Source: a virus. From it: a stretch of 36,352 nucleotides of DNA. The stretch covers positions 1-36,352 of the IMG/VR virus record IMGVR_UViG_3300037587_000020; one strand, 5' to 3'. This document shows positions 1 to 36,352 of this stretch, in pieces. A model generated the notes under the pieces. It saw only the letters and a list, made by a program, of their open reading frames with translations. It was not told where the DNA came from and searched no databases. How positions within the stretch are numbered: the stretch's first letter is position 1; the number at the start of each line of letters is the position of its first letter. The position numbers were made by a program, and so were the translations under genes.

Positions 1-2
1 TT

Positions 3-665
3 GCAACTATAGGCGATCACGGAAAAGTCTTCATCAACCAAGGCTCGGTGAACGGTGAATGGTTTATTGAGGTTGATAACGCGAGCAGCTATGCTGACAA
101 CCTACGACCTGGCTTACTCTCCCTAGACGGAACTTATCTACGTGATGACTTCTCGTTCATTCTGGAAGGGTCCACCTTATTTGGTGATACAGATATTGGC
201 AACCAATCAGGTGTTGGTCGAGTTAAACAGCGTAATTGCCGTAATAGTCAAGCTGCCCCAGCCACAATGGAAGCCCTTGATGCTGACTATGGCGCAAGAT
301 ACGGCATGTCTAATGTTGGCTCAAATCTAAAATATGTTATTACGAGACATCAGAACAGAGATGGCGGATTGCCTCAACAGACTAGCGAGCATCTTGTTAA
401 ATTACCCTTGGGCGCAGAAGTTATGGGCGTACGTTTAGTACATGACGCACAAAGCGGCTCTGCTGGGCAAGTCTATTATTTCAAGAGTGGTGATGGTGTG
501 ACCACGCACGAGACATGGACGTTTGATGCGGCAACGGAGACATCCGATAGACGAGAGTTCTTTCAGCGATGTGATACCGAGGCAAAGCGCACATTGATGT
601 TTACGGGCGATGCAGGAAATGCCGCGACTAGTTATAAAGGCTATTTAATCGTGGAATATTTGTAG
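3..665 (+). CDS. Tail/virion structural protein, C-terminal part (cut by window edge)
   Basis: The reading frame is open from base 3 to a TAG at 663-665. It therefore begins outside the window, and the GTG at 48 is only an internal codon. About 220 residues are visible. They are rich in Gly, Asp and Thr and lack membrane segments, as expected of a beta-rich tail fibre or appendage tip. The last 100 residues (around GAEVMGVRLVHDAQ and the terminal GYLIVEYL) look like a compact beta domain. It is followed after 10 bases by a CBM-like protein and then the terminase genes, so it probably belongs to a tail-appendage group extending left of the window. I do not recognise a named family; the virion role is inferred from position and composition. 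Confidence 0.6.
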   Translation, partial: ATIGDHGKVFINQGSVNGEWFIEVDNASSYADNLRPGLLSLDGTYLRDDFSFILEGSTLFGDTDIGNQSGVGRVKQRNCRNSQAAPATMEALDADYGARYGMSNVGSNLKYVITRHQNRDGGLPQQTSEHLVKLPLGAEVMGVRLVHDAQSGSAGQVYYFKSGDGVTTHETWTFDAATETSDRREFFQRCDTEAKRTLMFTGDAGNAATSYKGYLIVEYL

Positions 666-675
666 GAATAATCAA

Positions 676-1128
676 ATGAGTTTATCACTTGAAATAGGTT
701 TAGGACTTCCACACAAACAATCAAAGGCTCCGTTTGGCCGGGATCTTGTTACAAATGGAGATTTTGGTGCAGGAGATTTGACGGGATGGGATGATGTTTC
801 TATCGGTTCGGGTTCTGCATCAGTTGTAGGCGGCGAAGCTGTACTAACAAGAATTGACGGCTCCAATTATGGCGGCATAGAGCAACTACTTGTGTTCACT
901 ATTGGGCGCACTTATCAATTCGACATTGGCATATCGGCATCAAGGTCTGCTTATATTGAAATTACAGATGGAAGCGGATTTGATTTTGCGAACAGTCTTG
1001 TCCCCGGACAAACTCATACGAATACTTTCGTTGCAGTAAACGCAGCCCCAACGATAACTATCCTTCCCGGTTCTAGTGGAAGTGGCAGTCTAACTATGGA
1101 CGATATAATCCTCCGAGAAGTGTTTTGA
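676..1128 (+). CDS. Carbohydrate-binding-module-like virion protein
   Basis: A 150-residue protein. Around residues 26-40 it has the pattern LVTNGDF-GxG-LTGWDD, the usual opening of CBM4/9-type jelly-roll domains found in phage tail proteins. The end (LTMDDIILREVF) matches the closing strand of such domains (xxDDVxL). There is no signal peptide or membrane segment. It lies 10 bases after the preceding tail protein and before the small terminase. The likely role is a small tail accessory or receptor/sugar-binding protein on the virion. The fold assignment rests on the motif; the ligand and position in the virion are unknown. Confidence 0.6.
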   Translation: MSLSLEIGLGLPHKQSKAPFGRDLVTNGDFGAGDLTGWDDVSIGSGSASVVGGEAVLTRIDGSNYGGIEQLLVFTIGRTYQFDIGISASRSAYIEITDGSGFDFANSLVPGQTHTNTFVAVNAAPTITILPGSSGSGSLTMDDIILREVF

Positions 1129-1176
1129 AACATTTAATTTTAGGTCTGGCTTTGTCATCAATATTAGGAGTATTCT

Positions 1177-1701
1177 ATGGATAAGACAGATAAAAGTTTT
1201 TTTAAAGATGAAAAAGGACGATATATAACTCAGAGTCTTTTTCTAGAACTAGGTTATAAAACAGACTTGGCTATCTTCACTCTAGATGGCCAAGACAAAA
1301 CTTATAAAGAAAAGGTCTACCCTTCCTTAAAGAAACGCTATATAGAGATGCGTGATCCTGTTGGTTACAACTTCGCTAATGAGTTTCTCTATGATTGGAA
1401 ACATTGGACTAGGATTAAAGCAAATAAGATTTTGTCTGAGCATGTCTCTGAGTGGGAAGAAGAGTTGGCTCTGGCCTTGCGTTCCGACGGGATACAAACT
1501 ATCATAGACGCTGCTCTAGATAGTGGTTCGTACCAAGCTGGTAAATGGCTTAATGATAGAGGCTGGTCTGAGCGTAAAGCTGGGCGTCCTTCTAAGGAAG
1601 AGATAGAGGGTGCTATTGAACAAGATAAGAAACTGGCTGGAGAGTTTGACCTCGATGTGTCACTTCTTGAGAAACATAGGGAGAAGAAAAATGGCAGTTG
1701 A
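1177..1701 (+). CDS. terS: Terminase small subunit (DNA maturase A-like)
   Basis: A 174-residue, charged, mostly helical protein with an AGGAG-type ribosome site just upstream. Two stretches are typical of small terminases of T7-like marine podophages: GSYQAGKWLNDRGW (about residues 116-129) and KAGRPSKEEIEG directly after it. The family recognises phage DNA and loads the large terminase on the prohead. It is close to the large subunit (2974-4572) but separated from it by a tail fibre gene that overlaps its 3' end by 11 bases. The recognition is by motif and context; no DNA-binding residues were tested. Confidence 0.7.
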   Translation: MDKTDKSFFKDEKGRYITQSLFLELGYKTDLAIFTLDGQDKTYKEKVYPSLKKRYIEMRDPVGYNFANEFLYDWKHWTRIKANKILSEHVSEWEEELALALRSDGIQTIIDAALDSGSYQAGKWLNDRGWSERKAGRPSKEEIEGAIEQDKKLAGEFDLDVSLLEKHREKKNGS

Positions 1702-2917
1702 TGTAATACTCAATGACGTCACTAGCGGTTTTAATAGAAGACTTATTAACGATAACTTTCAGTTGATTGAGACAGCCTTACAGGACGCACTAAGTCGCTC
1801 TGGAGACTCTCCAAACACTATGTCTGCTGATATTGATCTTAATAGTAATGATCTAATTAACGTGGGAACGGTTAACGCAGCAGAACTAAAGGTTGCTGGA
1901 GTTACGGTAACAGACGCTACCTATGTTCCAGATTGGAAAGGTCCGTGGGTTACTTCCACTGCGTATGTGATTAATGACCTTATTTCTGAAGCTGGTAGTA
2001 CTTATATTTGTTTAGAGGCTCATACATCAGGCACATTCTCCACAGACCTCACAGCCAATAAGTGGGAGTTATTTGCTCAGCAAGGTTCCGCAGGAGATGG
2101 AACGGGAGATATGCTAGCCGCTAATAACCTTAGTGATGTAGCTAATGCAGCTACTTCTCTATCTAATATTGGTGGTATAGGTAGTCTTGTAGCTGACACA
2201 ACCCCGCAACTTGGCGGCCCCCTAGATACTAATTCAAAACAAATTAATGAGAGCAAAGGCGCAGACGTTGCCTCCGCCGCAGCTTTGACGCTTGGTACTG
2301 ATGGCAACTATTTTGATATAACTGGTACAACATCAATTACCAGCATTGAAACTCTTGGCATCGGTACGGAAGTAACGCTTCACTTTGATGGAATTCTTAC
2401 ACTAACGCACCACTCCACAGACCTCATCTTGCCAAACGGTCAGAATATTACGACATACGCAGGTTATGTGGCTACGTTTAGAGAATATACTTCTGGTGAT
2501 TGGGAGTTTGTTTCTGATAATTCAGCCAACTTTTCAGGTACTTTCACCCCGACTATTACTTTTGGCGGGGCAAGTGTTGGGATGACTTATAGTAGGCAGG
2601 AAGGGTCTTATGTTAAAATTGGAAACATAGTATTTGTTAGGATTGATATTGTCTTAACAGCTAAAGGTTCTTCTACAGGGGACGTCAAGATCAATAATCT
2701 ACCTTTCGTATCTGAGACCGTCATAGGCATCAACAACCCAGCAACTTTTCGAACTATTGGTATAACTTTTGCTGATGTTATACAGGGTTACGTTCCAGAT
2801 GGTACTGATTATATCCTGATGGCAGAACTAACCAAAGCTGGCTCTAGCTCAGCTTTGTCAGAATCAAATTTCTCGGATACCTCCCGCTTGATGCTTAACG
2901 TATTTTATGAGGTGTGA
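1691..2917 (+). CDS. Tail fibre protein
   Basis: The preferred start is the ATG at 1691 (408 aa), with AGGGAGAAG just upstream; the frame is open further 5' but without a better start. Residues 1-80 resemble tail-fibre attachment regions (DLNSNDLINVGTV repeat-like segment). Residues of about 80-130 hold a chitin-binding (CBM5/12) type module: WKGPWVTSTAYVINDLIS, then YICLEAHTSGTF, then KWELFA. The last 120 residues (GTFTPTITFGG, EGSYVKIGNIVFVRID, TAKGSSTGDVKINNLPF) match a C-terminal receptor-binding domain common in tailed-phage fibres. It sits between the two terminase genes and overlaps the small one by 11 bases. It is likely the host-specificity determinant. Confidence 0.8.
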   Translation: MAVDVILNDVTSGFNRRLINDNFQLIETALQDALSRSGDSPNTMSADIDLNSNDLINVGTVNAAELKVAGVTVTDATYVPDWKGPWVTSTAYVINDLISEAGSTYICLEAHTSGTFSTDLTANKWELFAQQGSAGDGTGDMLAANNLSDVANAATSLSNIGGIGSLVADTTPQLGGPLDTNSKQINESKGADVASAAALTLGTDGNYFDITGTTSITSIETLGIGTEVTLHFDGILTLTHHSTDLILPNGQNITTYAGYVATFREYTSGDWEFVSDNSANFSGTFTPTITFGGASVGMTYSRQEGSYVKIGNIVFVRIDIVLTAKGSSTGDVKINNLPFVSETVIGINNPATFRTIGITFADVIQGYVPDGTDYILMAELTKAGSSSALSESNFSDTSRLMLNVFYEV

Positions 2918-2973
2918 ACAGTACTTGAACTCTGATACGATATATCAATGCACCTCGCTATAGGAGTTAAGTA

Positions 2974-4572
2974 ATGAAACAATGGCTGAAAGATGCTTAT
3001 AAAAAACTGGATGCCATGCCCGAAGAAGTAAAGCAGGTCAGAGAGGTAATGCTTGATGATCTGTACTTCTTTGCTAAAGTGGTTAATCCCGGTTACATGT
3101 ATGGTAGCGTCCATAAAGAAATCTACCAGTGGCTTCAAGAGTATGATCTATACGGTATGGGAGAGGCTATTACCAGTAATAAACTAATCATGCTACCTCG
3201 TGCCCACCTAAAGAGTCATATGGTTGCTACATGGTGTGTCTGGATGATAGCACGTCACCCAGAGATTAGTATTTTTTATGTATCCGCTACAGCGGACCTA
3301 GCTATCACACAGCTCTATGCTATTAAAAACATGCTAGAGGGTGAGAAGTTCCAGAAATACTTTCCTGAATATATCAACCCCGAAGCGGGTAATAGAGATA
3401 AGTGGTCAGCTACTAAGATTAGCATAGACCACCCCAAAAGGAAAAAAGAAGGTATTAGAGATGCAACTATTGCTATTGCTGGTATTACAACTAACACAGC
3501 TGGCTGGCACGCTGATGTCGTTGTGGGGGACGATCTCGTGGTCCCAGATAATGCGTACACTGAGGGAGGGCGAGAGAGTGTCAGTAAAGCTGTTTCCCAG
3601 TTTACCTCTATCAGAAACGCTGGGGGATTTACGTTAGCCTGTGGTACTCGCTACCACCCAGCTGACATTTATGGGGAGTGGAAAAACACCGTATACAAGG
3701 ATTATGATGCTGAAGGGGAATTCTTAGGAAACATCCCTGTTTGGGAGATTAAAGAGTATGCAGTGGAGAAAGAGGGCGCGTATATCTGGCCTCGTGTGGT
3801 TAGGCCGGATGGTAAGTTCTTCGGTTTTGATATTAGAGTTTTGGCTCGTATTGAGGCTGAGTATTCTGACAGGGTACAGTTCCATGCACAGTATTACAAT
3901 GATCCAAATGATCCCTCCTCTGATCGTATTGGTCGAGACAAGTTCCAGTATTATAATCCCCGCTTTCTAAAAAGAGAGGGAGGTAACTGGTTCTATAACG
4001 GCAAGAGGCTTAACGTATACGCAGCGGTTGACTTTGCTTATAGTTTAACTAAGCGAGCTGATTATACTGCTATCGTCGTTATTGGGGTGGACAGTGATAA
4101 GAATATCTTCGTATTGGATATTGAGAGATTTAAAAGCACTAAGATTATTGACTACTTCAATAAGGTTGCTGCCCTACATTCTCAATGGAGCTTTAAGAAG
4201 ATTCAGGCTGAGGTTACAGCGGCTCAACAAGTAATCGTGGAGGGTATTAAGGATCACGTCAAGAAGGAGGGTCTACGGCTCTCTGTGGCCGAGTACAGGC
4301 CAAATAGGTATGAGGGTAACAAGGAGGAGCGCATTGCTGCTGTTCTGGAGCCTAAATACGACAACATGCAAGTGTGGCACTCCGAAGGAGGCTGGACGAA
4401 GGTTCTTGAAGAAGAACTCGTACTAGCTAGACCACAGCATGATGATATTAAAGATGCGTTAGCTTCAGCAGTTTCTATCGCTGTATCTCCCGCAAGATCG
4501 AAGTCCTCTATGGTAGCGGACTTTTTTACAAAAACTAATGGCAATAGAAGCCGATTTGGTGGAGTTTATTGA
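2974..4572 (+). CDS. terL: Terminase large subunit (packaging ATPase/nuclease)
   Basis: A 532-residue DNA-packaging motor. The ATPase domain shows Walker A LPRAHLKS (residues 74-81), the T7 gp19-type form, and Walker B VVVGDD (182-187). A coupling-type segment (ACGTRYHPADIYGEW) lies near 222-236. The RNase H-like nuclease domain shows the first acidic residue in AAVDFAYS (D353) and the last in HDDIKDALA (489-497). Length and motif order are complete for the family. It is followed by the portal with a TGATG stop/start overlap, implying coupled translation. It acts at the portal vertex, pumping DNA into the prohead and cutting concatemers. Confidence 0.93.
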   Translation: MKQWLKDAYKKLDAMPEEVKQVREVMLDDLYFFAKVVNPGYMYGSVHKEIYQWLQEYDLYGMGEAITSNKLIMLPRAHLKSHMVATWCVWMIARHPEISIFYVSATADLAITQLYAIKNMLEGEKFQKYFPEYINPEAGNRDKWSATKISIDHPKRKKEGIRDATIAIAGITTNTAGWHADVVVGDDLVVPDNAYTEGGRESVSKAVSQFTSIRNAGGFTLACGTRYHPADIYGEWKNTVYKDYDAEGEFLGNIPVWEIKEYAVEKEGAYIWPRVVRPDGKFFGFDIRVLARIEAEYSDRVQFHAQYYNDPNDPSSDRIGRDKFQYYNPRFLKREGGNWFYNGKRLNVYAAVDFAYSLTKRADYTAIVVIGVDSDKNIFVLDIERFKSTKIIDYFNKVAALHSQWSFKKIQAEVTAAQQVIVEGIKDHVKKEGLRLSVAEYRPNRYEGNKEERIAAVLEPKYDNMQVWHSEGGWTKVLEEELVLARPQHDDIKDALASAVSIAVSPARSKSSMVADFFTKTNGNRSRFGGVY

Positions 4573-6356
4573 TGGCCACGAATTCAGATAAAATTGCAGA
4601 ACTAAGAACCTATATGCAGCCTGATGGGGCTGCTCATTGGGTGAGCCAGTTCTGGTCGCGTTATCACTTACAAAGAGCTGGTATTATTAGTAAGTGGCAG
4701 GAAATAGATCAGTATATCTATGCCACAGACACAACCACTACAGCTAACTCAGACTTACCTTGGGTGCATACAACAACCCTTCCTAAGCTGTGTAACATTA
4801 GGGACAATCTACATGCTAACTACTTTAGCTCGCTTTTCCCGAATGATAAGTGGCTAACTTGGCAAGCGTACACTAAGGACGCAGCTAAGAAAGAAGTTGC
4901 AGAAACTGTAACAGCTTACATGGAGAACAAGACCCGTGAAGGCCATATGCAGACCACTATGAGTCGCTTGCTATATGATTACATTGACCGTGGTAATGCT
5001 TTTGCTATGCCCTCCTTTGAGACTCGTTATAAGACTGAGGACTCAGGAGAACGTACAGCAGACTTCGTAGGACCAGTGGCGGTAAGGATTGACCCTCTTG
5101 ACATTGTGTTTAATCCACTTGCTAACAGTATCCACAATACTCCATTCGTTGTTAGGAGTGTTAAGACTTTAGGGGAATTGAAGAAACTAGCTGACACAGA
5201 CCCAGATTACTCCTTCTGGAATGCTGCTCTGCTTCGTAGGGCTGACATCCGTGACAGAGTTACTGGTTGGCAGTCTGAGGACTTTGACAAAGCTATCCAA
5301 TACCAAGCCGATGGTTTTGGTAACATGCTGGAGTATTATCAGTCTGACTATGTGGAGATTCTTGAATTTTACGGGGACTACCACGATGGTCACACAGGGG
5401 AGCTACACACTGGCAGGATGCTCACCATAGTAGATCGCTCAGTGCTAGTCAGAGACGAGCCTATGCCCACCTACGGGGGTAGAGCACCTATCAGCCATGT
5501 TGGTTGGAGACTACGCTCGAATAATCTGTGGGCTATGAGCCCCCTTGAGAATCTAGTTGGTCTACAGTATCGTCTCGATCATATTGAGAATATGAAAGCT
5601 ACGGCTATGGACTTGATGATCGTCTCTCCTAAGAAGATTATTGGCGAGGTGGAAGAGTTTGAATGGGGACCAAACGCTGAGATTCATATTGATGAAGGTG
5701 GTGATGTACAGGAGATGGCCCAGAGCCTGAATGTACTCTTTGCCACAGATAATGAAACTCAACTTATCGAACAGCGTATGGAACTATATGCTGGAGCTCC
5801 TCGTGAAGCTATGGGTGTTAGGTCTCCCGGAGAGAAGACAGCCTTTGAGGTGCAGTCTCTAGAGAACGCTTCTGGTCGTATCTTCCAAGAGAAGATCAAT
5901 CAGTTTGAGATGGAGCTACTAGAGCCCCTTCTTAATAACATGCTTGAGACAGCACACAGAAATATGAACCACGAAGATGTTGTTCGTATTATTGATAATG
6001 ACATTGGTGTTGTTAAATTCCAAGATATTACGAAGGAAGACATCACAGCAGATGGTATCCTTCGTCCTGTAGGGGCTAGACACTTTGCTCAACAAGCACA
6101 AGAGCTTCAGAACCTTGTTGGCGTATTCAACAGTCCTATTGGACAGATGATTGCTCCACACACTTCAGCTAAAGCTATGTCTAAGTTTATTGAGGATGTT
6201 GTTAACATCAGAGGTTATCAGTTGTTCTCTACTAACGTAGCAATTGCTGAACAACAAGAGACCGCAACCCTTGTTAATCAGGTTCAGGAGGATATGGCTG
6301 TTGCACAGTCTGGTCCTACGGAAGATGACATCGTTACAGAGGAGCCTCAACTATGA
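4572..6356 (+). CDS. Portal (head-tail connector) protein
   Basis: A 594-residue protein, T7 gp8-like in length and position. I chose the ATG at 4572, which overlaps the terminase stop (TGATG) and has GGTGGAG upstream; a TTG one codon earlier is weaker. Recognisable features are the N-terminal RYHLQRAG-IISKWQEIDQYI region, the middle NLVGLQYRLDHIENMKATAMD helix, and PREAMGVRSPGEKTAFEVQ (around residue 415), which is highly typical of podophage portals. It forms the dodecameric DNA gate between the capsid and the tail-tube proteins encoded at 10534-13815. Confidence 0.9.
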   Translation: MATNSDKIAELRTYMQPDGAAHWVSQFWSRYHLQRAGIISKWQEIDQYIYATDTTTTANSDLPWVHTTTLPKLCNIRDNLHANYFSSLFPNDKWLTWQAYTKDAAKKEVAETVTAYMENKTREGHMQTTMSRLLYDYIDRGNAFAMPSFETRYKTEDSGERTADFVGPVAVRIDPLDIVFNPLANSIHNTPFVVRSVKTLGELKKLADTDPDYSFWNAALLRRADIRDRVTGWQSEDFDKAIQYQADGFGNMLEYYQSDYVEILEFYGDYHDGHTGELHTGRMLTIVDRSVLVRDEPMPTYGGRAPISHVGWRLRSNNLWAMSPLENLVGLQYRLDHIENMKATAMDLMIVSPKKIIGEVEEFEWGPNAEIHIDEGGDVQEMAQSLNVLFATDNETQLIEQRMELYAGAPREAMGVRSPGEKTAFEVQSLENASGRIFQEKINQFEMELLEPLLNNMLETAHRNMNHEDVVRIIDNDIGVVKFQDITKEDITADGILRPVGARHFAQQAQELQNLVGVFNSPIGQMIAPHTSAKAMSKFIEDVVNIRGYQLFSTNVAIAEQQETATLVNQVQEDMAVAQSGPTEDDIVTEEPQL

Positions 6357-6601
6357 AGGAGTCTTTGAAACGCGGTTTAGACGCAGAACAGAAAAAAGGT
6401 TTAGAGACCAGCTTCAAGGAGGGGTTGGTCTTTAGACGACAACTAGCTAAGTGGTTAGACAACGAGAACGAGAAGATTATTAAGGATATGTTAGACACAG
6501 AGTTGTATGGTAAAGCTAATTGGGGCTTCTTACAAGCTGACTGCTTAGCTCAAATAAGATCTAATAAAGCCCTTAAAAATATGCTTCTTGAAAAAAGTTA
6601 A
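6353..6601 (+). CDS. Small conserved protein between portal and scaffold
   Basis: An 82-residue, highly charged, helical protein starting in an ATGA overlap with the portal stop. The sequence has repeated Lys/Glu helices (RGLDAEQKKGLETSFKEG) and no Cys motif or membrane segment. In T7-like genomes a small protein often lies between portal and scaffold, so an assembly role is possible, but no function is recognised. The tight overlap with the portal supports it being a real gene translated by coupling. Confidence 0.6.
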   Translation: MKESLKRGLDAEQKKGLETSFKEGLVFRRQLAKWLDNENEKIIKDMLDTELYGKANWGFLQADCLAQIRSNKALKNMLLEKS

Positions 6602-6748
6602 AAATAATTTGTGACATTTACCCCCTTTTTGGAGTAATAGTATATAGAGGGATTTAGAAATTTGTATAAATTATTACTCCCCAGTTTAATATTATAGGTT
6701 ACATAAGTATATATACGGACCTATACCATCAACACAAGGAATATTAAC
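6602..6748 (+). promoter_or_regulatory. AT-rich gap with perfect inverted repeat before scaffold/capsid genes
   Basis: This 147-base gap has no gene. GGAGTAATA at 6631-6639 is exactly complementary to TATTACTCC at 6672-6680. The enclosed loop has a small inner hairpin (AATTT at 6659-6663 with AAATT at 6668-6672). Several TATA-like blocks follow (about 6685-6715). AAGGA at 6736-6740 is the ribosome site for the GTG start of scaffold. It is the longest gene-free stretch on the plus strand and lies before the most highly expressed virion genes. A promoter and/or an mRNA-stabilising or processing hairpin is the natural reading. No clear -35/-10 pair could be fixed. Confidence 0.4.
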
Positions 6749-7513
6749 GTGGCTGACCCAGACCCGTTCACACAAACAACTAATCCCAACGATATTACAC
6801 CTCCGGCGACACCGGAGCCTCCAGCAAGTGATCCCTTTGCAGACCAGCTAGGACAGATCAAAGACGGAGAAGGGAATCCTAAATACAAAGATACTTCAAC
6901 TGCACTCTCAGCGTTGAATAGTTCACAGCTACACATCACAACCCTAGAGGCTGAAAGAGCCAATGATAGGGCAGAAATCGAAAGACTGCGTGAAGAAGTG
7001 ACAAAGAGAGAAGCCGTAGAAGATGTTGTAAATAGGCTTTCCCAGAATACTCAAGTGCCACCAACTAAAGGGGAGACCTCTCCTAATGCCAATGGTCTTG
7101 ATGCAGATGCAGTTGTTAACCTAATCAGGCAAACCTTTGCGTCTAACGAACAAGAGACAGTTGCTAAAACCAACCGTACTTCTGTTCTACAACAACTCGC
7201 AGCCAAATTTGGTGATGGTGAGGCGTTGAACAATGCAGTGGCTGTAAGAGCTGCTGAGCTTGGCACTACCCCAGCTAATATTGGGAAGATGGCTGAGCAA
7301 ACCCCAGAGTTAGTCCTCCAACTTTTTGGTGACGTTAAAACTGTTGCCAATCCTACGCAATCCTCCACTAATGTCCCAGTAACAAACCACAGAGATGTAC
7401 AACCTCTCAAATTCGAGAAGTCTGTAGCTCGTGGTGGTTTTAATGCAAGGGAACTTAAGGAGAGGATGATGGCGGTTAAGGCTGAGGTTAATAAAGAACT
7501 TGGCATTGAATAA
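6749..7513 (+). CDS. Scaffolding protein
   Basis: A 254-residue acidic protein starting at GTG 6749, with AAGGA 8 bases upstream. It opens with a Pro/Thr/Asp-rich disordered segment (about residues 1-28). The segment DQLGQIKDGEGNPKYKD (about 32-48) is characteristic of podophage scaffolds. A coiled coil follows (EAERANDRAEIERLREEVTKRE, about 70-90) and a basic C-terminal helix (FNARELKERMMAVKAEVNKE) of the type that binds capsid protein. It lies directly before the capsid gene. It guides capsid assembly and is then lost from the mature head. Confidence 0.85.
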   Translation: MADPDPFTQTTNPNDITPPATPEPPASDPFADQLGQIKDGEGNPKYKDTSTALSALNSSQLHITTLEAERANDRAEIERLREEVTKREAVEDVVNRLSQNTQVPPTKGETSPNANGLDADAVVNLIRQTFASNEQETVAKTNRTSVLQQLAAKFGDGEALNNAVAVRAAELGTTPANIGKMAEQTPELVLQLFGDVKTVANPTQSSTNVPVTNHRDVQPLKFEKSVARGGFNARELKERMMAVKAEVNKELGIE

Positions 7514-7524
7514 AGGAAAAGTAA

Positions 7525-7667
7525 ATGCAACTCACGACTAATACCCGTGCGTTCGTCGAAGCAGAACAGTATAGTAGGTTTATCCTACTTAACTTGCAAG
7601 ACGGACTGTTGCCAGACAGCTTTTATCGGAACATCTCCGATTTCGGCTCTGGTGATACCCTGCACAT
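7525..7667 (+). CDS. Major capsid protein, exon 1
   Basis: The start is ATG 7525 with AAGGA upstream. Exon 1 encodes 47 codons plus two bases, ending ...SDFGSGDTLH + AT. Unspliced reading runs into a TAA at 7678. Joining base 7667 to 8579 restores GDTLHIKTVGEV, which fits the G-x-L-x-I-x-T-x-G pattern near the N-terminus of podophage capsid proteins. The last exon base is T, as group I splicing requires. Spliced, the protein is 313 residues, close to the usual size of T7-type capsids. The exact junction is inferred; a join after 7670 would insert one Val and also keep frame. Confidence 0.85.
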
Positions 7668-8578
7668 TGTAATGGTGTAAAATTGCTCTAAATAACGTGG
7701 AGGTGAAAGCCAACACGAAGGAAGGTTTGGCTCCAAGGGAGGCTATTATGAAATTTTCAGAAACAGAAATAAAGTACCTAGCAGGTTTAATAGATGCAGA
7801 TGGATCATTATCGTTCCATTTCAGACATTATAAAGATGATAGGTATAACGTAAGTTTAAAGTTTGTTTTGCAACAATCATTAAGCATCGACCACGAAGGT
7901 AAGTTTATTAACTGGCTTTCAGGTTTTGGTGGGTTTAGTCAGCATATCAATATAGCTGATGATAATCACCCCAATTGGTCTGATGCAAACAGGTGGACAG
8001 TAACTTCTTTACAGGAGTTAAACATGCTCATCCCTAGGTTGTCAAAACACATGGTGATAAAAGCTAAACACTTTGAAGCCATGTTACTTAAACTCAATTC
8101 CATATATGGACGATCTGTTTCATCTATAGAAATGGCGGAACTCAAGGAGTTCGCTAGGGTTTCAAGAAAGAATGTTGGACCACTAAAACCTAAGAAACAC
8201 CCTACATGGGCTTGGGTAGCGGGTTATCTTGACGGCGATGGTTGCTATTATATGCGTACCAGAAAGAAAGGTAACAGTGTCTGGAAAGAACTAATCGTTA
8301 GGGTTGTTGCACACGATGATGATATAGTATCATTAGAGCTGCTGCACAAAGCCTTCAACGGAAGGATACATAAAGCAAACTATGAGAATACTCACAACTG
8401 GACAAGAAGTCTAGGTGTTCGTGACTCAAGCTTTGCGATTTACTTTCTGCGTAAAATGGTTAGACATTCTAAACTAAAGAAACACAAGATAGAGAAAATG
8501 CTTCATTACCACCTGCAACGACTAAGCGAGCAAACTCCTGCGGGAGAAGCTATAGTCTAATACATTTGTTTGTAATTG
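7668..8578 (+). mobile_element. Group I intron in capsid gene, with homing endonuclease
   Basis: A 911-base insert splitting the capsid gene in phase 2. It is preceded by U and ends in G, as group I introns do. Visible pairings are: P1 ACAT 7664-7667 with GTGT 7675-7678, ending in a U.G pair (weak, four pairs); P3 TTGCTC 7683-7688 with GAGCAA 8528-8533; P4/P5-like GGA and GCCAA (7699-7713) with TTGGC and TCC (7727-7734); P7 GACTA 8520-8524 with TAGTC 8553-8557; a P8 hairpin at 8535-8546; and P9 TACA 8561-8564 with TGTA 8571-8574. The endonuclease frame fills the P6 loop and continues through the 3' core. I see it as a self-splicing, mobile intron; splicing itself is inferred. Confidence 0.85.
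7748..8560 (+). CDS. LAGLIDADG homing endonuclease (capsid intron)
   Basis: A 270-residue intron-encoded protein. I chose ATG 7748 because AAGGGAGG lies 5 bases upstream; the GTG at 7697 would translate ribozyme core sequence. There are two LAGLIDADG motifs: LAGLIDADG itself at residues 11-19 and VAGYLDGDG at 157-165, so it should act as a monomer with two catalytic Asp residues (D18 and D164). Such enzymes cut intronless alleles at the insertion site and spread the intron. The last 14 codons also encode ribozyme strands (P7, P3', P8), so protein and RNA constrain each other. Maturase activity is possible but cannot be seen from sequence. Confidence 0.92.
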   Translation: MKFSETEIKYLAGLIDADGSLSFHFRHYKDDRYNVSLKFVLQQSLSIDHEGKFINWLSGFGGFSQHINIADDNHPNWSDANRWTVTSLQELNMLIPRLSKHMVIKAKHFEAMLLKLNSIYGRSVSSIEMAELKEFARVSRKNVGPLKPKKHPTWAWVAGYLDGDGCYYMRTRKKGNSVWKELIVRVVAHDDDIVSLELLHKAFNGRIHKANYENTHNWTRSLGVRDSSFAIYFLRKMVRHSKLKKHKIEKMLHYHLQRLSEQTPAGEAIV

Positions 8579-9377
8579 CAAAACCGTCGGTGAGGTAACT
8601 CTTCAGGAAGCATCTGAAGATACCGATCTGGTCTACAACCCAATCGAAACTGGTGAGATCACCTTCACGATTAACGAGTACAAAGGCGACGCTTGGTATG
8701 TCACCGATGATCTCCGTGAAGATGGTACTGACATTGACATGCTTATGGCCGAACGTAGCTCTGCTTCGACTCGTGCCTTCCAAGAAGTCTTTGAAACCGA
8801 TTTCCTAGCAACTGCTGCTTTGGCTTTCCCAAACTCAGACCCTTACAATATTAACTCTTTCGCCCACAAAATTGTGTCCGCTGAGACTAATGATGAATTT
8901 GCTCTCTCTCATTTGGTGAGCATGGGTTTGGCTTTTAATAAAGCTAACGTCCCTTCCGAGGGTCGTATCTTCATCGCAGACCCAATTGTAGAAGCAACGC
9001 TTAATCTCTTGGTTAACGTCTCAACTGATGTTACACCATTTGCGGCTGCTATTCTTGAACGTGGTTTGGCCTCTGGTCAACGCTTCTTGATGAACTTCTA
9101 TGGCTGGGACATCATCCTGTCGAATCGACTCTATGTCGCTACAGGTAATGACGGGACTAACTCCATCGCTGATGGTGTATGGAACCTGTTCATGTGTGTC
9201 CTCGATGACCAGACTAAGCCCCTTATGGGAGCAGTTCGTCGGCCACCTAAAGCAGAGGGTGAACGTAACAAAGATAAAGCTCGTGATGAGTTCGTTGTTC
9301 GTTCCCGCTATGACTTCGGTGTCCAGCGTATGGATACACTCGGTGTCCTAGTCACTCACGCAACTAACATCACATAA
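8579..9377 (+). CDS. Major capsid protein, exon 2
   Basis: Exon 2 begins with C 8579, which completes an Ile codon (AT+C), then KTVGEVTLQEASEDTD. It encodes 266 residues including the segments TFTINEYKGDAWYVTDDLREDG and IFIADPIVEATLNLL, and the terminal FGVQRMDTLGVLVTHATNIT, all typical of T7/SIO1-type HK97-fold capsids. No in-frame start with a good ribosome site lies near its beginning, and the exon needs the 5' part for a functional N-arm. The gene lies between scaffold and a probable decoration protein and should be the most abundant virion component. Confidence 0.9.
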
Positions 9378-9388
9378 GGAGATAAATC

Positions 9389-9886
9389 ATGGCTTTTGAA
9401 ACAGCTCTCTTCGGTGATGGTGTATCCACTACCCGAGTAACCACTGTCAGCACTTACTTCGGTTCGCGTGATAGTGGCAAGACGGTTGGCCTTACTCGCA
9501 CAGCGGGTTTTGTTACAGAACTAACTCTCGATATTGACGGCTCTATGGTTAGCGATGGGTCTTATGCCCTAATTGCTCCAACCATTCCAGCTGGTGCAAT
9601 TATCGAGGATGTCTATGTAGACGTTACGGAGATTTTTGTCCTTGGCGGCACGACTCCTCTCATCGACATTGGCACTGAAGGTACTGAAGCAACAAACGGG
9701 TTCACTATTACTGAAGCCCAAGCTGAAGCTGTCAAGATGCTAGACCTTACAAGTGAACTATCAGGAACATGGGCCGCTGGCCTAGTTGCCGATACCACTG
9801 TTGGTCTGCTACTTGGCGGTGGGGGTTCAAACACCTCTACAGCAGCAGGTAAAATGCGTGTCGTAATTCGTTACGTCTCTGCATAA
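9389..9886 (+). CDS. Probable head decoration or capsid-associated protein
   Basis: A 165-residue, Gly/Thr/Val-rich, acidic protein with no Cys motif or membrane segment, starting 11 bases after the capsid stop with AAGGAG upstream. It looks like a beta-sandwich (YALIAPTIPAGAIIEDVYVDVTE; terminal GKMRVVIRYVSA). Its place directly after the capsid gene and before a strong terminator suggests a product made in capsid-like amounts, such as a decoration protein. I recognise no named family; the role is inferred from position and composition. Confidence 0.55.
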   Translation: MAFETALFGDGVSTTRVTTVSTYFGSRDSGKTVGLTRTAGFVTELTLDIDGSMVSDGSYALIAPTIPAGAIIEDVYVDVTEIFVLGGTTPLIDIGTEGTEATNGFTITEAQAEAVKMLDLTSELSGTWAAGLVADTTVGLLLGGGGSNTSTAAGKMRVVIRYVSA

Positions 9887-9893
9887 CATAATT

Positions 9894-9927
9894 GGGCGGG
9901 ACAGCTTAAGGCTCTCCTGCCCTTTTT
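9894..9927 (+). terminator. Rho-independent terminator after capsid module
   Basis: GGGCGGGA (9894-9901) pairs with TCCTGCCC (9915-9922, one G.U). An inner AGC/GCT pair extends the stem around the loop TTAAG, and CTTTTTCTTT follows directly. The hairpin sits between the decoration-like gene and the next virion gene. It could reduce transcription of minor tail genes relative to capsid genes. Confidence 0.8.
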
Positions 9928-9951
9928 CTTTATCCATCTAGGAGAATAAAA

Positions 9952-10530
9952 ATGGTAGAACACGTTGACATCCCTGATGGGGAGAGACATGAACCTAAAG
10001 GTGTAGCAGCAGCCTCTTCAGGACAATTACTAGTCGCTGATGGTGTTGGAGGTAGTTCATGGGTACATGATCTTACTAATACGCACGGAGATGCTATTAT
10101 AACTAGCAATACTACAGCTACGGCTGTAACTGCTGCTTCTGATGCTAGTCTTTCTACTGACAGTGATTACGTTAAGGTTACTGCTGGGTGGTCTTTAGCT
10201 CATGGAGTACAAGTTACTTTCAATGTAGATGAATTAGTATTCCCTATAGCAGGAGAATACTTTATTACTTTCTGGGCAGATGTTAAAGTCCCTTTAAATA
10301 ACAATTTTGTTGGTATCAAGTACTCCATCAATGATACCCCACCATACTCAAACAGAAAAGTTATATCTCAGTCCTCTACAACTAATGACTACCTAAATCT
10401 TTCTGCTTCAGGGATTATTACAGGTCTCTCAACAAATGATACTCTTAGTATATATATTGCTGCCACTAAATCAGATAATTTGATTGTGCAAGAAGCTGGT
10501 TTGATCGCTTTCCTATTACACGAGGCTTAA
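9952..10530 (+). CDS. Virion surface protein (head fibre/decoration-like)
   Basis: A 192-residue protein with AGGAG upstream. Residues 13-33 (EPKGVAAASSGQLLVADGVGG) are a short motif often seen at the base of phage head-fibre or tail proteins. The remainder looks like a C1q/TNF-type jelly roll (FPIAGEYFITFWADVKV, NDTLSIYIAATKSDN, terminal GLIAFLLHEA). It lies after the capsid-module terminator and 3 bases before tail tube A. The likely role is a trimeric knob on the head or connector. Function is inferred from fold-like pattern and context. Confidence 0.55.
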   Translation: MVEHVDIPDGERHEPKGVAAASSGQLLVADGVGGSSWVHDLTNTHGDAIITSNTTATAVTAASDASLSTDSDYVKVTAGWSLAHGVQVTFNVDELVFPIAGEYFITFWADVKVPLNNNFVGIKYSINDTPPYSNRKVISQSSTTNDYLNLSASGIITGLSTNDTLSIYIAATKSDNLIVQEAGLIAFLLHEA

Positions 10531-10533
10531 GAT

Positions 10534-11280
10534 ATGACCACTCTTTTAACAATGACACAGGATGTGTTAGAGGATATTAGTGGGGACGAGGTTAATAGCA
10601 TTGATGATACCCCGGAAGCCACAAGAGTAGCTAAGATAATTCAGGGTAAGTATATGGCCATGATGTCCAACAGGAACTGGCCTCATATGCGTCAAGCTTT
10701 AACTGTCACACCACGATCTGATTCTAACTTCCCCACCCACATGAGTATTGAGGATGACCTCAAAGAACTCATTATAATTAACTACGACGTATCTAAGCTT
10801 ACGTCAGCTAGTAAGTCTTACCAGAAAATGAAGTATAAAGAACCGGATGATTTTATACGTTTAATAAATAATAGATCGTCTGATAATGCTAATATCATAA
10901 CGGTTATTGATGACTCTGGTATTGAGCTTCTAATAATCAATGATAAGCAACCAGAATTCTACACATCGTTTAACGACTCTGACTTAGTGTTTGATGCTTA
11001 CGACTCTGAGGTTGATACAACTCTCCAAGGCTCCAAGACACAAGCTCTTGGGTATGTTATGCCTGTATTCTCCTTGACTGATAGCCATGTTATAGACATT
11101 CCTACGGAAGCTGAGTCAGCTCTGCTAGAGCAATGTAAGTCAACAGCCCAGTGGAAACTGAGGCAGATACAAGACCCAGACGCTGAGATTGAAGCTCGTA
11201 GACAGCAACGGTGGCTCTCTCGTAAAGCTTGGCGTGTTAACGGAGATACACTCTCCCCCAACTACGGACGAAAAAGATAA
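10534..11280 (+). CDS. Tail tubular protein A (adaptor, gp11-like)
   Basis: A 248-residue protein. The N-terminal half has the adaptor pattern VLEDISGDEVNSIDDTPEA and KYMAMMSNRNWPHMRQ (about residues 11-53). The C-terminal helices end in a basic tail (RRQQRWLSRKAWRVNGD, SPNYGRKR). Length and position, after the head genes and before the large tail tube B gene, match T7 gp11. It forms the ring joining portal and nozzle. Its stop overlaps the next small gene by one base (TAATG). Confidence 0.82.
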   Translation: MTTLLTMTQDVLEDISGDEVNSIDDTPEATRVAKIIQGKYMAMMSNRNWPHMRQALTVTPRSDSNFPTHMSIEDDLKELIIINYDVSKLTSASKSYQKMKYKEPDDFIRLINNRSSDNANIITVIDDSGIELLIINDKQPEFYTSFNDSDLVFDAYDSEVDTTLQGSKTQALGYVMPVFSLTDSHVIDIPTEAESALLEQCKSTAQWKLRQIQDPDAEIEARRQQRWLSRKAWRVNGDTLSPNYGRKR

Positions 11281-11480
11281 TGACATATCGTGGATATAAG
11301 ATTGAAGGTGATGGAACCTTCGGGTACTTTCATATTAAACCCTCTGGTGGTAAGGGCAATGTCCCACAAACTCTGAGGGGTATGTTTACTAAACCAAAAG
11401 AGGCTGAAAGAGCAATTGATCGGCAACTTAACAGTAAACTAAGTAAGAATAAACCAGCTAAGGTTGCAGTCGAAAGCTAA
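11280..11480 (+). CDS. Small basic protein between tail tube genes
   Basis: A 66-residue basic protein whose ATG overlaps the tail tube A stop (TAATG). It begins MTYRGYKIEGDGTFGYFHIK, a short beta-rich region, and ends in a Lys/Ser-rich helix (RAIDRQLNSKLSKNKPAK). No membrane segment or Cys. The family is not recognised. The tight spacing and the next gene's own ribosome site 28 bases later support a real gene co-expressed with tail proteins. Confidence 0.55.
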   Translation: MTYRGYKIEGDGTFGYFHIKPSGGKGNVPQTLRGMFTKPKEAERAIDRQLNSKLSKNKPAKVAVES

Positions 11481-11508
11481 CCTTAAATTAAAACCTTGAG
11501 GTGTATAT

Positions 11509-13815
11509 ATGGCCAGACAACAATTAACAGCTGAGTTTAATAGGTTTGTAGGCGGCCTTATCACTGAGGCATCGCCTATGAACTTCCCAGAGGGTGCATC
11601 CCTTGATGAAGTTAATATGGTTATGAACAGAGACGGGACCAGACAGAGACGTTTAGGTTTTGACCTTGAAACAAGTTATGCGGAGGTTGACACAGGTATA
11701 AGACTAGACCTCACGAAAACATTAGGGACAAGTGAGTTTAAATGGGAGAACGCTGGAGGTGATCCAGAGAAAGAACTACTCGTGGTTCAAATGGGTAATG
11801 TTCTTCAGGTTTTTGATCTTGATATAACCCCTCTCAGCACGGGACTTATATATACACAAACTTTACACGTGGACTCTTACGAGGACATTTTCTCTTATGC
11901 TATGGTAGATGGTTTGTTGGTTGTGGCCACAGGTCTTAAGGATGTTAATATCCTTGAGTTTGATGGTACTTCCACTGTTACCCTGTCCACAGACATACTC
12001 TATATCAGAGACCTCTTCGGAGTTGAAGCTGATAACGGAACTACTATTTTCACAAATTCCCTTAACCTAGAGGAACGTCCTACAACAATCTTTGACACTT
12101 ACCTTTATAACTTGCGTAATCAGAGCTGGGCTCTACCTCGTAAGCCCTCTAATGGTGAGACAGTTGAAGACCCAATTACCCACTTCTTCGCACAAGAATC
12201 AACATATCCATCTAACTCAGACACTGTGAACACAGCTCTATACCCAGACGCTAATGACACAGACAACAGAGTCGTTGATAGGTTCTTTGCACAGGACTTG
12301 ATTGATGACCCAGCAGGGTCTACGAGGTCTCCTAGAGGTTACTTTATTATCGACGCTATGGAACGTGGTGTCAGCAGACTACTGCGTGAGACAACCCTCA
12401 GGGGTCGTTACCCAACACTTGACTTCTCTGTAAGTATACTGCCTACTGACACTACTCCCGGCGGAGCTGGTGTTATAGCTGAATACGCAGGTCGTATTTT
12501 TTATGCTGGTTTCTCAGGGGTGGTGACAGATAAGGACGCTAACAGCCCTCGTATGTCTTCCTACGTTCTATTCAGCCGTTTCATACACGATGCTGATGAT
12601 ATGACTAAGTGTTACCAAGAGGCCGACCCAACATCTAAAGATGACCCAGACAAAGTTGATACTGATGGTGGCTTCCTACGATTAGATAGAGCCTATGGTA
12701 TTAAGAAGATGGTAACTGTTGGAGCTTCACTCTTTGTGTTTGCCTCTAATGGTGTCTGGCGTATCCACGGAGGTTCTGAGGCAGGTTTCTCAGCTAACTC
12801 CCATATTGTGGATAAGCTAACAGACCACGGCATCAGAGGAGCTAATTCGGTAGTGCTATCAGATGATAGTTTATTTTACTGGGGGGATGATGGTATATAC
12901 GCTATATCTCAAGGAGAGGTTGGTAGTTGGGCTGTGGAGAACATATCTCAACAGACAATCCAAACTACGTATGAAGATATAAGTATTGAAGACAAGAAAG
13001 CTGTCTCTGGACACTATGATAGTTATGAGAGAAAGATCAAGTGGGTTTACCACAAAGAGATAGACTCTAACGAGGCAGTTAGAGAACTTGTATTTGACAG
13101 GAACTTAAGTGCTTTCACGTTAAACTCTATAAACCACCTAACAACTATGTCTAACTTCCCCAAGATTAGTTCTATTTTCCCCTCTCAACCATTTGCGGTT
13201 GGAGATCAGGTTTCTGGTATAACAGTGGTTGGAGACCCAGTTACTGTTAATGGTGATCCAGTTCAGATGACAATAGCAGCAAGGTCAACCTCACAAAGAG
13301 AGTTGAAGTATGTTGTTGTCACAAGTACGGCGGCCAATCTGAAGTATAGTTTCGGAGCCTTTGATGACCCAACCTTCTATGACTGGGCAGAACAAGATGG
13401 TACAGGAATTGATTCTCCTGCATACTTGCTCACAGGTTATATTATGGCTGGAGATACTCAGCTAGATAAACAAGTGGCATACTTAACCACTCACTTCATA
13501 AGAACTGAGGACGGTTTTGATGTTAACTTAAATCCAGAGAATGAGTCTTCGTGCTTAGTACAATTCCAGTGGGAATGGACTAACTCAGTTGCTGCCAATA
13601 AGTGGTCTAACCCTTTCCAAGCTTATAGATACCGCCAAGTATACATGCCAGAAGATGCTGATGATGATTACGATACAGGATATAAACTCATTACCACTCG
13701 TAATATGGTGAGGGGTGGTGGTAAAGTATTCTCCATTCTGTTCTCTTCTGAAGCTGGTAAAGATATGAGACTGGTTGGTTGGGCACTGAATATAACTTCT
13801 AATACGAAAGTGTAG
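11509..13815 (+). CDS. Tail tubular protein B (nozzle, gp12-like)
   Basis: A 768-residue protein opening with FNRFVGGLITEASPMNFPEG and ASLDEVNMVMNRDGTRQRR, the signature N-terminus of T7 gp12-type nozzle proteins. The body is beta-rich with propeller-like segments (KMVTVGASLFVFASNGVWRI; DDSLFYWGDDGIYAISQGE). The C-terminal part contains QAYRYRQVYMP and VGWALNI, typical of the family. It forms the tail tip channel below the adaptor ring and anchors fibres. Size and order with tail tube A agree with T7-like phages. Confidence 0.87.
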   Translation: MARQQLTAEFNRFVGGLITEASPMNFPEGASLDEVNMVMNRDGTRQRRLGFDLETSYAEVDTGIRLDLTKTLGTSEFKWENAGGDPEKELLVVQMGNVLQVFDLDITPLSTGLIYTQTLHVDSYEDIFSYAMVDGLLVVATGLKDVNILEFDGTSTVTLSTDILYIRDLFGVEADNGTTIFTNSLNLEERPTTIFDTYLYNLRNQSWALPRKPSNGETVEDPITHFFAQESTYPSNSDTVNTALYPDANDTDNRVVDRFFAQDLIDDPAGSTRSPRGYFIIDAMERGVSRLLRETTLRGRYPTLDFSVSILPTDTTPGGAGVIAEYAGRIFYAGFSGVVTDKDANSPRMSSYVLFSRFIHDADDMTKCYQEADPTSKDDPDKVDTDGGFLRLDRAYGIKKMVTVGASLFVFASNGVWRIHGGSEAGFSANSHIVDKLTDHGIRGANSVVLSDDSLFYWGDDGIYAISQGEVGSWAVENISQQTIQTTYEDISIEDKKAVSGHYDSYERKIKWVYHKEIDSNEAVRELVFDRNLSAFTLNSINHLTTMSNFPKISSIFPSQPFAVGDQVSGITVVGDPVTVNGDPVQMTIAARSTSQRELKYVVVTSTAANLKYSFGAFDDPTFYDWAEQDGTGIDSPAYLLTGYIMAGDTQLDKQVAYLTTHFIRTEDGFDVNLNPENESSCLVQFQWEWTNSVAANKWSNPFQAYRYRQVYMPEDADDDYDTGYKLITTRNMVRGGGKVFSILFSSEAGKDMRLVGWALNITSNTKV

Positions 13816-13817
13816 CA

Positions 13818-14114
13818 ATGGATATTTACATTAAAACGGAAGATTACGAAATTGCTATAGAGCAGGAGGGGGATGTATTCTTCCTCCACTGTGACGTTTG
13901 GAATTTTAGCCCCTCAGTTATGAAAGAGATTAAATATAACTTCTATAACATTGTTGAGGCCTTCCTAGAAGCTGGTGTAGATTCTCTTTATGCGTACACA
14001 ACCAACGCTAAATTTTGTGAGAACCTATTACCATGTGAGATTATTGGTGAGATAGAACTAGCAGATGAGGCACACTCCATCGTAGAGTGGAATATTGTGG
14101 GGGGTTTATCGTGA
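13818..14114 (+). CDS. Small acidic virion-block protein of unknown function
   Basis: A 98-residue acidic protein 3 bases after tail tube B and overlapping the next gene's start. The middle (IVEAFLEAGVDSLYAYTTNAKFCENLL) recalls small acetyltransferase-like proteins found at this place in some podophages (T7 gp13 position), but the full fold is not evident and I do not assign it. Possibly an assembly helper for internal virion proteins. Two Cys are close to each other but form no metal motif. Confidence 0.5.
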   Translation: MDIYIKTEDYEIAIEQEGDVFFLHCDVWNFSPSVMKEIKYNFYNIVEAFLEAGVDSLYAYTTNAKFCENLLPCEIIGEIELADEAHSIVEWNIVGGLS

Positions 14115-14512
14115 GTTTAATTTTACAAGCAGCCTCTTTAGTCTTTGGCGTAATTCAACAGAAAAAAGTCACTGCTGCACAGAAAGAATCTAAAGCTATC
14201 TCCACAGCAGCTGAGACTGTCAGTAATAAGGCAGCTAGGCGTAAAGCTGTGAGAGAACTTAGATTTAAGAGAGCTCAGATAATCCAGTCAAGTGAGGCTC
14301 TCGGTTTCGAGGGCAGCTCTCTAGCACTTGGAGCACAATCTGCTCTTGCAGCTAACTTGTCTAACAATATAGCCTTACAATCATTTAGCCAAGTCACGAA
14401 AGAAGGCTTGTCACAACAGAGCCAAAAGATTGCAGATGCAACCTCTGCTGCTAAAACTTTTAAAGCTTTCGCGGATTTTGCCACGGAAGCCACTGACGCA
14501 TTTTCACCATAG
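14111..14512 (+). CDS. Internal virion protein, small (gp14-like)
   Basis: I prefer GTG 14111, inside the preceding stop (GTGA) with a GGGGGG ribosome site about 7 bases upstream, over the ATG at 14087 (which has no such site). The 133-residue product has a short hydrophobic N-terminal segment (SLILQAASLVFGVIQQKK) and then an Ala/Ser/Lys-rich helical body (RKAVRELRFKRAQIIQSSEA; LGFEGSSLALGAQSALAAN). This is the usual look of T7 gp14-type ejection proteins, which form the outer-membrane pore for DNA entry. Its position before two giant internal proteins supports this. Confidence 0.75.
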   Translation: MSLILQAASLVFGVIQQKKVTAAQKESKAISTAAETVSNKAARRKAVRELRFKRAQIIQSSEALGFEGSSLALGAQSALAANLSNNIALQSFSQVTKEGLSQQSQKIADATSAAKTFKAFADFATEATDAFSP

Positions 14513-14520
14513 GAGGCGAC

Positions 14521-17500
14521 ATGGAGCTTCAAGATTTTGTACAACAAACAGAAGAGTCCATCACCCTTGGTGAACTAGCTGTTCCCAGAGAAGAAGCAGT
14601 CTCTAACTTCGCTCTTAACACTAAAGCCTCTAGCCACCTAGCTGCTCAGGTATCTATGATTAATGACCCAGAGGCTTTGCTAGACAACTTCAACATTACG
14701 AAGAATGAATTAGGCAATTTAGGGGTTGTAAGAAAACATACAGAGTTGTGGGAGAATGCTTTAAACCGTTCTCGTGCTCTCAACCAACAAGCTCTATCTG
14801 AGATTGTGGCAGACAATGCTATTAACGTAGACACTCGTGCTGATGTAATTACCTCTACAAACTTACCTGATCCAGTAGAACCCCAATCTGATCGTGACCT
14901 TCTGTCTGAATCTCTGCTAACTGGAGACATGGGTGAACAGATCACTACGTCTGGAGAGGCGATTAGAGCTAGTATCTTCGAGAGTGTTAGAGACATTAAC
15001 AGGCAGAAGCGTGAAGCACAGTCTTTGATTAACGCCCAGTTCTTGTTAGAAGACCGAACTCTCGGTAACGCAGCTCTTGATCTAGTAGAACTTATTATCC
15101 CTTTCGCGGAATGGGCCCAAGCTGAGAAACTACTACTAGCGTTAGACCCATCCACGACAGACGCTAGTATGTTAGGAACTATCAAAGAAAAACTAACTAA
15201 TCTACGAGCCACTATCCCACTAGAAGATAGGGCGGCGTGGACTAAGCAGGTCGTTGAGATCGTTAATGCTAACTCTCAGATAATCTTCCCTGATGGTAAT
15301 GACCTAGCTAAGAAACAGTTCTTAGAACAAATCATTATGGGACAAGAGTACAGTGACCAAGCTAAATGGTTTGATAACTTCATCTCCGTTATTGATGTAA
15401 CAGGGATGCTAGGCATCATTACTGGTCTATCAAGAGCTGGCAAGGCAACTAGAGTACGTAGAGGTCCACTTGAGGCTGACGTGGTTGATCCCCGTCCCAC
15501 CTCTGGTCCTCGTGTCCACCCCGACGTGCAAGATGCGGAAGTCTTGGAAGTAGTGGCTGCCGGAGTACGCTCTGGTACATCTCCTACCTCTGTGGCTAGG
15601 AACGCCTCTGACACAAACGCAGTGGTTGCTAGGTCTATCCACGAAACAGTTGCTCAAGGCGGTGAGGAAGCTGCTGAGGCTCTCTATGGCACTACTAGGA
15701 TAGAGGCTATAGGTGATGACATACTACCACAGACAGATGTTACTAAAGTTGGTAACAGGGTTGAACAAGCGGAGTCTTCTCCTCAGTTCCCTCCTAACCA
15801 ACGAGTGACGTCTTTCACAGATGAGCTAGATGGTGGTACACGCTTCTTTAAAGAAGAGATCGGCCAGATGGTCGGTAGGATCAAAGAGAATGTGTTCACT
15901 GGCATCAGTGTCACTAACCGCACAGCTATGAACTTCATTAGAGGCTCTGTTGAGGAGACAGGTGGTGGCTTTAATGTAGCGGCAACCTATGGACCACGAG
16001 ATGGTGGATTCGTTGATCCAATCAATGCTCTAGAAGCTGTTAAGTTTCAGTTCAGAGAGTATGGTCTTGGAGATGATGCACTAACACTACTCGTTCGACA
16101 GGGTGGTGACTATGTTCCTACTTCTGTTCTAGAGGAAGCTGCTAAAAAAGAACTGGCAGATACTTTCAGAGCTAGTAAAAAACGTATCCCTGATGATTTG
16201 AAACCTATGCGTGACTATATGGTTGGCGTAGACTTTAAACACGATTACAATGTTAGAGATATTACAGACTTCAGTAAACCTGATGTAGGCTTTAACTGGT
16301 TTGACCGCTTCAACGTAGGAACTTCAGGCCGTGTAGGTACAGGTTCTTTACAGCAACATATACTTGACGCTCACTCAACTCTGCACCCTCAGTTAACACT
16401 GTCAGCTAACGCTCAAGTGGATAGAGGAGCAGCTTTTCAAAAAGCTTTGGTTGAGGTTGGTAAAGACTTTGCAGATAAGTATTCAGCATTGCCAAAAGAG
16501 AGTAGAGCTAGAGTAGCTAACTACTTCCAGAAAGCCAACCATGAAGGTATTGCTTTTAACCCTGTGCAAATGAAGGCTGCTGGTTTCAACACTAAAGAGA
16601 TTGAGACAGCTAGAGCATGGCGACAAACTCAAGACACCAACTGGTGGGTGCTTAACCACGACATGGGTAAGACCATGCACAATAGAAACTATGGCATCTT
16701 CGTAGGTGCTGATGGCACCACTGAGCTATTTGCTAGACCTATCTCACGCAATAATGTAGGTAGGTCTGTAAGAGCCTATGACAGCTCCTCAGACACTATT
16801 GTAACCCTCTCTAAGCAAGACTTAGATGACTTGTATAGTAAAGGTGGTGAGGTGGCTCAGCTACGTACTACTATGGCCGTAACTAATGACTCTGCTGACT
16901 TCATCATTAACCAGAACAAGGTTAAGAGTGGATACATTAGAGCAATTACAGGTAATGATAAAGTGTTGTCTTATCGTGATGGTTACTTCCCAGTTATGTA
17001 CGACGGTAAAGAGTTTGTATTTAAAACAATCCGTGATGCTAATGGACTTGAGAAGAACGTAGCGGTAGCCACTGCTCGTAACTCAAAGGATGCAGCTGAG
17101 ATGGTTAAGCGGTTGGAGATTGAATTCCCAGACTCTACCTTCTTCCACAAAACAGACAAAAAAGCCTCCGCAAGAGACATCTCTGACTCAGGGGAGGCTG
17201 AATGGCAAGTCATGGTCAACTCTGGGCTATCGGCTCAGAAGAGACGTGGCGAGCGTCTGGTAGATGCTAGTGCTGACTCACAAGCAATTGTGGGGAGTAA
17301 CTTAGTTGATCCAGTGGAATCTGTCACAGCTTCTATTCGGTCTATGTCACAGAAGGTTAACATGCGTGATTGGTTTGAAGCTACTAAGACTAGGTTCATT
17401 AAACAATACGCTAGTGTTCTCCCAACTAAACAAGGTGAACCAATATGGCCAGCTAACAGAACCGATATTACAGGTTCGTCTAAAATGTCTGCGGACGCTC

Positions 17501-19269
17501 GTACAACCTTTGATTGGGTGAGTGGTCTAGAGAATGGTTACTTCAACCTGATTGATGAGGGTTGGAAAGCTGTTGTCAACACAGTCGCTGAGATCGCTGG
17601 AGCTAAAGCTGCCAAAGGCAGTAAGGCTGCTGCTACCTTAGAGGAGTGGGCTTGGGCTTTCAGGGGAGGTTCTCCTACCCGTAAGGCTAAAGGGTTGGCT
17701 TTCAAAGCTTACCTAGCTTCCAACCCTCTTAGACAGATCGTTATCCAAAGCCATCAGGCTATCCAGCTTAATGCTCTAGACCCTATCTACACTAACCTTA
17801 AGATGCCAGTTGATGTCTCGAAGTTAGTGTTCGGTCTCTCAGGATTTAGCAAAGATGCTGAAGTATTGGAGATGGTTAGGGCGTTTAAGAACAGTGGCTT
17901 CATCGAAGCTGTTGACACCAATAACTTAGTAAGAGCTGACTTACAGCGTCTAGCTGATCTGTCAGTAGTTCAGAAGGGGGTGAGTGCATCTAAGTTCCCA
18001 CTGCGTCTAGCTCAAAGAGTTGGATTTGATACAGGGGAACAATTCAACCTTATGACAGCTTGGTTGTTCTTTAGGAACCGTGCTATTAAAGCAGGGAAAC
18101 CTTTGACCTCCAAGACGTATGAGGAAATAGCAGGAGAAGCTAGGAACTTTACATTTAACATGAACGCAGCAGGAGATATGCCGTATAACCAAAACAGTAT
18201 ATCAATGATTGCCCAGTTCTTACAAGTCCCGCATAAAGCTTTGACCCAGATGTTGTCTAACAGAGCCCTCACTAGGTTTGAGCGTGGCCGAGTAGCTGCC
18301 TTTAGCACCGTAATGTATGGAGTACCTACAGCTTCGTTGGGAGTCTTGTTTGCTAATATGGAACAAGGACCAACTAGGGACTTACTAGAACGTGGCCTCG
18401 AGACAATGGCTCTCAACTATGTCATCGAAAAGGTAACAGGTGTTGACACAGCCATAGACTTCGGAGGACTAGCTCCTAGTAACCTGACTGGTATTACTGA
18501 CTTCCTTACTAGAGCCATCACAGGAGGTGTCCTGGAGGCAGTAGCTGAAAGTCCCTCTGGAGCTCTGTTCTTCGGGGCTAACCCAAGACTCACAGAGATG
18601 TTTAAGGTGAGTGCTCGTTACTTCTCGTTTAATGACTTTGATGATCCTGAACTAGAGACGGGTTTTGGTGATTTAGCTGTCGCTGGAGCTAGTATATTCT
18701 CTGGGTACTCAAATGCTTTTAAGGGGGCATATGCCTTCGAAACAGGGACTAAGATGAGTTCGACAGGTCGTATCTCTGACTATGACGTCAGTAAGACAGA
18801 AGCTATCGCTCAGTTCTTCGGCCTACCAACCATTGATGAAACTGCTATGCGTAACGCTAAAGATAGGTTCTACAACGCAACGTATGGCCCTGACAGTAAC
18901 AGCGGTAACTTCTTGTTTGAGGACGTCAGTAAATGGTTTGGGTCTCTTAAGAGACATCTAGCCCGTCGTGGTAAGACTGTTCGTGATGATGATTACTATG
19001 AGCGTGTCCTGAATATGGGGATGATAGTGTTCGAGAGGGACGGCCCACGTTTCCAACAACATTTGTTAACCCTCTTAAACAAAGACTTCGCTGATGGGGA
19101 TATGTCTTTCATGTCCAGTTTATTCAAAAAGATGGGTATTATTGACCCTGATGAGTATAACACAATTGTTGAACTACTCCCAGAGGGTCAACAAAAAGAC
19201 ATTCTCCGTGACGCCTTCAAAGTGTTTATGGAGTCCGAAGATATAATTAGGAGACTAGAAGATGGTTGA
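14521..19269 (+). CDS. Giant internal virion (ejection) protein
   Basis: A 1582-residue protein, the largest in the window, with AGGAGG upstream. It is largely helical and soluble, with a charged N-terminus (VQQTEESITLGELAVPREEA) and long helical arrays towards the C-terminus (LAFKAYLASNPLRQIVIQSH, AGDMPYNQNSISMIAQFLQV). No lysozyme motif is seen here; that function sits in the next gene. Position and size match the gp16-type core protein that is injected and forms the periplasmic DNA tunnel. Its end overlaps the next start by 8 bases. Assignment is by context more than by motif. Confidence 0.72.
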   Translation: MELQDFVQQTEESITLGELAVPREEAVSNFALNTKASSHLAAQVSMINDPEALLDNFNITKNELGNLGVVRKHTELWENALNRSRALNQQALSEIVADNAINVDTRADVITSTNLPDPVEPQSDRDLLSESLLTGDMGEQITTSGEAIRASIFESVRDINRQKREAQSLINAQFLLEDRTLGNAALDLVELIIPFAEWAQAEKLLLALDPSTTDASMLGTIKEKLTNLRATIPLEDRAAWTKQVVEIVNANSQIIFPDGNDLAKKQFLEQIIMGQEYSDQAKWFDNFISVIDVTGMLGIITGLSRAGKATRVRRGPLEADVVDPRPTSGPRVHPDVQDAEVLEVVAAGVRSGTSPTSVARNASDTNAVVARSIHETVAQGGEEAAEALYGTTRIEAIGDDILPQTDVTKVGNRVEQAESSPQFPPNQRVTSFTDELDGGTRFFKEEIGQMVGRIKENVFTGISVTNRTAMNFIRGSVEETGGGFNVAATYGPRDGGFVDPINALEAVKFQFREYGLGDDALTLLVRQGGDYVPTSVLEEAAKKELADTFRASKKRIPDDLKPMRDYMVGVDFKHDYNVRDITDFSKPDVGFNWFDRFNVGTSGRVGTGSLQQHILDAHSTLHPQLTLSANAQVDRGAAFQKALVEVGKDFADKYSALPKESRARVANYFQKANHEGIAFNPVQMKAAGFNTKEIETARAWRQTQDTNWWVLNHDMGKTMHNRNYGIFVGADGTTELFARPISRNNVGRSVRAYDSSSDTIVTLSKQDLDDLYSKGGEVAQLRTTMAVTNDSADFIINQNKVKSGYIRAITGNDKVLSYRDGYFPVMYDGKEFVFKTIRDANGLEKNVAVATARNSKDAAEMVKRLEIEFPDSTFFHKTDKKASARDISDSGEAEWQVMVNSGLSAQKRRGERLVDASADSQAIVGSNLVDPVESVTASIRSMSQKVNMRDWFEATKTRFIKQYASVLPTKQGEPIWPANRTDITGSSKMSADARTTFDWVSGLENGYFNLIDEGWKAVVNTVAEIAGAKAAKGSKAAATLEEWAWAFRGGSPTRKAKGLAFKAYLASNPLRQIVIQSHQAIQLNALDPIYTNLKMPVDVSKLVFGLSGFSKDAEVLEMVRAFKNSGFIEAVDTNNLVRADLQRLADLSVVQKGVSASKFPLRLAQRVGFDTGEQFNLMTAWLFFRNRAIKAGKPLTSKTYEEIAGEARNFTFNMNAAGDMPYNQNSISMIAQFLQVPHKALTQMLSNRALTRFERGRVAAFSTVMYGVPTASLGVLFANMEQGPTRDLLERGLETMALNYVIEKVTGVDTAIDFGGLAPSNLTGITDFLTRAITGGVLEAVAESPSGALFFGANPRLTEMFKVSARYFSFNDFDDPELETGFGDLAVAGASIFSGYSNAFKGAYAFETGTKMSSTGRISDYDVSKTEAIAQFFGLPTIDETAMRNAKDRFYNATYGPDSNSGNFLFEDVSKWFGSLKRHLARRGKTVRDDDYYERVLNMGMIVFERDGPRFQQHLLTLLNKDFADGDMSFMSSLFKKMGIIDPDEYNTIVELLPEGQQKDILRDAFKVFMESEDIIRRLEDG

Positions 19270-21511
19270 TACAACAATCAGTCCTATTCAAGACTTCACT
19301 ACAGTTAAGGAGGGGGTTCAAGATAACCTCCTCGCTAACGTGTTTAGTGCTGGTACTGAAATTGTAAGTGCTTTCTCCGATGCTGGGAAAGAAAAGAAGA
19401 AGAATGTCTTTCTCTCTGACTTCGAGACAAGACAGATTTCTCTAATTGATGCTCTCGATCAAGGAGCTCCCGGAGTTACCTCTGCTATAACTCGTAGTAG
19501 GTTGAGGGCTAACTACACAGCGGCCATTGCTGAATTCCCACAACTACGGGAAGATATTGAGAAAGCCTATTCAGGCATCCTATCTCGGAATGGTTTAGGG
19601 ACTGTTGGTCAAGCTGTAACACCAGAAGAGAAACTTAATATAAAGACGTTGGATACTATGAACCAACGTGGGTTGGTCCCTGTAGAGGGCTTTGCTAATG
19701 CTCAAGAACAAGCAGAGGCTCTTACAACATTCCAAGGTGCTCTTCAAGCAGAGTCAGAACTGAAGATATTCACTGCTGGCATAGCTGCACAACAAGCACA
19801 GATCACCCTTAACGCCAGTGAACAGCAAGTCCAAGACGCTGAGCTAGCTAGGCTCTCAGGGAATGTTATCCGTACTGGAGCCTCTACTGAGCGTTTAAGA
19901 CTCACCTCCAGACTAGCTGATATTAGGAATAGTATCGGGACTGACGGTTATGACCTTAACCAAGCACTTAAAGACATGGAGCTTGAGAAGTTAGGTTTCG
20001 AACAGACAGTTGCTGAACTAGAAGCTCTTCCCGGAGCTGACTCTGATTTGATTAAGGCCCTTCGTAAACCAATTGATGCTCTCTTCACTATGGAGACTCA
20101 GTTAGCTGACGGAACTATCGACAAGAACGCTTATGATAAAGGTGTTGAGTCCGCAGTGGCTCTTGAAAAAGCTCTCCTCGTTGGCAATCCTGTGGTAGCC
20201 CGTATAGCAGCCACGAGTGAACTTGTAGGACAACTCCCTCCAACAACCTTGGGCATACTAAACACAATAACAATGAAGTCTTTCAACGATGCTATGTTGA
20301 ATGGTTCTTTAGGTAAACCCTCTGATACAACAGTTGATGACCCAGAAGAGGCCACAGGAGTTAAGGCATACGTTGACTCCATCCGTAACTTCATGCGTGT
20401 CCAGACTGACCTCTCCCAAACAGAGCAGGTTGAGTTGACAAGTCACGTAACAGGCATCCTCGAAGGTATTACTCGGTTTAGCCAAGTACACCACGATGAC
20501 CCTACCACTGCTCGTTACTTCATGGACTTCCTAGCAAGTAATGAGTTTGCTTCTTATGTCTCGGATGGTTCTATACCAGCTGAGGTTGTAGCTTCTGCAA
20601 GAGATGCTATTCTATCTACATACGATGATACTATTGAGCCTCTGATTAGACAGAAGTTCTTAGAAGATAACATCCAGTTCTTGACTGAGGTGGAAATTAA
20701 GACAGCTGATCCTTTTGCGTTAAGTGAAACTGAGACTGTCCTATCTATCGGTGGGGAAGCACCAACTCCCTCTAACATCATTGCTGTGGCTACCTCAGAG
20801 GGTATACACTTCCGAGTGAGTGTCCGTGAAGGTATGACCGCGCACGAGAGACGAGCTTCCGAACAACGAGCAAGAGAGTTGAATAGAGAGATTGGCCCTG
20901 CCATTAACACATGGGTTAAGGGTGTTGCTCATATCTCTGGTTCAACTGACTATGAAGCTGTTATGTCTCGTGCCATCCAAGACCTCACAGGGCAAGCTCC
21001 TGAGGGGTTGGACGTTGAGAGTCTGCTTGGCCAACAAGGAGCCGTATCCTTCGGTGGTGTAAGTTTTGACCCACCTGACCTTGGTCCAGAGATTGGGGCT
21101 AACCCAATGGTCTCGGCAGGGTTCTTAGAAGGTGCTGGTTTCACAAGAGAACAAGCAGCTGGTATCATCGGTAATCTTATTGTTGAGAGTGGTGGAGAAA
21201 TCAACCCTGAAGCAGTAGGAGATAATGGTAATGCATTCGGCATAGCTCAGTGGAATGGCCCTCGTATGAGAGCCTTCAAACAATGGGCTGCTGACAGTAA
21301 CAAACCAGAAGATTCTCTTGAGACACAGCTTGAATACCTAGTGTTAGAGTTAAACTCTACAGAGTCTAGAGCTAAATCTGAGCTACAGAAAGCTACTACA
21401 GCTGAAGAAGCTGCTCTTATATTCTCTAAATGGTTTGAGCGTCCCGGTGTTCCACACAATGAACGTAGGGTTGCTGCCGCAAATAAAATCTTTGATGCAT
21501 GGGGTTCGTAA
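19262..21511 (+). CDS. Internal virion protein with C-terminal phage tail lysozyme domain
   Basis: A 749-residue protein. Residues 1-600 are helical, with runs such as EQAEALTTFQGALQAESELK, as expected for a gp15-like core protein. Residues of about 617-749 form a phage tail lysozyme (Phage_lysozyme2) type domain: FTREQAAGIIGNLIVESG, with probable catalytic Glu642, then NPEAVGDNGNAFGIAQWNG and FSKWFERPG. It should open peptidoglycan locally during DNA injection. T7 carries its muralytic domain at the N-terminus of gp16; here it is at the C-terminus of the second core protein. TAATG overlap with the endolysin start. Confidence 0.85.
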   Translation: MVDTTISPIQDFTTVKEGVQDNLLANVFSAGTEIVSAFSDAGKEKKKNVFLSDFETRQISLIDALDQGAPGVTSAITRSRLRANYTAAIAEFPQLREDIEKAYSGILSRNGLGTVGQAVTPEEKLNIKTLDTMNQRGLVPVEGFANAQEQAEALTTFQGALQAESELKIFTAGIAAQQAQITLNASEQQVQDAELARLSGNVIRTGASTERLRLTSRLADIRNSIGTDGYDLNQALKDMELEKLGFEQTVAELEALPGADSDLIKALRKPIDALFTMETQLADGTIDKNAYDKGVESAVALEKALLVGNPVVARIAATSELVGQLPPTTLGILNTITMKSFNDAMLNGSLGKPSDTTVDDPEEATGVKAYVDSIRNFMRVQTDLSQTEQVELTSHVTGILEGITRFSQVHHDDPTTARYFMDFLASNEFASYVSDGSIPAEVVASARDAILSTYDDTIEPLIRQKFLEDNIQFLTEVEIKTADPFALSETETVLSIGGEAPTPSNIIAVATSEGIHFRVSVREGMTAHERRASEQRARELNREIGPAINTWVKGVAHISGSTDYEAVMSRAIQDLTGQAPEGLDVESLLGQQGAVSFGGVSFDPPDLGPEIGANPMVSAGFLEGAGFTREQAAGIIGNLIVESGGEINPEAVGDNGNAFGIAQWNGPRMRAFKQWAADSNKPEDSLETQLEYLVLELNSTESRAKSELQKATTAEEAALIFSKWFERPGVPHNERRVAAANKIFDAWGS

Positions 21512-22152
21512 TGACAAAACAACTAGAGGCTTATGAGAAAGCCAAGTCCTTAGAAGGGACCAAGGAGATCAAAGGAGCTGAACACAACCCATTAGTTGTA
21601 GAAATGTTCAGTGCCGTTGGGCACTCTTGGGTGAAAGACGATGAGACAGCTTGGTGTGCAGCCTTCGTTGGTTATGTGCTTGAAGAAGTTAACATTGCGT
21701 CTACACGTAAACTAGACGCTCGATCTTATTTAGGTTGGGGGGAAGTTGTAGAACCAGAAGATGCCCGAACAGGGGATGTAATGGTCTTCTACAGGGGGGA
21801 CAAGAACGGGTGGCAAGGCCACGTAGGGTTCTTAGTCGGGTTCACTGCCAACGGAGATTATGAAGTGTTGGGCGGGAACCAGAAGGACGCTGTTAACGTC
21901 GGTGTCTATCCTAAAGAAAGACTGCTTGGTGTACGTAGAGTTAAGGAACCCGTAGTACTCAAGCCTATGGTTAGCTCTAAGGAGCTCTTAGCTGGCTCTG
22001 GAGCGTTGCTGACAGGTGGTGCAGGTGTAGTAGGTGCCCTAGGTACCATTCCACAGATCATCCTCTCAGCGGGGCTTACAATAGCTCTACTATCCTTCGG
22101 AGCTTTTATCATCTGGAACAGAGTACAAGCCAGAAAACGTGGGGAGCGCTAA
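21511..22152 (+). CDS. Endolysin, CHAP/NlpC-P60-like peptidase with C-terminal membrane segments
   Basis: The start is ATG 21511 in a TAATG overlap (213 aa); an ATG four codons earlier is less likely. The peptidase domain (about residues 10-140) has catalytic Cys49 in AWCAAFVGYVLEE and His104 in GHVGFLVG, with LDARSYLGWGE and GDVMVFYRG between, a pattern of the TIGR02594-type cell wall peptidases. Residues of about 155-205 hold two hydrophobic stretches (LLTGGAGVVGALG; IILSAGLTIALLSFGAFIIW) and a basic tail. A C-terminal membrane anchor is unusual for an endolysin and suggests membrane-held release. It is followed 2 bases later by the holin candidate. Confidence 0.82.
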   Translation: MTKQLEAYEKAKSLEGTKEIKGAEHNPLVVEMFSAVGHSWVKDDETAWCAAFVGYVLEEVNIASTRKLDARSYLGWGEVVEPEDARTGDVMVFYRGDKNGWQGHVGFLVGFTANGDYEVLGGNQKDAVNVGVYPKERLLGVRRVKEPVVLKPMVSSKELLAGSGALLTGGAGVVGALGTIPQIILSAGLTIALLSFGAFIIWNRVQARKRGER

Positions 22153-22154
22153 GC

Positions 22155-22412
22155 ATGTCTAAAAAGAACACAGTGTTCGAACTAGTAACCAGCTACTGGC
22201 CAGCTGCTATAGCTGTTGGTGTTGTTAGTGGAGTTGGTTGGTTGATACGGATAGTGTTTACTAATCAAACTAAGTTGACACAACTCGAAACTGAGATATC
22301 AGAACGAGAGAAGGCTAGAGAACGTGAACGTGAAGACATAAAAGAACTTAAGTCTGAAGTTAGAGATATGAATACTAACTTGATTAATTTTTTCGCTAAC
22401 AAACATAACTAA
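22155..22412 (+). CDS. Small membrane protein, holin candidate
   Basis: An 85-residue protein with GGGGAG upstream. One clear membrane segment (about residues 14-35, YWPAAIAVGVVSGVGWLIRI) is followed by a highly charged coiled coil (EISEREKAREREREDIKELK). The position directly after the endolysin points to a lysis role, and single-pass small holins of this shape exist in marine phages. An alternative is an accessory membrane adaptor for lysis. Function is inferred from context and topology. Confidence 0.6.
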   Translation: MSKKNTVFELVTSYWPAAIAVGVVSGVGWLIRIVFTNQTKLTQLETEISEREKAREREREDIKELKSEVRDMNTNLINFFANKHN

Positions 22413-22422
22413 GGAGGGTGTA

Positions 22423-22803
22423 ATGCCTAAACGCAAGAAATCTGCACCGAAGGGTAAAGTCAAGGCAAAACCTAATTCAACTAAACAGGTGACAAAAGCC
22501 ACTACAACTAAGAAAAGTAAACCAGATAGAATAAGTAGTCCAACTCCCTCAATGCCAACACCGGGGAGTAGAGCCCCAGCTTTACCAGTACAGATGAAAC
22601 CAAATATCCCCCCGAGTAGTCCTGGTCCCGGTCGTGTTACTACGGGAACACGAGCCTCTATCCGAGGGGGAACCCCCCGTGGACCCTCTCCTTCAAGTCT
22701 TGTTAAGTCCAGTCTTGCTCATGGCCCTACTAACGGCCAGCCGGGTGGGAGAGTTTTTAGCGACAGACCTAAACGTAAGCCACCAAAGAGACCTAGTAAG
22801 TAA
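22423..22803 (+). CDS. Basic, proline-rich disordered protein
   Basis: A 126-residue protein with the strong ribosome site AAGGAGGG. It is Lys/Arg/Pro/Ser/Gly-rich (opening MPKRKKSAPKGKVKAK, ending RPKRKPPKRPSK) with almost no hydrophobic core, no Cys and no membrane segment. It is the last gene of the plus-strand block, just before the convergent terminator. Such a polycation could bind DNA or RNA or neutralise packaged DNA, or it might be an unfolded virion linker. No family recognised. Confidence 0.6.
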   Translation: MPKRKKSAPKGKVKAKPNSTKQVTKATTTKKSKPDRISSPTPSMPTPGSRAPALPVQMKPNIPPSSPGPGRVTTGTRASIRGGTPRGPSPSSLVKSSLAHGPTNGQPGGRVFSDRPKRKPPKRPSK

Positions 22804-22823
22804 ATAATTGAGCTATAGATACG

Positions 22824-22870
22824 AAAAAAGCCGCCCTTAGCTTGATTGCTGAGGAGCGGCTTTCTTTTTG
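22824..22870. terminator. Bidirectional terminator between convergent blocks
   Basis: AAAGCCGC (22827-22834) pairs perfectly with GCGGCTTT (22856-22863), with further pairing of TTAGC and GCTGA inside. The plus side ends in TTTCTTTTT, and the minus side reads TTTTTT from the GAAAAAA at 22823-22829. It serves both the plus-strand lysis end (22803) and the minus-strand spanin end (22873). Confidence 0.88.
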
Positions 22871-22872
22871 TC

Positions 22873-23055
22873 TTATGTACAAATCTCTTCTAAGACTTGA
22901 TTGTGTGTTAGTATCTCTCGAAGTTGTTCCGATGAGTTACTGCCGTATGCTGTCAGGTAGGTATCGAGTGTACAATAATCATTCCCTAAACCAACCGGAT
23001 TGCTGCAAGCGCTTAACAACATCGTCGTCACTAAGGCCATCAATATTAGCTTCAA
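22873..23055 (-). CDS. Outer-membrane spanin lipoprotein (Rz1-like)
   Basis: I choose the TTG at 23055 because AAGGAG lies about 8 bases upstream. It yields a 60-residue lipoprotein beginning MKLILMALVTTMLLSAC with lipobox LSAC (Cys17); the frame is open upstream but gives no sensible signal. The mature part is about 43 residues. The gene starts inside the i-spanin gene in another frame and runs past its end, the classical overlapping Rz/Rz1 layout. It should join the inner-membrane partner through the periplasm and fuse the membranes at lysis. Confidence 0.8.
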   Translation of the reverse strand: MKLILMALVTTMLLSACSNPVGLGNDYCTLDTYLTAYGSNSSEQLREILTHNQVLEEICT

Positions 23056-23215
23056 TTTCCTTACTCCTTCTAACTGAGTTAAGTGTGAGCTCAAGGCTGT
23101 CAACCTTGGCTCCTGTTTCACCTGCTTGATAAATCTTATATAGTAGGGCAGCACCGATAGCTAAACCTACTACCCATGCCCACACTTTAAGACCTAAGCT
23201 TTTCAACCAAATCAT
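22979..23215 (-). CDS. Inner-membrane spanin (Rz-like)
   Basis: A 78-residue protein with an N-terminal membrane anchor (about residues 9-26, LKVWAWVVGLAIGAALLY) and a short charged helical periplasmic part (GAKVDSLELTLNSVRRSKEI, ending VVKRLQQSGWFRE). GGAGGAG precedes the ATG. The Rz1-like lipoprotein gene starts within it. It overlaps the end of the HD-domain gene by 29 bases. Together with the lipoprotein this is a complete spanin pair, but on the strand opposite to the endolysin. Confidence 0.8.
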   Translation of the reverse strand: MIWLKSLGLKVWAWVVGLAIGAALLYKIYQAGETGAKVDSLELTLNSVRRSKEIEANIDGLSDDDVVKRLQQSGWFRE

Positions 23216-23783
23216 TATACATCTCCTCCATGTCTACAAACTCTTTCTTAGCAGAGAGATTAAAGAAGTTCTGCTTGACCGATACAGACATGTCCATGAA
23301 GTCTGGTGTCGTGGGCCACTTATCTTTACCCAGCTGACTACTCCACATACTCCTGCGTTCCATATCTAATGACAGGAGGTCACAAACTTTAACGCAGTCA
23401 TGCATTTCCTGAGTGATAGGAATGTCCTTGTACCAGAACTTGCTCTCTACCGCCTCATCAATTGGTTGTGACCAGTCCTTAAACCCTTGACCAAGAGCTT
23501 TCTTAACTGGGGTTGCAATGTCCCCGTAGTAAGCCTCTGGCCAGTCATGGATTAGTACAGCCAGTTGGATGTCCCAATTACCATGAAAGATTTTCTCTGC
23601 AATACGAAGACAAAGGTCAGTGTGTTGGGCCACAGTTAGTGGCTTCTCATCTTTCCAATGTCCGTTAAACCTTGTGGTTTGGTTAAGGGAAGTGTTGATG
23701 TCCTTAATATCTACGTCATCAATAGACAAGTTATTAAGGTCAACGTACTTACCACTTGATAGTCGTTTCCATGCTTCACTCAT
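23187..23783 (-). CDS. HD-domain phosphohydrolase (YfbR-like nucleotidase)
   Basis: A 198-residue enzyme. The HD metal site is visible: His54 in TVAQHT, His79-Asp80 in VLIHDWPEA, Glu83, and Asp135 in VKVCDLLSLD. YYGDIATPVKK following the HD is typical of YfbR-type 5'-deoxynucleotidases and related phage enzymes. Its start overlaps the RNR stop by 4 bases (ATGA), so the two are probably coupled. A role in trimming deoxynucleotide pools or salvaging nucleotides for DNA synthesis fits. Substrate is inferred. Confidence 0.8.
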   Translation of the reverse strand: MSEAWKRLSSGKYVDLNNLSIDDVDIKDINTSLNQTTRFNGHWKDEKPLTVAQHTDLCLRIAEKIFHGNWDIQLAVLIHDWPEAYYGDIATPVKKALGQGFKDWSQPIDEAVESKFWYKDIPITQEMHDCVKVCDLLSLDMERRSMWSSQLGKDKWPTTPDFMDMSVSVKQNFFNLSAKKEFVDMEEMYNDLVEKLRS

Positions 23784-24805
23784 TCCGAGCAGCTCCTTTC
23801 TCCATATTCATTAATAAAGCAAGCTCCCCCTTCACTGCTAACTTCGTCATTGAAGATACGAAGCTCTGGGAGATCCTCTTCTGTAGTAAGTTGACGATCT
23901 GTTTCTGGTTCAATCTTGGTAAGGATTGCTCCTTCGAAAGCGGACGGTCTAAATGTTGTACAACCACTTGCACCTCCATCGTATGCCATCATATATAGGT
24001 CTTTAAATTCATCAAATGTTACATGCTCCCCTACGTTACACGTCTTAGAACATGCAGAGTCCACCAACTCAGAAGCTAGGCACAACACCTTGATATGGTC
24101 TTGAGCACTAATCTCCTCAGAGGTACGTCCTCTAACACCATACTCACTATGCGCATAGTCTTCTACGTAATACTCCTTGAAGCTACCACCGTCCTGTCTA
24201 ATCTTACGATTGTAGGCGAGAGCAAATGGAGGTTCAATACCTGAGCTGATGTTACCAGCCCATAGGCTGATCGTACCTGTAGGAGCAATGGATAGTAGGT
24301 GTGAGTTACGAATACCATAACGCTCAATCAGGTCTTGTATCTCTTCTGGTAGGGTTTGAATGAACTCCCCTGATAGATACTCTCCAGCGTTGAATGCAGG
24401 GAATGGACCTTTCTCCATAGCTAGGTTGATCGAATGTAGGTACACACTATCCCGTAGGAGTGTCATAACCTTACGCATCCACAGTAGCATCTCATCTGAA
24501 CCGTAAGGGAGGCCAAGGATTTCAGCTGCGTTAGCCACACCTGTAACACCAAGTCCCATACGTCTCTTACTCTTAGCCTCAGCTTCCTGTTCTTCTAGGG
24601 GATAGACAGTACGATCAATAACATTGTCCATCATTCGTACGATAGGTCCGATGTCATGCTGGAATAGATTATAATCAAACTGGTATGACTGGCTAATGTT
24701 AGGAGCCCTCATAACATCTTCTGTGTAATCTTCCTCTAGCGAGATATACTTAGTAAGATTAAAGCTGCCTAACAGACAAGCCCCATGAGGAGGCAACGGT
24801 TGTTC
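23780..24805 (-). CDS. nrdJ: Class II ribonucleotide reductase, exon 2
   Basis: Exon 2 begins with GAA (Glu258 of the joined protein) and encodes 341 residues: EQPLPPHGACLLGSFNLT, then KRRMGLGVTGVANAAEILGL, then SIAPTGTISLWAGNISSGIE, then the second redox Cys in SACSKTCN and SGCTTFRP, ending GGACFINEYGERSCSE with two C-terminal Cys. An ATG at 24808 just before GAA is in the intron end and would give a protein without the catalytic Cys. Joined to exon 1 the enzyme is 598 residues, the short viral class II form. It makes deoxynucleotides using adenosylcobalamin, without oxygen or a second subunit. Confidence 0.92.
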   Translation of the reverse strand, partial: EQPLPPHGACLLGSFNLTKYISLEEDYTEDVMRAPNISQSYQFDYNLFQHDIGPIVRMMDNVIDRTVYPLEEQEAEAKSKRRMGLGVTGVANAAEILGLPYGSDEMLLWMRKVMTLLRDSVYLHSINLAMEKGPFPAFNAGEYLSGEFIQTLPEEIQDLIERYGIRNSHLLSIAPTGTISLWAGNISSGIEPPFALAYNRKIRQDGGSFKEYYVEDYAHSEYGVRGRTSEEISAQDHIKVLCLASELVDSACSKTCNVGEHVTFDEFKDLYMMAYDGGASGCTTFRPSAFEGAILTKIEPETDRQLTTEEDLPELRIFNDEVSSEGGACFINEYGERSCSE

Positions 24806-25637
24806 CATTATGTTTGCCCACTTTTCAATGGGTGTCGGACTATATCTTCAATACACGTATACTCAACGATGTATTGTTCCGCGTTCGGTAAAATCATATC
24901 GACGTATCCTTTTCCTCTATAGAATAGAATTACTTTATATTTAAAACAATCAAGAATGAATGGGTAAATAACAGAGATGAGTTTTTGTAGGTTTAAACCA
25001 CCTACCCTAATCCTGTATCCATAACCCCAACGAACCTTAACAAGGGAACTCTCGATACCCCACTTAATTAGTAAGTGCTCTTGTAGTATTTGAAGTTCCT
25101 CTCTCGGAAAAGCCTCTAAACAAAACCAGCCTATATTCTGAACCTTATTTTTCTTATGGTTCTTAGAGTGAGCCGTATAACCATCACACATATAGATATG
25201 TGCCAACGCTTCTTCGTCTATACGGGAAACATTATATCTGGTTAAGTGTTTACGGACGCCGTACACATGGTCCCTCATGTTTGAGAAGTACGAGTGTTGT
25301 TTAGTTGTTGCCCTATAACCAATGTAACCACGTTTATCGTGTTTAACTGTTAGCCTAGCTCCACTGCCAGTAATCTGTTGCAGAACCTCAGCTATATAGG
25401 AGGCGTATTCTTCGTGCTTAGAGTAGAAGTCTAATCTACCCCGCTCTGTTATGTGAGCATCAGATAGTGAGATGCCATAAACAATTTTCTTGATTCTTTT
25501 TGCTGTCAACAATTCCATTGGAGTTGTTCCTTTCGATCTTCCTGTAGTCTCTGAACCTTCCTATTTCTAGGCTTGGCTGCTGATTGCCCCTAAGGGTTCC
25601 CAGCAATTAACGGAATTTTAATGCGGCAAACTTACCT
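24806..25637 (-). mobile_element. Group I intron in RNR gene, with homing endonuclease
   Basis: An 832-base insert in phase 0, preceded by U (25638) and ending in G (24806). P1 is strong: exon ATGCGGT (25644-25638) pairs over seven bases with the guide GCCGCAT (25627-25621), with U.G at the splice site. The core is canonical: P4 TGCTG (25605-25601) with CAGCA (25582-25578); a CCTA-GAAA-TAGG hairpin (25571-25560); the R element GTTCAGAGACTACA; P7 GACTA (25549-25545) with TAGTC (24842-24838) in the S element AGATATAGTCC; and P9 CCCA/TGGG after it. This resembles T4 td/nrdB-type (IA2) introns. The endonuclease lies in the P8 loop. Splicing is inferred but strongly supported. Confidence 0.93.
24808..25518 (-). 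CDS. LAGLIDADG-type homing endonuclease (RNR intron)
   Basis: A 236-residue protein with AAAGGA upstream of ATG 25518. Two degenerate LAGLIDADG-like motifs are visible: VYGISLSDAHI (residues 13-23, Asp20) and LAHIYMCDG (105-113, Asp112). This is the LAGLIDADG_2 style, unlike the classical motif of the capsid-intron enzyme. The body is basic with beta segments (RWGYGYRIRVGGLNLQKLIS). The last codons (IEDIVRHPLKSGQT) also encode the ribozyme S element and P9, and the TAA overlaps the final intron bases. It should cut intronless RNR genes at the insertion site. Confidence 0.82.
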   Translation of the reverse strand: MELLTAKRIKKIVYGISLSDAHITERGRLDFYSKHEEYASYIAEVLQQITGSGARLTVKHDKRGYIGYRATTKQHSYFSNMRDHVYGVRKHLTRYNVSRIDEEALAHIYMCDGYTAHSKNHKKNKVQNIGWFCLEAFPREELQILQEHLLIKWGIESSLVKVRWGYGYRIRVGGLNLQKLISVIYPFILDCFKYKVILFYRGKGYVDMILPNAEQYIVEYTCIEDIVRHPLKSGQT

Positions 25638-26408
25638 ACCGCATGGATTTGTGGTTGCTATTTCTTCTGCGTACCAGAGGTTGTTCTTATTGTTGATCTT
25701 ATCAATAAACAACACACCGGGTTCGGCATGATCCCATGTGTTACGCATGATCTTATTCCATAGCATACGAGCACTAACTGTCTTATGAACCCTGCCCTCA
25801 AAGACAAGATCGAAGTCTTCATCATTCTTGACAGCCCACATGAACAGGTCCGTAACTGTAACACTAATATTAAAGTTGGTTAGCTTACCATTCTGTTGCT
25901 TACATGTGATGAACTCTTCAATGTCAGGGTGATCCACCCTCAACACGCCCATCATAGCACCTCTACGATGCCCTGCTGACTTAATAGTCTCACACATAGA
26001 GTCCCACACTCCCATGAAGGAGATAGGGCCAGAGGAGGTAGAGCCCAAGGAACGAATAAGGTCTCCTTTAGGTCGTAGTGTTGAGAAGTCAAAACCATCC
26101 CCTCCACCAAGACGCATAGTTTCTGCTGCATCTGTTAGGGCTTGCATAATACCTGCCATTGAGTCAAGTATCGTACCGCTGGCGTAACAGTTAAATGCTG
26201 TTGTACGTCGTGCTGCCCCCGCAGAGGCTTGGATACGACCAGCTGGTAAGAATCTCTGAGCCTCTAAGATTTCGTGTGTTTGTCTAAAGTGTTCCTCATC
26301 GTCCTTGAGGTGGTCAGCCACACGTGCTGTTCCCTCATGGAAGCTCTCCCCTTCTTGTAGGTACTTAGGAGCGCATTCAAGCTCCATAACTTCTTGGATT
26401 TGGTTCAT
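25638..26408 (-). CDS. nrdJ: Class II ribonucleotide reductase, exon 1
   Basis: Exon 1 is 257 codons from ATG 26408, in an ATGA overlap with the upstream small gene. It contains [14 protein letters not shown], the first redox Cys74 in [11 protein letters not shown], and [20 protein letters not shown], and ends TTNPCG. Cys256 is the thiyl-radical cysteine of the N-x-C-x-E motif; the Glu is supplied by exon 2. Unspliced reading continues one codon (AGG) to a TAA. The enzyme class (adenosylcobalamin-dependent, NrdJ) is judged from these motifs and from the absence of an nrdB-like or activase gene nearby. Confidence 0.93.
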
Positions 26409-26635
26409 GTTTTTACAACCTTTACTTTTTTAATGCAAGACTTGGGGATAGATATAATGTCTGCTGGTTGCCCTTGTTCGTCTATATTTAGGGCCACAGC
26501 TATATACTCTTTATTGTTCTCCCACTCAACACCTATCGTTGTCACCCAAACTGTAGAGGCTTTATAGTCAGAGGATTGCCAACCTGTGTGGGTACAAGCA
26601 TCCATCCAAAGAACTTCAATAATCTTTCTTTTCAT
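26405..26635 (-). CDS. Small protein upstream of RNR, unknown
   Basis: A 76-residue protein with a beta-rich look (ASTVWVTTIGVEWENNKEYI; DIISIPKSCIKKVKVVK), overlapping the RNR start by ATGA. No membrane segment; two Cys without a metal pattern. It is the first gene after the minus-strand hairpin at 26677-26698, so it may open a separately controlled RNR unit. Family not recognised. Confidence 0.6.
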   Translation of the reverse strand: MKRKIIEVLWMDACTHTGWQSSDYKASTVWVTTIGVEWENNKEYIAVALNIDEQGQPADIISIPKSCIKKVKVVKT

Positions 26636-26660
26636 TCTCTACCCCGTCAATAATATTATC

Positions 26661-26698
26661 ATTAAGTAAAATAAAAGGAGAGACCCAACGGCCCCTCC
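26661..26698 (-). terminator. Minus-strand hairpin with T-rich tail before RNR unit
   Basis: Read on the minus strand, GGAGGGG (26698-26692) pairs with TCTCTCC (26683-26677, two G.U pairs) around CCGTTGGG, and TTTTATTTTACTTAAT follows. It lies between the 37-aa gene and the RNR unit. It could act as a partial terminator or attenuator, or stabilise the RNA end. Confidence 0.55.
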
Positions 26699-26709
26699 CA
26701 CTAATAGCT

Positions 26710-26823
26710 CTAGCATTCAGTCTCTCTTGTGTATAGGATAGGCATGTTAGGTTGGATATAACCATCAGTGTGCCAGATGGTCCCACGTTCTTGATCCCAC
26801 TGTACGTATACTGTCACCTTCAT
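26710..26823 (-). CDS. Mini-protein of 37 residues after metallophosphoesterase
   Basis: The ATG at 26823 overlaps the metallophosphoesterase stop (ATGA), with GAGGT just upstream, and a TAG closes it at 26710. The product begins MKVTVYVQWDQERGTIWHTD, reads YIQPNMPILYTRETEC at its end, and looks like a small beta hairpin. The coupled overlap and the 110 bases otherwise empty before the hairpin support a real gene. No function recognised. Confidence 0.6.
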   Translation of the reverse strand: MKVTVYVQWDQERGTIWHTDGYIQPNMPILYTRETEC

Positions 26824-27608
26824 ACCTCATACTCCCTTCGTAGCCTATCAATACCAATGAACTCTGGGTCAAAGTAGCCATCCTCTACGCCGCGTAGAAC
26901 AACACAACCTTTCCACCACAGATCATTAACATGACCTGCCCAACCGGAACGGTAGTCCTGATAGACACCAGCCACTAGGCCCATGATCTTAGTCCCATCT
27001 GGCTGAGTTCTTACAGCCCAGTCAGCTGTATGGCTATGACCACACACAGAACTTGTTAGGTTCTTAGCTATCAAGGAAGCTGCGTGATGCATACCACCAA
27101 TAGGACGCCCCATAAGCCCACTTACGAAGAAGTGAGCGTAGGAGATACCATCTACATTGATGATGCCGGGAGTTCCACCTTCATATTCAACAACCTCGTT
27201 GTAATAACGATTGAAGTCGAAGTCATTAAAGCTAATACCGAAACGGTCCCCCGCTAGTTCTGGTGAGTACTCAAGAGCTTTCTTAACTCTATACTCGTGG
27301 TTGCCTTCTAGAACGATACGATGAGGCTTCTTCTTCTTGGACTTACCAAGTGGTGCCCACATTCTCTCCTGAAAATCTAGGTGAGAAATGATGTCTCGTT
27401 CATAGTTACGTGTGACAAAACTTGCCTTACCTTTATCGAAGGAAGACATACTAGCCATGTCAGCTGCGTCCCCAAGGTTGATAACTACATCAGGTTTCAA
27501 ATCCTTGATGAGTTGTCCCACCCAATCAGCCCTGTCATTATTAAAATCGGGATGCGAGTGAGGATCGGGAATAACTAAATGTACCTTACTTATGGTCTCT
27601 CTCCACAA
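26820..27608 (-). CDS. Calcineurin-like metallophosphoesterase
   Basis: A 262-residue enzyme with the full metal motif set: D15-x-H17 in IPDPHSH, GD (46-47), GNHE (102-105), His159 in SYAHF, and GHSH (190-193). It hydrolyses phosphoesters; substrate unknown (nucleic acid ends or nucleotides fit a phage). The start is odd: the only ordinary candidate is TTG 27608, 23 bases inside the DUF3310 gene with a poor ribosome site, and no ATG/GTG/TTG follows before the first motif. Phages often carry such an enzyme beside nucleotide-metabolism genes, as here. Confidence 0.88.
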   Translation of the reverse strand: MWRETISKVHLVIPDPHSHPDFNNDRADWVGQLIKDLKPDVVINLGDAADMASMSSFDKGKASFVTRNYERDIISHLDFQERMWAPLGKSKKKKPHRIVLEGNHEYRVKKALEYSPELAGDRFGISFNDFDFNRYYNEVVEYEGGTPGIINVDGISYAHFFVSGLMGRPIGGMHHAASLIAKNLTSSVCGHSHTADWAVRTQPDGTKIMGLVAGVYQDYRSGWAGHVNDLWWKGCVVLRGVEDGYFDPEFIGIDRLRREYEV

Positions 27609-27804
27609 AATTAATTAAGAGCTCTAGGAAGTGTTGGGCTTTCTTCAAGTCCTCCACACCACCCTTGTATTTCCATCTGGTGACGTATTTAACCACAGCA
27701 CCTTCTACATATCCAAGTTCATTGGACATCATATACTCAACAGGTTGGATGGCCCTATCTTTATAGTGAGAGCCTCCCACCTGTCTTAGTAGGGGGTCGC
27801 TCAT
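27586..27804 (-). CDS. DUF3310 protein (T7 gp1.7 nucleotide-kinase-like)
   Basis: A 72-residue protein with the hallmark GGSHYKDRAIQPVEYM near the N-terminus and VVKYVTRWKYKGGVEDLKKA in the middle, which define DUF3310. The family includes the C-terminal part of T7 gp1.7, a thymidylate-type nucleotide kinase; whether this short form is a kinase is unknown. It overlaps the upstream gene by ATGA and the metallophosphoesterase by 23 bases. Confidence 0.87.
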   Translation of the reverse strand: MSDPLLRQVGGSHYKDRAIQPVEYMMSNELGYVEGAVVKYVTRWKYKGGVEDLKKAQHFLELLINFVERDHK

Positions 27805-28097
27805 ACAGCCACCTCTTCTGGCACAGCAACTTGAGTTGTGTAGGCACTATTATTACCTTCGTCCTTAAACTCAATACCTGCTGTCACTTCTTTCCGAACT
27901 TTGTCAGGCCCATGCTTCTTTATATAAGCACTCATCACTTGCATTTCAAGTTGTTCGAGGGTAGAAAATTCACCTAAATAGTTTTTAAGCTGTGAAGGAC
28001 CGAAGTCATCCAACATGTTAAACGCCATAACTACACGATTAAATACACGTAGACGCTTAGGTTCCACTTCATTAAATTTATTAAAGCTATCAGCCAT
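27801..28097 (-). CDS. Hypothetical protein
   Basis: A 98-residue helical protein (RLRVFNRVVMAFNMLDDFGP; STLEQLEMQVMSAYIKKHG) with an acidic C-terminal tail ending PEEVAV. No membrane segment. It overlaps the HNH gene by 8 bases upstream and the DUF3310 gene by ATGA downstream. Family not recognised; placement suggests a nucleotide or DNA-metabolism accessory. Confidence 0.65.
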   Translation of the reverse strand: MADSFNKFNEVEPKRLRVFNRVVMAFNMLDDFGPSQLKNYLGEFSTLEQLEMQVMSAYIKKHGPDKVRKEVTAGIEFKDEGNNSAYTTQVAVPEEVAV

Positions 28098-28521
28098 TCT
28101 CTTCTTCCTTTCGTTTCCGACGGTATTCCGCCGAGATTTTTCTTTCTTCTACTGACTTTATTGAGTGACAATCTCCACAAAGTAGTTGTAAATTCGAGGT
28201 TTCACAAAACATGCGGTCAATACATTCGTCCCAAGTAGTAAACCCAGTCTCTAATGGGATCACAGGCTCAATATGATCTACAAATATGTTGTTCACACGC
28301 TTCCTCCGCCCCTTAACTAACGCTAGGACAGTGGTAGGTACGTGTTGTTTACACTCAGCGCAAAGGTATACCCCACGAGATATGTTAGCCTCCTTCTTCA
28401 CTTCATTAATTGGAGCCCATTTACGACTTGCACTTCGTAGCTGATTCTTGATGAAGGACCGGAAGCGAGCCTCGGTCCATGCTCCAGAACATCTTGTTTT
28501 AGGCCCACTAGGTCTAGCCAT
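28090..28521 (-). CDS. HNH endonuclease
   Basis: A 143-residue protein with a zinc-stabilised HNH site: Cys54-x2-Cys57 in LCAEC, Asp82-His83 in VDHI, Asn110 in TSNLQLL, and Cys115-x2-Cys118-His119 in CGDCHSIKS. The N-terminus is basic (KNQLRSASRKWAP). It directly abuts the 25-aa gene upstream (TAA then ATG). It could be a replication/recombination nuclease of the phage, a packaging-associated nuclease, or a free-standing homing enzyme; its place in the operon core and conservation with neighbours favour a phage function. Confidence 0.85.
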   Translation of the reverse strand: MARPSGPKTRCSGAWTEARFRSFIKNQLRSASRKWAPINEVKKEANISRGVYLCAECKQHVPTTVLALVKGRRKRVNNIFVDHIEPVIPLETGFTTWDECIDRMFCETSNLQLLCGDCHSIKSVEERKISAEYRRKRKEEENG

Positions 28522-28599
28522 TTACCAACTCCCAGTCCAGTGCCCCAACATAACAAAAAACACTATGCCGATGACAGCCCCTAAAATAAATAACATCAT
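28522..28599 (-). CDS. Single-pass membrane mini-protein, 25 residues
   Basis: ATG 28599 overlaps the exonuclease stop (ATGA), and TAA 28524-28522 touches the HNH start. The product begins MMLFILGAVIGIVFFVMLGH, almost wholly one membrane helix, and ends in a Trp/Gly/Ser tail. GGGAG lies about 10 bases upstream. The exact fit between two genes with coupled overlaps is strong support despite its size. Function unknown; a membrane effect such as host takeover or exclusion is possible. Confidence 0.6.
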   Translation of the reverse strand: MMLFILGAVIGIVFFVMLGHWTGSW

Positions 28600-29465
28600 T
28601 GAAAAGGTATCTCCCACATTTTAGGGCTCTCGTCCCCGTTTGTTTCATTAACCATGTACAGCAACTGGCCTTGTTCTAATAGATAGTCTTCGTACCCGTC
28701 CCCAAGTTTATCCTCATAAGCTCCTCGAACTGCTTCATAGAGAGCTCGTTCGGAGTCAGCCCCTTGAAGAAGCTTGTAGGCACCCACAGCTCCGCATGAG
28801 GGCAGTCCAGCGATGTTGTCAACAGTATCTCCTGTGAGGAGTTGGGAATAGAAAAAAGACTTCCCATAACCCAAGATTTTACCTCTGCTTGGAGTCTCAA
28901 GCCACCCGAGTTCGTCAGTGAATACAGGACCGATAGCGCCTTGCTTTCCACATTCCCATGAGTAATGCCAACCTTGCTGCATTCGTAAGTCTTTGTCCCG
29001 TGAACAAATAATTGTATCTTCGCTGCTGGATTCTTGGTAGGTACAGATAGCATCATCAGCTTCCAGTCCTTGTTCGTTAATGATAACGTCATAGTTAGCC
29101 ATGAAGTAGGCCAAGATGTTATAGAAATGGAAGGGCTTCTTATTAGCCCTAGTGCCTTTGTAAGGACGCTCCTTAGCCACCTCGAACCTAAAGTTAGGTA
29201 CGAACTCGACTTCCTCTTCCCCTAACCATCGTCTCCGCCTGTTCAATATTTTGTTCACAGTCTCAGAGTTGGTTATGAATAGCAGAGGAGGTTCTGTAGC
29301 TTCCACTTCATCTTGGATGATGGCCAGTTTGTTTAGTATGAGGTTCTCTACATGATCGAAACCGAGTAGCACCTCGTCTCCTTTAGTGTCTTCGTCTTTG
29401 GAGACAAACTCTGCCCCCCAAGCTAACTCATGGGCTAAAATGTCTGAATCAACCAGAGCTCTCAT
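28596..29465 (-). CDS. 5'-3' exonuclease (FEN/T7 gp6-like)
   Basis: A 289-residue nuclease. Metal-binding acids are in order: Asp6 and Asp8 (ALVDSD), Glu135-Asp137-Asp138 (GLEADDAI), Asp157 and Asp159 (SRDKDL), and Asp213/Asp216 (GDTVDNIAG) followed by the helix-3-turn-helix GLPSCGAVGAYKLL. It removes RNA primers and flaps and degrades host DNA to feed nucleotide pools. The start lies 17 bases inside the upstream gene. Complete in length for the phage family. Confidence 0.9.
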   Translation of the reverse strand: MRALVDSDILAHELAWGAEFVSKDEDTKGDEVLLGFDHVENLILNKLAIIQDEVEATEPPLLFITNSETVNKILNRRRRWLGEEEVEFVPNFRFEVAKERPYKGTRANKKPFHFYNILAYFMANYDVIINEQGLEADDAICTYQESSSEDTIICSRDKDLRMQQGWHYSWECGKQGAIGPVFTDELGWLETPSRGKILGYGKSFFYSQLLTGDTVDNIAGLPSCGAVGAYKLLQGADSERALYEAVRGAYEDKLGDGYEDYLLEQGQLLYMVNETNGDESPKMWEIPFQ

Positions 29466-29793
29466 TAGTTACTCCTTGGTATGCCTCTACATCAGTGTTC
29501 AGAGCCTCTGTAAGCTCCGCTGACGCCTCCTCCGTAAGTTTCTGAAGGGACATACCATCTACAATGTAGAGGGCACTGTCAGCCCCCTCTGTGAATGGCA
29601 GCTGTACATGACCATCAATAACTTTATGACAGGACATGTACACCTTCTGGAGGTATGGGTCTTTACCGGACACAGGTAGAATCCTATGCCCTTGGATGAA
29701 GAGGACATCCCCTCTGTGGATGTCCTCCTTAGTTAGTTTCTTATGCTTCTTCGTTACCGTTACGAAATCAAACGGTTGGATTAGGTTGTCCAT
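29449..29793 (-). CDS. Hypothetical protein between SSB and exonuclease
   Basis: The start is ATG 29793 in a TAATG overlap with the SSB-like gene (114 aa); a TTG two codons earlier is less likely. The N-terminal half looks like a small beta barrel (FDFVTVTKKHKKLTKEDIHR, GDVLFIQGHRILPVSG). The C-terminal half is acidic and helical. No catalytic motif. Its place suggests a replication accessory, but no family is recognised. Confidence 0.6.
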   Translation of the reverse strand: MDNLIQPFDFVTVTKKHKKLTKEDIHRGDVLFIQGHRILPVSGKDPYLQKVYMSCHKVIDGHVQLPFTEGADSALYIVDGMSLQKLTEEASAELTEALNTDVEAYQGVTNESSG

Positions 29794-30464
29794 TACCAAT
29801 CACCACCGTCGTCCTCATCTGGTCCGTTCTCTTTAGCCTTCACTCCATCTGCTGCCCCGAGAGCTTCCTCCAAAGGAGACCCACTGAACTCAAGGTTGTC
29901 CTTCATCTTATTCTGAATCCACTCAGGCAGAGAATTGAATACACCCATATCTGGATCATCAATATCAAACACCTTCGTTGGGTTAACCAAGTCAGCAGCT
30001 TTGCCAGCTTCTTTAGCTCGCATGGTAGAGACCGAAGCAATGTTCTCAAAAATCTTGTTGGGGTCTTTCCTAGAAGCATTGAGCACAACTGTAGCCATAG
30101 CAGGAGTTCCTACCAGCTCAGTCCAGTCACCTTTAGCGTCTTCAGAAGGATCGAATGCGTAATACCGCTTAGTGGAATTAGCACGATCATTCTCTAGATT
30201 ATTAAGAGGGAGTGTTTCAGACAACCAACGTGGTTTATCCTCCAACTCCTTACCATCTTCGTCTTTAAGAAACTCGTCAAGGAACTCATACGTTAGCATG
30301 ATCTCTTGCTTAGGTGGTTTCTCTTCCCCTTTAAAGGGACGCTGAGGTTGTAGCCCCAACGAGATTACTTGTACCAATCGGATTGGGTATGTCCCTGCTT
30401 CCAATGGATCAATATTAAAGTTGCCACCTGAACTGGCGACCTTACGGGCGTTTAATGAAGACAT
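29793..30464 (-). CDS. Single-stranded DNA-binding protein-like (gp2.5 role)
   Basis: A 223-residue protein. The N-terminal part has LEAGTYPIRLVQVISLGLQ and EIMLTYEFLDEF, as in phage SSB-type OB-fold proteins. The C-terminus is strongly acidic and ends in an aromatic residue (GPDEDDGGDW), the usual tail by which SSBs contact polymerase and helicase. It sits in the replication operon beside exonuclease and DNA polymerase. Assignment rests on the tail, the N-terminal pattern and context. Confidence 0.75.
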   Translation of the reverse strand: MSSLNARKVASSGGNFNIDPLEAGTYPIRLVQVISLGLQPQRPFKGEEKPPKQEIMLTYEFLDEFLKDEDGKELEDKPRWLSETLPLNNLENDRANSTKRYYAFDPSEDAKGDWTELVGTPAMATVVLNASRKDPNKIFENIASVSTMRAKEAGKAADLVNPTKVFDIDDPDMGVFNSLPEWIQNKMKDNLEFSGSPLEEALGAADGVKAKENGPDEDDGGDW

Positions 30465-30468
30465 ATTA

Positions 30469-30666
30469 TTATCCTAACAATTCTTGTAGTTTTACCTGAA
30501 CTCTTTTAGCTCGTTTGGTTTCTTCCTTGATACCAGCATTAATATCCATGATGATTGTGATAGCCTCTGCATTACTTACAGACTTAGCGTTATTAGACGC
30601 TATCAATTTGTCAAGTTTAGTAAGGGTTGCCGTAAACCCCTTTAGAATGTTATCTAGTTTACTCAT
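30469..30666 (-). CDS. Small helical protein
   Basis: A 65-residue protein that is mostly amphipathic helix (LTKLDKLIASNNAKSVSNAE, then IKEETKRAKRVQVKLQELLG), probably coiled-coil. AAAGGA stands upstream of ATG 30666, and it ends 4 bases before the SSB-like start. No family recognised. Confidence 0.6.
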   Translation of the reverse strand: MSKLDNILKGFTATLTKLDKLIASNNAKSVSNAEAITIIMDINAGIKEETKRAKRVQVKLQELLG

Positions 30667-30677
30667 ATTATTTTCCT

Positions 30678-30878
30678 TTACTCATATGTTGCTTCTGGCC
30701 CTACCAGAAGGTAGGTTGTGTTAGTTGTTCGTAGAATATTCCCATCAATAGATTTAACTTTAGATGTCCTTACTGTGGCCCCGTCAGGGAACCTACCTTT
30801 TGAGTCATTGTAGATATAACCGATAACAGCTCTACCTACCCGTCTCCACTCTCGTAATTCTGCGTCCCACTCTCCCAT
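30678..30878 (-). CDS. Small hypothetical protein
   Basis: A 66-residue protein opening MGEWDAELREWRRVGRAVIG with a beta-rich remainder (GATVRTSKVKSIDGNILRTT). AAGGAG precedes its ATG at 30878. It is in line with neighbouring replication-operon genes and has no membrane segment or Cys. Function unknown. Confidence 0.6.
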   Translation of the reverse strand: MGEWDAELREWRRVGRAVIGYIYNDSKGRFPDGATVRTSKVKSIDGNILRTTNTTYLLVGPEATYE

Positions 30879-30879
30879 A

Positions 30880-30963
30880 CTATTCTCCTTTTAGTGTTTG
30901 GTATAGTCTGTATAGTACAAACGCTCCAATTACGAAAGCGAGTGTGTAAATTGGGTAGTCCAT
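30880..30963 (-). CDS. Single-pass membrane mini-protein, 27 residues
   Basis: ATG 30963 shares a base with the preceding stop (TAATG), and TAG ends it 1 base before the next gene's start. The product begins MDYPIYTLAFVIGAFVLYRL and ends YQTLKGE, a single membrane helix with a basic cytoplasmic tail. Its last codons carry the next gene's ribosome site (AAAGGAG). Function unknown. Confidence 0.58.
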   Translation of the reverse strand: MDYPIYTLAFVIGAFVLYRLYQTLKGE

Positions 30964-31112
30964 TAGATTACAATCTCGTGTTTGATATGTTCATAAACAA
31001 AAAGCGCGAGTAATAGGTTCGTTATCCCTAAATCCCAGTCCCCTTTAGCTAGAGCTAGGCATCCCCACAAAATAGCTGAGATTAGAATAAAGTAGTTAAT
31101 GTATTTCTGCAT
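30963..31112 (-). CDS. Two-pass membrane mini-protein, 49 residues
   Basis: ATG 31112 lies 17 bases inside the DNA polymerase gene in another frame, with GGAG upstream, and a TAA at 30965-30963 overlaps the next mini-gene. The product starts MQKYINYFILISAILWGCLA and contains a second hydrophobic stretch (ITNLLLALFVYEHI). Overlaps at both ends support translation by coupling. Function unknown; its neighbour is also a membrane mini-protein. Confidence 0.58.
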   Translation of the reverse strand: MQKYINYFILISAILWGCLALAKGDWDLGITNLLLALFVYEHIKHEIVI

Positions 31113-32934
31113 AAGTTTCTCCATATTGTACATCAACATCAAGAACGACGTTGAGGTCTAGTTTCTTGTTAACTTCAGAGATAGATTCTTTTAACAATGT
31201 GGTGCATGTATCTCGGTGTCCCTTCTTAATACACAGCGCGACTTCATCATGAAATTGAGCTGTCATTTGTTTTCTCTTGGACGAGAATTCTTGCACCCAC
31301 ATATCAAAACAATACACACCCGTCCCTTGGTTGAGGGTTGAGAACCTATCCTTATCATACTTAAGTGTGTAGTATAGCTCACTGACAGGATTGTACAGCC
31401 ACGTAGTTCCTCTGAGAGTCTTCGTCTCAGTATTACGAGCTACCTGTGCAATTGCCCAGTTCCTCTTCCAGTACGCTTCAATAAGCTCTTTAGCTTCTGG
31501 TACAGGGAGTTTAGTCTGTCTGGCTAATGTAGCCTCTCTAACGCCATAGGTACAGGCATAGTTAGCGGCTTTATAATTTTTCCTAATGTGACTAAAGTCT
31601 TCTGTCCCATCTACATGGGATTTTATTTGGTCTGGGGACAACACCCCTGCAAACTGTGCAAGGTCGAGGTGAGCATCAAAATCAGGCTCAGCCATTTCCT
31701 CAACATAGTTTGGATCGTATGGATACATATAATGCATCTTGGTAGTTTGTTCAAGAGACACCATGTCAGCTCCACACAACTCATACCCCTCTGGAGCTAT
31801 CAAACACCCTCTGATTTCCTCACCCCAAGGCTTATCGACTCCGGGAAGATTAACAATTACTGAGTGTTTGAAACGGAGAGTGTTAGTAAACCCTGCTATC
31901 TCAGCCTTCAGCCACCCGTTCACCTCGTTCTTTAGGAACCCTTTGAAGATGCCTATACGATGGTTAATTACGGACAGACCATTAAGAAGGTCAATAGAGG
32001 GTTCTTTCTCCGATAGTTCAAGGACACTATCACATACTCTACCCTCCCCTTTAACTTGTACTTGGGGTATGGTTCGTACTTCACCAGTGTCTTTGTTACG
32101 CTTGTATTCGAAGGTTGCAGGTTCCCACCCCAAAGAAAAGAGCCAGTCTTTCACCTGAATAGGACTTGCAGGGTTGGGTCCAGTCTCTCCTACGACGGTC
32201 TTTACATTGCCGAGGAAATTTTCTGGGAGGTTCTTCTCGCTAAGAAGATTAAACCATCTGGCTCCAACTACTGATTGAGTCCCATCCTTCTTAAATGGTT
32301 TCTCTGGTCGTGTCTTTTCTTGGTATTTCAGGACTGTAGGCATAGCTGCCTTTAATGCCTCCACCTTCTCTTCTTGTTGGACGAGCAATGTATCAAGGGA
32401 CGACTGAGCCAGCTCTTTATTGAGCTTCCACTTACTGCGTTCTTGTTCTCTTGCACAATCCATCTTAAACATCAGATAATTTATTAGTTTGTCTGCTTTC
32501 GGTTTGGACCCGTAGAGTTCTAATAAATGTTTCTTTTGTTTATTCCATAGCCAAGTGTTGATCTTGACATCTTCCTCACACCTATGAGCGTACTCCTCGG
32601 GGGTTAGACCCTCCCAGTCAGTGATCTTTGGTTTAGGTATGCCGGACTCAGCTCCATAACTATCAAGGCCATGTATCCTACGAGTATATTCTAAGTACCA
32701 AGAGAGGGCTAAGGTATCAATTAGTCTCGCCTTAATCTTGATGTTTAGTATACGTTCTAACGTAGGTATGTCGTATAGAATGATACGATGGCCGATGAGT
32801 AATGGTGCTTCGGTTAATATCCTACGCATCTCTTCGTAGTCAAAGGTTGTCTTTACCTCCCCTTTGAGGTTATACGAGAGACAATGTATTCTTGTAGCGT
32901 CATCTAACCCATCTGCCTCAACGTCGAAGATCAT
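31096..32934 (-). CDS. DNA polymerase, family A with 3'-5' exonuclease
   Basis: I choose ATG 32934 (612 aa), which forms ATGA with the upstream stop; a TTG nine codons earlier is unlikely. The exonuclease domain has Asp4-x-Glu6 (DVEADGL), Asp55 (LYDIPTL) and Tyr115/Asp122 (EEYAHRCEEDVKI). The polymerase motifs are A at GADMVSLE (Asp390), B at RKNYKAANYACTYG (451-464) and C at HDE (562-564). The length is slightly shorter than T7 gp5 but complete. It replicates phage DNA with the primase-helicase at 34230-35939. Confidence 0.95.
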   Translation of the reverse strand: MIFDVEADGLDDATRIHCLSYNLKGEVKTTFDYEEMRRILTEAPLLIGHRIILYDIPTLERILNIKIKARLIDTLALSWYLEYTRRIHGLDSYGAESGIPKPKITDWEGLTPEEYAHRCEEDVKINTWLWNKQKKHLLELYGSKPKADKLINYLMFKMDCAREQERSKWKLNKELAQSSLDTLLVQQEEKVEALKAAMPTVLKYQEKTRPEKPFKKDGTQSVVGARWFNLLSEKNLPENFLGNVKTVVGETGPNPASPIQVKDWLFSLGWEPATFEYKRNKDTGEVRTIPQVQVKGEGRVCDSVLELSEKEPSIDLLNGLSVINHRIGIFKGFLKNEVNGWLKAEIAGFTNTLRFKHSVIVNLPGVDKPWGEEIRGCLIAPEGYELCGADMVSLEQTTKMHYMYPYDPNYVEEMAEPDFDAHLDLAQFAGVLSPDQIKSHVDGTEDFSHIRKNYKAANYACTYGVREATLARQTKLPVPEAKELIEAYWKRNWAIAQVARNTETKTLRGTTWLYNPVSELYYTLKYDKDRFSTLNQGTGVYCFDMWVQEFSSKRKQMTAQFHDEVALCIKKGHRDTCTTLLKESISEVNKKLDLNVVLDVDVQYGETYAEIH

Positions 32935-33167
32935 GGTGTGTCGTTGGTACACATAAAACAATCACAAGGAACCGACAATGCCCCATGTCGGAGTGCAGTT
33001 TTTACCGCTTCAGCTATGCGCTTGTCTGAGATGTCTTGGCGGATATAGGCAACCTCATCATCGTCGTTCGGTTTGCTGTTGTCCCACTCACCCTCAATAA
33101 TACCTTGTTCTTCTGCTCCGACACTGATATCAATCCACACACGTATAGTTTCTGGGGAATTAGTCAT
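32931..33167 (-). CDS. Small acidic protein with C-terminal Cys cluster
   Basis: A 78-residue acidic protein between the sigma-like gene and DNA polymerase, overlapping both by ATGA. It ends with ALSVPCDCFMCTNDTP, three closely spaced Cys (C-x-C-x2-C) that could hold a metal. The N-terminal part looks beta-rich (TIRVWIDISVGAEEQGIIEG). Family not recognised. Confidence 0.6.
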   Translation of the reverse strand: MTNSPETIRVWIDISVGAEEQGIIEGEWDNSKPNDDDEVAYIRQDISDKRIAEAVKTALRHGALSVPCDCFMCTNDTP

Positions 33168-33658
33168 ACTTCCACTCCATATTTATCAGCCACAAGTTTC
33201 TTAAACCTATTAGAGATGGTTGTCACATTAGATTGTGTAACATTCTCCTCAATCTCACTTATCTCCTTAGAAGTATAACCGAGAATGTAAAACAGGTATA
33301 AGATACGCTTAATACGTTTGTGACCTTTCATTTCATTGATCTCTCCCCACACTAGCAGTAGATGCTCTTGCACCTTCTCGTATGGGACATGCTCTTCAAT
33401 CTCATCCGTCTTGTTATCTACAACAACTCCTCCTAGCTTATCAAGCTTCTTGTAGTCACGCAGAGAGTTATAGAGGATGGTGTTGAACCATGTGTTGAGC
33501 TTAGCCTTGTTAGGATTATAAGAGCCCTTATACTTCCAAGCTCTCATGTACGCTTCTTGTACAACATCCTCCCCTGCGTCCCTACTACCTGCTAGACGAG
33601 TCATAATCTTAGTCTGTCTGTCATGGTTTTCTTGGTAGAAAGTGTTTAGATCAATCAT
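33164..33658 (-). CDS. Sigma-70-family (ECF-like) transcription factor
   Basis: A 164-residue protein. Region sigma2 is visible at about residues 5-75: DAGEDVVQEAYMRAWKYKGS, then LNTWFNTILYNSLRDYKK, the standard core-polymerase-binding and -10 region pattern. Region sigma4 is at about 113-158 with a helix-turn-helix (YTSKEISEIEENVTQSNVTT). Size is that of ECF sigma factors. It sits in the early block beside DNA polymerase. It probably binds host RNA polymerase core and directs it to phage promoters, since no phage RNA polymerase is seen. Promoter targets are unknown. Confidence 0.8.
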   Translation of the reverse strand: MIDLNTFYQENHDRQTKIMTRLAGSRDAGEDVVQEAYMRAWKYKGSYNPNKAKLNTWFNTILYNSLRDYKKLDKLGGVVVDNKTDEIEEHVPYEKVQEHLLLVWGEINEMKGHKRIKRILYLFYILGYTSKEISEIEENVTQSNVTTISNRFKKLVADKYGVEV

Positions 33659-33840
33659 GTTTTAAACCTGTCTATGAGGTAGCTTATGCCAATAGATGCC
33701 CAGACAAGAGGCCAGAGTAACCCAACAATAATAATGTAAATGAGCGACAAGCTATACGGCTGGTTTCTCATACTGTACACTATAAAAAAGATGATAGTAA
33801 ACACATACCCCAACAAATATATAATTAAACCCTCAATCAT
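33655..33840 (-). CDS. Two-pass membrane protein
   Basis: I choose ATG 33840 with GAGGAGG upstream (61 aa); the TTG at 33855 is weaker. It has two membrane segments: IEGLIIYLLGYVFTIIFFIVY (about 2-22) and LSLIYIIIVGLLWPLVWASI (about 31-50). It overlaps the preceding gene by 8 bases and the sigma-like gene start by ATGA, so it is translated with the sigma factor. No family recognised. Confidence 0.62.
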   Translation of the reverse strand: MIEGLIIYLLGYVFTIIFFIVYSMRNQPYSLSLIYIIIVGLLWPLVWASIGISYLIDRFKT

Positions 33841-34045
33841 CCTCGTCCTCCTCAAAAAATTGTGCTGCTATCCAGAATGATAAACTAAGACACATCCACA
33901 ATGGCCACATCAAAATCCAATCAACTGTAAATTTCTCAGCAGCTTTAGGTCCGCTGAAAGTTCTATCTGGTAGTAGTCTCCCTGCTATGATAGCTCCTAT
34001 TAGCATGTAAACTACAATGAATGCTAGTATATTACTAAACATCAT
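33833..34045 (-). CDS. Two-pass membrane protein with acidic tail
   Basis: A 70-residue protein with hydrophobic segments at about residues 4-24 (SNILAFIVVYMLIGAIIAGR) and 43-62 (WILMWPLWMCLSLSFWIAAQ) and a tail EEDEDD. ATGA overlap with the upstream gene. It forms, with the next gene, a membrane pair directly before the sigma-like gene. Function unknown. Confidence 0.62.
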   Translation of the reverse strand: MMFSNILAFIVVYMLIGAIIAGRLLPDRTFSGPKAAEKFTVDWILMWPLWMCLSLSFWIAAQFFEEDEDD

Positions 34046-34227
34046 CCCTTGTCCCGACCTTTTTGATAACGGTGGTACGGCACATAGTCCGAGAAAGGGC
34101 CACGCATACCATCTGGGGTAAAACCACTCTGAAAGTGTCGAGCTCTTCTAGTCCCCAATATTAAGCCTTTTTTCTTAGCTTTTCGACAGTCCTTACATTG
34201 ACAAAAGAAACGTGTTCCTCTTTTCAT
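34042..34227 (-). CDS. Small basic zinc-ribbon-like protein
   Basis: A 61-residue, strongly basic protein with Cys-x-Cys-x2-Cys near the N-terminus (FFCQCKDCRKAKKKG) and several His and Arg further on. Only three Cys are visible, so a His would be needed to complete a metal site. It lies 2 bases after the primase-helicase gene and overlaps the next by ATGA. A nucleic-acid-binding role is likely but unproven. Confidence 0.6.
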   Translation of the reverse strand: MKRGTRFFCQCKDCRKAKKKGLILGTRRARHFQSGFTPDGMRGPFSDYVPYHRYQKGRDKG

Positions 34228-34229
34228 AA

Positions 34230-35939
34230 TTAAATCTCCTTGAACAGAGTTGTGTTACGGTCCCAGAACAAACCTTGTTTACCTGAGTTCCCAAACTCTC
34301 TGTCTTCTAATATTTTTAAGTAGCGTATGTTACGGTATTCAGTCGGGAGATCATCATCTTTGTTCCCTTCCAAACCTAACATCAAATTACAACTACGCAT
34401 CATGGCCCTACTTCCAGAGAATTGAGACGATAGTACATCACCCCCCATCTCATGTGGACAGTTACCCAAACCAACGAAATCACCCTTAGCATACTTCTTA
34501 ATGCGTGTATCCTTCTGGATGTTGCCCTCAGGAGCCTTCAGGTGGCAGAACAGGAAGATTACGATGTTCAGGTCCAGAGCCATAGCTGCACACTCCTGAG
34601 CGACCTCCTGTAGCTTCGTGTTGGCTTCTGCTGCGTTAATACCGTTGGTTAAGTTGGTGATCGGGTCAATAAATACAACCTTCACTCCAGCTGCTGCGGC
34701 TTGGACAATATCTGCCTTCAACGACTCCCAGCCTAAGTGTTGGTATAGATCAACCATAGCTAGGTTGTCCTTAAGTAAGACAGAGGCTTTATCGAACGCT
34801 TCATAGTCAAACTCAATGTCTGGGTCGGTAAAGTTCTTACCAACTAATTTACCAGCCATAAGTTTGTACGTTTTCTTGTTAGCTTCCTCTGGCTTAGCCA
34901 TAAACACCTTAACATTGTGTTGGTTAATGAAATGGGAGGCGAGAGCATTAAGCAACTCACTCTTACCCATCTTAACACCAGCACCGATGTAAATAGTCTC
35001 TCCGTAACGTATCCCTCGTAGCATTTGGTCTAGATTGGACCAAGGCCAAGTCAATTCACCTCTTTGTGTTGGTTCTCGTGCGGCTTCGTGTAGATCACGT
35101 CCCCATACGATACGAGAGTTCTTTGGTTTAGCAGCATCGAATGCAAATGACTTGTAGGCGGCCTTTACGTGGCCCTCAAGTATACAATCATTAGCATCTT
35201 TGCATGGTAGTTTTACTGTTTTTGCATTTGGTAGGAGTAAGAGCGCAGCTTCAATAGCTCTCTGTCCCGGTGGGTCGTCGTCGAAACATAATACAACTTC
35301 CCTAAATATCCTATTAATTTCATCTAAATGTTTTGATATTGCTTGTTTTGCACTGGAAGCACCCCTTGGGAGGCTTACAATGGCAGGTTCGTAGTCCTTG
35401 TTGCCATACATTTCGTAAATACGATCAACAGCAACAGCATCCTCCTCACCTTCAGTGATAATTAGTCGATACGCCCCTAACTTACGAGCGTTCTCCCAAT
35501 TAAACAAATCTGCTTGCTTACAATCACCCACAGACCAGCTTTTCTTCTCCCCAACCAGACTTTTAGCCTTATACCCTGTGACTTTACCATCTTTAGTGTA
35601 AGGGAAGTAGGATATGATTGGTGTCTTACCATCATTCTCACTGACAGCTATTTTTATGTTAAATTTATCCAAATTCTTGGCTCTAAGTTTACGAGCACGG
35701 AGATCAACACACTGGTAGCCACTAATTTCAGCTACTTCTGTCTTAATCTCTTCTTCTGTTTTGGGTGGTGGTAGGTCTAAGTCACCCACCTTCTTCTCAG
35801 TTCCATATGGATTTGCTATGTATGTTAAGCAATTCCAGCAGTAACCATCCACCGAACCATCTTCTTGTGCGTAAACCTGCAAGCCTTGACTCGTGCCACA
35901 ATCTTTATGGCCGAGCTTCTCTAAGCAGATCCCTGACAT
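34230..35939 (-). CDS. Primase-helicase (T7 gp4-like)
   Basis: A 569-residue replication protein with all domains in order. Zinc-binding region: His11, Cys14, Cys34, Cys37 (HKDC ... CWNC). TOPRIM primase: Glu163 (ITEGEEDAVAVD) and Asp220-222 (LCFDDDPPGQRA). RecA-like helicase: Walker A GAGVKMGKS (319-327) and Walker B with Asp425 (VVFIDPITNL). It unwinds DNA ahead of the polymerase and lays down primers as a hexamer. It is preceded by AAGGAG. Complete in length. Confidence 0.95.
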   Translation of the reverse strand: MSGICLEKLGHKDCGTSQGLQVYAQEDGSVDGYCWNCLTYIANPYGTEKKVGDLDLPPPKTEEEIKTEVAEISGYQCVDLRARKLRAKNLDKFNIKIAVSENDGKTPIISYFPYTKDGKVTGYKAKSLVGEKKSWSVGDCKQADLFNWENARKLGAYRLIITEGEEDAVAVDRIYEMYGNKDYEPAIVSLPRGASSAKQAISKHLDEINRIFREVVLCFDDDPPGQRAIEAALLLLPNAKTVKLPCKDANDCILEGHVKAAYKSFAFDAAKPKNSRIVWGRDLHEAAREPTQRGELTWPWSNLDQMLRGIRYGETIYIGAGVKMGKSELLNALASHFINQHNVKVFMAKPEEANKKTYKLMAGKLVGKNFTDPDIEFDYEAFDKASVLLKDNLAMVDLYQHLGWESLKADIVQAAAAGVKVVFIDPITNLTNGINAAEANTKLQEVAQECAAMALDLNIVIFLFCHLKAPEGNIQKDTRIKKYAKGDFVGLGNCPHEMGGDVLSSQFSGSRAMMRSCNLMLGLEGNKDDDLPTEYRNIRYLKILEDREFGNSGKQGLFWDRNTTLFKEI

Positions 35940-36352
35940 TTATTCTCCTTGTTTAATAAACTCTCCATTAACCATCTTGAACATAGTGATATTATTACCC
36001 CTTACATAAGCCCTGCCACCGTCAATAACACATTCATTGTGACGAATATAATCATGTCTGTGGGTTGAATACCACCAATCCCCTGCCAAATCCTGAATCA
36101 TACCAAACTCTAAGTCTTCGATCTTATCGGCATCACCAATCCAAAACTTACCATCTATTACAGTGAGACGAAAGTAACGATTACCAAAATCAGGGTGTGG
36201 GGTTTCTCTGTAGTAAATATCAGAGGCAATTAGACCCCCGTCTAATGCTGTGGTAGCCACATACTTAATCTCAACATCATCTTTTTTGGAGTATATTTCC
36301 TCTACCTTATCAGGGTCAGAATATATTGGGATATTAATTACCACATCATCCA
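35940..36352 (-). CDS. Hypothetical early protein, start at or just beyond window edge
   Basis: Open to the right edge. The first visible complete codons read DDVVINIPIYSD, and the two edge bases (TG on this strand) would complete an ATG if the next base is A, so the protein may be almost whole at about 137 residues. It is beta-rich, with FGNRYFRLTVIDGKFWIGDA and WWYSTHRHDYIRHNECVIDG, a segment recalling small phage proteins of unknown function near primase genes. It ends immediately before the primase-helicase gene. No function assigned. Confidence 0.6.
   Translation of the reverse strand, partial: DDVVINIPIYSDPDKVEEIYSKKDDVEIKYVATTALDGGLIASDIYYRETPHPDFGNRYFRLTVIDGKFWIGDADKIEDLEFGMIQDLAGDWWYSTHRHDYIRHNECVIDGGRAYVRGNNITMFKMVNGEFIKQGE

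Follow-up and report, generated by a model that had tools for sequence, protein, structure and literature searches.

An apparently mobile group I intron with a LAGLIDADG endonuclease interrupts phage nrdJ at its catalytic cysteine motif, a recurrent intron site

Introduction

Group I introns are already known from phage ribonucleotide reductase (RNR) genes, including positions close to key residues. The large-subunit gene nrdE of phage Twort contains two, one with an HNH endonuclease, and the available text of PMC3653736 describes them as lying near important conserved residues. In SPbeta bnrdE, an intein occupies the catalytic motif (host NL^CSEV, insert directly before the cysteine), while a group I intron is located elsewhere, in a position like that of Twort's first. 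The accessible parts of PMC3653736 further report that, of 128 phage genomes having RNR genes, 16 have split ones, two of the cases being nrdJ, and that two nrdJ genes in ocean data contain inteins. One of the two split nrdJ genes, from phiYS40, has a 12-nt gap, compared with 832 nt at the locus described here.

The endonucleases that usually accompany phage introns belong to families other than LAGLIDADG according to the part available of a review that also mentions cyanobacterial nrdE introns (PMC3984707), and other families are likewise usual in RNR small-subunit introns (PMC8772380, available sections). A LAGLIDADG_2 endonuclease assigned to PHROG 11023 is described in a group I intron of a Nitunavirus DNA polymerase gene (PMC11878797, in the text available). 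According to the section available of PMC2814812, introns and inteins favour conserved sites because their loss must be exact and such targets cannot change.

A LAGLIDADG_2 element also lies between two RNR gene parts in nrdB of Pseudomonas phage HHBS10_2, a few codons past ...FFELNVHAP, with an endonuclease frame that enters the 3′ core and an RF00028 match of 29.9 bits (below gathering; E 2e-5). Phage FBPa8 (Zobellviridae, Paundecimvirus) has the same gene order, and its likeness is one of gene order only. Here we describe a related arrangement in phage nrdJ. In the literature searched, we found neither this nrdJ intron lineage nor the one-codon shift of its insertion site reported below.

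Results

The catalytic motif of nrdJ is interrupted

The DNA analysed, 36,352 bases of an IMG/VR virus record (the window), encodes an RNR gene in two parts on its minus strand. A preliminary description made from the letters alone had placed this gene at 26408–23780 with an intron between Cys256 and Glu258, and both the coordinates and the position of the break are correct.

26408 to 23780, minus strand: nrdJ, class II ribonucleotide reductase, in two parts
25638..26408, minus strand: nrdJ exon 1, M1–G257, ending AAT CCA TGC GGT (NPCG)
23780..24805, minus strand: nrdJ exon 2, E258–E598 and stop, beginning GAA CAA (EQ)

The joined frame of 598 aa reads ...ATTNPCG^EQPLPP..., where ^ marks the intron site. 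When the two ORFs were scanned separately, the Pfam RNR barrel PF02867 matched exon 1 at positions 9–213 and exon 2 at positions 214–521, so that the matches abut exactly, and NCBIfam NrdJ_Z matched at 28–283 and from 284. NrdJ_Z is the top family for both exons (249.4 and 250.1 bits); each score falls below the cut-off of 399.95 because the cut-off applies to whole proteins and the exons are halves. The best PDB matches are 1xje/1xjk, a B12-dependent RNR, and exon 1 aligns with 1xje up to NPCG (chain residues 320–323). By sequence family, the split gene belongs to the class II (B12-dependent) NrdJ enzymes, and we take the cysteine of NPCG to be the thiyl-radical carrier.

When 18 RNRs (8 from genes with an intron, 10 from genes lacking one) were aligned and six-residue windows scored for conservation, TNPCGE and NPCGEQ ranked first and second of 329, in agreement with the earlier view of this site as the most conserved point of the enzyme. 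Exon 1 ends TTNPCG and exon 2 begins EQPLPP, as had been reported, and the abutting profiles, the 1xje alignment and the conservation rank together make that description of the site exact. Since the unspliced frame halts one intron codon in (GGT AGG TAA), ahead of Glu258, it is plausible that NrdJ made from unspliced RNA is inactive, as had been proposed. An intein was considered and rejected, as the stop one codon into the insert means that the insert is not in frame with both host parts.

The insert has the anatomy of a group I intron

Intron boundaries were set from the reading frame, the U.G rule and intronless relatives.

25637..24806, minus strand: group I intron, 832 nt, beginning AGGTAAG and ending ACATAATG, last base G
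25638..25644, minus strand: P1 exon strand AUGCGGU, whose last U pairs with G
25621..25627, minus strand: internal guide sequence GCCGCAU, the P1 intron strand
25545..25556, minus strand: R element GUUCAGAGACUA, P7 5′ strand and flank (RF00028 alignment; conserved in relatives)
24838..24849, minus strand: S element GAAGAUAUAGUC, P7 3′ strand and flank (RF00028 alignment; conserved in relatives)
24817..24832, minus strand: P9 hairpin

The insert, which had been called a group I intron on inspection, aligns end to end with RF00028 in a full-model match (44.0 bits, E 1.1e-9); an Rfam scan at the gathering level of 50 is empty for the window because of this score. P1, R, S, P5, P6 and P9 were all found, and the intron shows both sets of features that define group I introns, namely a conserved core P3–P9 with P7 (R/S), and a P1 with the 5′ splice-site U.G together with a terminal intron G. 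The seven P1 pairs up to the splice site that had been noted resolve into six Watson-Crick pairs and the U.G, and the R and S elements, earlier described as textbook, are borne out by the RF00028 alignment and kept in related introns. When the first 50 bases of the intron were shuffled 5000 times, only 4 shuffles paired as well as P1, which was scored pairwise since the RNA alignment misplaced P1 in two related introns (L182 and L270, see below).

The 5′ core has blastn matches in 30 phage records, Twort and S-PM2 included. Across the six homologous introns that bear an endonuclease (see below), two-sided changes were found at five of the six predicted P9 pairs, the sixth being invariant, and one of the 36 cells of the P9 covariation table is broken. 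In the P4–P6 model such changes occur at 4 of 16 pairs, all within P5 and P6; P4 is invariant, and two P6 pairs are broken, each in a single sequence of six. This anatomy suggests that the window's intron would undergo guanosine-initiated self-splicing.

The intron encodes a predicted LAGLIDADG endonuclease

24811..25518, minus strand: LAGLIDADG homing endonuclease (predicted), 236 aa, PF03161 at 81.2 bits

This ORF, which the preliminary description does not mention, sits in the P8 loop and continues through the 3′ strand of P7 and P9. Its stop, TAA at 24808–24810, overlaps an ATG whose G is the final intron base. The protein is a LAGLIDADG_2 (PF03161) member with two motifs, and an AlphaFold model built with six homologues has a mean pLDDT of 81, dropping below 50 at residues 202–236, the tail coded by DNA that doubles as the ribozyme 3′ core. 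A Foldseek search with the model returned I-WcaI as the best match (6.5e-13) and I-SceI, the enzyme of a yeast mitochondrial rRNA intron, as the next; both have the same LAGLIDADG fold, at 18–22% identity. The two motif helices carry the acidic residues D20 and D112, which are invariant in all six homologous endonucleases and presumably catalytic. By family, fold and conserved residues, the ORF belongs to the LAGLIDADG homing endonucleases and may be active; such an enzyme would cut the intronless allele near the insertion site, which offers another reason for a conserved target site.

The protein matches phrog_11023 (4e-13), so that both its Pfam family and its PHROG are those of the Nitunavirus intron endonuclease, whose host gene differs (DNA polymerase). 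The HHBS10_2 PF03161 endonuclease is 24% identical, and that system differs further in its class I small-subunit host gene, its insertion site, its annotation as separate CDSs and the lack of an annotated intron. Twort nrdE, although also an RNR large-subunit gene with group I introns, is class Ib, has an uninterrupted NLCCE motif with its introns elsewhere, and carries HNH rather than LAGLIDADG. Against 50,697 phage records, the endonuclease had no match at E 1e-5; at E up to 10 it matched eight records, with HHBS10_2 and FBPa8 as the top two (8e-4). Two pattern-based scans of cellular genomes, yielding 192 and 40 stretches, contained no relative of the endonuclease, nor did the 10 stretches obtained when viral contigs were searched with the endonuclease alone.

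The Rfam score below the gathering threshold would also fit a decayed intron that no longer splices and has inactivated nrdJ. Both exons are nevertheless open and RNR-like to the end, the endonuclease frame is unbroken and keeps its motif residues, and P1 is fully paired, which makes decay highly improbable. As judged from its sequence, the nrdJ insert is an intact-looking mobile group I intron.

Related phages have empty sites or introns in the same motif

The preliminary description had proposed a comparison with phages whose nrdJ lacks the insert. Ten related viral RNR loci were found; in every one of the nine that cover the site (54–79% identical) the motif is uninterrupted and reads NPCGEQ or, in one case, NPCAEQ. 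The nearest intronless relative, L171, is 82% identical over 565 columns, and the annotation of phage M6 gives nrdJ as a single CDS.

Scans of viral contigs added seven other distinct introns that interrupt this motif in divergent nrdJ genes of phages. Three at NPCG^E have a homologous endonuclease (L181, L183 and L272), two lie exactly one codon upstream, at NPC^GE, with a homologous endonuclease (L182 and L270), and two at NPCG^E, of 244 nt each, have none (L251 and L243). The NPCGE motif is a recurrent intron landing site. An S-element pattern gave 80 stretches, six with RNR exons; a P1-pair pattern gave at least 120, and a second pattern 49. A tblastn search with the RNR over L001–L170 found an RNR in one of the matches listed, L035, which is the contig of L183. 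Likewise, L217 is the same contig as L181 and L249 the same as L182, and the intron in L188 is the one found in L243.

All eight introns, the window's included, follow a U, end in G and run into an in-frame stop after 1–7 sense codons. The other introns score on both sides of the RF00028 gathering threshold of 50, with L181 (53.0), L270 (53.3) and L251 (80.1) above it, and L183 (44.3), L182 (43.8) and L272 (46.0 and 29.1, in two pieces) below. L243 had no Rfam match at E 0.01, and its identification as an intron therefore rests on R- and S-like motifs, boundaries and frame. P1 is less distinctive alone in these seven introns (57–763 of 5000 shuffles are as good), and a U-U mismatch in P1 is common to L181, L183, L251 and L243.

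The reading frame dictates the one-codon shift, because L182 and L270 keep no glycine codon 5′ of the intron. Their guide GCAUGG pairs with CCAUGU, so that the U.G falls at the last position of a TGT cysteine codon, compared with TGC in the window. The endonucleases of L182 and L270 are sisters (91/89), so a single register shift suffices. The SPbeta bnrdE intein differs in using protein splicing and in its class Ib host, and the two intron sites lie 3 and 6 nt downstream of its insertion point. The profile coordinates of NF006207, in which exon 1 extends to 860 and exon 2 starts from 1244, give no more than a hint of an archaeal intein in this motif.

Alternatively, the two nrdJ parts could be translated separately, exon 2 starting at the ATG at 24808–24806 that overlaps the endonuclease stop (TAATG), and the products could assemble with no RNA splicing step, an arrangement reported for nrdA of phage Aeh1. 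RNR genes split without a self-splicing intron are on record (PMC3653736, in the text available), and an in-frame ATG-GAA is present at the junction both here and in L035/L183. However, L181, L182 and L270 have no ATG there, and ...GATG also follows the same S element in many stretches from other genes. The break would moreover part Cys256 from Glu258 inside one active-site motif, and the ribozyme is conserved in full, with covariation in its helices. We regard separate translation as no more credible than decay of the intron, and consider it very probable, from the combined sequence comparisons, that nrdJ is split by a mobile group I intron that is spliced out and spread by its own LAGLIDADG endonuclease.

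Intron distribution suggests horizontal spread

The window's RNR forms one clade with those of the intronless L171 and L172 (support 100/100), so the intron was gained and/or lost among close relatives. The preliminary description proposed that so constrained a site protects the intron from loss, as PMC2814812 argues for conserved sites; such protection may apply here, in a set in which all nine relatives covering the site are intronless. The window's endonuclease has its nearest kin (65%) in L181, whose RNR falls outside this clade. Presence and absence at one site among close relatives, together with the discord between the RNR and endonuclease trees, form the pattern of a mobile intron in these sequences, on an RNR tree that is poorly resolved: its branches are long, four of 15 inner branches are starred, and the starred branches force just two changes of the intron label. 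The full tree needs four changes, and 34 of 500 label shuffles are as good. Given this weak resolution, horizontal spread of the intron among phage nrdJ is likely, not proved.

The introns at the motif might alternatively represent several independent arrivals in place of one homing lineage. The four label changes on the RNR tree are compatible with this, and the cores of the ORF-less L251 and L243 look different by eye. Six of the introns, though, share a homologous endonuclease (the five others being 35–65% identical to the window's) and have a mean column identity of 80% in the 5′ core. Wholly independent arrival thus appears doubtful, and is probably true in part, with one endonuclease-bearing lineage and one or two others.

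Discussion

Splicing, cleavage and homing, as we infer them from the directly observed anatomy, boundaries, empty sites, helix covariation and homologous same-site elements, would proceed as follows. The intron RNA would fold, guanosine would attack after the U of GGU, and exon 1 would then attack after the terminal intron G, restoring a 598-codon nrdJ mRNA. Translation of unspliced RNA would end one intron codon in, giving an inactive 258-residue fragment, while the endonuclease would be translated independently, beginning at a start codon within the P8 loop. In co-infecting phages, the endonuclease would cut intronless nrdJ across the NPCGEQ codons, and repair would copy the intron in. These codons make a good target because they are barely changeable and hence common to widely diverged nrdJ.

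We lean towards a broader reading in which the thiyl-radical codons are a general docking site. The LAGLIDADG intron would home among nrdJ genes down to 31% identity and would have shifted one codon upstream once, its guide re-registered onto the U of the TGT cysteine codon, while the introns lacking an ORF, which seem to be of a different type, would have arrived independently, as would the intein.

It is moderately surprising that introns recur at the catalytic cysteine of phage nrdJ, and that they do so in two registers one codon apart. With eight distinct introns in two registers of one catalytic motif, and nine relatives in which that motif is uninterrupted, the comparative set is clean and allows tests of how group I introns reach neighbouring sites, whether LAGLIDADG endonucleases tolerate wobble changes under an invariant peptide, and what makes introns and inteins settle in the same codons. 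At such loci, automatic annotation may report a pair of truncated RNR genes plus a stray nuclease.

An apparent second interruption in the window

Besides the nrdJ intron, the capsid gene (7525–9377, + strand) seems, from its sequence, to be interrupted by a second element, with the following parts:

7525 (ATG), + strand, N-terminal capsid piece, 5′ of the LAGLIDADG_1 ORF
7697–8560, + strand, LAGLIDADG_1 ORF, flanked by two capsid gene parts

The downstream capsid part shares 70.7% identity with the heads of Pseudomonas phages, and in phage HHBS10_2 an ORF 45% identical to the LAGLIDADG_1 ORF adjoins the same gene. An Rfam search here recovered no intron at E 0.5. At the end of the ORF lies GAAGCTATAGTC, which resembles S, the 3′ strand of P7.

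The capsid part has its closest relatives in phages of Pseudomonas, HHBS10_2 and O4 among them, and records from Vibrio, Siovirus, and Lentibacter also match. These sequence matches hint at an affinity with Zobellviridae, a family stated for FBPa8 only. Megablast of window bases 1–24000 returned no matches in the phage records searched.

Interrupted RNR genes in other phages

In HHBS10_2 (L275, 3560–4800), two nrdB parts enclose a LAGLIDADG_2 gene together with a group I match that carries no annotation, with the putative break a few codons 3′ of E-L-N-V-H, the metal-ligand motif. In FBPa8 (L276), gene order only shows nrdB likewise divided, with a LAGLIDADG_2 gene between its parts.

Two of the viral loci with introns in the catalytic Cys motif of nrdJ carry short forms, in more distant nrdJ genes:

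L251, 4663–4906, nrdJ intron of 244 nt without an endonuclease
L243, 11300–11543, nrdJ intron of 244 nt without an endonuclease

Both contain an additional segment, ACGAGCGCCCGAC, which is P7.1-like; the L188 intron is identical to that of L243. Four nrdJ introns (L181, L183, L251, and L243) share the guide GCCUCA and a U-U mismatch in P1, located where the guide faces the Cys codon's third position. This guide looks as if suited to TGAGGT.

Several phages with an interrupted RNR gene also encode a small HNH-type endonuclease a few genes upstream, called by PHROG in the window, by annotation in HHBS10_2 and FBPa8, and by eye in L181 and L270, another such nrdJ locus:

28093–28521 of the window, − strand, small HNH-type endonuclease gene

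Follow-up and report, generated by a model that had tools for sequence, protein, structure and literature searches.

The window analysed here, an entire virus record of 36,352 bases, encodes a small ECF-type sigma factor (33164..33658, minus strand) and has, ahead of its capsid genes, a predicted promoter of matching design (6606..6641, plus strand). A small sigma gene together with a matching switch before the capsid genes makes it very probable that the late genes of this podovirus are turned on by re-aimed host RNA polymerase. Comparison with related genomes makes it highly probable that the phage sigma displaces sigma70 on the host core enzyme and directs late transcription from promoters of the 6606-6641 type.

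The sigma factor and its genomic setting

The open reading frame at 33164..33658, which begins with ATG and encodes 164 residues, had been assigned to a sigma factor in an earlier sequence-only reading that gave no strand. This assignment is borne out, with the minus strand added, and the observation is real and far beyond chance. The protein matches the NCBIfam model TIGR02937 (sigma70-ECF) over residues 4-154 with 46.5 bits against a curated cut-off of 42.9, and PHROG 1740, 'RNA polymerase sigma factor', over residues 4-160 (E=4.7e-16). A search of viral contigs with the single sigma sequence gave zero relatives, so profiles were used instead; a profile of 41 relatives aligns with both domains of B. 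subtilis SigW (5wuq, E=7.8e-21). Region 2 (residues 7-70; 33449..33640, minus strand), which in sigma factors is the core binding and -10 recognition domain, is matched by Pfam Sigma70_r2 (PF04542) with E=1.5e-10 and 41.2 bits against a cut-off of 24, and the same model recognises 40 of the 41 family members. Region 4, with its helix-turn-helix and the recognition helix TQSNVTTISNRF, is located at residues 111-160 (33179..33328, minus strand) by the SigW profile alignment and the helices of a structural model. Both regions had been called clear, and an HMM search against the Sigma70_r2 and r4 families had been proposed as a check. Run here, that search supports the description for region 2 and not for region 4, for which the Pfam match to the window protein alone is below cut-off (E=0.049).

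The AlphaFold (AF2) model of the protein (pLDDT 90.5, pTM 0.56) consists of two helical domains separated by a low-confidence linker (residues 80-86), with region-4 helices at residues 114-125, 130-136 and 142-160. Its closest folds among solved structures are ECF sigmas, mostly in initiation complexes. Whole-chain TM values are low, as expected if the two domains are mobile with respect to one another. Fitted on its own, region 2 superposes on region 2 of sigmaE bound to GTAAAA (5or5) with an rmsd of 1.6 Å and a match probability of 1.00. The window protein is a standard-looking ECF (group 4) sigma on all sequence features tested: it has region 2, it has region 4 with a helix-turn-helix as judged by TIGR02937, the SigW alignment and the model helices, if weakly in Pfam alone, and it lacks regions 1.1 and 3, its two linker-joined domains falling within the size of about 160-200 residues usual for the group. 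As such, it would be expected to bind core polymerase.

The weakness of region 4 in Pfam, where the region-4 model (r4_2) is matched at E<=0.01 in only 12 of the 41 family members and the window protein falls short of the cut-off, could be taken to mean that the sigma is a remnant, or that it serves in host takeover solely by tying up core polymerase, without activating any phage promoter. We consider this extremely improbable, as the full-length ECF model is matched above its cut-off, both domains are folded with high confidence, the position of the gene is kept across very divergent phages, and a promoter motif co-occurs with it.

The window shows no end repeats in a simple check. Homology of its terminase, portal and DNA polymerase, together with its gene order, places it in the Zobellviridae, and identity between its terminase and those of annotated members reaches 71%. 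From this identity, and from a gene order matching that of complete genomes of about 47-50 kb, the window probably comprises about 36 kb of a Zobellviridae podovirus genome of roughly 50 kb, with about 14 kb of the early part absent. The sigma gene does lie next to DNA polymerase, as had been stated: a family A enzyme (31096..32961, minus strand; PF00476, E=1.9e-17; PHROG 17, E=1.5e-92) is its conserved downstream neighbour, and a DNA primase-helicase (34230..35939, minus strand; PHROG 239, E=1.2e-138) its conserved upstream neighbour. Small open reading frames of 66, 70, 61 and 78 residues flank the sigma gene, and the 78-residue one (32931..33167, minus strand, taken from the list of open reading frames), which lies between sigma and DNA polymerase and overlaps the end of sigma by 4 nt, has zero PHROG matches.

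The same place between primase-helicase and DNA polymerase is occupied by sigma in O4, CVT22, CW02, PQ867840, Klyazma, GP100 and Vibrio phage 1.253, and several relatives already have the gene annotated as such. PHROG 1740 is present in 9 of the 10 Zobellviridae of a first set and in 29 of 35 further records; by profile, sigma is absent from VpV262, SIO1, MJW, PQ867844 and two IMG/VR contigs (G004 and G006). The 'complete circular' record PQ867842.1 (W20) is cut between helicase and DNA polymerase, exactly where sigma would be expected, for which reason it was dropped as a sigma-less counter-example; its circular closure is probably misassembled or incomplete. Five records of the Vibrio/oyster clade (468E53-1, VPMCC5, 1.264.O, PS32B.1 and PQ867854) have a sigma split into two overlapping open reading frames, one of 85 residues with region 2 and one of about 100 residues with region 4; in Vibrio phage 468E53-1 they lie at L135 28081-28640. 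The sigma of these phages either works naturally as two pieces or is joined by a programmed frameshift.

Interrupted genes are also found in the window itself. Codons 1-51 of the major capsid gene (7525-9374) lie at 7525-7677 and the rest follows from 8574 in a changed frame, with an HNH endonuclease reading frame (7697-8560) between the two parts. The endonuclease and the frame change indicate that the interruption is probably an intron; Rfam gave no match in this region. A ribonucleotide reductase gene is split at 24816-25647 (minus strand) by a sequence that matches the group I intron family RF00028 with E=3.6e-8 and 44 bits, short of the gathering threshold of 50; a LAGLIDADG endonuclease reading frame lies within it.

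A predicted promoter before the scaffold gene

The sequence-only reading had suggested that the sigma factor could turn host polymerase towards the late block, naming 6602-6748 as a region for testing this, and comparative motif evidence supports this part of its proposal well. The region is a gap, widespread in Zobellviridae, between an 82-residue open reading frame that follows portal and the scaffold gene (6749..7513, plus strand; identified by tblastn to the annotated scaffolds of O4, CVT22 and CW02), and it contains TTTGTGACATTTACCCCCTTTTTGGAGTAATAGTATA directly 3' of the upstream stop codon. The predicted promoter (6606..6641, plus strand), behind which scaffold is the first gene, comprises GTGACA (6611-6616), a spacer of 16 nt and AGTA (6633-6636); by analogy with Salmonella phage 7-11, transcription would be expected to start at about 6643-6647.

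Sequences of the same design are found at the same place in relatives in which the surrounding spacer is unrelated. Exact-pattern matches to the window site occur in PQ867840 (two sites), G022 and L078, with L376 and L292 matching at the same place. When models leaving out a genome's own site were applied, about 20 of 27 gaps in which a site had been chosen (and PS32B.1 in addition) beat at least 98 of 100 shuffles, a figure that is somewhat optimistic because the leave-out models keep sites picked by eye; none of the five testable sigma-less gaps passes the same model, the best of them having 41 of 100 shuffles as high. VpV262 has no motif before scaffold, and there is no clear site in the portal-scaffold gap of the sigma-bearing G008, G010, G016 and G002. 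Anchored on the -10 element, the sites read (G or T)NNNNN-16-(A/G)(G/C)TA, with a G column stronger than expected (P=1e-4). A single family-wide consensus was rejected because its 36 columns together carry only 14 bits, the -35 box being specific to each genome. GTGACA-N16-AGTA is likely to be the cognate promoter of the phage sigma and is new in this analysis, no cognate promoter for a Zobellviridae sigma being described in the papers searched.

Such sites might instead be host sigma70 promoters served by a MotA-like phage activator, the -35-like box being the activator site and the sigma acting elsewhere. The motif does contain a -10-like TATA, and of its two elements the upstream box varies more, which an activator site might also do. 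However, none of the 54 motif sites reaches 10 of 12 sigma70 matches with a 16-18 spacer, a proven phage ECF sigma has the same spacer and -10 form, the testable sigma-less genomes lack the site too, and it is sigma region 4, rather than region 2 or portal, with which the upstream box covaries. An activator therefore seems unlikely to us, and we retain direct recognition by the phage sigma as the preferred reading. A host sigma70 promoter at the pre-scaffold site was also sought, and none was found on the sense strand within the gap. Sigma70-like promoters aim into the early block in five of eight leaders (Klyazma, O4, CW02, Vibrio 1.253 and Vibrio 468E53-1), and CW02 alone among the leaders has two late-oriented sigma70-like matches as well.

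The link between region 4 and the -35 box is seen both in single pairs and across the family. In both the window and PQ867840 the helix QSNVTT of region 4 goes with the box GTGACA. The sigma helix of G022, QTNVTT, was the sole reason for flagging this genome, and an exact TTTGTGAC-N18-GTA was then found in its portal-scaffold gap: the prediction passed. Scanning all viral contigs for TTTGTGAC-N18-GTATAT returned at least 120 loci, and two among those listed are the pre-scaffold sites of the Zobellviridae contigs L376 and L292. Over 22 genomes, distances between -35 boxes rise with distances between helices once region 2 and portal are corrected for (partial r=0.31, P=0.0005), and show no correlation with region 2. 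The relationship is kept without G022 (P=0.002) and without both G022 and Asterion (P=0.016), and is not significant once all close pairs are removed (P=0.26); covariation of the -10 box with region 2 is not significant either (P=0.22). These comparisons suggest that the -35 box tracks the region-4 helix of sigma, in part through close pairs.

Further copies of the motif were sought by running each genome's own pre-scaffold 40-mer against the remainder of the same genome, and a near-copy is present in most genomes searched. The second copy is significant at z>=3 in 15 of 26 genomes, and in 12 of the 26 none of 60 composition-matched random 40-mers (fewer in two genomes) has an equally good second match. 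The copies read TTTGTGACAAATTGGCCATTTTTCCAGTATATATAA and TTTGTGACATTTACCCCACTTTTCTAGTATATATAA in PQ867840 and CTTGTAGGGTTTTTGCTCAAAAAAGAGTATA and CTTGTAGGGTTTTCCCTCAAAAACAAGTATA in GP100, and Vibrio 468E53-1 has three. No strong second copy was found in O4, G011, G015 and PQ867851, and the window has one site only, its second copy not being significant. Among the copies scoring at least 36, 26 of 28 are intergenic, against about 11% of the genome expected, and a 27th (in PQ867840) lies in an annotated gap. A motif that is unlike between genomes and alike within them fits a phage-specific factor and its sites, and not host sigma70.

The second copy is late-oriented. It immediately precedes the late operon in the Vibrio clade; its place in CVT22, CW02, GP100, PQ867840, Pecta, Asterion and others is within the early block, in antisense orientation to the early genes, and the 1.5 kb that follow it there usually contain no terminator-like sequence. 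Late-oriented early-block copies are found at L005 44150, L003 46085 (minus strand), L137 5469 (minus strand) and L002 5796 (minus strand), among others, at a distance of about 6.6-11 kb upstream of helicase in records with no cut between the two. CVT22 has a third strong copy (L005 23230, minus strand) at the point where late and early blocks converge; a terminator-like hairpin follows about 160 nt further on, as though a short RNA were made.

A third copy directly before the helicase-sigma genes occurs in the Vibrio-clade genomes V468, V1264, V1253 and PQ867854 (4 of 26 genomes), and VPMCC5 has a motif copy before sigma itself, which suggests positive feedback in those genomes. A general autoregulatory site before helicase was rejected on the same count. 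The pre-helicase copies are also what would be expected if the sigma served mainly the middle replication genes or its own operon, with the late genes switched on by, for example, antitermination from early promoters. Given that these copies are confined to 4 of 26 genomes, that the most widely conserved site precedes the capsid genes and that the second copy is late-oriented, we think this very unlikely, and continue to favour late genes as the main target of the sigma.

Relation to known transcription strategies

That no RNA polymerase is visible, as the sequence-only reading had remarked, is correct for the window, an incomplete record with about 14 kb unseen; T7-type RNA polymerase (PF00940) is likewise found in none of 45 Zobellviridae records, the window included, most of them of near-complete genome length. 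The T7 genome, used as a positive control for this search, matches at 1e-109. A T7-type polymerase hidden in large virion proteins was also considered and rejected, the large window proteins scanned containing zero such Pfam domains. The window thus does not show the Autographiviridae strategy, which relies on the phage's own single-subunit RNA polymerase. To our knowledge, the lack of RNA polymerase in the SIO1/VpV262-like branch of the T7 supergroup is a long-standing observation, with the switch-on of its late genes left open. SIO1 and VpV262 resemble the window in family and in having no RNA polymerase, but differ in being without sigma by profile. Neither gene is found in VpV262, SIO1 (described as without RNA polymerase, PMC6775973), MJW, PQ867844, G004 or G006; these relatives transcribe their late genes some other way, and sigma is therefore not obligatory in the lineage.

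Phage T4 also encodes a sigma, gp55, by which host polymerase is re-aimed at late genes, and a gp55-like strategy had been proposed for the window. T4 gp55 has no region 4, needs gp33 and the sliding clamp gp45, and acts at a -10-only promoter, TATAAATA. Unlike gp55, the window protein has region 4 and its predicted site is bipartite, so the gp55 model does not fit, and the right parallel is instead gp47 of Salmonella phage 7-11. For this podoviral sigma, core binding and transcription from late promoters of the form GTAAtg-16-aCTA have been demonstrated, and a feedback promoter near its gene has been proposed (PMC8948821). Our family profile aligns with both domains of gp47 (E=5.2e-13). The two systems are alike in an ECF-like sigma with region 4, in bipartite promoters with a 16-nt spacer and a -10 element of the A-C/G-T-A type, and in the apparent arrangement of late genes, early sigma70 promoters and a feedback promoter near the sigma gene. 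They belong to unrelated phage lineages (7-11 is one of the Grimontviridae and has a 90 kb genome) and differ in -35 sequence, and binding and transcription were demonstrated in vitro and by primer extension for 7-11, whereas here we infer them from sequence.

A second podoviral sigma, phiEco32 gp36 (with its inhibitor gp79), works with host core on middle and late genes; it has no detectable region 4 and recognises a single -10-type element, tAATGTAtA (PMC8948821). The family profile aligns with only part of its region 2 (profile positions 7-46, 9.7e-6). The window thus shares with the 7-11/phiEco32 type a sigma homologous to gp47, and partly to gp36, and a non-sigma70 motif, detected computationally, that is common to sites before late genes. 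A podovirus with its own sigma was already known from phiEco32 and 7-11 (PMC8948821), and the family itself is annotated in relatives. The sigmas of Pseudomonas phages PA11 and O4, and of CVT22, CW02 and Klyazma, belong to the same family and hold the same position, as orthologues of 17-40% identity, and are known by annotation only; the CVT22 paper names the sigma and gives no function (PMC4505115).

A proposed late gene switch-on and its wider meaning

In the mechanism we propose, the early genes would be read by host polymerase with sigma70, and the phage sigma, made from the helicase-sigma-DNA polymerase block, would take the place of sigma70 on host core. The core so bound would be directed to (G/T)NNNNN-N16-(A/G)(G/C)TA promoters, of which that at 6606-6641 would drive the scaffold, capsid and tail genes. 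Complete relatives would use a second promoter copy upstream of the late operon, and in the Vibrio clade the third copy, just before the helicase-sigma genes, could add positive feedback.

A broader reading, which we put forward tentatively and with rather more doubt than conviction, joins these observations across the family. The sigma/promoter system of the Zobellviridae would diversify, each clade's region 4 co-evolving with its own -35 box, and the first late promoter of most complete relatives would lie within the early block and face backward. Switching on sigma would then send polymerase several kb antisense, silencing the early genes, and on across the genome-end junction into the late operon, which would couple late expression to concatemer formation; in the Vibrio clade the sigma would be split into region-2 and region-4 genes.

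For the large sigma-bearing part of the family, the question of how late genes are switched on now has a concrete sigma and a concrete predicted promoter, and cultured relatives in which to pursue it: PA11 and O4, which infect P. aeruginosa, CW02 and CVT22. Further phage sigma/promoter pairs have been predicted to await description (PMC8948821), and the Zobellviridae sigma and its motif match that prediction. The clade-by-clade change of -35 box and recognition helix may also offer a source of orthogonal sigma/promoter pairs.
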